In this document: positions 1 through 43,860 of the stretch, one piece after another
Numbering within the stretch: the first letter of the stretch is position 1
Layout of the letters: each line of letters begins with the position of its first letter
Source: Lachnospiraceae bacterium
GTDB lineage: Bacteria; Bacillota; Clostridia; Lachnospirales; Lachnospiraceae
Assembly (NCBI GenBank): GCA_024690825.1
Contig: JAILOK010000135.1
Span: 1-43,860 of the forward strand
Reading direction: 5' to 3'
Length of the DNA stretch: 43,860 bases
Position numbers and translations under genes: made by a program
Notes under the pieces: model-generated
What the model saw: the letters and a program-made list of their open reading frames with translations, nothing else
Databases searched by the model: none
Told to the model about the DNA's origin: nothing

Positions 1-202
1 CCAGAACAGACTTGAGCACACGATCAAGAACCTCGACAATGTAGTAGAGAATACTACAGCAGCTGAGAGCCAGATCCGTGATACAGATATGGCAACAGAG
101 ATGGTGAGATACTCCAACAACAACATCCTGATGCAGGCAGGACAGTCAATGCTGGCACAGGCAAACCAGTCAAACCAGGGCGTACTCTCACTCCTCGGCT
201 GA
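1..202 (+). CDS. Flagellin, C-terminal fragment (5' end outside window)
   Basis: The reading frame is open from base 2 to a TGA at 200-202 and gives the last 66 residues of a flagellin. The end is the classic D0 helix: it contains [15 protein letters not shown] and closes with [14 protein letters not shown], the hallmark of flagellin C-termini, which pair with the N-terminal helix to form the filament core. The protein is exported by the flagellar type III system and polymerised outside the cell. A strong terminator follows 35 bases after the stop, so this is the last gene of its transcript. The upstream part, including the variable surface domain, is not in the window, so size and copy number cannot be judged. 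Confidence 0.95.
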
Positions 203-236
203 TAAAGATCATAAATATAAACCAAACCTATATATT

Positions 237-266
237 AAGAGGACCGGCAGATGCCGGTCCTCTTTT
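237..266 (+). terminator. Rho-independent terminator of flagellin
   Basis: A 12-bp perfect stem (AAGAGGACCGGC, 237-248, with its complement at 253-264) and a 4-base loop are followed by a T run. It sits 35 bases past the flagellin stop and also separates it from the convergent gene that ends at 302. Confidence 0.9.
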
Positions 267-301
267 CCGGTTTTTGAGAAGAACTGTTACGGAGTTTTTG
301 C

Positions 302-1348
302 TCAGACTGTTTTACATCTTTCTATCGCATCTTTTGCCGGAGGATAGTCTCCGCATTTATTATAATATGCTGTGGCGGCGGTTTTATCTCCGAGTACTTC
401 CTTTATCACACCGCAGTTATAGTAAGCGAGGAAGGAATTGACACCGCGGACATTGCAGGTTTTCTTTTTTGCGGCGTTTTCAAACTCGGCTATGGCCTCG
501 TCGAAGTGGGCATTGTTCATGAGGATCAGGCCGCAGAGGAAGAGATAGTCCGCAAAACGGGAAAAATCGTCATAGACTCCGAAAAGCGACATTGCTTTTT
601 GCGGTTCTTTGTGATTTAATAATGCGTATCCATAGGTTTCAAGCAGTGATTCCGTATATTCAAGATCCGGGTCCGGATCGAGATTCAGCGCTTTTTCAAA
701 ATATATGACCGCGTTTCCGTAATCCTTTTCCACATAATAGGTTCTTCCGATCTGAAAGCATACATAGGGATCATCGGGTGTTTCGTTTAACATCTTTAGA
801 AGTCCGTCACGGTAGACGGCGCTTTTCCTTAACATTTCACCGGCATTGACATAGCCCGTATGACCGAACACCACATCGACAGGTTCGGTCTCACATTCTT
901 TTCTGTCATTTGGCACCAGCTGTTCGTGCACGCGTCCTTCGTAATGAAACAGTCCGTTTTTAAAGAGACGGTTGAGTCTTTCTTCATTTACGAGCGCCAT
1001 ATCGGAATCGCTGTACTCGTTCTCTCGCAGGATCCGACAGACATTAATACCTTCCTTTGGCTTAAAATCCCATTTTTTCACATATTCGTCGGTATCGATG
1101 ACTATGATCCAGTCCCCTTTTGCGGCCTCAAGGCTTATATTTCTGGCCTCGCTGTAATCTCCGGTCCATTCAAAGTAAATGACATCGGCGTCAAACTCCT
1201 CAAGGAGGATATCGGTTTCATCCTTTGTCTCACTCATGGGTGAAGTGACGGCAACGATCCGGGATACATGGTCTTTTATGGAGGCAAGACACCTCTTCAG
1301 GTCTTTTTCCTCACCTCTTTTTATTATCATGGCTGCTGTAATATTCAT
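302..1348 (-). CDS. GT2 glycosyltransferase with C-terminal TPR repeats
   Basis: A 348-residue protein. Residues 1-180 are a short GT-A fold of the SunS-like/TPR-GT2 type: an opening beta strand (NITAAMIIKRGEE), the signature WTGDYSEARNISLEAAKGDW before the metal-binding motif D85-T-D87-E, and a central HEQL segment. Residues from about 190 to 340 form helical tetratricopeptide-like repeats (YVCFQIGRTYYVEKDYGNAV, FDEAIAEFENAAKK). Such enzymes transfer a nucleotide sugar to a protein, and the TPR part often recognises the acceptor. Its place next to flagellin, converging on it, makes flagellin glycosylation a reasonable guess but not shown. The start is the ATG at 1346-1348. It has no ribosome binding site, and an extended -10 box lies 6 bases upstream, so a leaderless transcript is predicted. 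A second in-frame ATG at residue 7 also lacks a ribosome site. Confidence 0.85.
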   Translation of the reverse strand: MNITAAMIIKRGEEKDLKRCLASIKDHVSRIVAVTSPMSETKDETDILLEEFDADVIYFEWTGDYSEARNISLEAAKGDWIIVIDTDEYVKKWDFKPKEGINVCRILRENEYSDSDMALVNEERLNRLFKNGLFHYEGRVHEQLVPNDRKECETEPVDVVFGHTGYVNAGEMLRKSAVYRDGLLKMLNETPDDPYVCFQIGRTYYVEKDYGNAVIYFEKALNLDPDPDLEYTESLLETYGYALLNHKEPQKAMSLFGVYDDFSRFADYLFLCGLILMNNAHFDEAIAEFENAAKKKTCNVRGVNSFLAYYNCGVIKEVLGDKTAATAYYNKCGDYPPAKDAIERCKTV

Positions 1349-1354
1349 GAAAGG

Positions 1355-1363
1355 AGTATAGCA
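1355..1363 (-). promoter_or_regulatory. Extended -10 promoter directly before the GT2-TPR gene
   Basis: On the minus strand TGCTATACT (TG-n plus TATACT at 1355-1360) ends 6 bases before the ATG at 1348. No good -35 is visible, which suits an extended -10. Transcription would start at about the A of the start codon. The same bases on the plus strand are the AAAGGAG ribosome site of the gene starting at 1366. Confidence 0.5.
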
Positions 1364-1365
1364 TA

Positions 1366-2079
1366 ATGAAAAAGATTATCATAGCCGGAGGCGGTGATGA
1401 TGAAATGATAAGCGGTTTTGCGGATGCTTTTGTGGCAGCTTCGGTCAGTGTTGAGATCTGTGAAAAGAAGGAACTTAAGGCTCTTATTATCAAAAGCTGT
1501 GCTGACGGTGTGTTATGCTCCGGATTTGATGAAGGAGTCGCAAAGATCTGTAAAGATCTGAATATGATGTGCATATTTTTAGTTGTGTCTTTTCCGGCAC
1601 CTGAGCTTTTTTCTCCTGCGCTCTTTTTTGAAAATAACCGGATTTTTATTGCGGATGATGATATGTATGAGATCCTTTGCAAAACCGGTCATCCGCGTAT
1701 TTATTATGCAGAGGCTGCATCGGAGTTTAAGGTTATTTCATGTGATATCAAAACGGCAGGAGCGAAAGCGGAGAAGATCATGCTGCATCTTGAAAATGAT
1801 GAATTAAAGTTCCTGCAGGGGCTGCTTAAGGCGCAGGAGGTATTTCCTGAAAAGAATATCCTCTTCAGGGCTTTGGGAGATGATCTTGTCATCAAGATGT
1901 ATCAATATGCCGGTCTTTCCGACAGAGATGTTTTGCTTAAAAAAAGATATGTCATTTCCGGGTGTATTTTCAGACCTTTGGTCACAAAATCCGTGCTCAG
2001 CGGGGGAACAGCGGACAGAAGGGAGAAGGATTTTGACTCTGTGGTTAAAGAAATTTTGAAAAACTGCTGTGATTTTTGA
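1366..2079 (+). CDS. DUF3880-like protein, probably glycosyltransferase-related
   Basis: A 237-residue soluble protein. The first 130 residues resemble the Rossmann-like DUF3880 domain found at the N-terminus of CgeB/GT-B type glycosyltransferases: MKKIIIAGGGDDEMI opening, then CSGFDEGVAKICKDLNMMCIF and a segment around residues 110-130 (YEILCKTGHPRIYYAEAASE) that resembles the region where these proteins name the addressee residue. The usual catalytic GT-B C-terminal half is absent; residues 140-237 are helical and not recognised. Genes of this kind often sit near flagellin in Lachnospiraceae, so a role in flagellar glycosylation or surface assembly is possible, by inference only. The start is the ATG at 1366 with AAAGGAG at 1350-1356. 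The stop codon is embedded in the trpB promoter. Confidence 0.55.
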   Translation: MKKIIIAGGGDDEMISGFADAFVAASVSVEICEKKELKALIIKSCADGVLCSGFDEGVAKICKDLNMMCIFLVVSFPAPELFSPALFFENNRIFIADDDMYEILCKTGHPRIYYAEAASEFKVISCDIKTAGAKAEKIMLHLENDELKFLQGLLKAQEVFPEKNILFRALGDDLVIKMYQYAGLSDRDVLLKKRYVISGCIFRPLVTKSVLSGGTADRREKDFDSVVKEILKNCCDF

Positions 2080-2104
2080 TTTTTGACGCTTTCGTGTGTA
2101 TAAT
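2076..2104 (+). promoter_or_regulatory. Sigma-A type promoter of the trpB operon
   Basis: TTGATT at 2076-2081, a 17-base spacer and a perfect TATAAT at 2099-2104. The -35 box overlaps the TGA of the previous gene. The expected start of transcription is near 2111, which rules out the upstream in-frame ATG at 2096 and supports translation from 2156. Confidence 0.7.
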
Positions 2105-2155
2105 ATACGGGTAATTTTTTGTAGTATCGGCTGTAGGGCCGGAAAGGAAAGTTTT

Positions 2156-3541
2156 ATGTCTAAGAACGAGATACCTTACAAAATATACTTGAAGGAGGAT
2201 GAGATACCCGAAAGCTGGTACAATGTGCGCGCGGATATGAAGAAAAAGCCTGCGCCGCTTATTCATCCCGGTACACACAAGCCTTTGTCGGTCGAGGAAA
2301 TGGAGCCGATCTTCTGCCGCGAGCTTTGCGAGCAGGAGCTTGATAATGATACAAGGCTCGTACCGATCCCGCAGGAAATAAAGGATTTTTACAGGATGTA
2401 CCGTCCGTCACCCGTAGTGCGCGCATACTGCCTGGAGAAGGCGCTTGATACGCCGGCTCATATTTATTATAAGTTTGAAGGCAATAATACGAGCGGAAGC
2501 CACAAGTTAAATTCCGCCATAGCGCAGGCTTATTATGCAAAGAAGCAGGGACTCAAGGGTGTTACCACCGAGACGGGAGCAGGACAGTGGGGCACGGCTC
2601 TTTCAATGGCCTGTGCTTATCTGGGTCTTGACTGCAAGGTGTTCATGGTAAAAGTATCCTATGAACAGAAACCTTTCCGCAGGGAGGTCATGAGGACCTA
2701 CGGAGCAAGCGTTACTCCTTCGCCTTCGGAGACTACCGAGATCGGAAAGAAGATCCTTTCGGAATTCCCCGGAACCACCGGCAGCCTGGGCTGCGCGATC
2801 TCTGAAGCTGTTGAAGTCGCGACAAAGACGGAAGGCTACAGATATGTTCTCGGAAGCGTGCTGAACCAGGTGCTTTTACATCAGTCAGTTATAGGCGTGG
2901 AGGCAAAGGCTGCGCTTGATAAATATGATATCGTTCCCGATGTGATAATCGGATGCGCCGGCGGCGGTTCAAACTTAGGCGGTCTCATCTCGCCGTTTAT
3001 GGGAGAAAAGCTTCGCGGTGAGAAGGATTATGAGATCGTAGCGGTTGAGCCTGCGTCATGTCCGAGCTTTACAAGAGGAAAATTTGTATATGACTTCTGT
3101 GATACAGGTCATGTTACGCCGCTTGCAAAGATGTATACGCTGGGTTCGGAATTCATTCCGAGCGCGAACCATGCGGGAGGACTTCGTTTCCACGGCATGA
3201 GCCCCGTGCTTTCACAGCTTTATCACGACGGATACATGAAGGCTGTCACCGCGGAACAGACAGAGGTGTTCAAGGCGGCTACACAGTTTGCAAGGACCGA
3301 GGGCATCCTTCCGGCTCCCGAAAGCAGCCATGCGATCAAAGCGGCGATCGATGAGGCAATGAAGTGCAAGGAAACCGGAGAGGAGAAGAACATTCTCTTT
3401 GGTCTGACAGGAACGGGATACTTTGATCTCGTGGCATATCAGAATTTCAACGACGGCAAGATGTCGGATTATATCCCCACAGATGAGGATCTGGAGGAGG
3501 GATTTTCAAAGATCCCGGACACGAGTGATGTACAGTTTTGA
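2156..3541 (+). CDS. trpB: TrpB2-type tryptophan synthase beta-like PLP enzyme
   Basis: A 461-residue fold-type II PLP enzyme of the TrpB2/TrpB-like family, which is longer than classical TrpB (about 400). The PLP lysine is K117 in NTSGSHKLNSA, followed by the TETGAGQWG loop and a glycine-rich phosphate-binding loop (GCAGGGSNLGG). It would join indole and serine to give tryptophan, or act as an indole-salvage enzyme. No trpA or other trp gene is near, which fits the stand-alone TrpB2 class. I chose ATG 2156 because GGAAAGGAAAG lies just upstream and because the longer in-frame start at 2096 precedes the predicted transcript start. The last 14 bases overlap the next gene, so the five genes to 6521 are probably one operon. 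Confidence 0.92.
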   Translation: MSKNEIPYKIYLKEDEIPESWYNVRADMKKKPAPLIHPGTHKPLSVEEMEPIFCRELCEQELDNDTRLVPIPQEIKDFYRMYRPSPVVRAYCLEKALDTPAHIYYKFEGNNTSGSHKLNSAIAQAYYAKKQGLKGVTTETGAGQWGTALSMACAYLGLDCKVFMVKVSYEQKPFRREVMRTYGASVTPSPSETTEIGKKILSEFPGTTGSLGCAISEAVEVATKTEGYRYVLGSVLNQVLLHQSVIGVEAKAALDKYDIVPDVIIGCAGGGSNLGGLISPFMGEKLRGEKDYEIVAVEPASCPSFTRGKFVYDFCDTGHVTPLAKMYTLGSEFIPSANHAGGLRFHGMSPVLSQLYHDGYMKAVTAEQTEVFKAATQFARTEGILPAPESSHAIKAAIDEAMKCKETGEEKNILFGLTGTGYFDLVAYQNFNDGKMSDYIPTDEDLEEGFSKIPDTSDVQF

Positions 3542-4244
3542 AGGCAGGGTAAGATACAGCGAGACTGATGAAAATGAAAAGCTGAGTCTTATTGCAATCC
3601 TTAATTATTTTCAGGACTGTTCCACCTTTCACGGCGAGGATGCCGGAGTGGGATATGATGTCGTTAAGAAATCGGGGTGTTTCTGGGTTCTGAATTACTG
3701 GCAGATAGATGTGTACAGATATCCCGCACTCTGCGAAAAGATCACTGTAGGAACATCTCCTTACGAATGTAAGGGCTTTTTGGGATTCAGAAATTTTTTC
3801 ATGGATGACAGTGAGGGAAAACGGGCAGCCATGGGAAATTCTTTGTGGACATATCTGAATGTAAAGACCGGAAAGCCTGAGCATGTCCCCAAACAGCTGG
3901 TAGAGGCCTACGGTGACCTTTTGAAGATGGACATGGAATATGAACCGCGCAAGATAAGGGTCCCCGATGGTGTAAAAAGATATTGTCCGGATTCTTTTGA
4001 AGTTAAGAGACAGCATCTTGACGCAAACAATCATGTGAACAACGGACAATATGTGCAGATGGCGCTTGACTATGTGAAAAAAGGGTTTAAGGTTGACCGG
4101 ATGAGGGCGGAATACAAAAAGCCGGCATATTTGGGCGATGCCATGTATCCCGTGGTTTATGAAGGTGACCGGTACTGCGCCGTTTCACTGTGTGACAGCG
4201 AAGAAAAAGAGTATGCTCTGGTGGAATTCAAATGCTTGAATTAG
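3528..4244 (+). CDS. Acyl-ACP thioesterase (FatA/FatB-like)
   Basis: A 238-residue protein made of two hotdog folds, as in acyl-ACP thioesterases. The N-terminal hotdog begins MYSFEGRVRYSETDENEKLS and includes ILNYFQDCSTFHGEDAGVGYD. The second has DANNHVNNGQYVQMA, which holds the Asn and His expected in the active site, and ends with a VVYEGD strand. It releases free fatty acids from acyl carrier protein in the cytoplasm. The start at 3528 lies inside the end of trpB (14-base overlap) and begins the hotdog fold exactly. The ribosome site is weak, so translational coupling to trpB is likely. Its stop overlaps the next gene by 13 bases. Confidence 0.88.
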   Translation: MYSFEGRVRYSETDENEKLSLIAILNYFQDCSTFHGEDAGVGYDVVKKSGCFWVLNYWQIDVYRYPALCEKITVGTSPYECKGFLGFRNFFMDDSEGKRAAMGNSLWTYLNVKTGKPEHVPKQLVEAYGDLLKMDMEYEPRKIRVPDGVKRYCPDSFEVKRQHLDANNHVNNGQYVQMALDYVKKGFKVDRMRAEYKKPAYLGDAMYPVVYEGDRYCAVSLCDSEEKEYALVEFKCLN

Positions 4245-4864
4245 GCAGGATACAAAAGCTTATCATAATAAAGAAGACCGAGTTCGGAGTCTATCTGGGT
4301 GAAAACCGGGATAGTGACGAGCGAGTGCTCCTTCCCAAAAAACAGGTGCCAAAAGGTGCTGCAGCCGGAGACGAGGTTACGGTTTTTCTTTACAGGGATT
4401 CAAAGGACAGGCTTATAGCCACCACAAAGAGACCCTATATAACCATTGATGAACCGGCTGTGCTTGAAGTAAAGGAAATAACCGGCATCGGCGCTTTTCT
4501 TGATATGGGGCTTGAAAGGGACCTGCTCCTTCCATATCATGAGATGAAAAGGGATACGAAGGAACATGACAGGATCCCGGTAAAGATGTATACGGACAAG
4601 AGCGGCAGGCTTGCTGCCACGCAATGGGTAAAGACCGAAAATGAAGCGCTTTTCAGGGTTGAGCAGGATGCAAAACATATTTTACGGCTTCTGAAAGAAA
4701 AGGGCGGAAGGCTGCCTGTAGGTGACAGGTCGGATGCGGATGCCATCAAAAGAGAGTGCAATCTGAGCCGGAATGCATTTAAAAAGGGAGCCGGCCACCT
4801 GCTTAAGGAAGGGCTGGTCGAAATATATGATGACAGCATTGAAATGAAGGAGGTATCTGAATGA
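4232..4864 (+). CDS. CvfB-like S1 RNA-binding protein, short form
   Basis: A 210-residue protein related to CvfB/YitL. Two S1-type beta barrels are visible: residues 1-65 (LGRIQKLIIIKKTEFGVYLG) and about 66-130 (VLEVKEITGIGAFLDMGLERDLLLPYHEM). A winged-helix-like end follows (LPVGDRSDADAIKRECNLSRNAFKKGAGHLLKEG). CvfB proteins of Staphylococcus and Bacillus are about 280-300 residues with three S1 modules; here one module appears to be missing. The family binds RNA and affects regulation of virulence or metabolism. It overlaps the thioesterase by 13 bases and the RidA gene by 4 (ATGA), so the three are translationally coupled. Confidence 0.82.
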   Translation: MLELGRIQKLIIIKKTEFGVYLGENRDSDERVLLPKKQVPKGAAAGDEVTVFLYRDSKDRLIATTKRPYITIDEPAVLEVKEITGIGAFLDMGLERDLLLPYHEMKRDTKEHDRIPVKMYTDKSGRLAATQWVKTENEALFRVEQDAKHILRLLKEKGGRLPVGDRSDADAIKRECNLSRNAFKKGAGHLLKEGLVEIYDDSIEMKEVSE

Positions 4865-5574
4865 AGAGACTGAACTCAAAGGGAGCGCCCGAGGCGATAG
4901 GCCCTTATTCACAGGCAATCTATACCGGAAAGCTGATCTATACTTCCGGGATCATACCGATAGTTCCCGAAACCGGAATGATAGCGGGAGCAACGATCGA
5001 ATCCCAGACGGAGCAGGTTTTGAAGAATCTTTCAAATCTCCTGAAGGATAACGGAAGTTCGCTGAAAAAAGTTGTAAAGACAACGCTCTTCATCAGGGAC
5101 ATGAGGGATTTTAAGCGAGTCAATGATGTTTATGCCACATTCTTTTCCGAACCCTATCCCGCAAGGAGCTGTGTGGAGGTTTCAAGACTTCCAAAAGATG
5201 TGAAGATAGAAATGGAAGCCATTGCTGAGAAGGCTGAAAGCTCATCCGATAAAGAGGAACCTGCAGAAAAGAAGCCTGCAGCAAAAAAGACTGCGGCTGC
5301 ATCAAAAAAGGCGGCGCCGGTAAAGAAGACTGTCAAAGCCAAGAAGGCGGAGGACCAGCCTGAGATCTCACAGATACCCGTGGTGGAGGTTTCAACCGAT
5401 CCCGAGCCGGTACCGGAGGAAATAAAGATCGACGAACCAAAGACCGGAGAGACTGCAGCAGAAGAAAAGAAGACTGCGGCGAAAAAGAAACCTGCAGCCG
5501 AAAAAAAGAAACCGGCCGCAAAAAAGACAGCAGCAAAGAAAAAAGCGGCAGAGACAAAAGACAGCGCTGAGTGA
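4861..5574 (+). CDS. RidA family deaminase with a histone-like Lys/Ala/Pro tail
   Basis: A 237-residue protein, about twice the family length of about 125. Residues 1-124 are a full RidA/YjgF domain (APEAIGPYSQA, TSGIIPIVPETG, PARSCVEVSRLPKDVKIEMEA) with the carboxylate-binding arginine R102 and E117 in place, so hydrolysis of reactive enamine/imine intermediates such as 2-aminoacrylate is expected. Residues 125-237 are disordered and low in complexity: a Lys/Ala/Pro cluster (131-165), an acidic Pro-rich spacer (166-195) and a second Lys/Ala/Pro cluster (about 197-232) with repeats of the form KKPAAKKTAAKKK. Such tails resemble histone H1-like nucleic-acid-binding ends. ATGA overlap with the previous gene; its stop overlaps the next start. 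Confidence 0.85.
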   Translation: MKRLNSKGAPEAIGPYSQAIYTGKLIYTSGIIPIVPETGMIAGATIESQTEQVLKNLSNLLKDNGSSLKKVVKTTLFIRDMRDFKRVNDVYATFFSEPYPARSCVEVSRLPKDVKIEMEAIAEKAESSSDKEEPAEKKPAAKKTAAASKKAAPVKKTVKAKKAEDQPEISQIPVVEVSTDPEPVPEEIKIDEPKTGETAAEEKKTAAKKKPAAEKKKPAAKKTAAKKKAAETKDSAE

Positions 5575-6521
5575 AGGAAATGAATGAAAAAAGAGTAAAC
5601 AGGACGGGTTGGCTGTATCTGGTGATCATTGAGCTGTTTATTTTGGCTAATATAGTCCGGCTCCTGTTGGGTGAACGGGGAGAGATGAACATTTTTCCGG
5701 ATATTCTGTTAAGCCAGGGAATGATCATCCTTCCCGTGATCATTTACTGCATAATAACGCGGACAGGGCTTAAGGATCTGTTTTCCTTCAGGGTGGTAAG
5801 GATACCCACACTTTTCCTGACGGTTCTGTATATCATAATGTGGTATCCGCTGATCGCGGCCTGTAACGCGTTTACGATGCTCTTTACGGAAAATACGGCC
5901 ATGGAGATGTCACAGAGTTTTGAAGGCGTAAATCCGTTTCTGATATGGCTTATCGTAGGTGTGGCAGGTCCGCTCATGGAGGAACTTGCCTTCAGGGGAG
6001 TGATCCTTTCCGGACTGAAAAAAAGCGGGAGAATACTTGCATCTGTGGTGCTTCAGGCCCTGATGTTCGGTGTGCTGCATCTGAATCTCAATCAGATGTC
6101 CTATGCCATAGTGCTGGGGATCGCATTCGGACTGGCAGTCAGCGCCACGGAAAGCGTATGGTGCGGTTTTGTGGGGCATATGCTGATCAATTCGGTAAGC
6201 GTCATTGCAATGCAGGTTATGAGCCGCCTGCCGGGTGATCTGATGGAGGAAAGCATGGGAGCTTTTTCGGATCCGGTTGCAATGGGACAGATCGCTTCCG
6301 TGATCCCGGTCCTTTTTCTGGCCGGACTGGTTTCGGCCGGTTTATCGATGTTCCTGTTAAAGGCCATGTCTTCAATTGAGGGCAGAGGAGAGATTTTTGG
6401 GCGTATGCCTGCGGGACGGAAGTTTGAAGGCGCAAAGATAAGGGTTTTCACGCTGCCGGCGGTTCTGGGCCTTTTGCTGGGGGTTGTTTTTATAGCCATA
6501 CAGCTTTTGATAAGATTTTGA
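5571..6521 (+). CDS. CPBP family intramembrane metalloprotease
   Basis: A 316-residue membrane protein with about eight hydrophobic segments. It carries the three CPBP (CAAX protease/Abi, PF02517) motifs: E137-E138-xxx-R142 (MEELAFRG), F166xxxH170 (FGVLHLN) and H203 (GHMLINS), all in membrane segments. Bacterial members are glutamate-type intramembrane proteases or bacteriocin-immunity proteins; the substrate is unknown. The start is uncertain. GTG at 5571 overlaps the RidA stop (GTGA); ATG at 5580 is possible but its GAAGGA is too close. It is the last gene of the 2156-6521 operon, and no plus-strand terminator with a T run is visible after it. Confidence 0.85.
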   Translation: MKEMNEKRVNRTGWLYLVIIELFILANIVRLLLGERGEMNIFPDILLSQGMIILPVIIYCIITRTGLKDLFSFRVVRIPTLFLTVLYIIMWYPLIAACNAFTMLFTENTAMEMSQSFEGVNPFLIWLIVGVAGPLMEELAFRGVILSGLKKSGRILASVVLQALMFGVLHLNLNQMSYAIVLGIAFGLAVSATESVWCGFVGHMLINSVSVIAMQVMSRLPGDLMEESMGAFSDPVAMGQIASVIPVLFLAGLVSAGLSMFLLKAMSSIEGRGEIFGRMPAGRKFEGAKIRVFTLPAVLGLLLGVVFIAIQLLIRF

Positions 6522-6532
6522 TCATACCGATG

Positions 6533-6568
6533 GTAAAAAAAGAAGCCTGCATCTTTCGATGCAGGCTT
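6533..6568 (-). terminator. Rho-independent terminator after yjfB
   Basis: An 11-bp perfect stem (AAGCCTGCATC at 6543-6553 with 6558-6568). Reading on the minus strand it is followed by a T-rich run (complement of the A run at 6535-6541), so it ends the minus-strand GT39-yjfB transcript. On the plus strand the T tract is missing. Confidence 0.85.
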
Positions 6569-6580
6569 CGTAACATGTTT

Positions 6581-6772
6581 TCAGGCGGAAACGTCAATGT
6601 TTGATCCCACGCCGGGATTAACTGACAGTTCCATCATTTTCACCATCTCTGCTCCGGCCTTCCTCTGTGTGTCAAGCTCTTTTGAAAGCATTGCAACACC
6701 AACTTTTGAAGGAGCCGAAATACCTTTCAGGTTTGTTACCAGGGATGCTGAAATAGGAGAAATACCATCCAT
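6581..6772 (-). CDS. YjfB family putative motility protein
   Basis: A 63-residue protein of the YjfB family (PF14070, putative motility protein). Typical features are a small N-terminal helix followed by VGVAMLSKELDTQRKAGAEM and a Met-rich MVKMME segment. The Bacillus member belongs to the sigma-D motility regulon, but the biochemical role is unknown. A perfect AGGAGGT lies 7-8 bases before the ATG. It starts 5 bases after the end of the GT39 gene, so it is cotranscribed with it, and a terminator follows. The linkage of a motility protein with a membrane glycosyltransferase is notable. Confidence 0.85.
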   Translation of the reverse strand: MDGISPISASLVTNLKGISAPSKVGVAMLSKELDTQRKAGAEMVKMMELSVNPGVGSNIDVSA

Positions 6773-6777
6773 AATAA

Positions 6778-8163
6778 CTACCTCCTGTCATCCTGCTCTT
6801 TAAGCATGTAAACCAAGAAACTGTACCTGTCAAATGACAACTCGCCTTTATAGTCCATATTATACGCTTTTATGGGCATTTCGTCAAGCATTTCCGCGTA
6901 TTCCGGAGTCACAAAACACCAGATATTTCCTTTGATCTCGTCGATTTTTTCCGGGTCGTATTTCTTAAGTTCCGGCTCGTAATATTTAAGGCACCATTCG
7001 ATCTGATAATTGTCTTCATAGATGATATATCCGTCATCTTTTCCGATATTTTCGTCAAAGAAGGCAAGCATTGATGCCGCATCTCCGGCGTATTCTTCAC
7101 GGAAAGCGGATGAGATGTCAGCTGTTCCCGAAAGGATCAGGATGACAACGATCAGGGAACGGATCACTTTTTTGGCTTTTCCGGGAGTATCCGTGTCATC
7201 GGAAAACAGCAGGATCGAAAATCCGAGCCACAGAGCTCCGAAGGAGGGTATGAGGTAACGGCCCGAAAAGAAGGATCTGCCGGTGACAAATTCAAGGATA
7301 TAGGACAGAGTCAGAACCGCGATGTAAAGGAGTATAAGGAGACATCCTTCCTTTTTCCTGTTTCCGATAAGAATCGCTGCAAGCACGGAAAGGAGCAGAA
7401 GCGCGGACAGCGGAGTTATGTTTGTAACGAAGGGAAAACGCAGCGATGATATAAAGGATCCCATTGTGGGGCCGTCGGCGGTTGTGAAATAACCGGAGGC
7501 ATTTTTGATCTGATAAAGAGTCATGATAATATACGGAATAAAGAGTACAGCTGTAAGAACAGCGGAAAAGATAAATCTTTTCAACCCGTCTTTTTTTATT
7601 ATAAAAAATATTAGCATAGCCGACCATACAAAGAGAAGGGATATCAGGCCGTAGTGGTGCGAATAACCGGCAAGGACGGTGAACAGGACAAAAAGGACAA
7701 GCTCTTTTCCGGCGGCTTTTTCTGTAAGATACAGGGCGCTGATCACTGCCATCGTGACAAATACAAGACACAGGGCATACATTCTTATCTCCACCGCGCA
7801 TGAAAGCAGATGCGGCATGGTAATGAGCGTGAGAATGAAGCAGGCAGCCGTGTTTTTATTATACAGATCCGAAACCCTGAAGGCACTGTAGAAAAGAAGG
7901 ATGACCATAGGTATTACGGATGTAAGCTTCAGAGTGAGGGTATGGTATCCGAACAGTTTTACAAAGCACCATGCCCAGATGTTATACAGGGGCGGAAGGG
8001 TGTCTGCAAGGGACCGCTCCATCATATCTTTGAAACTGCCTTTGACAAGAAGAGCGGTAAAGGCTTCATCCATCCAGACATTGTTGTTGAATAATAAAGC
8101 CAGATATAAAATTGAACCTGCTGCCGCAATTATGAACGGCAGTTTTTCCCTGATCGTTTTCAT
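6778..8163 (-). CDS. GT39-type polytopic membrane glycosyltransferase
   Basis: A 461-residue protein with some ten membrane segments and a small extracytoplasmic C-terminal region. The first outside loop has the acidic pair D32-E33 in NNVWMDEAFT, then ADTLPPLYNIWAW and EIRMYAL, the pattern of GT-C/PMT_2 (GT39/ArnT-like) enzymes. These take a sugar from a polyprenyl-phosphate carrier and move it to a protein, lipid or polymer outside the membrane. The likely donor maker is the divergent UbiA-family gene at 8247. The ATG at 8163 lacks a proper ribosome site (only AGGG two bases upstream) and its TAAAAT box ends 6 bases before it, which predicts a leaderless mRNA. The acceptor is unknown. Confidence 0.85.
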   Translation of the reverse strand: MKTIREKLPFIIAAAGSILYLALLFNNNVWMDEAFTALLVKGSFKDMMERSLADTLPPLYNIWAWCFVKLFGYHTLTLKLTSVIPMVILLFYSAFRVSDLYNKNTAACFILTLITMPHLLSCAVEIRMYALCLVFVTMAVISALYLTEKAAGKELVLFVLFTVLAGYSHHYGLISLLFVWSAMLIFFIIKKDGLKRFIFSAVLTAVLFIPYIIMTLYQIKNASGYFTTADGPTMGSFISSLRFPFVTNITPLSALLLLSVLAAILIGNRKKEGCLLILLYIAVLTLSYILEFVTGRSFFSGRYLIPSFGALWLGFSILLFSDDTDTPGKAKKVIRSLIVVILILSGTADISSAFREEYAGDAASMLAFFDENIGKDDGYIIYEDNYQIEWCLKYYEPELKKYDPEKIDEIKGNIWCFVTPEYAEMLDEMPIKAYNMDYKGELSFDRYSFLVYMLKEQDDRR

Positions 8164-8169
8164 AACCCT

Positions 8170-8198
8170 ATTTTACAACGCATCCCGTGGCATTGCAA
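8170..8198 (-). promoter_or_regulatory. Promoter of GT39-yjfB (minus), sharing its -35
   Basis: On the minus strand the -35 is TTGCAA (8193-8198), then a 17-base spacer and TAAAAT (plus ATTTTA at 8170-8175). Six bases separate the -10 from the ATG, so the first transcribed base should be about the A of the start codon. Confidence 0.6.
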
Positions 8199-8222
8199 AG
8201 GCGGGACAAAAAATGGTATACT
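8193..8222 (+). promoter_or_regulatory. Promoter of the UbiA-radical SAM-HAD operon (plus)
   Basis: -35 TTGCAA at 8193-8198, an 18-base spacer and extended -10 TGGTATACT with TATACT at 8217-8222. The hexamer TTGCAA is its own reverse complement and is also the -35 of the minus-strand promoter. The leader is only about 20 bases. Confidence 0.65.
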
Positions 8223-8246
8223 CAAGGAGCAGCCTGAAGGGGGATT

Positions 8247-9176
8247 ATGATGAAGAAATACATTAAGATCGCCAGACCTGATCACTGGGTCAAGAATATA
8301 TTTATCATTCCCGGTCTGGGAGTGGCGTTTTTGCTGGTTGATATTCCTTCGGTGACGGAGCTTCTGTATAAGTTTCTGATCGCTTTTGCGGCCACCTGCA
8401 TGATCGCGTCGGCAAATTATGTGATAAATGAGTGGCTTGATGCGGATTTCGACAAATATCACCCCACAAAAAAATACAGACCGGTAGTATCCGAAAATAT
8501 GAAGTTCAGTCTCGTGATGACGGAATATGTCGTTCTTGCGGCGATCGGACTGGGTCTTTCCCTTTTGATAAATTTTAGCTTCCTTATCACGGAAGTCTGG
8601 CTTCTGGTGATGGGTATAATTTATAATGTCAAGCCGTTAAGGACCAAGGACATACCGTTTCTCGATGTCATTACGGAATCGATCAACAATATGATCCGGC
8701 TGCTGCTGGGATGGTTTGTCGTGACAAGCACGGAGGTGCCCCCGGGAAGCATACTTTTGGGCTACTGGATGGGCGGAGCCTTTCTTATGGGAATAAAGCG
8801 CTTTGCGGAATACAGGATGATAGGCGATCCGAAGACAGCGGGGCTGTACCGCAAATCCTTTGCAAAATACAACGAGCGTACGCTTCTGTGCTCCAGCATG
8901 TTTTATGCTTTCTGCTCGACATTCTGCATGGGTATCTTCCTGATAAAGTACAGGCTCGAGTATGTTCTGGTCATGCCGTTTCTGTTCCTGCTGTTTGTTT
9001 ATTATCTGTATATTGCCTTCAAGGATGATTCCGCGGTACAGAAACCCGAGAAACTCTACAAGGAAAAGAAGCTCATGGTCTTTGTGGGAGTTATAGTACT
9101 GATCGTTGTGATCCTTACAGTGGTGGACATACCCGGATTGAAGCTGTTTCAGGAACCGTTCCTGATCCATATCTGA
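8247..9176 (+). CDS. UbiA prenyltransferase, DPPR synthase-like
   Basis: A 309-residue membrane protein with eight to nine hydrophobic helices. The start RPDHWVKNIFIIPG and the first Asp motif N61-E-x-x-D65-x-x-x-D69 followed by HPTKKYRP match the decaprenyl-phosphate 5-phosphoribosyltransferase branch of the UbiA family (Rv3806c type). The second motif is YNVKPLRTKDIPFLD (D134, D139). That branch joins PRPP to a polyprenyl phosphate to give polyprenyl-phosphoryl-5-phosphoribose. AAGGGGG at 8237-8243 lies 3 bases from ATG 8247 and 6 from ATG 8250, so the second ATG is the better start by spacing. First gene of a three-gene operon with a radical SAM enzyme and a HAD phosphatase. The family call is good; the exact substrate is inferred. 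Confidence 0.82.
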   Translation: MMKKYIKIARPDHWVKNIFIIPGLGVAFLLVDIPSVTELLYKFLIAFAATCMIASANYVINEWLDADFDKYHPTKKYRPVVSENMKFSLVMTEYVVLAAIGLGLSLLINFSFLITEVWLLVMGIIYNVKPLRTKDIPFLDVITESINNMIRLLLGWFVVTSTEVPPGSILLGYWMGGAFLMGIKRFAEYRMIGDPKTAGLYRKSFAKYNERTLLCSSMFYAFCSTFCMGIFLIKYRLEYVLVMPFLFLLFVYYLYIAFKDDSAVQKPEKLYKEKKLMVFVGVIVLIVVILTVVDIPGLKLFQEPFLIHI

Positions 9177-9192
9177 GAAAGAGAGATCTTAA

Positions 9193-10644
9193 ATGGAAAA
9201 GAAAAAAATATTGCTTTTTTATCCGCCCGGACCCATGTTCCAGCGCGGAGAGGACAGATGCCAGCAGAATGTTGACGAGGGATCCGCGCAGGCTATGAGA
9301 GCCTGCAATGATCTCGGATATGCGGCAGCGGTCCTTCTTAAAAGAGGCTATGACATAAAATTAAGGGACTATCAGACAGAGCTCTGCACCAACGAGCAGA
9401 TGTATGGAGAGATAGACTCGTACAGGCCGGATCTTATCATGCTGAGCACGACAAATACCACGGTGTTTGATGATATAAAGCTGATAAATGATCTCAAAGA
9501 TAAGTTCGGATGCGTGACAGTACTCAAAGGAGCCATTTTCTACGCTCCCGAGCAGGCGATGCTGGATCTGCTCGATCTTTCCCATACCGATTACATGATA
9601 GGAGGGGAAGTGGATTTTGCCATCGGGGAGATAGCGGATCATGCCCTCAAAGGTGAAGGAAATATTGAGGACATCGACAATATTCTCTACAAGGCAGATG
9701 ACGGTACCATAATACAGACGAAATTTCATGTGTGGGGGCAGGATCTTGATTCCCAGCCTTTCCCTGCGCGTGAATATATGAATAATGCTCTTTATACCAG
9801 ACCGGATACGGATGCGCCCATGGCGACAATACAGACTGCAAGAGGCTGTCCTTCGGCCTGCGTATTCTGTCTTACTCCCGGCATATCCGGCAAATGCGTG
9901 CGGTTCAGAAGCCCCGAAAATGTCATGGCGGAGCTTACCGAATGCTACGAGAAATTCGGCATATGCGATTTCTTTTTCAAGGCCGATACTTTTACGATCA
10001 ATGCTGAGTGGGTGAAAGAACTCTGTCAGATGATAATCGATTCTCCGCTGTACGGAAAGATACATTTTACCGCAAATTCGAGAGTGAACCCCTTAAAAAA
10101 GGAGACGCTTGAGATCATGAAAAAAGCGGGATGTTTCATGGTGGCCTTTGGTTTCGAATCCGGAAGCGACGAGATATTGAAAAAGATCCGCAAGGGAGCC
10201 ACCCTGGAGCAGAACCTGCAGGCGGCAAGGTGGTGTCATGAAGTCGGTCTCCCTTTCTGGGGATTCTTTGTCATAGGTTTTCCGTGGGAGACAAAGGAGC
10301 ATATCCTTGAGACCAAAAAACTGATACACAGGGCGGATCCTGATTTTATCGAGATCACGATAGCTCTTCCTTATTATGGGACCCCGTTGTATGACACTTG
10401 TAAGGAAGAAGGACTGCTTGCGGAAAATGTGCTGGGGAGCGACTTCTTTCATTCGAGCATGACCGGTACGAAATATCTGACGATGGATGAGGTGGTAAAA
10501 CTCCGCCGCCGCATACTGTTGGGATTTTATTTAAGACCTGTATATATCTTCAGAAAAATGGGCGAATGCATAACTCATCCATCGGTATTTTTCAATTACT
10601 GCAGATACGGGATAAAACTGGTTGTCAATCTGTTTAAGAAATGA
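9193..10644 (+). CDS. B12-binding domain radical SAM enzyme
   Basis: A 483-residue protein. Residues 1-170 form a cobalamin-binding Rossmann-like domain (ILLFYPPGP opening, YRPDLIMLSTTNTT), which lacks a clear DxHxxG and so would bind B12 base-off without His. The radical SAM core starts near 205, with the cluster motif C219-P-S-A-C223-V-F-C226. It is followed by a GFESGSDEILKKIRKG segment typical of class B cobalamin radical SAM proteins, and IGFPWETKEH. Members methylate unactivated carbons or do related radical chemistry in hopanoid, antibiotic and lipid pathways. It lies 16 bases after the UbiA gene and overlaps the HAD gene by 4, so action on the polyprenyl-linked sugar or its lipid is a reasonable guess only. 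Confidence 0.85.
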   Translation: MEKKKILLFYPPGPMFQRGEDRCQQNVDEGSAQAMRACNDLGYAAAVLLKRGYDIKLRDYQTELCTNEQMYGEIDSYRPDLIMLSTTNTTVFDDIKLINDLKDKFGCVTVLKGAIFYAPEQAMLDLLDLSHTDYMIGGEVDFAIGEIADHALKGEGNIEDIDNILYKADDGTIIQTKFHVWGQDLDSQPFPAREYMNNALYTRPDTDAPMATIQTARGCPSACVFCLTPGISGKCVRFRSPENVMAELTECYEKFGICDFFFKADTFTINAEWVKELCQMIIDSPLYGKIHFTANSRVNPLKKETLEIMKKAGCFMVAFGFESGSDEILKKIRKGATLEQNLQAARWCHEVGLPFWGFFVIGFPWETKEHILETKKLIHRADPDFIEITIALPYYGTPLYDTCKEEGLLAENVLGSDFFHSSMTGTKYLTMDEVVKLRRRILLGFYLRPVYIFRKMGECITHPSVFFNYCRYGIKLVVNLFKK

Positions 10645-11303
10645 TGTATAAGAGACTGTATAAAAAACTGTCATCATATTCGCTCATAATATTTGACATG
10701 GACGGTACCATGTATCTCCAGAAAAGCATGCAGATCAGAATGGGCTTAAGGCTCATGGCGCATGCTTTTTTTTCAAAAGGCGGAATGCGGGAAATGAGAA
10801 CAGTCCTTGATTACAGAAAACTACGCGAGGGATGGGACAGCTCAAAACAGGCGGATGATAATACTTTTTTTGCGGAACTTTCAAAAAAATACGGGACGGA
10901 TGCAGAAGAAATAAAAAGCATCATACAGAAATGGATGTTTGAGATCCCGCTTGATGCTGTAAGGCGAAGCGGTGACAGGGAGCTGGCTGAAGTTTTAAAA
11001 AGGCTTAAGTCTGACGGCAAAGAAGTCTGCATTTATTCCGATTATCCGGCAAAAGACAAGTGCGCAGCGCTTGACCTGCCGGAGGATCTCAAAATCTTTT
11101 GCTGCGGGGATGAGGGGATAAGAACGATGAAACCAAATCCCGCCGGCCTGAACTTTATTATGGAGCAGTATCCGGATATATCAGGGGACAGGGTGATAAT
11201 GACGGGTGACAGGAAAGACCGGGACGGAGAGGCTGCTTTGGCTGCCGGTATCGACAGTGTCATACTTGGAAGATTTAAGCTTATCAGGATGATCACATTG
11301 TGA
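10641..11303 (+). CDS. HAD superfamily phosphatase
   Basis: A 220-residue protein with the HAD motifs: motif I D19-M-D21-G-T, a helical cap (about 30-115), motif II in CIYSDYPAK, a lysine in MKPNPAG, and motif IV MTGDRKDRDGEAA. It should be a small-molecule phosphatase. ATGA overlap with the radical SAM gene indicates one operon with the UbiA enzyme. In mycobacteria the product of the DPPR synthase must lose its 5-phosphate before epimerisation, so this phosphatase could do that step here. That is inference from context. A second ATG directly follows the first (10644). Confidence 0.82.
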   Translation: MMYKRLYKKLSSYSLIIFDMDGTMYLQKSMQIRMGLRLMAHAFFSKGGMREMRTVLDYRKLREGWDSSKQADDNTFFAELSKKYGTDAEEIKSIIQKWMFEIPLDAVRRSGDRELAEVLKRLKSDGKEVCIYSDYPAKDKCAALDLPEDLKIFCCGDEGIRTMKPNPAGLNFIMEQYPDISGDRVIMTGDRKDRDGEAALAAGIDSVILGRFKLIRMITL

Positions 11304-11312
11304 GGATGAGAT

Positions 11313-12287
11313 ATGAGGTATAAGAAATACACAATTAAAACAAAAACCGAAGCAGAGGATATCGTATGCGCGGCCTTAAACGAGGCCGGAATAACAAGCC
11401 TTGAGATAGAAGACGGGCAGCCTTTTACCGAGGATGAGCTGGAGGAGATATTTGTGGACGAAGTTCCCGTAAAGGATATCCCGGAGGGTCTGGCATATGT
11501 TTCCTTTTATCTTGAGGATGATGAAAAGGAAAAGAAGCTTCTTGCCGCGGCGATGAATGCTCTTGATGAGCTTAAGAGTTTCAGCGATATAGGGGAAGCG
11601 GACATTACGACTTCGGAAACCGAGGACGCGGACTGGATCGACAAATGGAAAGATTTCTTTAAGCCTTTCTACATCGATATCGAGAACGGAAAAAAGATGG
11701 GGATAATTCCCTCCTGGGAAACGGAAGCGGCTCTTCCGGATGCGGATATCCGCATCCATATAGATCCGGGTACGGCTTTCGGAACAGGAGCGCATGAGAC
11801 TACCAGGTTGTGCATCAGGGAACTGTCGAAATATGTGAAGGCAGGAAGCAGGGTTCTTGATCTGGGAACCGGCAGCGGGATCCTTTCGATGGCGGCGTTT
11901 CTCCTCGGCGCATCGTATGTCAGGGCAACGGAAGTTGATAAAAACGCCAAGCCGGTGGTAAAGGAAAATTTTGAGAAAAACGGCCTTGAAGATATGGATT
12001 TTAAGCTATTTATGGGAGATGTCTGTTCCGATGAGGACTTAAGAAAGGAGATCGGAAGAAATTACGATATCCTTGTTGCAAACATCCTGCCGCAGGTACT
12101 GGTGCCGCTGTGTCCGTATCTTCACGGTTTTATCGGTGAAGGGGGTACGGTTATTTTTTCGGGGATCCTTATCGAAAAGAAGGAGGGCGTGATAAAAGCT
12201 TTGACAGTTGCAGGTTTTGATGTGATCTCCGAAAATGAGGAGAAGGAATGGACAGCTCTCGTTTCCGTATACGGAGGAAAGAGATGA
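11313..12287 (+). CDS. prmA: Ribosomal protein L11 methyltransferase
   Basis: A 324-residue PrmA. The N-terminal substrate domain (MRYKKYTIKTKTEAEDIVCA, acidic loop EDGQPFTEDELEEIF) is followed by ADWIDKWKDFFKPFYI, the FGTGAHETTRLC motif and the SAM-binding DLGTGSGILSMAAFLLGA, then VANILPQVL in the catalytic loop. It trimethylates ribosomal protein L11. The last four bases (ATGA) overlap rsmE, a gene pair common in Firmicutes. Confidence 0.95.
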   Translation: MRYKKYTIKTKTEAEDIVCAALNEAGITSLEIEDGQPFTEDELEEIFVDEVPVKDIPEGLAYVSFYLEDDEKEKKLLAAAMNALDELKSFSDIGEADITTSETEDADWIDKWKDFFKPFYIDIENGKKMGIIPSWETEAALPDADIRIHIDPGTAFGTGAHETTRLCIRELSKYVKAGSRVLDLGTGSGILSMAAFLLGASYVRATEVDKNAKPVVKENFEKNGLEDMDFKLFMGDVCSDEDLRKEIGRNYDILVANILPQVLVPLCPYLHGFIGEGGTVIFSGILIEKKEGVIKALTVAGFDVISENEEKEWTALVSVYGGKR

Positions 12288-13024
12288 ATCATTTTTTTGC
12301 GGATCCTTCGGATATCAGAGACCGGGATATCATCCTGCGGGGCGAGGATGTCAATCATATAAAAAATGTGCTCCGTCTTAAAAAAGATGATGTTATCTCC
12401 GTTTCCGACGGTGTTTCCGACAGGGAATACAGATGCCGCATAGATTCTTTTAAGGAAGACTGTATCCTTTGCAGACTGGATTTTATCAAAGAGGCCGGAT
12501 GCGAGCTGCCGGTAAGAGTACATCTTTTCCAATGCCTTGCAAAGGGGGACAAGATGGATCATATCATTCAGAAGGCAGTTGAACTCGGTGTATACGATAT
12601 TACCCCGGTCGCATCAAAAAGGGCTGTGGTAAGACTTGACGAAAAGAAATCAGCCGCGAAAGTGAAGAGGTGGAACGCGATAAGCGAAGCTGCCGCAAAG
12701 CAGAGCAAAAGATCACATATTCCGGCAGTGCTCGATACGGTGGATTTTGAAAATGCCGTAAAAGCCGGGTCGGTATTTGACAAGGCAGTCATACCCTACG
12801 AGCTTTCCACAGGTTTCCGGCGAACAAGGGAAATAATAAAGGATCTGCCGGCAGGCGTCGACATCGCGGTATTCATAGGCCCTGAGGGGGGATTTGATGA
12901 AAGTGAGATAGAGCTTGCAAAGGGAGCAGGCATTGAACCTGTATCAATGGGAAAAAGGATCCTCCGTACGGAGACAGCGGCAATGGTGTTTCTGTCGTGG
13001 CTTGTTTACAGGTTTGAGGAGTGA
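12284..13024 (+). CDS. rsmE: 16S rRNA m3U1498 methyltransferase
   Basis: A 246-residue SPOUT-class methyltransferase. The N-terminal PUA-like part starts MNHFFADPSDIRDRDIILRGEDVNHIKNVLRLK. The knotted C-terminal domain has IGPEGGFDESEIELAKGAG and MGKRILRTETAA, the SAM-binding knot of RsmE. It methylates U1498 of 16S rRNA. I chose the ATG at 12284 because it overlaps the prmA stop (ATGA) and begins the family's conserved N-terminus; the longer in-frame start at 12248 would add 12 residues without homology. The last bases contain the -35 of the ireB promoter. Confidence 0.95.
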   Translation: MNHFFADPSDIRDRDIILRGEDVNHIKNVLRLKKDDVISVSDGVSDREYRCRIDSFKEDCILCRLDFIKEAGCELPVRVHLFQCLAKGDKMDHIIQKAVELGVYDITPVASKRAVVRLDEKKSAAKVKRWNAISEAAAKQSKRSHIPAVLDTVDFENAVKAGSVFDKAVIPYELSTGFRRTREIIKDLPAGVDIAVFIGPEGGFDESEIELAKGAGIEPVSMGKRILRTETAAMVFLSWLVYRFEE

Positions 13025-13030
13025 TATAAT
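13002..13030 (+). promoter_or_regulatory. Promoter of the ireB-ruvX operon
   Basis: TTGTTT at 13002-13007, a 17-base spacer and a perfect TATAAT at 13025-13030. It lies over the end of rsmE and starts a leader of about 70 bases before ireB. Confidence 0.65.
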
Positions 13031-13058
13031 ATATTGTTGTTTTTCATGAACCCATTAT

Positions 13059-13076
13059 CCGGCAGGAAGCAGCCGG
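13059..13076 (+). other. Leader hairpin before ireB
   Basis: CCGGC (13059-13063) pairs with GCCGG (13072-13076) and is followed by CATTTTATAA. This could be a weak terminator or attenuator in the ireB leader. The stem is only 5 bp and the T tract short, so the role is uncertain. Confidence 0.3.
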
Positions 13077-13105
13077 CATTTTATAATAAATAACAGGAGG
13101 TTATC

Positions 13106-13372
13106 ATGGATCTGGGCAGTACACAATATTTTAAGGTTGAAACAGAGCCGGAAACAGGCGTCAGAGTGGTGCTTTCAACAGTATATGAGGCTCTCAATGA
13201 AAAGGGATATAATCCCGTGAATCAGATAGTGGGCTATATCATGTCGGGTGATCCCACATATATCACAAGCCACAATAACGCAAGAAGTCTCATCATGAAG
13301 GTTGAAAGGGACGAACTTGTGGAAGAACTCCTGACGGAGTATATAAGGAACAATCATTGGGACGACAAATAA
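13106..13372 (+). CDS. ireB: IreB family regulatory phosphoprotein
   Basis: An 88-residue protein of the IreB/DUF965 family, with the family core [36 protein letters not shown] (residues 28-63) and end [15 protein letters not shown]. In Enterococcus IreB is phosphorylated on N-terminal threonines by the PASTA kinase IreK and tunes cephalosporin resistance; here the N-terminus has S5 and T6. A clear AGGAGG lies upstream. First gene of the conserved block ireB-ruvX-DUF1292, and it overlaps the ruvX start by 16 bases. The kinase is not in the window. Confidence 0.95.
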
Positions 13373-13830
13373 CAGACGGTGAGGGTGACATTATCAGAGC
13401 TCTCGGGTTGGACTACGGTTCAAAGACGGTAGGTGTTGCGGTTACCGATGAGATAGGTCTTACAGCTGTAAGTTACGAGATCATCCGCCGTGAAAAGGAA
13501 AACCATCTGAGAAAGACCTGTGCCAGAATAGAGCAGATAATAAGCGAAAAGAACATAAACACTATTGTCGTGGGCCTGCCTCTCAACATGAACGGAAAAG
13601 AGGGAGAAAGGGCTGCAAGAGCCAGGGAATTTGCCGGTATGCTGTCAAGGCGTACCGGAATAGAACCTGTGATGGTCGATGAACGGCTGACTACCGTTGA
13701 AGCTGATGAGATCATAAACCTGACCGGCAATCATAAAAAGGACAGAAAGGAGCATATTGACAGTATGGCAGCCGCGATCATACTGCAGGATTACCTGAAT
13801 ATGCACCGGACGGATCATGGAAAAGATTAA
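13357..13830 (+). CDS. ruvX: Holliday junction resolvase-like nuclease RuvX (YqgF)
   Basis: A 157-residue RuvX/YqgF protein with an RNase H-like fold: [16 protein letters not shown] carries the first catalytic Asp, [13 protein letters not shown] the middle motif, and [13 protein letters not shown] plus a late Asp in [17 protein letters not shown] complete the site. The family processes pre-16S rRNA ends and Holliday junctions. The family normally starts at the IRALGLDYG strand. No ATG is available, but TTG 13357 has AAGGAA 6 bases upstream and is the best start. It runs 16 bases into the end of ireB and its own end overlaps the DUF1292 gene. Confidence 0.92.
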
Positions 13831-14083
13831 ATTCGAGTCTGACGACGGCACAAAAGAATACTATATCCTCGAAAGCACGACTCTTTCGGGAAACACATAT
13901 ATCCTCGCAGCCGAATCAGCCGATGGGGACTGTGAAGCTCTCATACTGAGAGAAGAGAACACAGGCGACGATGAAACTACAGTCTATTCGGAGATCGGGG
14001 ATGATGTGGAACTTAATGCAGTCGCAGAGGTTTTTGAAAAACTCCTGGATGATGAAGGGATAGAAATACAAACGGAGGCTTAG
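13817..14083 (+). CDS. DUF1292 (YrzB/UPF0473) protein
   Basis: An 88-residue acidic protein of the DUF1292 family, with [30 protein letters not shown] and a C-terminal helix AVAEVFEKLLDDE. Function is unknown; the gene follows ruvX in many Firmicutes, as here, with a 14-base overlap. A GGAGG at 14074-14078 inside its 3' end serves the next gene. Confidence 0.92.
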   Translation: MEKIKFESDDGTKEYYILESTTLSGNTYILAAESADGDCEALILREENTGDDETTVYSEIGDDVELNAVAEVFEKLLDDEGIEIQTEA

Positions 14084-14089
14084 TTTTTT

Positions 14090-15763
14090 GTGAAAAAATT
14101 AAATATGGATCCGGATTCAAAGCTAAGGATCATTCCGCTGGGTGGGTTAGAGCAGATCGGCCTGAATATCACTGCCTTTGAATACGGTGAAAGCATTATT
14201 GTTGTCGACTGCGGGCTTGCTTTTCCCGAGGACGATATGCTGGGTATAGATCTGTGCATACCTGACGTGACATATCTGAAAGACAACATTGAGAAGGTAA
14301 AGGGTTTTGTCATCACGCACGGACACGAGGATCATATAGGCGCCCTGCCCTATATCCTGAAGGAGATAAATGTTCCTATCTATGCTACCAAGCTTACGAT
14401 AGGACTGATAGACAGAAAACTTGAAGAACATAATCTGAAAGGCGTAACAAAAAGAAAGGTCATAAATCACGGACAATCCATTAACCTGGGCGCGTTTCGC
14501 ATAGAGTTTATAAAGACCAACCATTCAATAGCGGATGCGTCGGCGCTTGCGATATATTCGCCTGCAGGATGCGTGGTGCACACAGGTGACTTTAAGGTGG
14601 ATTATACTCCCGTATACGGAGATGCTATAGATCTGCAGCGTCTTGGCGAAATAGGAAAAAAAGGCGTGCTGGCGCTGATGTGTGACAGTACAAATGCGGA
14701 GAGACCCGGTTTTACAAATTCCGAAAGGACCATAGGCAGGATATTTGATACTCTGTTTGCCGAAAATTCCGAGGGACGCATCATAGTCGCGACATTTGCC
14801 TCAAATGTCGACAGGGTCCAGCAGATAATAAATTCAGCTGATAAATATGGCAGGAAGGTGGTTGTCGAAGGCAGGTCCATGATCAATGTCATCGAGACCG
14901 CACAGGAACTCGGCTATATCAGTGTGCCGGACAATACACTGATAGAGATCGATCAGCTGAAAAACTATCCTGATGAAAAAACTGTGATCATCACTACCGG
15001 CAGTCAGGGAGAGTCGATGGCGGCTTTGTCCCGCATGGCGCTCGATCTTCACAGGAAGATCACCATCAAGCCGAAGGATACGATCATTTTCAGTTCCAAT
15101 CCCATACCCGGCAATGAAAAGGCAGTGTCAAAGGTAATAAATGAGCTGGAAGCAAAAGGGGCCAAGGTTATTTTTCAGGATGTTCACGTTTCCGGCCATG
15201 CATGCAGGGAAGAGATAAAACTTGTCTATTCCCTTGTAAAGCCGATGTATTCCATACCGGTACACGGTGAATACAGACAGAGGCATGCGCAGTCAGAGAT
15301 AGCTTCCGAGCTCGGGATACCGTCTGAAAGGATCATCATGCTGCATTCCGGCGATGTCCTTGAACTTAATGTCAACGGGGCAAAGGTCGTAGACAGGGTT
15401 CAGACCGGAGCGGTATATGTGGACGGACTGGGAGTCGGCGATGTCGGAAATATCGTTTTGCGCGACAGGCAGAGACTTGCCGATGACGGCATAGTCGTGA
15501 TCGCTCTGACTCTGGAAAAGGGAACAGGACAGGTCCTTGCCGGACCCGATATCGTTTCCAGGGGCTTTGTTTATGTCAGGGATTCCGATGAACTCATGGA
15601 TGATGCCTACGATGTGCTCCAGGAGACCATGGATGAACTCTTTGACAGGGGGATAACGGACTGGAGCAGGATGAAAAACGCGTTAAGAGACAATGTCGGG
15701 GATTATTTCTGGAAAAAGACCAGGAGAAGACCCATGATCCTGCCGATCATAATGGAGGTTTGA
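14090..15763 (+). CDS. rnj: Ribonuclease J
   Basis: A 557-residue metallo-beta-lactamase/beta-CASP ribonuclease. The zinc motif is H77-G-H79-E-D81-H82 (THGHEDHIGALPYIL). Further metal ligands lie in VVHTGDFKVD; the beta-CASP motifs are near 200-400 (LMCDSTNAERPG, TTGSQGE, VHVSGHACREE, IPVHGEYRQ), and the C-terminal domain ends after WKKTRRRPMILPIIMEV. It has 5'-3' exonuclease and endonuclease activity on mRNA and rRNA precursors. The start is GTG 14090, with GGAGG 11 bases upstream inside the DUF1292 gene. The last bases carry the GGAGG of the following ylbF. Confidence 0.95.
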   Translation: MKKLNMDPDSKLRIIPLGGLEQIGLNITAFEYGESIIVVDCGLAFPEDDMLGIDLCIPDVTYLKDNIEKVKGFVITHGHEDHIGALPYILKEINVPIYATKLTIGLIDRKLEEHNLKGVTKRKVINHGQSINLGAFRIEFIKTNHSIADASALAIYSPAGCVVHTGDFKVDYTPVYGDAIDLQRLGEIGKKGVLALMCDSTNAERPGFTNSERTIGRIFDTLFAENSEGRIIVATFASNVDRVQQIINSADKYGRKVVVEGRSMINVIETAQELGYISVPDNTLIEIDQLKNYPDEKTVIITTGSQGESMAALSRMALDLHRKITIKPKDTIIFSSNPIPGNEKAVSKVINELEAKGAKVIFQDVHVSGHACREEIKLVYSLVKPMYSIPVHGEYRQRHAQSEIASELGIPSERIIMLHSGDVLELNVNGAKVVDRVQTGAVYVDGLGVGDVGNIVLRDRQRLADDGIVVIALTLEKGTGQVLAGPDIVSRGFVYVRDSDELMDDAYDVLQETMDELFDRGITDWSRMKNALRDNVGDYFWKKTRRRPMILPIIMEV

Positions 15764-15765
15764 GC

Positions 15766-16098
15766 ATGAACTATGATGAAGAGATCAAAAGATCAGTGGA
15801 TGAACTCATAGATCGGCTGAAAAACACGAGTGAATACAAGGAATACATGCATGCGACAAAGGTACTGAACGAAAGCCCGGACATAAAGGAGAAGGTTTTT
15901 GAATTCAGGAAAGAGAATTATTTTCTCCAGCATGCTCCCGCAGGAGAAGATATTTATGAAAAAGTGGAAAAACTCAGGGCGAAGAATGAGGAACTTTTGT
16001 ACAGACCCGATGCAAGCGACTTTCTGATGACCGAATGGGCATTTTTCGGAATAGTGCAGGATATATTTGACAGAATAATGGAGAATATGGAATTTTAA
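15766..16098 (+). CDS. YlbF/YmcA family regulator
   Basis: A 110-residue helical protein of the YlbF family: MNYDEEIKRSVDELIDRLKN, TSEYKEYMHATKVLNESPDIKEKVFEFR, and a C-terminal FLMTEWAFFGIVQDIFDRI helix. In Bacillus YlbF forms the Y-complex with YmcA and YaaT and steers RNase Y activity. Placement right after RNase J points to RNA decay here too. ATG 15766 has GGAGG 7 bases upstream, so it is better than the in-frame TTG at 15760. Three bases overlap is thereby avoided; the next gene starts 1 base after its stop. Confidence 0.85.
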   Translation: MNYDEEIKRSVDELIDRLKNTSEYKEYMHATKVLNESPDIKEKVFEFRKENYFLQHAPAGEDIYEKVEKLRAKNEELLYRPDASDFLMTEWAFFGIVQDIFDRIMENMEF

Positions 16099-16099
16099 G

Positions 16100-16657
16100 A
16101 TGTTATCGACGGTAAAAAAGATAGTTTTGGGCGTAATAAATGCGGTCGTAAGGATCGTCATACTGCTGATAGTCTTTTCGATGATCAAAAAAGTGTGCCT
16201 GACAGCCTATGATTACGGTTACAGGGTTTTTTCGGAAAGACCGATGACTGAAGGAGAGGGATTTGACGAGAGCGTTGTCGTTCCGGTCGGTTCATCAGCC
16301 ATGGATATCGGAAAGATATTAAAGAACAAAGGGCTGATCAGGGACGAGAAACTGTTTTATATCCAGGTCCTGCTGTCTTCCTACAGGGGAAAGCTGAATC
16401 CGGGTGATTATGTGTTAAATTCGTCCATGACTGCGGAAGACATGATGAGGGTGATGGCCGGCGCGGATGAAGAAGAGGATGAAGAAGATCAGGAAAAATC
16501 CGGCACCGCGGCTTCGGAAGGAAACAGTACGGTAACGGTGGATGTTACTTCGGAAAGCGGGGCGATAGATGAGGATGCCGGCAGCACCGAAGAAGACAGC
16601 GAATCCGATACCGGATCCGGCGAAGAGGAAAACGATACAAAGAGCGATGAAGAATGA
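16100..16657 (+). CDS. MltG/YceG-like protein lacking the catalytic domain
   Basis: A 185-residue membrane protein. A single N-terminal membrane helix (about 8-32) is followed by the N-terminal LysM-like part of MltG/YceG (VVVPVGSSAMDIGKILKNKGLIRDEKLFYI, GKLNPGDYVLNSSMTAEDMMRVMAG). It stops there. Residues 125-185 are a disordered Glu/Asp/Ser tail and the endolytic transglycosylase domain with its catalytic Glu is absent (full MltG is about 340-380). The position, between ylbF and trmR, is where mltG (yrrL) lies in Bacillus, so this is the orthologous slot with a reduced protein. It might bind glycan ends or act as a scaffold. It overlaps the next gene by 11 bases. Confidence 0.75.
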   Translation: MLSTVKKIVLGVINAVVRIVILLIVFSMIKKVCLTAYDYGYRVFSERPMTEGEGFDESVVVPVGSSAMDIGKILKNKGLIRDEKLFYIQVLLSSYRGKLNPGDYVLNSSMTAEDMMRVMAGADEEEDEEDQEKSGTAASEGNSTVTVDVTSESGAIDEDAGSTEEDSESDTGSGEEENDTKSDEE

Positions 16658-17303
16658 TTATATCAGGACGGAGGTTTTCATAAATTCCCTTGAGAAAGGA
16701 AATACCCCGTTTCTGGATGAACTTGAAAGAAAAGCAAAGGCTGATAATGTTCCTGTTATAAAAAAGGAGATGCAGAGCCTGCTGAAAGTTCTGATCGGGA
16801 TAAAAAAACCGAAGAGAGTTCTTGAAATAGGAACGGCTGTCGGTTTTTCAGCCATTCTGATGGCCGAATCCGGGCCGGAGGATATGGAGATAGTTACAGT
16901 AGAGAATTACGAAAAGAGGATTGCCGAGGCGGAAAGAAATATCAGGTCGTCGGGTTATGAGGACAGGATCCGTCTGATAAAAGGCGATGCGGCCGAGGTG
17001 CTTCCGACACTGAAAGAAAAGTTTGACATGGTATTTATGGATGCCGCAAAAGGACAGTATATAAATTTTCTGCCTGAAGTAAAAAGGCTTCTGAATGACG
17101 GAGGGATACTCGTTTCGGATAACTGCCTTAAGGGAGGAGATATACTGGAATCAAGGTTCGTAGTAGAAAGAAGGGACCGCACGATCCACAGGAGGATGAG
17201 GGACTATCTGTATGAAGTGAAGCATGATGACTGTCTTGAAACTGCAGTTCTGTCCGCAGGTGACGGCATCACGGTCTCGGTAAAGATAAATGAAAAAGCC
17301 TGA
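16647..17303 (+). CDS. trmR: tRNA 5-hydroxyuridine O-methyltransferase (TrmR-like)
   Basis: A 218-residue class I SAM methyltransferase of the YrrM/COMT type. The SAM motif is VLEIGTAVGFSAILMAES, then TVENYEKRIAEAERNI, FDMVFMDAAKGQYINFLP with metal ligands, and GGILVSDNCLKGG. In Bacillus subtilis TrmR (YrrM) methylates 5-hydroxyuridine-34 of tRNAs to 5-methoxyuridine. The following U32 peptidase-like gene (TrhP) makes the hydroxyl, so the pair is functionally linked. I chose ATG 16647 because residues upstream in the same frame are an out-of-frame reading of the acidic tail of the previous gene. It overlaps that gene by 11 bases and the next by 14. Confidence 0.85.
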   Translation: MKNDYIRTEVFINSLEKGNTPFLDELERKAKADNVPVIKKEMQSLLKVLIGIKKPKRVLEIGTAVGFSAILMAESGPEDMEIVTVENYEKRIAEAERNIRSSGYEDRIRLIKGDAAEVLPTLKEKFDMVFMDAAKGQYINFLPEVKRLLNDGGILVSDNCLKGGDILESRFVVERRDRTIHRRMRDYLYEVKHDDCLETAVLSAGDGITVSVKINEKA

Positions 17304-18513
17304 ACTTTTGATCCCGGCAAAAGGGATAGAGGAATTAAAGACTGCAGTCACATTCGGAGCCGATGCGGTATATATAGGGGGAGAGGTTTTTTCCCTGCGC
17401 GCAAAGGCAAAGAACTTCTCGGAAGATGAAATGAGAGAGGGGATAGACTTTGCACATGCAAAGGGAGTTAAGGTTCATGTGACCGCAAATATCCTGGCTC
17501 ACGATCATGATCTGAGTGAGGCGGAGACCTATTTTGAAAGCTTAAGGGACCTGGGACCCGATGCGCTGATCATATCGGATCCGGGGATGTTTACCCTTGC
17601 AAAAAGGATATGTCCCGAAACAGATATACACATAAGCACACAGGCCAATAATACAAACTATCTTACTTTTCTTTTCTGGAGAGAACAGGGAGCAAAGAGA
17701 GTAGTCAGCGCGAGAGAACTTTCGTTAAAGGAGATCAGGGATATCAGGGACCATATCCCGGATGACCTTGAGATAGAAAGCTTTGTTCACGGGGCAATGT
17801 GCATCTCGTATTCGGGAAGATGCCTGCTGTCAAATTATCTTACGGGAAGAGACGCGAACAGAGGCGAATGCACCCATCCCTGCAGATGGGAATATGTGCT
17901 TTCGGAAGAAACAAGACCCGGACAGTTTTTTCCGGTTTATGAAAATGACCGGGGTACCTATATCTTTAATTCAAAGGATCTGTGCATGATCGATCATATC
18001 CCCGATCTTGTGGCAGCGGGGATCGACAGCTTCAAGATCGAAGGCAGGATGAAGAATGCTCTTTATGTCGCAACCGTAGCGAGGACATACAGAAGAGCCA
18101 TAGATGATTTTTTTGAAGATCCCGAAAAGTACAGATGTAATATTAAGTGGTATGATGAAGAGATCAGGAAATGTACGATAAGGGATTTTACGACAGGTTT
18201 TTATTACGGAAAACCGTCTGAAGAAGCTCAGATATATGACAACAATACATATATAAGGGAATATACCTATCTCGGCCGCGTGGAAGAAGTGGACGGGGAA
18301 GGAAATGCCGTAGTCAGACAGAAAAACAAATTCGTCAAAGACGAGATGATCGAGATAATGAAGCCTGACTATTCAAATGAGAGCGTAAAGATCATCAGCA
18401 TAAGGGATGAAGACGGAAATGAGCAGGAAAGCGCGCCTCATCCCGAACAGCGTCTGTCAGTGAAGCTTTCTGGTCATTGTGAAAAGAATGATATCTTAAG
18501 AAGAAGGGAATAA
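17290..18513 (+). CDS. trhP: U32 peptidase family protein, TrhP-like tRNA hydroxylation
   Basis: A 407-residue U32 family protein. A TIM-barrel-like N-terminus (ELLIPAKGIEELKTAVTFGADAVYIGGE) precedes the U32 signature with HGAMCISYSGRCLLSNYLTG and CTHPCRW, whose cysteines can hold an Fe-S cluster. A C-terminal beta domain ends at about 390. Members TrhP1/TrhP2 (YrrN/YrrO) hydroxylate uridine-34 of tRNA using prephenate. Bacillus has two copies; one TrhP2-length copy is present here. It overlaps trmR by 14 bases, as in the Bacillus yrrMNO operon. Confidence 0.85.
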   Translation: MKKPELLIPAKGIEELKTAVTFGADAVYIGGEVFSLRAKAKNFSEDEMREGIDFAHAKGVKVHVTANILAHDHDLSEAETYFESLRDLGPDALIISDPGMFTLAKRICPETDIHISTQANNTNYLTFLFWREQGAKRVVSARELSLKEIRDIRDHIPDDLEIESFVHGAMCISYSGRCLLSNYLTGRDANRGECTHPCRWEYVLSEETRPGQFFPVYENDRGTYIFNSKDLCMIDHIPDLVAAGIDSFKIEGRMKNALYVATVARTYRRAIDDFFEDPEKYRCNIKWYDEEIRKCTIRDFTTGFYYGKPSEEAQIYDNNTYIREYTYLGRVEEVDGEGNAVVRQKNKFVKDEMIEIMKPDYSNESVKIISIRDEDGNEQESAPHPEQRLSVKLSGHCEKNDILRRRE

Positions 18514-18514
18514 C

Positions 18515-19471
18515 ATGAAACTTCTTACAATTGTAGTTCCTGCCTTTAACGAGGAGGAATCCATACCTCTTTTTTACGGGGAGATCATAAAGGAATTCGA
18601 ATCGATAAGGAAAGAATGGCCTGATATGGATATGGAGCTTCTCCTTGTCGATGACGGCTCAAAGGATGATACACTGAAGGTTATAAGATCACTTCGTGAA
18701 AAAGACAAAAAGGTCAGATATGTGTCCTTTTCAAGGAATTTTGGAAAGGAAGCGGCCATTTATGCGGGACTGAAGCATTCAAGGGGTGATTATATCGTTA
18801 CGATGGATGCAGATCTGCAGGATCCGCCGGCACTTTTGCCGGAAATGCTGTCCGCGGTGCGTAAGGAAGGTTATGATTCCGCTGCGACAAGAAGGGTTAC
18901 GAGAAAGGGTGAGCCGCCGATAAGATCTTTTTTTGCCAGGTGCTTTTACAGGATAATAAACAAAATGTCAAATACCGACATTGTGGACGGAGCGCGTGAT
19001 TACAGGATCATGACGAGAAAAATGGCTGAGAGCATCCTTTCGATGAAGGAGTACAACAGATTCACGAAGGGCATTTACGGATGGATCGGCTTTAATACGA
19101 AGTGGCTTGAATATGAAAATGTCGAGAGAGTTGCAGGCGAGACAAAGTGGTCATTCTGGAAGCTTTTCAAGTATGCCATAGACGGAATAGTGGGTTTTTC
19201 GACGGCGCCGCTGTCAATGGCCACTTATTTCGGGATATTCATGGCTTTTGTTGCCTTTCTGCTGATAATTTTCATCATCGTAAAAAAACTTGTATTCGGA
19301 GATCCCACAAGCGGCTGGTCATCACTGGTCTGTATCCTGCTGATGCTTTCCGGCATACAGATGTTCTGCCTGGGGATCGTGGGGCAGTATCTTTCGAAAA
19401 CCTATCTTGAAACAAAGAGGAGACCTATCTACATAGCAAAAAATACCTCTGATGAAGAGGAGGAGGAATAA
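18515..19471 (+). CDS. GT2 polyprenyl-phosphate glycosyltransferase (GtrB-like)
   Basis: A 318-residue protein. The GT-A domain (TIVVPAFNEEESIPLFY, LLLVDDGSKDDTL, FSRNFGKEAAIYAGLKHSRGDYIVTMDADLQDPP) is of the GtrB/DPM1 group, with D-A-D as metal motif and the typical LQDPP. Two C-terminal membrane helices (about 230-255 and 268-290) anchor it. Such enzymes load glucose or a related sugar onto undecaprenyl phosphate on the inner face. GAAGGGA precedes the ATG, one base after the U32 gene. It starts the glycan cluster and may provide the donor for a GT-C enzyme. Confidence 0.87.
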   Translation: MKLLTIVVPAFNEEESIPLFYGEIIKEFESIRKEWPDMDMELLLVDDGSKDDTLKVIRSLREKDKKVRYVSFSRNFGKEAAIYAGLKHSRGDYIVTMDADLQDPPALLPEMLSAVRKEGYDSAATRRVTRKGEPPIRSFFARCFYRIINKMSNTDIVDGARDYRIMTRKMAESILSMKEYNRFTKGIYGWIGFNTKWLEYENVERVAGETKWSFWKLFKYAIDGIVGFSTAPLSMATYFGIFMAFVAFLLIIFIIVKKLVFGDPTSGWSSLVCILLMLSGIQMFCLGIVGQYLSKTYLETKRRPIYIAKNTSDEEEEE

Positions 19472-20443
19472 ATGAAGCTGATTATCCAGATACCGTGCCT
19501 GAATGAAGCGGAAACCCTGACTATCGCGCTTGACGCGCTGCCCAAGAAGATAGACGGTATCGATGAGATCGAGATCCTGATCATTGATGACGGCAGCACA
19601 GATGATACCGTCAGGGTCGCAAAAGAATGGGGCGTTAATTATATTGTGAGTTTCCCGAAAAACAAGGGTCTTGCCAAGGGATTTATGGCAGGGATCGACG
19701 CATGTATCAGAAACGGCGCGGATATCATAGTTAACACGGATGCGGATAACCAGTACTGCGGGGACGACATAGAAAAACTCGTAAGACCGATCCTGGATAA
19801 CGAAGCGGAGATCGTGATAGGAGAAAGACCGATAGATGATATCGACGATTTTTCTCCGCTGAAAAAGAAACTTCAGCATTTCGGAAGTTTTGTGGTCAGA
19901 AAAGCATCAGCCACCGATATTCCGGATGCTCCGAGCGGATTTCGGGCATTTTCAAGGGACGCGGCGCTGCATATCAATGTCATAAATTCATACACCTATA
20001 CGCTTGAGACCATAGTTCAGGCCGGAAGGAACAGAATGGCGATCATGTCGGTTCCGATACGGACCAATCCGGAGCTTCGGAAATCAAGGCTTTTTCACAG
20101 CATGGGCGGGTATATCAAAAAATCAATGCTCACCATAATAAGAGCATTTATGATGTATAAGCCTCTGGTCTTTTTCCTCATATGCGGGAGCATACCGTTT
20201 TTAGCAGGAATCGTGCTTATTATCAGATTTCTGATATTCTTTGCACATGGCGCCGGGATGGGACATATCCAGTCGCTTGTTGTGGCATCCATGCTTGTAA
20301 TGATGGGCTTTATGACCTTTATCCTCGGACTTCAGGCGGATATCATAGCAGCCAACAGAAAACTGCTTGAAGATGTGCAGTTCAGGATCCGCCGGATGGA
20401 GATAGGCGAAGAAGATGGAAGATCAAATGAAACAAAAGAGTGA
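19472..20443 (+). CDS. GT2 glycosyltransferase with C-terminal membrane helices
   Basis: A 323-residue DPM1-like GT2 protein: IIQIPCLNEAETL, ILIIDDGSTDDT, VSFPKNKGLAKGFMAGID, IIVNTDADNQYCGDDIEKLV (DAD motif), PSGFRAFSRDAAL. Two membrane segments lie at about 230-255 and 262-290. It directly abuts the previous gene. The two together look like paired polyprenyl-phosphate sugar transferases. Its end overlaps the next gene by 29 bases. Confidence 0.85.
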   Translation: MKLIIQIPCLNEAETLTIALDALPKKIDGIDEIEILIIDDGSTDDTVRVAKEWGVNYIVSFPKNKGLAKGFMAGIDACIRNGADIIVNTDADNQYCGDDIEKLVRPILDNEAEIVIGERPIDDIDDFSPLKKKLQHFGSFVVRKASATDIPDAPSGFRAFSRDAALHINVINSYTYTLETIVQAGRNRMAIMSVPIRTNPELRKSRLFHSMGGYIKKSMLTIIRAFMMYKPLVFFLICGSIPFLAGIVLIIRFLIFFAHGAGMGHIQSLVVASMLVMMGFMTFILGLQADIIAANRKLLEDVQFRIRRMEIGEEDGRSNETKE

Positions 20444-21536
20444 CGGGATAGTAGTCATAGGTCCGGTATATCCCTATAAGGGGGGAATATCTCACTATAC
20501 CGGTCTGATGATAAAAGCCCTAAAAAAGAAATATGATGTCTGTACGATCTCGTACAGCATGCAGTATCCGGGATTTCTCTTCAGAAAGGAACAGAAGGAT
20601 TATGACAATGATTCCTTTAAGATAGAGGATGCCGAATATCTCATCAACACAGCATCTGTTCCAAATATCATAAAAACTGCCGGATATATCAACTCCCTTT
20701 CTCCAAAGCTTGTGATAGTCCAGTGGTGGCATCCTTATTTTTCTCCCTGCTACAACATTCTCCTGAAGAGAATAAAAGCGAAGACGCTTCTCATCTGTCA
20801 CAATGTCTTTCCTCATGAAAGATTTCCGCTTGACAGGTTCTTAACTTCGTCAGTCATGAAAAAGGCAGATCATTATATTCTGCATTCAAAGAAGGAAGCA
20901 GATGAGCTTTTGTCCATTGTTCCGGAGGCAGACTACGCCGTGAACATGCACCCCACCTATGATGCTTTTAACATGGGGCAGGAAGAGACGGGATCTTTTG
21001 AGCCGGGCGGAAGGCTGCTTTTTTTCGGATTTGTCAGACCGTATAAAGGACTGGATGTTCTGCTTGAAGCAATGAAGCTTCTGCCTGATGTGACGGGGCT
21101 TGACATAGTCGGGGATTTTGCCGATTCATCCATGAAATACAGGGCCATGATAGAATCCTTCAATCTGACGGAAAGAGTGACTATCCGTGAGGGTTATGTG
21201 CCTGACCGGGAGGTTGAAAAGTATTTCAAAAGGTGTGACGCGGTGGTTCTGCCGTATATAGAGGCTACACAGAGCGGAATAGCGCAGATAGCGTTCGGAT
21301 TTAAGAAACCCGTGATATCTACTACCGCCGGCGGATTATCGGAGGTGGTGATCGACGGAAAGACCGGAGTTTTGTGCAGACCTTCGGATCCGGAGGATCT
21401 TGCCTCGGCAGTAAAGCGTTTTTATGAGCTTAAGGGAACGGTGGATTTTGAATCAAATATCGAAGAAGACAGAGAAAGATTCTCATGGGAGCATATGGTG
21501 GGTACCATAGAGGAGCTCACGGGGATAGCACAGTAA
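20415..21536 (+). CDS. GT4 glycosyltransferase
   Basis: A 373-residue GT-B fold enzyme of family GT4. The N-terminal domain opens with VVIGPVYPYKGGISHYTGLM. The C-terminal UDP-sugar domain has GRLLFFGFVRPYKGLDVLLEA, YVPDREVEKYFKRCDAVVLPY and the end motif EATQSGIAQIAFGFKKPVI with a following TTAGGLSEVV. It transfers a nucleotide-sugar residue in the cytoplasm. ATG 20415 is used; ATG 20427 with GGAAG upstream is also possible. It converges on the minus-strand GT2 gene with only 6 bases between the stops and no terminator visible. Confidence 0.87.
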   Translation: MEDQMKQKSDGIVVIGPVYPYKGGISHYTGLMIKALKKKYDVCTISYSMQYPGFLFRKEQKDYDNDSFKIEDAEYLINTASVPNIIKTAGYINSLSPKLVIVQWWHPYFSPCYNILLKRIKAKTLLICHNVFPHERFPLDRFLTSSVMKKADHYILHSKKEADELLSIVPEADYAVNMHPTYDAFNMGQEETGSFEPGGRLLFFGFVRPYKGLDVLLEAMKLLPDVTGLDIVGDFADSSMKYRAMIESFNLTERVTIREGYVPDREVEKYFKRCDAVVLPYIEATQSGIAQIAFGFKKPVISTTAGGLSEVVIDGKTGVLCRPSDPEDLASAVKRFYELKGTVDFESNIEEDRERFSWEHMVGTIEELTGIAQ

Positions 21537-21542
21537 AAAACA

Positions 21543-22397
21543 TTATCTTAAAAGGTCGTATATGTGCCTTTCAAGCAGGGCAAGAAGATAGGCTGCTTCG
21601 AAAATGATATCCTGAAAGATATTTGTATGCAGATAGTACTTATTATAGATACGGAAACTGTCTCTGAAGTGATGGAATACAGCGGCTTTTGAGCCTTTGG
21701 ACAGTTTTCTGATACTTGCGGAATGAAGATGGTCATAGAAACTGTGAGTGAGAACGCCGGTCTTTAAGCCCGCCTTTTCAAGACGGCGCGCAAGCATTAT
21801 CTCTTCCCCGTATATGAAGGTCCTTTCATCAAGACCTTTGATCTTTTTGTAGGCATCGGCTTTGATCGCAAAAAAAGAGCCTTCAACAACTCCAGCATCC
21901 TCAAGGACGCGGTCTGAAGATAAAAGCCGTTTTTTTACTGCTCTTTTGTGAAGATTGAAGGCAATAAGGAACAGGCTTTCAATGACTCCGCCAAATCCCG
22001 GGACGGGCCAGACATTGTATCCCTGATTTACAAGAGGGGCAGCCACACCGTATTCATCCGTTTCCGAAAGAGCACGCGCCATTGCAAGGACTGTGTCCTC
22101 TGTGAAAAAGGTGTCGGGATTGGCGATATAGATCAGATCCGGACTGAAGTTTTTGAGGGCATACACCGCTCCGAAGTTATTACCCTTCGCATAACCGCCG
22201 TTTTCGGGTGATGAGATGACATGTATCTTTTCGGGCGCAAGGAGCCTTGCCTTTTCAAGCAGGGAAAGCGTATCATCGGTTGAAGCATTGTTTACCAGAA
22301 TGATCCGGTCAAATGCCCTGTATCCGTATATCTTTGACACAAGGTCGAAGGTACGCTCCCCGTCATTGTATGTTAGAATAATAAGCGATGTTTTCAT
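21543..22397 (-). CDS. GT2 glycosyltransferase, rhamnosyltransferase-like
   Basis: A 284-residue GT2 enzyme: SLIILTYNDGERTFDLV, ILVNNASTDDTLSLL, ENGGYAKGNNFGAVYAL, YIANPDTFF (DxD-like NPD), VEGSFFAIKADAYKKIKGLDE and TFIYGEEIMLARRLEKAG, the pattern of dTDP-rhamnosyltransferase-like proteins (WbbL group). It is the only minus-strand gene inside the plus-strand glycan cluster. Its own promoter (-35 TTGCCG, 17 bases, TATAAT) ends 8 bases before the ATG and there is no ribosome site, so a leaderless or near-leaderless mRNA is expected. Confidence 0.85.
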   Translation of the reverse strand: MKTSLIILTYNDGERTFDLVSKIYGYRAFDRIILVNNASTDDTLSLLEKARLLAPEKIHVISSPENGGYAKGNNFGAVYALKNFSPDLIYIANPDTFFTEDTVLAMARALSETDEYGVAAPLVNQGYNVWPVPGFGGVIESLFLIAFNLHKRAVKKRLLSSDRVLEDAGVVEGSFFAIKADAYKKIKGLDERTFIYGEEIMLARRLEKAGLKTGVLTHSFYDHLHSASIRKLSKGSKAAVFHHFRDSFRIYNKYYLHTNIFQDIIFEAAYLLALLERHIYDLLR

Positions 22398-22405
22398 AGT
22401 ATATG

Positions 22406-22434
22406 ATTATAGTGAAAAAGACGGAGTACGGCAA
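22406..22434 (-). promoter_or_regulatory. Promoter of the minus-strand GT2 gene
   Basis: On the minus strand TTGCCG (22429-22434), a 17-base spacer, then a perfect TATAAT (plus ATTATA 22406-22411), 8 bases before the ATG at 22397. The -35 overlaps the start codon of the divergent gene at 22434. Confidence 0.65.
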
Positions 22435-23489
22435 TGGTTTTTGTCACGCTTTTTACAAGGTTTAAGAATGTTCATTTTCTGAAAGATGTGGGGATGATCC
22501 CATATTATATGCATGAGCGCCACGGCTGCACGAGCATCATTGCCGCCAATAAAAATGAGGATTACTATCCCTGGCTTGATGAGTATGCGGGGGGCGTAAA
22601 GATGCATTTTTTTAAGGGGTACGGGATCGCCTATATCATAAGAAATGCAAAGAAGATTGATGTACTCAATGTTTATCATCTGAACCTTCAGTCGTTTATC
22701 CTTCTGTCAGTTTTCAGGCTCCTGAAAAAGAAAGGAGCAAGATCCTATCTGAAGCTTGACATGGATGAAAGGGGATTAAAGAGACTGTTTATGAAAAATC
22801 CCGTGGGATTCATCAAACGAATGACGGTAAAGACTGCCGATGTGGTTTCGGCAGAGACGGAGAATATTTATAATACCCTTAAAAAGACCTACGGGGACAA
22901 AGTGATCTTTGTAACGAACGGTTATTATACAAAAGAGTCTTCTCCGGAAAAGGATTTTCTGAAAAAGAATGAGATACTTACGGCAGGTCTTTTAGGAACC
23001 GAGGCAAAGGCTACGGATGTTCTTATCAAAGCTTTTGTTAAAGCGGCAGGAGACAGGCGGGACTGGATATTAAGACTTGCGGGTCCCGTAGATGAAGCCT
23101 TTATCAATCCCTGTCCCGATGATGACAGGATAATATTTGAGGGTGAGATACGCGACAGGGAAAGACTTAACAGTCTTTACAGGGATGCAAAGGTTTTCGC
23201 ATTTCCTTCCAGACACGAAAGCTTTGGCATAGTGATGCTTGAAGCAGCATCCTGCGGGGATTATATCATATCGACAAAAGGCGTTCCCGCGGCGGCGGAT
23301 ATACTGAAGGTCACTGATTACGGGCAGATAGTGGGTATTGATGATGCAGATCAGCTTGCGGACTGCTTCAGGGCGTGTATGGACAGCAAAAGAGACTGGA
23401 ATAAGGAGGCGCTAAGGACCGCAAGGCTCACTTTTGAGCATTACAGGTGGGAGGAAACAGTAGACACTTTGGCGGGGAGTTTGTTATGA
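22434..23489 (+). CDS. GT4 glycosyltransferase
   Basis: A 351-residue GT4 enzyme with an unusual short N-terminal domain (MVFVTLFTRFKNVHFLKDVG). The C-terminal donor domain is clear: GLLGTEAKATDVLIKAFVKAAG, ILRLAGPVDE, REDR-like DRERLNSLYRDAKVFAFPSRHESFGIVMLEAASCG and STKGVPAAADIL. GGAG lies 7 bases before the ATG. It diverges from the minus-strand GT2 gene, and its start lies in that gene's -35. Its stop overlaps the next gene's start by 4 bases (ATGA). Confidence 0.85.
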   Translation: MVFVTLFTRFKNVHFLKDVGMIPYYMHERHGCTSIIAANKNEDYYPWLDEYAGGVKMHFFKGYGIAYIIRNAKKIDVLNVYHLNLQSFILLSVFRLLKKKGARSYLKLDMDERGLKRLFMKNPVGFIKRMTVKTADVVSAETENIYNTLKKTYGDKVIFVTNGYYTKESSPEKDFLKKNEILTAGLLGTEAKATDVLIKAFVKAAGDRRDWILRLAGPVDEAFINPCPDDDRIIFEGEIRDRERLNSLYRDAKVFAFPSRHESFGIVMLEAASCGDYIISTKGVPAAADILKVTDYGQIVGIDDADQLADCFRACMDSKRDWNKEALRTARLTFEHYRWEETVDTLAGSLL

Positions 23490-24325
23490 TTACAGTCGTG
23501 ACAGTCTGCATGAATGCCGGAAAGGATATCGCGCAGACGATAGAGTCTGTTCTGGCTCAGGACTACACCGATTTCGAATATCTGATAAAAGACGGCGGTT
23601 CGGAGGATGACACCGTAAAAACCGCCATGGGATATACCGAATCCTTTGCTAAAAAGGGTATTCCTTTCCGTATTGTGGAGGAGAAGGACAAGGGACTTTA
23701 TGATGCCATGAACCGCGGAGCAGAGCTGGCAGAAGGGGAATTTGTGATCTTCATGAATTCCGGCGACTGTTTCTTTGAAAACGGCGTTTTAAGGAAGATA
23801 TTTGAGGGACATGATCATAAAGGCATCGATCTGATCTACGGCGACGCCGTTGAAGAAGAGTTCGGAGAGTATTATTTTTACAGGAAATGTCCGGAACTCA
23901 TCGAGGAGAGAATGCCTTTTAACCATCAGACTGTTTTTGCAAGAAGGGATCTGTTAAGAGAAATGCCTTTCGATCCGGAGCTTGCGATCACGGCAGATTA
24001 TGACTTCCTGCTCAAGGCAAAAAAAGCAGGCAGGACCTTTGAGGACAGCAATGTTGTGACAGCCCTGATCTCAAAGGACGGGATATCCACGGTAAAGCTT
24101 AAGGATACTTATCTTGAAAGCATCAGAGTAAGGGAAAAATACGGGATAGAAGTTCCGGACGGGGATACACTGGAAAAGGAACTGAAAAAGGTGAAGCTGA
24201 AGCAGTTCGGGATGGATCACTTTCCGGGATGGATGAAATTCTGTATCAGGAAGGCGCAGAGATTTATAAGGAAGCAGAAAAAACTCAGAGTATTAAGGAC
24301 CGAAAGGGGTTACGAGATTGTTTAA
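23486..24325 (+). CDS. GT2 glycosyltransferase (WcaA/colanic-type)
   Basis: A 279-residue GT2 protein: [70 protein letters not shown], where the metal motif is NSGD, and [15 protein letters not shown] further on. This is the form seen in many polysaccharide clusters. ATG 23486 overlaps the previous stop (ATGA) and begins the conserved strand; the longer in-frame start upstream was rejected. It overlaps the acetyltransferase by 8 bases. Confidence 0.85.
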
Positions 24326-24995
24326 GCGAAAGATATCGGAGATATTATCAGGCCTTTACAGGACATTTATCTTTCCTTTCAGGCGCATTGGTCTGGAGAT
24401 ATCGAAAAAAAGCATAATGCTCCCCGGAAGTTATATAAAGAACACAAAACTTGAAGGGAGAAATTACATTGGTAAGAATACGGTCCTGAAAAACTGCTCC
24501 GTTGGATTCGGCTCCTATGTGAACAACGGCGGGGATCTTACAGATACCGATATCGGCAGGTACACGAGTATCGGCGCCGATGTAAAGACGGTCATCGGCA
24601 GACATCCGCTGAGCGGACATGCAGCCATGCATCCGGCCTTCACATCTGCCGATAAAACGGTTGGGTTTTCCTATGTAAATGAGACCGTGTTTGATCCGGG
24701 TTCTGAAAGGATACAGATAGGAAACGATGTCTGGATCGGAAACAGTGTTCTGGTCATGGAAGGCGTAAAGATAGCTGACGGGTCTGTCATCGGAGCCGGC
24801 TCCGTTGTGACAAGAGATACCGAACCCTACAGTATCAGCGCGGGAGTACCGGCAAAGATCATCAGATACAGGTTTGATCCCGAAACAATAAAAAAACTGC
24901 TGTCCGAAAAGTGGTGGGATAAGGATGAAAAATGGATAAAGGAAAATATAGATTCCTTTAAAGATGCGGAGAAGTTCTTAAATGACGGGAAATGA
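24318..24995 (+). CDS. Hexapeptide-repeat acetyltransferase
   Basis: A 225-residue left-handed beta-helix protein. Hexapeptide repeats run from about 35 to 175 ([62 protein letters not shown]), and the catalytic His is in [11 protein letters not shown]. It ends with [13 protein letters not shown], typical of Vat/NeuD/LacA-like O-acetyltransferases. It would acetylate a sugar of the glycan from acetyl-CoA. The start is TTG 24318, with AAGGGG 8 bases upstream; the gene overlaps the previous by 8 bases and the next by 14. Confidence 0.88.
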
Positions 24996-25812
24996 TCTGA
25001 CAGTTGTAATACCAAATTTCAATAAAGCGGATTTTATTGAGCAATGCGTCACAAGCATCGAGGAACAAACGGTAAAACCGGCTCATATACTGATAATTGA
25101 CGATGCTTCGACTGACGATTCAAGGAGTGTCATAGAAAAACTTTCCGAAAAATATCCTGACATCGAACCTGTTTTTTCGGAAAAAAATACGGGAGTCAGC
25201 GCAGTCAGGAACAGGGGTCTGACCCTTGTAAAAACGGATTATGTGACATTTATCGATGCGGACGATTATTATTATGACAGATATAAGCTTGAAAATGAGA
25301 TAAAGCTTATAAATACGCACGGAGATGACACGATAGCATATTCGGTCACGGCAGTCATGATGGACGGCAGCACGGTCCCGGCGTCAAGACTGAAAAAGAG
25401 TTCTTATTATCTTAAAGGAAATATACGGTTTTCTCTTCTGACGATGAGAAAGTGGGATTCCGTGATGAGGGATTACATCGTCAGATGTGATGCCCTGAAA
25501 AATGCTGGGGGATATGATGAAAGTCACAGCCTCTTTGAAGATTACGAGCTGCTGCTGAAATTATCGGAAAAACACAGATTTTACTGCACGGGCAGGTTCG
25601 GCACGGCTTACAGAGAAGGAAACGGCATCTCAAAAAGGAGACAGCAGGATCACGACAGGATAAGAAATGAGATGATGGAAGCAGAACTTCAAAATGACGG
25701 AGGATTATACCGGGCGGCCGTAAAAAGCGTAAAGGCTTTTAATACCTTAAAGAGAAGGACAAAAGACCTCTTAAGGAATAAGGTCCTTAAAGAGAGGACG
25801 GGTGTGATTTGA
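24982..25812 (+). CDS. GT2 glycosyltransferase
   Basis: A 276-residue GT2 enzyme: [67 protein letters not shown] (DAD metal motif) and a late [14 protein letters not shown] acceptor helix. It lies inside the overlapping run of glycan genes, with 14 bases shared with the acetyltransferase and 4 with the ABC gene. The sugar cannot be told from sequence. Confidence 0.85.
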
Positions 25813-27566
25813 AGAAGATATTCGGAGAAATATCATATATTTTCAACCGGAAGCAGAAGAGAAACATGGCTCTGCTTCTTGTTGCCATATTCATAGGCGC
25901 GGTGTTTGAACTGCTGGGAGTTTCTCTCATCATGCCCCTTATTTCGGTGATCTCTTCACCGGAGATGATTGAGGAAAACAGATATCTGAATATGGCATAC
26001 AGGATATCGGGAGCTAATGACAGCAGTTCTTTTTTTGTGTTCCTTGCGGTTCTTATTATCGCTGTATATATCATCAAGAATATATATCTCATAGTGATGT
26101 ACCGGTTTCAGTATACCTTTATTTATAAAAACCAGCTGAAGGTTTCGGGAAGGCTGGTGGACTGTTACTTAAGAAAACCGTACACCTATCACCTGAACAA
26201 CAATTCCTCGAACATGATAAGAAATATAATGCTTGATACGGAGAGGCTTTTTCAGCTCATCCTGTCGGTGCTTAACTGCATGAGTGAGGCTCTTCTCTGT
26301 CTGCTCTTAGGGTTATTCATGCTGGTGAATGATCCCTTCATGACTGTTTCACTTGCTGCGCTTCTGATCCTCTGCATGGGCGCATACAGGATATTTACCA
26401 GGGAAAGGGTGAATGAATACGGACGGATAAACCAGTTTTATGACGGAAGGATGCATCAGTCGATCAATCAGGCTCTGGGAGCAGTTAAGGATATAAAGAT
26501 ACTTCACAGGGAAAAATATTTTGTGGACAGATTTGTAAGCAGCGGTGAAAAAAAGATGAACGCTCTTATAAATACAAATTTTTTCGGGACAGTTCCCAGA
26601 TATCTCATAGAGACTGTATGTGTGGGCGGGATCATCCTTGTGCTGATCATAAAGCTAAAGACCGGAACGGACCTGTCGCAGATACTGCCGGTTTTGGGAT
26701 CCTTTGCGGTGGCTGCTTTCAAGCTCATGCCGTCTGCGGGAAAGATCAGTAATTATGCAAATCTGATATCGTTTCTAACTCCGTCCATAGATCTGATTTA
26801 CAAGGACATAAAAGAGACGGAGGACATGATCGAAAAGGATGTAAAGGACAGGGGAGAACTGCCTGATATCGAGGCGGACGCGCATTCGATCCGGGTGGAG
26901 AATCTGACATATTCATATCCGGGATCTGATGAAAAGGTGCTTAAGGGAGCGGATTTTGAGATCCCGCTCGGCGCTTCGGTGGGACTGATAGGAGAGAGCG
27001 GGGCAGGCAAATCAACCATGGCGGATGTGATCCTCGGGATACTTTTCCCCGTAGAGGGAAGGGTGATGTACGGCAGGATGAATGTGCATGATTATCCGCT
27101 GAAGTGGGCCGAAAAACTTGCCTATATTCCCCAGGCCATCTTTCTTGCCGATGAAAGCATACGCGATAATGTTGCATTCGGGGTGGAAGAGGACAGGATA
27201 GATGACAATAAGGTCTGGGAGGCTTTAGAGGAAGCCCAGCTTGCCGGATTTGTGCGCGAACTTCCCGAAGGACTGGATACCCTGGTGGGAGAACGGGGAG
27301 TCAGACTCTCAGGCGGACAGAGGCAGAGGATAGGCATAGCAAGGGCGCTTTATGATGATCCGGAGATACTGGTTCTTGACGAAGCTACATCCGCTCTGGA
27401 CAGCGATACGGAAAGCGCCGTGATGGAAGCAATCGATTCCCTGATGGGAAGGAAGACACTGATTATAATCGCCCACAGGCTTACCACGATAAGAAACTGC
27501 CAGATGATCTTTAAGGTGGAAAACGGAAAGCTGAAACGGATAGAAAAAGAGGAAATATATTCATGA
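25809..27566 (+). CDS. ABC exporter, glycan flippase type (fused TMD-NBD)
   Basis: A 585-residue half-transporter with a six-helix membrane domain (about 1-325) and an ATPase domain (about 345-580). Motifs are all present: Walker A GLIGESGAGKSTMA near residue 400, Q-loop YIPQAIFL, signature RLSGGQRQRIGIARALY, Walker B ILVLDEATSALDS and H-loop IIAHRL. It would work as a dimer. Such type I exporters (PglK/WlaB-like) flip lipid-linked oligosaccharides, which fits the cluster and the absence of a Wzx gene. The start is TTG 25809, which overlaps the previous stop. Confidence 0.88.
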   Translation: MKKIFGEISYIFNRKQKRNMALLLVAIFIGAVFELLGVSLIMPLISVISSPEMIEENRYLNMAYRISGANDSSSFFVFLAVLIIAVYIIKNIYLIVMYRFQYTFIYKNQLKVSGRLVDCYLRKPYTYHLNNNSSNMIRNIMLDTERLFQLILSVLNCMSEALLCLLLGLFMLVNDPFMTVSLAALLILCMGAYRIFTRERVNEYGRINQFYDGRMHQSINQALGAVKDIKILHREKYFVDRFVSSGEKKMNALINTNFFGTVPRYLIETVCVGGIILVLIIKLKTGTDLSQILPVLGSFAVAAFKLMPSAGKISNYANLISFLTPSIDLIYKDIKETEDMIEKDVKDRGELPDIEADAHSIRVENLTYSYPGSDEKVLKGADFEIPLGASVGLIGESGAGKSTMADVILGILFPVEGRVMYGRMNVHDYPLKWAEKLAYIPQAIFLADESIRDNVAFGVEEDRIDDNKVWEALEEAQLAGFVRELPEGLDTLVGERGVRLSGGQRQRIGIARALYDDPEILVLDEATSALDSDTESAVMEAIDSLMGRKTLIIIAHRLTTIRNCQMIFKVENGKLKRIEKEEIYS

Positions 27567-28552
27567 CAGAACCGGTGATCAGCGTTATCTTCATTACATA
27601 CAATCATGAAAAATATGTGGAAAAGGCCTTAAGGAGCGTTCTTGACCAGAAGACCGATTTTGATTACGAAGTCGTTATAGGCGAGGACTGTTCTACGGAT
27701 TCCACGAGAGAGATAATCGACAGGGTGACGGCGGAATACCCCGATAAACATGTAAAGAAGCTGTACCGTAAGGAAAATACGGGCAGGCCCACCAGAAATG
27801 TATATGAAACCACAATGGAATGCAGGGGAAAGTATCTGGCATATCTTGAAGGGGATGATTACTGGTGCGACGAAAACAAGCTCCAGAAGCAGGTTGATTT
27901 TCTGGAAAATCATCCCGAATACATCGCCTGCACGCACTCATTCATAATGGTGGACGAAGAGTCGGCTGAAATAACCGATCCCGGGATCCTTGAGATCGGA
28001 AAGCTGTATGAATTCAGCGGGAAGTTCACTTTTGAGGATTATAAATATTCCGGCAGATGGCCGGGACATTATGCGACACTGGTATCAAGGAATATATATC
28101 CCGAGGCAAAATACGATTACACGCTGCTTTACAGGGCACATGATTTTGTGGATGATGCCATAATACTTTTGTTCCTTCTGATACAGGGGGATATCTACCG
28201 CATGGATGATATCATGAGTTCATGGAGATATGTGAAAAAGAAACAGGGCACCAACTGGAATTCACTTGCCATGAAGAGAGATATAATAAAGGATGACTGC
28301 TATCTTTCGCAGACAGTCACAAAGTGGCTTTTACAGTACAGGCCCATATCCGATTACGGGAGGGGAAAGGCGAAAAAAGATTTTGAAACAGCTCTGAAAA
28401 GGTATCTGAAATCTCCGGGGAAGGAAAATCTGAAGTTCTTAAAGGATATGTATAATATAAACATCAGAGAGATCGTTTGTCCCGAAAAGAATACTACATT
28501 TGTAGGATACAGTGTGAAATGCATTTTCGAAAAACTGACGGGAAAGGGGTAA
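27563..28552 (+). CDS. GT2 glycosyltransferase
   Basis: A 329-residue GT2 enzyme: VISVIFITYNHEKYVEKALRSVL, YEVVIGEDCSTDSTREIIDR, LAYLEGDDYWCDENKLQKQVDFLENHPEY. The metal motif is EGDDYW, in the group common in capsule and exopolysaccharide clusters. The last 120 residues are helical. ATGA overlap with the ABC gene; 6 bases before the fucosyltransferase. Confidence 0.85.
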   Translation: MTEPVISVIFITYNHEKYVEKALRSVLDQKTDFDYEVVIGEDCSTDSTREIIDRVTAEYPDKHVKKLYRKENTGRPTRNVYETTMECRGKYLAYLEGDDYWCDENKLQKQVDFLENHPEYIACTHSFIMVDEESAEITDPGILEIGKLYEFSGKFTFEDYKYSGRWPGHYATLVSRNIYPEAKYDYTLLYRAHDFVDDAIILLFLLIQGDIYRMDDIMSSWRYVKKKQGTNWNSLAMKRDIIKDDCYLSQTVTKWLLQYRPISDYGRGKAKKDFETALKRYLKSPGKENLKFLKDMYNINIREIVCPEKNTTFVGYSVKCIFEKLTGKG

Positions 28553-28558
28553 CTTTAT

Positions 28559-29437
28559 ATGATTCTGTTACAGTTTTCCAGCGGGCTCGGAAATCAGATG
28601 TTCCAGTATTGTTTCTACAGATACCTTCGCAGCAGGTACGGGAACGAAAATGTAAAGGCGGACCTGACATGGTTTGACTGGCATGACGAGCATCAGGGTT
28701 TTGAGCTGAAGAAAATATACGGCATAGAGATGGAGAGAGCCTCCAGAAAAGAGGTGCTCCGGGTGTCCGGAAGAATACCGCAGGATTTTGCGGGTTCATA
28801 TTATGTCAACCGAATTATAAGACTTTTTACGGAAAATAAAAGAAAACCATATATACTTGATGAGATTTCGATGGATCAAAGGCTGGATATCAACAGGGAC
28901 TGGTACCTGACCGGATTTTATATTTCGGAGGAATATTACAGGGACAGGCTTGATGAGATAAAGGAGTTTTTTGTTTTTCCGGATGAAGACAGGATGGGTG
29001 TGAAGGATACTGCAGATCTTATCAGGGAAAAAACATCGGTATCGCTGCATGTCAGAAGAGGGGATTATCTTTCCGCTGTGTATGACGGGAAATTCGTAAG
29101 CCTTGGGATGGATTATTACAGGAAGGCAGCGGATCATATATTGTCCCTGTATCCGGATGCAAGATTTTTTGTTTTTTCCGATGATAAGGATTATATTACA
29201 GATAATTTTGACTGGCTTCGGGACAAGGTGACTGTAACGGGAAACAGCGGAGCAGACAGTTACAAGGATATGTATCTTATGAGCATCTGTGATCATAACA
29301 TCACAGCAAATTCAACTTTTTCGACCTGGGGTGCCCTGCTCAATAAAAATCCCGATAAGATCGTGGTCTATCCGGAAAAATATCTGTACGGACAGGACAG
29401 TGAGATAAAGAGCATGAAAGGCTGGATAAGGTTATGA
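28559..29437 (+). CDS. Alpha-1,2-fucosyltransferase-like GT11
   Basis: A 292-residue GT11 enzyme. The N-terminus ILLQFSSGLGNQMFQYCFYRYL is diagnostic. The donor motif is H164-V-R166-R167-G168-D169-Y170, and NSTFSTWGALL is near the C-terminus. Family members transfer fucose, some galactose, from GDP- or related donors to make alpha-1,2 linkages. No GDP-fucose genes are in the window, so the donor must come from elsewhere. It is the last gene of the glycan cluster and 19 bases before glnN. Confidence 0.88.
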   Translation: MILLQFSSGLGNQMFQYCFYRYLRSRYGNENVKADLTWFDWHDEHQGFELKKIYGIEMERASRKEVLRVSGRIPQDFAGSYYVNRIIRLFTENKRKPYILDEISMDQRLDINRDWYLTGFYISEEYYRDRLDEIKEFFVFPDEDRMGVKDTADLIREKTSVSLHVRRGDYLSAVYDGKFVSLGMDYYRKAADHILSLYPDARFFVFSDDKDYITDNFDWLRDKVTVTGNSGADSYKDMYLMSICDHNITANSTFSTWGALLNKNPDKIVVYPEKYLYGQDSEIKSMKGWIRL

Positions 29438-29456
29438 AAGATAGGAGGACACAGAA

Positions 29457-31604
29457 ATGAGCGATCCGGAACTTACGGCAGTAAACGAAAAACCGGATGA
29501 AGACAGAAAGATAACCGAGATCTTCGGTGAAAATGTCTTTAATGATACCGTGATGAGACAGCGGCTGCCAAAAAAAGTATACAGGGATCTGAAAAGGACG
29601 ATGGATGAGGGCAGAAAACTGGATCCCGTTACTGCAGAGGTCGTTGCATATGCGATGAAGGAATGGGCCATAGAAAAGGGAGCTACGCATTATTCCCACT
29701 GGTTCCAGCCTCTTACAGGCATAACAGCCGAAAAGCATGACGCTTTTATTACGCATGAGGATGATGAAGGCCGTGTCATGATGGACTTTTCCGGCAAGGA
29801 ACTTGTCATGGGCGAACCGGACGCTTCATCATTTCCGTCCGGCGGACTGCGCGCTACATTTGAGGCAAGAGGTTATACGGCATGGGATCCTTCTTCGCCC
29901 GCATTTATAAAGGAATCATCCTGCGGAAAGATACTGTGCATCCCGACTGCCTTCTGTTCATATACCGGAGAGGCTCTCGACAAGAAAACACCCCTGCTTC
30001 GCTCCATGCAGGCCTTAAATGACCAGGCATTGAGGATCGTGAGGCTTTTTGGAAATCACGACGCAAAAAAAGTCACGCCTTCAGTCGGCCCCGAGCAGGA
30101 ATACTTTCTTGTTGACAGGGATCTTTTCATGAAGAGACCCGACCTGATGTTTGCGGGGAGAACCCTTTTCGGAGCAGGCGCGCCTAAGGGACAGGAGATG
30201 GAGGATCATTATTTCGGAGTTATCAGGGAAAGGGTCGGAGCGTATATGAAGGACCTGAACATCGAACTCTGGAAGCTCGGTGTTACGGCAAGGACCCAGC
30301 ATAATGAGGTGGCTCCGGCGCAGCATGAACTGGCGCCGATCTATGAAACGGCGAATATAGCGGTGGATCATAACCAGCTTGTCATGGAGACGATGAAAAG
30401 AGTTGCCGTAAAGCATAATATGAGATGCCTGCTTCATGAAAAACCCTACGCAGGTGTCAATGGCTCCGGAAAACACAACAACTGGTCTATATCCACGGAT
30501 AACGGGATCAATCTGCTCGATCCCGGCGACACACCCAATGAAAACATGCAGTTTTTGCTTATCCTTTCCTGCATAATCAAGGCGATTGATACCCATGCGG
30601 ATCTTTTGAGACAGTCTGCGGCAGATGTCGGAAACGATCACAGACTCGGGGCGGATGAAGCACCGCCGGCCATTATGTCCGTATTTTTGGGTGAGCAGCT
30701 TGATGATGTGGTCACGCAGCTGATAGAAACAGGAGAGGCAAACAGCTTAAAACAGGGTGAAAAACTGAAAACCGGAGTAAGGAGTATTCCTGATTTTGTC
30801 AAGGATGCCACGGACCGCAACAGAACATCACCCTTTGCTTTCACCGGAAACAAGTTTGAATTCCGTTCAGTCGGTTCGGCTGATTCCATAGCAAGCCCGA
30901 ATACCATCCTGAATGCGATAACAGCGGAGGCTTTCTGTGAAGCTGCGGATGAACTTGAAAAGGCAGATGATATAACGGTCGCTGCCCATGATCTGATCAA
31001 AAAGAATTTAAGGGAGCATCACAGGGTCATCTTCAACGGAGACGGCTATTCCGAAGAGTGGGTAAAGGAAGCGGAAAGAAGGGGACTTCCGAATATCGGA
31101 TCCATGATAGAAGCTGCCGGAGCGCTTACTACCGATAAGGCTGTAAAACTTTTTGAGAGATTCAGGATATTTACCAGAACTGAGCTTGAATCAAGAGAAG
31201 AGATAATATACGAGACCTACGCAAAGACAATAAACATTGAAGCGGCCACCATGCTTGATATGGCGGGAAACATGATCATACCGGCAGTGGTAAGGTATTC
31301 GAGGGAACTGGCTGAAACCGTAAATGCGGTAAAGGCAGCGGGTGGAGATGCCGAAGTCCCGGTTTCCCTGCTTGAGGATGTGACTGTAAGACTGAAAGAA
31401 ATGAAAAAGGCCATGGATGTGCTTGAAAAAGCCAGACAGGAAGCGCTTTCGATAACCGATGCGAAGGAGCAGGCTTTTTATTACAAGGATAAGATTAAGA
31501 TCATGATGGATGATCTGAGGAAACCGGCAGATGAGCTGGAGCTTATTGTAGACAGAAGATTCTGGCCGTTCCCGACTTACGGGGAGCTCATGTTTGAGAT
31601 CTGA
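29457..31604 (+). CDS. glnN: Glutamine synthetase type III
   Basis: A 715-residue GSIII, full length for this dodecameric class (about 700-730). The N-terminus [35 protein letters not shown] is family-specific. Next come [29 protein letters not shown] with metal-binding Glu residues, [31 protein letters not shown] for ATP/glutamate and [10 protein letters not shown]. It makes glutamine from glutamate, ammonia and ATP. A strong AGGAGG lies 8 bases before the ATG. No T-rich terminator is visible directly after it. Confidence 0.97.
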
Positions 31605-31635
31605 AGGAGCAGACATACCATATATGGGGTTATTC

Positions 31636-31664
31636 TTGTGATTTTTACATATATATGTTAGAGT
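31636..31664 (+). promoter_or_regulatory. Promoter of the DUF975 gene
   Basis: TTGTGA at 31636-31641, a 17-base spacer and extended -10 TGTTAGAGT (TAGAGT 31659-31664). A palindrome ACATATATATGT (31647-31658) fills most of the spacer and could be a protein site. Confidence 0.5.
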
Positions 31665-31703
31665 TACATTTGTAGTTCATATTGAAAAAAGGGAGGAATT
31701 ATT

Positions 31704-32405
31704 ATGTGGACGATAAGTGAACTTAAAGAAAAGGGGACAGCCGCGTTAAAGGGCAATTACTGGTACTGTGTGTTGGTAGCTTTCATTTTCACAGTATGTG
31801 CGGGAGGATCCGGAGGATCGGCATCATCATCAACCACCAATCCCGATGCAAGTGAGAAGATAAAGCAGACGATAGAAAACACGGATTCCGCTGCTGTGGT
31901 GACCCTCATGATCACCCTGCTGTCAATTGCCATAGTTGCAATACTGATCGCTGTATTGGTGGAAATCTTTCTTTTGAATCCGCTTCAGGTAAGCTGTAAT
32001 GCATTTTTTATGAGAAATGTGAGCGATAACCCGGCGTCACTTAATGAACTGAAGGAAGGCTTTAACAGATACGGCAATAAGGTTCTGACGATGTTCCTCA
32101 AGAAGCTCTTCACTTTCCTTTGGGGATGTCTGTTCCTTATACCGGCCTTCATCAAACATTATTCATACATGATGGTGCCTTACATTCTTGCCGATGAGCC
32201 TGATCTTGGGGCTATGGAAGCCATCACAAAATCCAGGGAAATGATGAACGGGAACAAATGGAAGGCATTCTGCCTTGATCTTTCCTTCATAGGCTGGATA
32301 CTTCTGTCGATCCTTACATGCGGTATCCTTGCCATATTCTGGACAAATCCTTATATGCTCAGTACACACGCGGCTCTTTATGATGAACTTAAGAATAATC
32401 AGTGA
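31704..32405 (+). CDS. DUF975 family membrane protein
   Basis: A 233-residue integral membrane protein of the DUF975 family, which is common in Clostridia. It opens MWTISELKEKGTAALKGNYWYCVLVAF, has a Ser/Gly-rich outside loop (about 35-55), three or four further membrane helices and the family core FLIPAFIKHYSYMMVPYILAD followed by EAITKSREMMNGNKWKAF. Function is unknown. GGGAGG precedes the ATG. It has its own promoter and is closed by the strong terminator at 32445-32501. Confidence 0.87.
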   Translation: MWTISELKEKGTAALKGNYWYCVLVAFIFTVCAGGSGGSASSSTTNPDASEKIKQTIENTDSAAVVTLMITLLSIAIVAILIAVLVEIFLLNPLQVSCNAFFMRNVSDNPASLNELKEGFNRYGNKVLTMFLKKLFTFLWGCLFLIPAFIKHYSYMMVPYILADEPDLGAMEAITKSREMMNGNKWKAFCLDLSFIGWILLSILTCGILAIFWTNPYMLSTHAALYDELKNNQ

Positions 32406-32444
32406 AACTTAAAAGACGAATATAGTCTGAATGTATAAGACCTA

Positions 32445-32501
32445 AAGCAATACAAAAACTCCGGGGTGTTGTCACACTCCGGAGTTATGTATTGCTTTTT
32501 T
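32445..32501. terminator. Bidirectional terminator between DUF975 and SH3 genes
   Basis: An inner 13-bp stem (AACTCCGGGGTGT at 32458-32470 with 32475-32487, one G-T pair) and an outer 7-bp stem (GCAATAC 32447-32453 with GTATTGC 32489-32495), followed by TTTTTT on the plus strand and by a shorter T run on the minus strand. The stop codon of the minus-strand SH3 gene (32472-32474) sits in the loop and its last codons lie in the stem. Confidence 0.9.
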
Positions 32502-33092
32502 GTATGTTTCGTAACTTACTTCAGTAAGGACCAGGTATTCGTTTGCACAGTATCCTTCGATCCCTCCGTGATAAACCTTTACCTTTGACCACTTATCACC
32601 GTATTCAAGGATGACGCCGCGGCTTCCGGGCTGCAGGCGGGCAATACTCGTATGATCAAGACCGGGACCCTCACGGACATTTAAGACCTTCTGTCTGTTG
32701 GTGGTATAGAAGGTGTAGTATCTGCCGTTTACGGTAGAGGTCACATCCTCGATCTTCTGTTCGGCCTGTTCTTCCTCTTCTTCAGTAAGTTCCAGGGATT
32801 CCAGTTCCTCATCGGGAACTTCATCGATCGGCTCGGAAGCCGGTGCGGGTTCGGGCACCGGTTCAGGTTTGGGTTCAGGCTCAGGTTCCGGCTCGGGCTC
32901 GGGCTCAGGCTCAGGTTCCGGCAGAGGCTCCGGCTCGGGGGCCGGTTCTTCGATCTGTACCGGAGGTTCTTCAACAGCGGCCTTTTTTGAAAGATCGGGA
33001 AGCCCGAACTGTAAAACAGTGACGGCAGCCAACGCTGTCACTATATATACCGCCGCCATGACGGTAAGTAATTTTTTCAGATTGTTTATCAT
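32472..33092 (-). CDS. Membrane-anchored SH3-domain protein with Pro-Glu repeat linker
   Basis: A 206-residue protein. One N-terminal membrane helix (about 8-30) is followed by a Pro/Glu repeat (about 41-85, mostly PEPE units) and an acidic helix (ELESLELTEEEEEQAEQ). A C-terminal bacterial SH3 domain occupies about 135-195 (KVLNVREGPGLDHTSIARLQPGSRGVI, DKWSKVKVYHGGIEGYCANEYL). The rigid PE arm would hold the SH3 domain out in the cell wall, where such domains bind peptidoglycan. AGAGGA lies 8 bases before the ATG. The last four residues and the stop are encoded within the terminator hairpin. Confidence 0.85.
   Translation of the reverse strand: MINNLKKLLTVMAAVYIVTALAAVTVLQFGLPDLSKKAAVEEPPVQIEEPAPEPEPLPEPEPEPEPEPEPEPEPKPEPVPEPAPASEPIDEVPDEELESLELTEEEEEQAEQKIEDVTSTVNGRYYTFYTTNRQKVLNVREGPGLDHTSIARLQPGSRGVILEYGDKWSKVKVYHGGIEGYCANEYLVLTEVSYETYKKAIHNSGV
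32840..32950. repeat. Hexanucleotide repeat coding for Pro-Glu units
   Basis: An array of degenerate 6-bp units of the form GGYTCN on the plus strand, which reads as alternating Pro and Glu on the minus strand in the SH3 gene. Such arrays can change length by slippage in steps of two residues without breaking the frame. Confidence 0.75.
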
Positions 33093-33107
33093 TTTATGTA
33101 TCCTCTG

Positions 33108-33425
33108 TCAGGAATTCTTTTTGAAGGCTTCAAGTTCTGTGCAGAGCCTGGAGATCGTTTCATCTTTTGTCGCTATGGACTGCGTGGCTTCGGCCCTGTA
33201 TTCCTCAAATCGGGCATTTGCCTGTTGAAGGGAATTGTACAGTCTTTGCGAGTCAAAATCAGGATCCTTGTAAAAGACCGTGTAATAGATAAAACCCATG
33301 ATACAAAGGCTGTGAAGCAGAAGGAAGACTATGATGAGGAGGTTATTGTGCAATACCACCGATACGACTGTCAGAGCAAAAAATACACAGCATATTATCA
33401 TCAGGATCTTCGGCATTTTTTTCAT
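33108..33425 (-). CDS. Small two-helix membrane protein with coiled coil
   Basis: A 105-residue protein, not recognised as a named family. Two hydrophobic helices (about 5-25 and 28-50) are followed by a polar, probably coiled-coil tail (DSQRLYNSLQQANARFEEYR and onward). It sits between the divergent-PAP2 gene and the SH3 gene on the same strand, 15 bases before the latter, so the two are cotranscribed. I chose ATG 33425 because AAGGAG lies 9 bases upstream; the earlier in-frame ATGs are too near that site or lack one. It may organise the SH3 protein in the membrane, but that is only a guess. Confidence 0.65.
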   Translation of the reverse strand: MKKMPKILMIICCVFFALTVVSVVLHNNLLIIVFLLLHSLCIMGFIYYTVFYKDPDFDSQRLYNSLQQANARFEEYRAEATQSIATKDETISRLCTELEAFKKNS

Positions 33426-33479
33426 GAAAATCATCTCCTTACGGTAAAACATACTAAACGGACTGTGCGTCCAAAACAT

Positions 33480-33508
33480 AATTTAGCACAAAACAAAGGA
33501 TATATCAA
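33480..33508 (-). promoter_or_regulatory. Promoter of the small membrane protein-SH3 operon
   Basis: On the minus strand TTGATA (33503-33508), a 17-base spacer, then TAAATT (33480-33485), upstream of the gene starting at 33425. Confidence 0.5.
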
Positions 33509-33537
33509 TTTCCCATACAGCATCTTCTGGAAAGGTA

Positions 33538-33999
33538 TTAAAAGAGATTGTAAGAAATGATGGCTGCCGCAACGCCCAGAATGAAGCCTGCAAGTACCTG
33601 CATGGGAGTATGTCCCACGAATTCCTTGAGCTTGGTCTCGGGAGAAGTGCTGGAATCCGCCAGCTGATTTAAGAGATCCATCATATTATTGATGGCTTTA
33701 GCCTGTTTTCCGGTTTCAAGCCTGACGCCCATGGCATCATGCATTACAACTATTGCCATGATGGCTGCGATGGCAAATTCGGGTGAGGAAAAAGAACAAT
33801 TGAGGCCTACGGACAGCGCGACCGAAGTGACCGTGGCTGAATGGGCGCTGGGCATGCCGCCGTCACCAACCAGCCTCTCAAGGTTAAGAGTCTTGTTTAT
33901 CGCAAGATAAATGATTGTTTTTAATACCTGGGCTATCGCCCAGCTTAAAAGACCGGTAATCAGTATTTTGTTTGTTACAAGTCCAATCAATATCTCCAT
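33538..33999 (-). CDS. Divergent PAP2 family protein (YuiD/DUF212)
   Basis: A 153-residue membrane protein of the divergent PAP2 (DUF212/YuiD) family: KILITGLLSWAIAQVLKTIIY, then DGGMPSAHSATVTSVAL, which carries the PSAH phosphatase motif, and VMHDAMGVRLETGKQAKAIN with GHTPMQVLAGFILG. The motifs match an acid-phosphatase-like site in the membrane, so a lipid phosphate is the likely substrate; none is proven. The ribosome site AAGGA lies before the ATG. It is the first gene of this minus-strand group, with its own upstream region next to the divergent gene at 34173. Confidence 0.88.
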   Translation of the reverse strand: MEILIGLVTNKILITGLLSWAIAQVLKTIIYLAINKTLNLERLVGDGGMPSAHSATVTSVALSVGLNCSFSSPEFAIAAIMAIVVMHDAMGVRLETGKQAKAINNMMDLLNQLADSSTSPETKLKEFVGHTPMQVLAGFILGVAAAIISYNLF

Positions 34000-34172
34000 G
34001 GTGTGTTTCCTTATTCAATGATATTGGGGATAAAAAGAATGATACCCCGTTCGGTATACTATATCTTGTATTATAAGATTGTTTTCAGAAAAATCAAGGA
34101 GAGTGTATAAAGAAGCACGATCCGATGCGTGAGTAATTGAAGAACAGGCCAAAGAATGTTATTATCATAAGT

Positions 34173-34553
34173 ATGGGAGCCAAGAAAAAACTTGAACAGA
34201 ATTTAGCAGTGGAGCGGACGGAACTGTCTCATGAACGTACCGAACTGTCGGTGTTGAGGACGGAACTTGCTTTCAGAAACAGCAAGCTTTCCGTTGAACA
34301 GACGCACCTTTCGTTCGTACGGACCGAGGTCAGTCTTGCCGGCAGTGCCGCGGCGGTATATAAAGCACTTCCGGCGCTTGGTGTATCGGGGACGTTCAGC
34401 GTTATGCTGGCAGTGTTTCTGCTGGTCTGGGCGGTATATTTCTTTGTCAGGGACCGTCTGACTTATCCTAAACTCAAACGTGAAATAGAAGAAATGGAGA
34501 GGCAGAAGGATGAGATCATAAAGCAGACCGGCATGGAAAGTGAGGGAGACTGA
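34173..34553 (+). CDS. DUF202-like membrane protein with heptad repeats
   Basis: A 126-residue protein from ATG 34173 (an in-frame TTG at 34137 would add 12 residues; neither has a strong ribosome site). After a basic start (MGAKKKLEQNL) come six consecutive seven-residue units of the form xRTELSx (ERTELSH, ERTELSV, LRTELAF, RNSKLSV, EQTHLSF, VRTEVSL), then two membrane helices and a coiled C-terminal tail. The RT-x-L-x-x-x-RT pattern before a membrane hairpin resembles the DUF202 fold (PF02656), which also forms the membrane part of yeast VTC1. Its stop is one base before the PPK2 gene, so the two are coupled. Confidence 0.6.
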   Translation: MGAKKKLEQNLAVERTELSHERTELSVLRTELAFRNSKLSVEQTHLSFVRTEVSLAGSAAAVYKALPALGVSGTFSVMLAVFLLVWAVYFFVRDRLTYPKLKREIEEMERQKDEIIKQTGMESEGD

Positions 34554-34554
34554 T

Positions 34555-36027
34555 ATGTTAAAGGATTATGCAAAAAGCGAGATCCCTTCCGAGGAAGAGA
34601 TCACCCGTAAACTCAAGGAGGAACGGGCACGGCTCAGTGGATTTCAGTTGAGGATCAAGGAAGCCGGTCTTCCCGTTATGGTCCTGTTTGAAGGCTGGAG
34701 CGCTGCGGGAAAGGGAGCTGTCATAGGAAAGGTTATCCGCAACATCGATCCCAGATTTTTTAAGGTTGCGGCGATGGACAGACAGCCCAATGACGAAGAA
34801 AAACGGTATCCTTTTCTCTACAGATACATAAGGGAAATACCCGAGGCAGGAAAGTTCAGATTCTTTGATACCTGCTGGATGGAAGAAATAGTGGACGGCG
34901 TGGTTGACGGCAGGCTTTCCGGGGAAGAATACAGAAAAAGGGTTCACTCGATAAACGTGATCGAGAGACAGCTCTGTGACAACGGATATCTGGTCGTCAA
35001 ATTCTTTTTTCACATATCAAAAAAAGAGCAGAAAAAAAGATTAAAGGCTCTTAAATCCGAAAAGGATACAAGCTGGAGAGTCGATGATGACGACATTAAG
35101 CAGAATAAGCATTACGATGAGTTCATGGATGTTTTCGACAGGTACCTGACTGACAATAACCAGTCCAGGGCCCCGTGGTATATCATAGATGCCGAAAACA
35201 AAAGGTGGGCCGAACTGCAGGTGCTTGAATTCCTGAATCAGGGAATTGATATCGCGCTTCAGAATCATACAGCAAATGTTCCCATACTTCAGAACATATT
35301 CCCCATGGACAAACCCGGGAAGCTTTCGGATATTTCTCTTTCCGATAAAACACTGACGGATGAAGAGTACGATCTTGAACTGAACAGGCTGCAGAAGGAA
35401 CTGGCCGAGCTTGGCAACAAGGTATACAGAAAGAAGATCCCGGTCATCATTGCCTATGAAGGATGGGATGCCGCCGGAAAGGGAGGCAACATCAAGAGGA
35501 TCACGGCAGCCCTTGATCCAAGGGACTTTGTGGTGGAGCCGATAGCAAGCCCGGAGCCTCACGAGAAAGCCCGCCATTATCTGTGGAGATTCTGGACACG
35601 GCTTCCTAAGACAGGACATATAACGATCTTTGACAGGACATGGTACGGGCGGGTGATGGTCGAAAGACTGGAAGGATTCTGTACTGAGAATGACTGGCAG
35701 AGAGCCTATAATGAAATAAACGAGTTTGAAAAAGAACTGTCGGAATGGGGCGCGGTCATTATCAAGTTCTGGGTTCAGATCGACAAGGATACCCAGCTTG
35801 CGAGATTTACCGACAGGCAGAATACACCGGAAAAGCAGTGGAAGATCACTGACGAAGACTGGCGCAACAGGGAAAAATGGGATCTTTACGAAGGGGCTGT
35901 TGACGAGATGCTTGAAAAGACCAGCACAGCATTTGCGCCCTGGCACATACTGGAATCCGTGGACAAGAAATATGCGAGGATAAAGGCATTAAAGACTGTC
36001 ATAGATGAGATAAAAAAGGTTTTATAA
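34555..36027 (+). CDS. pap: Polyphosphate:AMP phosphotransferase, two PPK2 domains
   Basis: A 490-residue protein with tandem PPK2 domains. The first Walker A is GWSAAGKG (47-54), the second GWDAAGKG (303-310). The C-terminal half has the full lid motif FDRTWYGRV (359-367), while the N-terminal half has FDTCWMEE (104-111), with Thr in place of the Arg. So the C-terminal domain is probably the active one, as in other two-domain Pap enzymes, which make ADP from AMP and polyphosphate. I chose ATG 34555 because GGGAG lies 6 bases upstream; an in-frame GTG at 34540 was rejected. It follows the DUF202-like gene at one base. Confidence 0.9.
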   Translation: MLKDYAKSEIPSEEEITRKLKEERARLSGFQLRIKEAGLPVMVLFEGWSAAGKGAVIGKVIRNIDPRFFKVAAMDRQPNDEEKRYPFLYRYIREIPEAGKFRFFDTCWMEEIVDGVVDGRLSGEEYRKRVHSINVIERQLCDNGYLVVKFFFHISKKEQKKRLKALKSEKDTSWRVDDDDIKQNKHYDEFMDVFDRYLTDNNQSRAPWYIIDAENKRWAELQVLEFLNQGIDIALQNHTANVPILQNIFPMDKPGKLSDISLSDKTLTDEEYDLELNRLQKELAELGNKVYRKKIPVIIAYEGWDAAGKGGNIKRITAALDPRDFVVEPIASPEPHEKARHYLWRFWTRLPKTGHITIFDRTWYGRVMVERLEGFCTENDWQRAYNEINEFEKELSEWGAVIIKFWVQIDKDTQLARFTDRQNTPEKQWKITDEDWRNREKWDLYEGAVDEMLEKTSTAFAPWHILESVDKKYARIKALKTVIDEIKKVL

Positions 36028-36045
36028 AGTTTGGAGTGAAGTGAA

Positions 36046-38685
36046 ATGAAAAAGAAGTGTTATGTATCCGTTTCCGTTATTACCGTCTTTTTGATGGTTT
36101 TCCTTAATGTCATGCCCGCTCTGGCGGATGAGACGGTCCCATCCCCTGACAGCAGCGTATCTTCAGACAGCATATCGCAGGAAAGAATATCATCAGGCGG
36201 TATATCATCGGACGAAATACCATCAGACAGCATATCGGAAGATACCATATCATCTGATGATGTTCTGCCGGATATCGTAACACCGGAGAGCATGTCTCCT
36301 TCCGAAAATGCAACGGAAGAAGCTGCGGAAAGCGCGGATCCTTTTAAGGATGGCGAAGTCCTTGGATATGCGGTTCCTCTTCCAGAGGGGGAAGAGGCCC
36401 AACAGACATCCTCAAAGATACACTATAACAGCGGAGACCAGGATAAGGTTCATGACAAGATCATGGCCATGAAGAGCAAGTATCCCGAGGGGATGGAATG
36501 GACCAACAGCAATTATTATGAATGGAAGGGCGGGATCTATACCGGAGGATACGGATGCGCAGGCTTTGCTTTCCTTTTAAGTGATGCGGCCTTTGACGAT
36601 GCTCCTGCAAGAATGATAGAAAATGTCACCTTCAGTTCGGTCAGGGTCGGAGATATACTCCGTGTGAACGGAAATACTCATTCGGTCATAATAACGGAAG
36701 TGAACAGTGATTCCGTTACGCTGGCAGAGGGAAACTATAATTCTTCGATCCACTGGGGAAGGACGATGACGGCATCGGAGGTGAATAAATCCGATTACAT
36801 GCTGACGCGTTATGATGATGATTCCGGTGAGAGCAGGATAACGCTTAAAATAACAAAATATCCCAAACAGGAATATGTCATCGGTGAGAAACTGGATCTG
36901 ACCGGTGGAGAGATAACTGCCTTAAAACCGGGACAGAGTGAGGCTGACGGCGAGGTTATTGCCATGACCGATCCGAAGGTCAAGGTGGACAGTTCAAAAT
37001 TCAACTCCGAAAAGCCCGGAAAATACAGCATTACCTTAAAGTACAAGGAGGCTTCCGTAAGTTTCAAGGTTGAGGTAAAGGTCGATCAGAAGAATGCAAC
37101 AGTTGTGGTAAGCGGAAACGATTCGGGCGGGAAAGAGCACAGCGGCTATTTTATAAGCGTTGCCGACGCGCTATCCTCCTTAAAAAATTCCGACGGGGAA
37201 TATGAGATCTCGGTTCTTGCGGCTACCAATGAGACAAAAAAACTCTCTGTTCCTTCAGCGCCGAAATCTGTCAGCATTATCGCAAAAACGGAATCGGCTG
37301 TGATCCGTATATCAGAAACCGCTGTCATCACAAGAGGTGATCTGAAGCTAAACTGCAGGATCGAGAATAAAAAGAATAAATCCATAAGCCTGAAACCCGC
37401 AGCGGGATCAAAGCTTACGATCGAAAAAGCTTCCGACAATATAAGGACCATAACCGCTAAAAAAGGTTCTGCCGTGAACATCCTGACGGACATGTCACTT
37501 AAAAATCTGACCTGTCCGGGAACTCTTGCGATCGCTGACGGCTGTGAACTGACCATGGTGAATAAAGGAACTTTGAATCTGACGGGGACATGCACCGGAA
37601 AGATCAAAGTGACAAGTACCAAAAAAGCACTTATAAAAAAAGCGGATGCCGTAGAGCTGGTTCTGGTTTCAAATGAAGGAGTGATACCGAAGCTGACGCT
37701 GGGAAGCGTTGACAGGACGCTCTCTTTAACGATCGTTGACGGATCGGGAAATGTCCCTGATCTTTTATCCGGAACAAAGGTACTGAATGCAAAGAAGACC
37801 CCCGATGCTGATGCGGAGAAGATCAATATCGTAAATACGAACGGCGGAGAGGTGCTGAAAGCTTTCGTTTACGGGAAAAAGATCCTTGCCGAGAATCCGG
37901 AAACCCTTACTTTGGACGGAAAGAATTATCCCGGTTTTGAAAAAGCATTTATGGTGATAGCAGCGGATTCTTCAGGGACTTCCCATGAGATAAGACTGAA
38001 CAGGGATACCGTTTTAAGTAAATGGAAGTTTCCGGTAAATACCGGAGTGATCACTATAGACGGGCAGTCGCATAATGTCAGGATCAACGGGTTTACCGGG
38101 ATCCTGCCAAAGAGTCCGCTGGAGATGAAAAACATTAATCTGACTGTCAGAAGTGTCAATGATGAGCCGGCAGGTTTTACTGTTAAAAGCAAAAAAAGCG
38201 TAACGCTTGAAAAGGTTTCCGCGGATGCAAAATCTTTTAGTATTGTGGGAGATCCGGGTTCCGGCCTTATCATCAGGGACTGCAGCAAAATAACAAAAAT
38301 AAACGGATTCGGAAAAGCGGAACTGACAGGAGAGATTTCGATCAGCCGCAGATGTACGGTAAGGGAACTGGAACTGTCGGGAGATACAACGCTTACAATG
38401 CTTCCGGGATCCGGTTTTACCGTAAGGCGTTTTGCCGCATCCGGCAATCCTCATCTGGTCCTTAAGGAGGGCTTTGGTCTCCTGAAGATTGGTGGATCGG
38501 CTGAGGGAAAGGCAGAGCTGGAGCTTGATGATGCGATAAGGGAAGGGTCAAGGATATTTGTCTCAAAGATCCGTGATCTGAATGGGGTATTTTCCGTTAA
38601 GGCATCATTGGGGACGGGTGCTTTGAAAAAATGTGTTCTTGTTACAAAGAAGGGAAATGTATATGTGGTCAGTGCCGAAGAATAG
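36046..38685 (+). CDS. Large secreted protein: Cys/His amidase-like, Ig-like and beta-helix parts
   Basis: An 879-residue exported protein. Signal peptide 1-27 (cleavage after ALA). Residues 36-95 are a low-complexity Ser/Asp/Ile linker with ISSD-type repeats. Residues 125-250 look like a CHAP/NlpC-type fold, with C171 in GGYGCAGFAF, H212 in NTHSVIITEV and a LAEGNYNSSIHWGR segment. An Ig-like group 3 domain follows at about 262-345 (ITKYPKQEYVIGEKLDLTG, KPGKYSITLKY). The rest (about 350-879) has many short beta strands of a beta-helix type, without sorting signal or anchor. The catalytic fold is inferred from motifs. GGAG precedes the ATG. It converges on the PilZ gene. Confidence 0.8.
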   Translation: MKKKCYVSVSVITVFLMVFLNVMPALADETVPSPDSSVSSDSISQERISSGGISSDEIPSDSISEDTISSDDVLPDIVTPESMSPSENATEEAAESADPFKDGEVLGYAVPLPEGEEAQQTSSKIHYNSGDQDKVHDKIMAMKSKYPEGMEWTNSNYYEWKGGIYTGGYGCAGFAFLLSDAAFDDAPARMIENVTFSSVRVGDILRVNGNTHSVIITEVNSDSVTLAEGNYNSSIHWGRTMTASEVNKSDYMLTRYDDDSGESRITLKITKYPKQEYVIGEKLDLTGGEITALKPGQSEADGEVIAMTDPKVKVDSSKFNSEKPGKYSITLKYKEASVSFKVEVKVDQKNATVVVSGNDSGGKEHSGYFISVADALSSLKNSDGEYEISVLAATNETKKLSVPSAPKSVSIIAKTESAVIRISETAVITRGDLKLNCRIENKKNKSISLKPAAGSKLTIEKASDNIRTITAKKGSAVNILTDMSLKNLTCPGTLAIADGCELTMVNKGTLNLTGTCTGKIKVTSTKKALIKKADAVELVLVSNEGVIPKLTLGSVDRTLSLTIVDGSGNVPDLLSGTKVLNAKKTPDADAEKINIVNTNGGEVLKAFVYGKKILAENPETLTLDGKNYPGFEKAFMVIAADSSGTSHEIRLNRDTVLSKWKFPVNTGVITIDGQSHNVRINGFTGILPKSPLEMKNINLTVRSVNDEPAGFTVKSKKSVTLEKVSADAKSFSIVGDPGSGLIIRDCSKITKINGFGKAELTGEISISRRCTVRELELSGDTTLTMLPGSGFTVRRFAASGNPHLVLKEGFGLLKIGGSAEGKAELELDDAIREGSRIFVSKIRDLNGVFSVKASLGTGALKKCVLVTKKGNVYVVSAEE
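36150..36285 (+). repeat. Degenerate repeats coding for Ser/Asp/Ile linker
   Basis: Imperfect 15-30-bp units built on CATATC, TCATC and GACAGC, which encode repeated ISSD/SDSIS blocks in the linker of the secreted protein. They are imperfect and lack spacers, so this is protein-level low complexity. Confidence 0.6.
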
Positions 38686-38702
38686 AGATATCCGGACGGA
38701 TC

Positions 38703-39605
38703 TCATCCTTCAAGCATTGATTCGCATATATCACAGATAAAGCATTTTTCATCATCATTCCAGGTGAGTTTGCCTTCCTCACATACAGGACAGATGCCGC
38801 CGTATTTTGAATTCCAGATATAATTGGCTTTTTCTTCCTTTGGCGCGTTTTCTTCTTCTTTTTCAAGCAGAAGTTTTGCGGCAGCAGTTTCGACAGCAGT
38901 TTCGACAGCGGTTCCAACCGGGGTTTCAACAGCGGTTTCGGCTGTGTTTCCAAACTGCGTTGCTCTTGCAAGTCTGTAGGTCTGTTTCAGATTGATGTAC
39001 TCATTTATGGAAGGAGTTATCGTCAGTATCTCGCATCCGCAGCGGGCGGAACCGTCTTTCTGTATAGTGACATGCAGGATCCTGCCCTTGATATAAAACG
39101 TTTTTTTAAGGACATCATCGGTAAAATGTGTATATATGAGCCTGTGCATCAGGTTCTTTTCGGCAAGCTTCACATCTACATTCGCCCCTATTCCGGTTAC
39201 GGATATGTCATTGATATAGCAGGGATATTTGCCGTTGAGGAGGCTGATCGTGCAGTCGGCCTGTATGCCTACCGGGATCCTTACGGCGCCCCGTCTGTTT
39301 TCAGGCACGCTCTCGTCTTTTGAAATAACGGCATATCTTTCCCTGTCTCCGAATTCATGCAGGACCTGAACACTGTTCCAGATATGAGTACGGCCCGAAG
39401 CCTGGTTGGTATAAAGAATGGCGAAATTCTCGCATCGGTTGTCCAGATTGAGGGTACTTCCGGCTACAACTATTGGAGGAATATATATCCCGTCTTTTTC
39501 TTCTCTCTCTTTCGGTTCAATGGATGTGGTGAAATTGAATTTCCGCCCTGACAGGAAGAAGCTTATTATTATATTATCGGTTTTCGGGATCTCCCACAGA
39601 AACAT
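38703..39605 (-). CDS. PilZ c-di-GMP-binding protein with C-terminal zinc ribbon
   Basis: A 300-residue protein. Residues 1-95 form a beta domain before PilZ, like a YcgR-N module. The PilZ core starts at about 102 with the c-di-GMP motif R105-xxx-R109 (ENRRGAVRI) and D133-x-S135-x-x-G138 (INDISVTGIG). Residues 225-250 are Val/Glu/Thr/Ala repeats, and the C-terminal end is a zinc ribbon with C272, C275, C288, C291 and C294. PilZ with a YcgR-like domain slows flagella or shifts secretion when c-di-GMP rises; the ribbon is unusual here and may bind a partner. GGAGG lies 7 bases before the ATG. No cyclase or EAL protein is in the window. Confidence 0.85.
   Translation of the reverse strand: MFLWEIPKTDNIIISFFLSGRKFNFTTSIEPKEREEKDGIYIPPIVVAGSTLNLDNRCENFAILYTNQASGRTHIWNSVQVLHEFGDRERYAVISKDESVPENRRGAVRIPVGIQADCTISLLNGKYPCYINDISVTGIGANVDVKLAEKNLMHRLIYTHFTDDVLKKTFYIKGRILHVTIQKDGSARCGCEILTITPSINEYINLKQTYRLARATQFGNTAETAVETPVGTAVETAVETAAAKLLLEKEEENAPKEEKANYIWNSKYGGICPVCEEGKLTWNDDEKCFICDICESMLEG
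38882..38941. repeat. Five tandem 12-bp repeats in the PilZ gene
   Basis: Five consecutive units of 12 bases (CAGCAGTTTCGA, twice exact, then three variants). On the minus strand they encode a repeated four-residue Val-Glu-Thr-Ala-like block before the zinc ribbon. Copy number could vary in frame. Confidence 0.8.
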
Positions 39606-39637
39606 TTATCATCCTCCGGCAATACCTAAACGATATT

Positions 39638-39665
39638 ATTATACACATTTTAACTGCCTATTCAA
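39638..39665 (-). promoter_or_regulatory. Promoter of the PilZ gene
   Basis: On the minus strand TTGAAT (39660-39665), a 16-base spacer, then a perfect TATAAT (39638-39643), about 33 bases before the start codon at 39605. Confidence 0.6.
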
Positions 39666-39809
39666 ATATCAAACTCGGATCGAAAGGAATATGGATAATC
39701 AGATTTATTTCAATGGAAATTATGATAAAATATTTCTGATGTTTTTTTACGAAGAAGCGGGAAAGGTCAGTATCTGATCATTAAGGCACAGGAAAAACGG
39801 AGAATAAGA

Positions 39810-39818
39810 ATGAAATGA
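39810..39818 (+). other. Two-codon reading frame ATG AAA TGA overlapping the sensor kinase start
   Basis: ATGAAATGA at 39810-39818 is a minimal frame whose stop overlaps the kinase start codon (ATGA 39815). GGAG at 39799-39802 is 7 bases before this ATG but 12 before the kinase ATG, so ribosomes may start here first and re-initiate. Confidence 0.4.
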
Positions 39819-42800
39819 GCAGTCAGAGTATAGTCTTTACGAATGATAACTGCATAGGCTGCAACAGATGCATCAATGTATGCAGCGCTATCGGCGCATG
39901 TGTTTCCGGAGAAGTAGATGGGAAGGCACGTATTCATGTGGATGGGAGCAAGTGCATTGCCTGCGGAAGCTGCATGGATGTCTGTGTTCACAATGCAAGA
40001 GAGTATGTGGATGACACGGAAGCTTTTTTTGCTGATCTCAAAAAGGGTGAACCGATATCCCTGCTGCTTGCTCCTGCTTTCAAAGCAAATTATCCCAATG
40101 AATATGAAAGTGTTCTCGGAGGCTTAAAGGAACTGGGAGCCCGCAGGATCATAAGTGTTTCATTCGGCGCGGATATCACGACCTGGGGATATCTCAACTA
40201 CATCGACCGCTATGATTTCACAGGCGGAATCTCACAGCCCTGTCCGGCAGTTGTATCCTACATCGAACGCTATCTCCCGGAGCTGATACCAAAGCTGTTC
40301 CCGGTACAGAGTCCTCTGATGTGCGCGGCAGTCTATGCCAGAAAGAAACTCGGCGTCACGGACAGGCTGGCATTTATCAGTCCCTGCATCGCCAAAAAAC
40401 TGGAGATTGAAGACCCGCATAATAAAGGACTGGTTCAGTACAATGTCACATTTGACCATCTGATGCGTTATATCAGGGAACACGGCATCAAGGGCGATCC
40501 TGCAAACAGTGAGATCGAATACGGTCTGGGCTCTTATTATCCCACCCCCGGAGGACTGGCGGAGAATGTGCGGTGGTTTTTGGGAGACAGTGTTTATATC
40601 CGTCAGATCGAGGGAGAACGTCATCTCTATGAGTGGATGCATGAAAATGCTTCACGAATAAAGAATAATGAGACACCGTTCCTTTTTATCGACGCATTAA
40701 ACTGTGAGAAGGGCTGTATATGCGGTACTGCGGTCAATCCCGAAAAATCGCGGACAGATGATGCTCTTTATTCGCTTTTGGATATCCGTGAGGCCTCTAA
40801 AAACAGCCGGAGCGGGATGGCCTGGTCAAAATCTGATACACCGGAGGAAAGGCTTAAGAACTTCAATGATCAGTTCAGTGATCTTAAGCTTTCGGATTTT
40901 CTGCGCGGATATACCGACCGTTCGGCGGAATGTGCATACGATATCCCCAATGAAGAGGAGCTGGATGCCATTTTTCTCACCATGAACAAGGTGACCGACG
41001 AGAGCCGTAAGATCAACTGCACCTGCTGTGGATATAACAGCTGCATACAGATGGCTACTGCCATACATAACGGCTTCAATCACAGGGAAAACTGTATCTA
41101 TTACGAAAAAACCATGGTTCAGGAGCTGGCCATAGAAAAGTCAGTTGCAGAGGCAGCCACAAAGGCAAAGAGTTCTTTTCTTGCAAATATGTCTCACGAG
41201 ATCCGGACTCCCATAAATGCGGTTCTGGGAATGAACGAAATGATACTCCGGGAATGTCAGGATGCCAACATCATAGCTTACTCGGAAAGCATCAGAAGCG
41301 CAGGAGACACTCTGCTCGGACTGGTAAACAACATATTGGATTTCTCAAAAATAGAGGCCGGAAAGATGGACATCACTCCGGTGGAGTACGACCTCTCCTC
41401 TGTTATCAATGATCTGGTCAATATGATCCAGATCAGGGCAGATAATAAAGGACTCCTGCTTTCTCTGGATTTTGATCCCGACATTCCGAAGATCCTCTTC
41501 GGCGATGAGATCCGCGTAAAGCAGATCATTACCAACCTTCTCACCAACGCGGTGAAATATACACCGAAGGGAACCATCACCTTTTCCATGAAGCATTCGG
41601 AGACCGATGACCCGGCATTTATTGATCTGAATGTCAGTGTAAAGGATACGGGAATCGGAATAAAACCGGAGGATCTGAAGCTGCTGTTTGAGAAGTTCAG
41701 CCGGATCGAGGAAGAAAGAAACCGGAACATCGAGGGGACCGGGCTTGGAATGAATATCACTCAAAAGCTTCTGGAGCTTATGGGGTCATCTCTTGAGGTT
41801 GAAAGCGAATACGGACAGGGATCACGGTTCAGCTTTTCCGTACGGCAGAGGGTGATCAGGCGGGAACTCCTCGGAGATTATCAGTCTGCCTACAGGAAGC
41901 TTCTGAGCCAGCGGAAAACCTACCGCAGGAAGTTTACCGCGCCGGATGCCATGATCCTGGTCATCGACGACAATCCCATGAACCTCACGGTATTTAAGAG
42001 CCTTTTGAAACAGACTCTCGTGCAGATCGACACCGCTTCCGGAGGTGATGAGGGACTGACCCTTTCACTGGACAAAAAGTACGATATCATCTTTTTTGAC
42101 CATATGATGCCGGAAAAGGATGGCATCGAGACCCTGCACGAACTGAAGGCCCAGAGCACCAATCCTAACCTTTCCACTCCTTCGGTCTGTCTGACTGCCA
42201 ACGCCGTCTCCGGAGCCCGGGAGCAGTACCTTTCGGAAGGCTTTGACGACTATCTGACAAAACCCATCGACTCCTCGAAACTGGAGGAGATGCTGATCTA
42301 TTACCTGCCTGAAGATAAGGTTCAGTTATCCGTGCCGGATATAACGGAGGAGGAGGCTGATAAAGAGGAAGACATTGACGGGCGCTTTGCGGTCCTTGCC
42401 GATGTTCCCGGGATGAACATTTCCGATGGGATCACAAACAGCGGAGATGCCGACAGTTATATGGGAATGCTCCGGATATTTTATGATTCCATCGATGAAA
42501 ACACCGTGCTGATCAATAATTTCTACGAGACGGGAGACCTGAAGAACTATGCGATAAAGGTTCACGCTCTGAAAAGTTCCGCAAGGATCATCGGCGCAAA
42601 CGAGCTCGGCGAAGAAGCGCAGGCTCTGGAAACTGCGGGAAAAGAAGGAGATGAATCCTTCGTCCGCCGCCACCATGTTCCTTTCATGGAACGCTATGCA
42701 TCCATGAGATCGGCTTTGGCGGGGATATTTGAAGCTTCTGCGGCGGATGATGCCCTGCCCGAGGCGGACAGCGCAAAGATGGAGGAGATCTATGAAAGAC

Positions 42801-42973
42801 TTTATTCGGGCGCTGATGACATGGATACAGGTATCCTGGAGGATGCCTTCGAAGAGATGAAAGCCTGGCGTATTCCGGACAGCGAAACCGATATTTTTAA
42901 CAGACTCCATGAGGCGTTTCGCGCTTATGACTATGATTCGATCATAGAGATATTGAAACAGAGAAAACAGTGA
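39815..42973 (+). CDS. [FeFe]-hydrogenase-like H-cluster sensor fused to hybrid histidine kinase and Hpt
   Basis: A 1052-residue soluble protein. Residues 8-60 are a 2[4Fe-4S] ferredoxin (C13, C16, C19, C23; C47, C50, C53, C57). Residues 75-330 are an [FeFe]-hydrogenase large-subunit-like domain. L1 is GGISQPCPAV with C143; L2 SPCIAKKLE with C191; L3 ALNCEKGCICG with C297 and C301. The proton-relay Cys of TSCCPxW is Pro142. A further cluster motif CTCCGYNSC (C402-C410, plus C427) precedes a kinase: H461 in MSHEIRTP, ATPase NLLTNAVKYT, DTGIGI and GTGLGM. Then a receiver (phospho-Asp D762 in FFDHMMPEKDG, K816) and Hpt with H917 (VHALKSSARI). This fits sensory [FeFe] hydrogenases linked to histidine kinases (group C1). 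No membrane segment or PAS domain is seen. It is the only gene of its transcript. Confidence 0.9.
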   Translation: MSSQSIVFTNDNCIGCNRCINVCSAIGACVSGEVDGKARIHVDGSKCIACGSCMDVCVHNAREYVDDTEAFFADLKKGEPISLLLAPAFKANYPNEYESVLGGLKELGARRIISVSFGADITTWGYLNYIDRYDFTGGISQPCPAVVSYIERYLPELIPKLFPVQSPLMCAAVYARKKLGVTDRLAFISPCIAKKLEIEDPHNKGLVQYNVTFDHLMRYIREHGIKGDPANSEIEYGLGSYYPTPGGLAENVRWFLGDSVYIRQIEGERHLYEWMHENASRIKNNETPFLFIDALNCEKGCICGTAVNPEKSRTDDALYSLLDIREASKNSRSGMAWSKSDTPEERLKNFNDQFSDLKLSDFLRGYTDRSAECAYDIPNEEELDAIFLTMNKVTDESRKINCTCCGYNSCIQMATAIHNGFNHRENCIYYEKTMVQELAIEKSVAEAATKAKSSFLANMSHEIRTPINAVLGMNEMILRECQDANIIAYSESIRSAGDTLLGLVNNILDFSKIEAGKMDITPVEYDLSSVINDLVNMIQIRADNKGLLLSLDFDPDIPKILFGDEIRVKQIITNLLTNAVKYTPKGTITFSMKHSETDDPAFIDLNVSVKDTGIGIKPEDLKLLFEKFSRIEEERNRNIEGTGLGMNITQKLLELMGSSLEVESEYGQGSRFSFSVRQRVIRRELLGDYQSAYRKLLSQRKTYRRKFTAPDAMILVIDDNPMNLTVFKSLLKQTLVQIDTASGGDEGLTLSLDKKYDIIFFDHMMPEKDGIETLHELKAQSTNPNLSTPSVCLTANAVSGAREQYLSEGFDDYLTKPIDSSKLEEMLIYYLPEDKVQLSVPDITEEEADKEEDIDGRFAVLADVPGMNISDGITNSGDADSYMGMLRIFYDSIDENTVLINNFYETGDLKNYAIKVHALKSSARIIGANELGEEAQALETAGKEGDESFVRRHHVPFMERYASMRSALAGIFEASAADDALPEADSAKMEEIYERLYSGADDMDTGILEDAFEEMKAWRIPDSETDIFNRLHEAFRAYDYDSIIEILKQRKQ

Positions 42974-43101
42974 GACGATCACTATCCGTTAGGAATAAGA
43001 AGGTAAAATAAGAATAAAGTCGAATGTATGTTCTGATTTGTGCTGTTCCAGATGTTTTGAAAATATACGGAAAAACTTCCTGAAATGCCCTTAAATACAA
43101 G

Positions 43102-43138
43102 AAAAAACCCAGTAGAAAATTGTTTCTACTGAGTTTTT
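43102..43138. terminator. Bidirectional terminator, probably of the former tRNA-Gln gene
   Basis: CAGTAGAAA (43110-43118) pairs with TTTCTACTG (43123-43131), extended by A/T pairs at the base, with A runs on the left and T runs on the right. It can act for the sensor kinase on the plus strand and for the minus-strand tRNA, whose 3' end is only a few bases away. Confidence 0.8.
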
Positions 43139-43142
43139 TAAG

Positions 43143-43187
43143 CAGGGCTACAAGGATTCGAACCTTGAAATGACGGAGTCAGAGTCC
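43143..43187 (-). pseudogene. 3' half of a tRNA-Gln(CUG) gene
   Basis: On the minus strand the anticodon loop CTCTGAC (anticodon CTG at 43180-43182), the 3' anticodon strand TCCGT, a perfect T arm (CAAGG-TTCGAAT-CCTTG) and the 3' acceptor strand TAGCCCT with discriminator G are present. The 5' half (acceptor, D arm, 5' anticodon strand) is missing: bases further right do not contain AGGGCTA, and pairing fails inside the anticodon stem. This is what an integrase leaves when an element inserts in a tRNA gene and copies its 3' part. Confidence 0.75.
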
Positions 43188-43310
43188 TTATCCTTATTCG
43201 ACTTGTCCTCAGTATTTATCAGCACTTTCGATGTGCTTTCTTTCAAAACATCATTATAACATCACTATTGCTTTTACGCTACATTTTCAATTTTTGTATG
43301 TTTTTCATCA

Positions 43311-43625
43311 TTGGATTATTATAATCAGATCAATCAGATGATCACCAATAACCAGATGCAGATAAATACTATACAGATCATGATGGCGGTATTGAATATT
43401 CTTGGGAAGCAGAAGCAGGCAAAAGTTTATCAACGAATGCTGTATGACTTGATCGATGAGCAGAGACGTTTGATGCGTGAGCGGGCACAAAAAAACATTG
43501 AAGAGGCCGAAAAAAAGAAGGCTGAACATCCCATCAGGCGATCACCTCGGAAGCATTATGATATTGAAGAGATGGTCAGTCAGGCAGATGAACTTAATCA
43601 GAGTATCGATGAGATCAAATTATAA
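43311..43625 (+). CDS. Hypothetical coiled-coil protein, possibly truncated
   Basis: An open frame of 104 codons from TTG 43311 with no ribosome site. The first in-frame ATG is at 43338 (95 residues), also without one, and the frame is open back to 43260. The protein is helical and polar, with Asn/Gln/Met-rich start (DYYNQINQMITNNQMQINTI), a basic middle (RRLMRERAQKNIEEAEKKK) and an acidic end. I do not recognise it. It lies between the tRNA fragment and the transposase, so it is probably part of the mobile element and may have lost its 5' end. Confidence 0.4.
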   Translation: MDYYNQINQMITNNQMQINTIQIMMAVLNILGKQKQAKVYQRMLYDLIDEQRRLMRERAQKNIEEAEKKKAEHPIRRSPRKHYDIEEMVSQADELNQSIDEIKL

Positions 43626-43698
43626 TATTATAAGATGTAGATTGGGCTGAAGCTCCTATGTGCGATTATCGAGTCGGGGGTGCGGACAAAAACCTGGA

Positions 43699-43727
43699 CT
43701 TTCATAGGGCTCCGAAAGGAGCCTTTA
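43699..43727 (+). promoter_or_regulatory. Hairpin hiding the ribosome site of the transposase
   Basis: GGCTCC-GAAA-GGAGCC (near 43708-43723), followed by TTTAATT and the ATG at 43731. The AAGGAG that would bind the ribosome is partly in the 3' arm of the stem, so translation should be low unless the hairpin opens. The T-poor tail also makes it a weak terminator for read-through. Confidence 0.55.
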
Positions 43728-43730
43728 ATT

Positions 43731-43860
43731 ATGGCAAAAGAAAAGAAACCCGTACACAAAGTCCAGATGACAGACGGTAAGCGTCAGATCATCCAACAAC
43801 TCCTTCAGGAGTATGACATCGAAACCGCAGAGGACATACAGGATGCTCTCAAGGATCTTT
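43731..43860 (+). mobile_element. IS256-family (Mutator) transposase, N-terminal fragment
   Basis: The last 130 bases encode 43 residues before the window ends. MAKEKKPVHKVQMTDGKRQ and IIQQLLQEYDIETAEDIQDA match the N-terminus of IS256-family transposases of Clostridia, and the DDE catalytic domain would follow outside. AAGGAG lies 9 bases before the ATG, within a hairpin. The left inverted repeat should lie between about 43630 and 43710 but I cannot fix it without the other end. Confidence 0.8.

Follow-up and report, generated by a model that had tools for sequence, protein, structure and literature searches.

The closest described relatives of the protein considered here belong to the [FeFe]-hydrogenases with a putative sensory role, for which direct physiological evidence is thin according to the portion of the literature consulted (PMC8924675). 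TmHydS of Thermotoga maritima, from group C (M2f), retains some activity despite carrying Ala at the position of the proton-relay cysteine (C299 in CpI), a position that is occupied by Pro in about 10 % of sensory sequences, as given in the available part of the source (PMC10055695). TamHydS of Thermoanaerobacter mathranii, from group D (M2e), combines a 2×[4Fe–4S] N-terminus, an H-domain and the C-terminal motif Cx2Cx4Cx16C, which the excerpted description gives for both M2e and M2f, and lacks PAS (PMC8163306). Fusion of histidine kinase or HATPase domains to group C1 and C3 H-domains has been published for Hydrogenedentota, with H-cluster motifs hardly found in the C1 copies, and with receiver and Hpt domains going unmentioned in the part of that account at hand (PMC11406978). 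Amongst the HydDB classes, C1 is described as histidine kinase-linked and C2 as chemotactic.

The window, meaning the whole 43,860 nt stretch of Lachnospiraceae DNA that was analysed, encodes on its forward strand a 1052-residue H-domain hybrid histidine kinase (39815–42973, ATG start). Its domain order, put forward in the original prediction as two ferredoxin clusters, an H-domain, a further Fe–S motif, a kinase, a receiver and an Hpt domain, is borne out by the open reading frame and by Pfam. The N-terminal 2×[4Fe–4S] ferredoxin part (39851–39985; C13, C16, C19, C23 and C47, C50, C53, C57), a Pfam match, precedes an Fe_hyd_lg_C H-domain at residues 85–304 (40067–40726; E 6.6e-28). Residues 1–440 are modelled with a mean pLDDT of 94.6, and all 50 PDB matches listed in a fold search with this model are [FeFe]-hydrogenases (TMq 0.62–0.69); alongside the alignment, this rules out chance or mis-translation as the source of the reading frame. 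The C-terminal cluster motif, Cx2Cx4Cx16C (C402, C405, C410 and C427; 41018–41095), coincides with an FeS match (PF04060, residues 399–429) that is sub-threshold, at 20.6 bits versus a Pfam cut-off of 23, and its four cysteines, like all 16 cluster cysteines, do not vary across 103 aligned rows (the window protein and 102 relatives). This layout is that of sensory groups C and D, as is the four-cysteine L1–L3 ligand set. The overall plan and the lost relay cysteine are shared with TmHydS, together with a putative signalling role; unlike TmHydS, and group C (M2f) more generally, where PAS follows the C-terminal cluster, the window protein has no PAS match at E ≤ 0.1. The absence of PAS had been anticipated, and is, along with a hydroxyl residue at the M353 position, a trait of group D (M2e), the comparison being with the published description as far as available. 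The same Pfam scan found PAS in L070, a C3-like protein of the family.

Pocket positions are referred to by CpI numbering (C299, M353, M497, E279, E282, S319 and R286), which we take to correspond to the window residues as aligned. The cluster ligands C143, C191, C297 and C301, originally predicted to be kept, are invariant in the 103 rows, C301 presumably being the one that would bridge to the diiron site. Within L1 (SQPCPAV; 40232–40252), the alignment agrees with the original prediction that the relay cysteine beside ligand C143 has given way to Pro142, and Pro fills the C299 position in 95 of 97 clade rows. L2 (SPCIAKK; 40379–40399) contributes Ser189 at the M353 position, ligand C191 and K194. 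This Lys, which 96 of the 97 clade rows retain, is assumed here to be the one that faces a diiron cyanide in CpI. The Glu-x-Met of L3 (DALNCEKGC; 40691–40717) is likewise changed as foreseen, with D293-A-L295-N-C297 replacing Glu by Asp and Met by Leu (Leu295 at the M497 position) ahead of C301. The group A relay is lost, a trait of sensory groups C and D, with Pro, Tyr, Tyr, Phe and Tyr at the C299, E279, E282, S319 and R286 positions, respectively; Ser persists at the S319 position in 13 of 97 clade rows. A clade-specific Cys170 (40322–40324) occurs in 96 of 97 clade rows versus none of 15 group A/B-type rows, all of which have Met. These clade counts follow the removal of ten reading frames (window or locus duplicates, stop-broken copies and non-H-domain matches), whilst alignment A1 omits sixteen (duplicates, stop-broken, non-H-domain and contig-end-cut frames, and L152, a near-copy of L147) as well as matches below 130 bits.

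At M353 and M497, TamHydS carries the same Ser and Leu as the window protein, so far as its description extends (PMC8163306), but it differs in having Ala rather than Pro at C299 and in keeping E282, which is Tyr here. TamHydS also has a proton path of its own, E252/E289. TmHydS, within the same limits of the source, has Gly and Ser in place of Ser189 and Leu295, and Ala in place of Pro. The predicted 'little or no turnover' is reasonable but was worded too firmly, given the residual activity of TmHydS with Ala (PMC10055695, in part); slow steady turnover is expected, because the relay cysteine and its partners are gone. Since both the Pro substitution and the fusion of kinases to group C proteins are on record, the window protein is a variant and not a new kind.

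The output half comprises HisKA/DHp (residues 451–516, H461; 41165–41362), HATPase_c (563–677, N-box at 574; 41501–41845), a Response_reg receiver (714–827, phospho-acceptor D762; 41954–42295) and Hpt (885–950, H917; 42467–42664). All residues of a His–Asp–His relay are thus in place, and the HisKA His, N-box ATPase, receiver Asp and Hpt His together define a tripartite hybrid kinase. This architecture is that of BarA/ArcB/TorS-type kinases (the 25 NCBIfam matches listed all fall far below their cut-offs), from which the window protein differs in its Fe–S/H-domain input module, with no transmembrane or HAMP match in Pfam. An H-domain and a kinase-type domain on one chain are shared with the Hydrogenedentota proteins, in contrast to TamHydS, for which the available description reports no fused relay. 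AlphaFold2, run on residues 1–700, predicts an unbroken helix at residues 428–480 (41096–41254), with block pLDDT values of 66 and 73 for residues 441–460; as modelled, the sensor module would run from the last cluster cysteine, via this one helix, past His461 in the phospho-acceptor helix. Around the gene, a conserved partner for the kinase was rejected: across 19 HK-type or related loci, no neighbouring gene is shared except among close relatives. In four of them (L132, L134, L135 and L136), a gene of 583 aa lies downstream, its L136 copy giving no Pfam match, and the PilZ gene adjoining the kinase gene in the window is not common to the others. A terminator-like hairpin 3′ of the gene (43110–43131, forward strand), a consensus match only, suggests that the gene may be a single-gene unit, with the evidence being weak because the region contains 5 such sites versus 3.9 expected in shuffles.

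Hybrid kinases, chemotaxis receptors and GGDEF/EAL domains all occur as fusion partners of the H-domain module, a plug-in with interchangeable outputs within a large sensor family, which is new here. Of the 97 clade rows, 58 are chemotaxis fusions, and it is within this family that the window protein's HK clade is placed by a 'quick' tree whose long branches are flagged (L069 being joined to L054); by description, this likens the protein to HydDB C2, and its kinase output to C1. The HK type is represented by only 4 of 80 named loci. Outputs were assigned by short motif patterns, leaving two rows unlabelled; for nine MCP rows, six C3-like rows and one row each of HK and GGDEF-EAL, the label was given by hand on the basis of tail length or relatives, in place of individual Pfam runs, and L128 lacks a tail altogether.

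A PF02906 search of the 138-contig assembly of the window genome returned only the window protein and a second, chemotaxis-type sensor of the same clade (L001), with no catalytic [FeFe]-hydrogenase, although one could be missing from an assembly so divided. HydE, HydF and HydG are nonetheless present above cut-off in two sets, on contigs C111 and C14, a number unusual in the genus; cluster motifs, inspected in the C111 set only, are intact. The two HydF copies share 76 % identity, and 52–57 % with six genus copies; both contigs could be mis-binned. Including this one, five genus genomes hold HydEFG with sensors as the sole H-domain proteins found, which is new; the other four (G209, G217, G226 and G236) are 75–89 % complete, less so than that of the window, which weakens the point that no other client exists, and the G217 copy of HydG is interrupted by an in-frame stop. 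Maturase operons with sensors have the order sensor–HydE–HydG–HydF on one strand at L118, L129, L130 and L128 (the sensor frame being truncated to 469 aa in the last), HydE–HydG–HydF–sensor at L127 and, from coordinates, HydG–HydF–sensor on contig C25 of G151. Sensors of the same clade also lie in maturase operons at L174 (a sensor–HydEGF operon in isolate AD3010, a cultured relative), L177, L190 and L211, the first two being the G201 and G226 loci again. Such linkage is uncommon (4/80 named loci, or 4/43 for those of at least 10,200 bases) and, in the named loci, is confined to the chemotaxis type. Within the genus, sensors go with HydG (17/32 vs 3/16; p 0.023 in a one-sided Fisher test that makes no correction for kinship), sensors being counted by their original E-values, about 1e-33 to 1e-23, with fragments included; across the family the link is weak (22/36 vs 59/129, p 0.074), sensor genomes there being those with a best E up to 2e-70 (43 genomes, own included).

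In its own genome, the window protein stands roughly an even chance of being an H2-responsive hybrid histidine kinase, the most likely reading given its ligands and K194, hydrogenase fold, helix 428–480, HydEFG with no other H-domain client found, and the maturase operons of its relatives. HydEFG would load a full H-cluster into the H-domain, where binding of H2 or CO, or the redox state of the cluster, would change the C-terminal [4Fe–4S] domain; as helix 428–480 is predicted to join this domain directly to DHp, such a change would alter autophosphorylation of H461, with transfer to D762, H917 and a separate response regulator presumably encoded elsewhere. The H-domain, with its slow turnover, would report on H2 and not use it. 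Against this stand the nearest relatives and family genomes without maturases, the weak family HydG link, the rarity of linkage and the possible mis-binning.

A serious rival, which we regard as possible but tentative, holds that, besides the three accessory clusters, the H-domain carries only its protein-ligated [4Fe–4S] cluster, and that redox state (or O2/NO), not H2, is what it detects, the diiron site being absent or optional. HydE, HydF and HydG are lacking in 10 of 31 near-complete sensor-bearing family genomes and in 9 genus genomes with sensors as their only PF02906 proteins, 'absent' meaning E thresholds of 1e-80 (family) or 1e-30 (genus) for HydG, 1e-40 for HydF and 1e-20 for HydE, the last applied to the genus and to the 14 near-complete genomes without HydG, the remaining 17 being HydF/HydG-plus. 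The three nearest relatives of the window protein (85 % identity), in G231, G232 and G242 (85, 79 and 96 % complete), likewise have no HydE, HydF, HydG or other H-domain found, and therefore H-cluster formation cannot be assumed across the family. Decay of sensors in such genomes is unsupported, with H-domain dN/dS of 0.024–0.058 (median 0.050, 9 pairs) versus 0.017–0.067 (median 0.035, 9 measurable pairs) where HydEFG is present; the H-domain is plainly under purifying selection even in hosts without maturases found, which is new, with values slightly higher. These derive from 27 pairs (9 minus/minus, 12 plus/plus and 6 mixed) that share branches and include several dS values above 1; three plus/plus pairs (G229/G210, m229/m000 and e230/e239) gave no H-domain value as dS was saturated. 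Pocket motifs, too, are nearly unchanged by HydEFG status. However, K194 and C301, with the diiron-facing roles that we ascribe to them, are retained almost throughout and in all rows, respectively, and the sensor–HydEGF operons and the HydEFG sets with no other client found argue for a complete H-cluster. The C-terminal cluster part has dN/dS of 0.057–0.105 in HydEFG-less pairs (7) versus 0.019–0.060 in HydEFG-plus pairs (7), which hints at some relaxation when maturases are missing. Nor do missing maturases single out sensors, since A/B-type H-domains also persist without HydG (PF02906 in 185/200 genomes, HydG in 101/200).

An improbable alternative is that the protein is an active, if slow, hydrogenase and that its turnover sets the redox state of the kinase-driving clusters. 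TmHydS and TamHydS turn over slowly despite lacking the relay, according to the parts of the sources available (PMC10055695; PMC8163306), and C170 might, speculatively, act as a substitute proton carrier; yet all five relay positions are altered and no electron-partner gene was found amongst the Pfam-scanned neighbours. That the domain is a remnant of lost H2 metabolism in functionless drift is disfavoured as very improbable: two family copies (L017 and L032) hold in-frame stops, the truncated L128 is a genus copy, and hosts are often without hydrogenase and maturases, but H-domain dN/dS is low in every measurable pair, 16 of 16 cluster cysteines are invariant and the relay residues are complete.

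Common to the readings as H2-responsive kinase and as [4Fe–4S] redox sensor is a hydrogenase domain, slow or silent, that in this gut-type bacterium probably serves as a hydrogen or redox sensor with a predicted one-helix link to the relay. A broader proposal, possible but less likely than not, is that the hydrogenase fold is a general plug-in Fe–S sensor with a dispensable diiron site: it would be kept under selection in several Lachnospiraceae lineages where neither HydEFG nor hydrogenase was found, whilst relatives including the window host would keep the H-cluster pathway only for sensors, so that one family might hold both kinds of sensor with the same pocket and one-helix coupling to kinase, chemotaxis or c-di-GMP outputs. 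Since sensor and kinase form one chain, and a few genomes have maturases but no other client found, H2-dependent phosphorylation is testable with no catalytic enzyme interfering. The maturase-free relatives provide a natural control, having a nearly identical pocket and no known source of a diiron site; signalling by these proteins would mean that the H-domain fold serves Fe–S sensing more broadly than has been assumed.

Damaged ligands in H-domains from HydG-less genomes were also considered and rejected, as an L1 change to TSCSP is frequent in strong A/B-type matches either way (16/20 with HydG and 12/20 without, in a non-random sample of 40 hand-picked from the top of the list, with 2 of the 20 HydG-less lacking a motif match). 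Amongst the sensors, odd pockets occur in L165, from a HydEFG-plus genome, and in L121, which has one Gly for Ser.

The gene at window 39815-42973 (+) is intact over 1052 codons, and its product matches the Pfam profiles Fer4 (twice), Fe_hyd_lg_C (residues 85-304), HisKA, HATPase_c, Response_reg and Hpt; the original prediction of an H-domain fused to a phosphorelay is both real and correctly described. The C-terminal FeS motif scores under the Pfam cut-off, and the same search of the window protein confirms the predicted absence of PAS. Amongst the best 25 NCBIfam rows, all far below their cut-offs, BarA and TorS appear at the top and ArcB lower, and the B1 monomeric hydrogenase is matched in part. 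The window is the entire contig C13 of a 2.95 Mb genome (138 contigs, 99.4 % complete), in which a terminator-like hairpin, on weak evidence, lies 3′ of the gene. Neighbouring genes encode a PilZ protein, a Big_3-domain protein, PPK2 and glutamine synthetase III, with no obvious partner amongst them; the PilZ-domain protein (38703-39605, -) is divergent from the sensor gene, and was not found at the relatives' loci examined.

Alignment of the window protein with 102 relatives, six of them C3-like, reveals that all 16 cluster cysteines are invariant across the 103 rows: eight in the ferredoxin part, four in the C-terminal cluster, and the four H-cluster ligands that had been predicted to be kept. 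Pocket positions, given in CpI residue numbering, were compared between 52 rows of the sensor clade (97 in a larger set) and 15 A/B-type proteins of the same family. The predicted exchange of the relay cysteine, C299, for proline is shared by 50 of the 52 clade rows and, in the larger set, by 95 of 97; the predicted change to the L3 Glu-x-Met is similarly general, with Asp at E495 and Leu at M497 (50/52 each). Elsewhere in the pocket, E279 is Tyr or His (50/52), E282 is Tyr (48/52) and M353 is Ser (49/52); K358 is retained (51/52; 96/97 in the larger set), and the S319 position is variable, with Ser kept in 13 rows. Cys170 of the window protein occurs in 96 of 97 clade rows, but in none of the 15 A/B-type or six C3-like proteins. 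Residues 1-440 are modelled with confidence (mean pLDDT 94.6), and a fold search with this model returned 73 PDB rows (E ≤ 0.001), the best 50 of which are all [FeFe]-hydrogenases, led by HydA1 from a HydABC complex (E 4.6e-19).

The window protein is a variant of the sensory [FeFe]-hydrogenases, of interest for the fusion of sensory input and full relay in one protein. Its pocket appears, by sequence, to resemble group D. Group C (M2f) is marked by a PAS domain; as Pfam detects none here, we do not class the protein there. In the cited papers, about 10 % of sensory sequences have Pro at the C299 position (PMC10055695), M2e and M2f have a C-terminal motif in common and the relay is missing (PMC8163306), and HydDB C1-C3 are types putatively linked to kinases, chemotaxis and phosphatases, respectively (PMC5037454). 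Published work also describes an unfused kinase gene near a C1 enzyme (PMC6163223), fused kinase-type domains (PMC11406978) and proposed H2 sensing in the rumen through a group C enzyme with PAS (PMC6776011); further related literature includes PMC12578642, PMC8924675 and PMC10407848. A literature search at the abstract level, covering few subscription papers, found no report of an H-domain, receiver and Hpt in a single chain, of sensor-HydEGF operons, or of H-domain sensors in genomes lacking the H-cluster maturases HydE, HydF and HydG (HydEFG).

Maturase distribution bears on whether these sensors carry an H-cluster. The window's genome holds two each of HydE, HydF and HydG over the cut-off, in two sets on contigs C111 and C14 (one HydG extends past its contig end), and the only two proteins found with the H-domain profile PF02906 are both sensors. 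Because maturases are present with the sensors as their only visible clients, an H-cluster H2 sensor is the favoured reading for this host. The two sets (L045, L046) are mutually 74-87 % identical, with HydF at 52-57 % identity to six genus copies; their contigs could be mis-binned. Across the genus, 32 of 48 genomes have the sensor, and HydG occurs in 17 of these 32 versus 3 of the 16 sensor-less genomes (p 0.023, kinship ignored). Five genus genomes combine all three maturases with sensors as sole PF02906 proteins: the window's own (99 % complete) and G209, G217, G226 and G236 (75-89 %), with one in-frame stop in the G217 HydG. At three loci (L118, L129, L130) a chemotaxis-type sensor is followed by HydE, HydG and HydF on the same strand; L128, a genus copy, has likewise this order, but its sensor frame is truncated. 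The sensor follows the maturase genes at L127, lies near HydF in opposite orientation at L120 and L124, and, from coordinates, succeeds HydG and HydF on contig C25 of G151. Sensor-maturase operons were seen in 4 of 80 named loci among the matches listed, one in isolate AD3010 and two being the G201 and G226 loci again.

Also of interest, conserved H-domains are at odds with missing maturases in other genomes. The sensor occurs in 43 family genomes, 31 of which reach a completeness of 95 % or more; amongst these 31, 17 have HydF and HydG, three HydF without HydG and 11 neither, with HydE also missing in 10 of the 11. Eleven HydG-less genus genomes have sensors as sole PF02906 proteins, and in nine HydE and HydF were likewise not found; four of the nine are 93-96 % complete (G211, G213, G214, G242), and the nine include the three closest relatives of the window protein, G231 (85 % complete), G232 (79 %) and G242 (96 %), in which the pocket motifs are unaltered. 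For the H-domain, HydEFG-less pairs give a dN/dS of 0.024-0.058 (median 0.050), and HydEFG-plus pairs one of 0.017-0.067 (median 0.035). The C-terminal cluster part is possibly mildly relaxed in the former, as its dN/dS is higher there (0.057-0.105 versus 0.019-0.060). Protists are known that have the hydrogenase yet no HydEFG; missing maturases are thus no proof of a missing diiron site. The loose link holds equally for A/B-type proteins, and in 200 family genomes PF02906 occurs in 185 and HydG in 101. Five genus genomes (G203, G222, G227, G237, G238) have a group A-like hydrogenase with HydE and HydF, HydG not being found at E ≤ 1e-30; the G222 assembly is three contigs. Amongst 40 group A-like family proteins picked by hand (L247-L286), 28 have TSCSP as their L1 motif, with Ser at the expected cluster-ligand Cys, unrelated to HydG.

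With regard to signalling, a model of residues 1-700 (mean pLDDT 86.2, pTM 0.65; junction blocks 441-450 at 66 and 451-460 at 73) predicts a single unbroken helix, 428-480, which begins one residue after the last cluster Cys and runs beyond H461. Neither HAMP nor PAS was detected by Pfam between the C-terminal cluster and HisKA. This lends support, short of proof, to a direct mechanical link between the cluster domain and the kinase. The H-domain would relay a signal to the C-terminal cluster domain, from which it would travel along the helix to H461, and thence via D762 and H917 to a regulator unlinked to the sensor gene. The C-terminal cluster of TamHydS, as described in PMC13104023, did not respond to H2 in its oxidation state; this counts against the simplest mechanism, so that transmission across this domain is more likely to be conformational than by redox change.

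The same sensor module precedes varied outputs in relatives, as determined by Pfam for 28 (27 clade, one C3-like; some cut by the locus end) and by motif calls for the rest: HK-REC-Hpt, HK-REC, PAS-HK-REC, HisKA-REC without HATPase (Hpt present or not), MCP, MCP-REC, GGDEF and GGDEF-EAL. MCP is the output in 58 of 97 clade rows. The nearest relatives of the window protein are those of G231, G232 and G242 (85 %). A quick tree places it inside a starred clade of 17 rows, all HK, nested in a starred mixed set of 46 (HK 18, MCP 16, GGDEF/EAL 9, MCP-REC 3); the HK label has at least six changes on starred branches, with 14 for all labels together. Hpt was not found by Pfam in L157, the G231 locus, at E ≤ 0.001. 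Lachnospiraceae appears in the titles of 53 of 80 named relatives among the matches listed, MAG names being partly unreliable. The window's genome encodes a second sensor of the clade (L001:1210-3201, contig C128), with an MCP output and the same SQPCPAV motif. Four relatives (L141, L147, L148, L150) have HisKA and REC with HATPase absent by Pfam, and Hpt in three; these are perhaps phospho-acceptors without their own kinase, phosphorylated by a partner. GGDEF or GGDEF-EAL follows the module at L162, L051, L069 and L165 (Pfam), L144, L151, L156, L158, L159 and L163 (motif calls) and L142 (by hand), making c-di-GMP turnover under H2 or redox control possible. Two family sensor copies, L017 and L032, each contain one in-frame stop.
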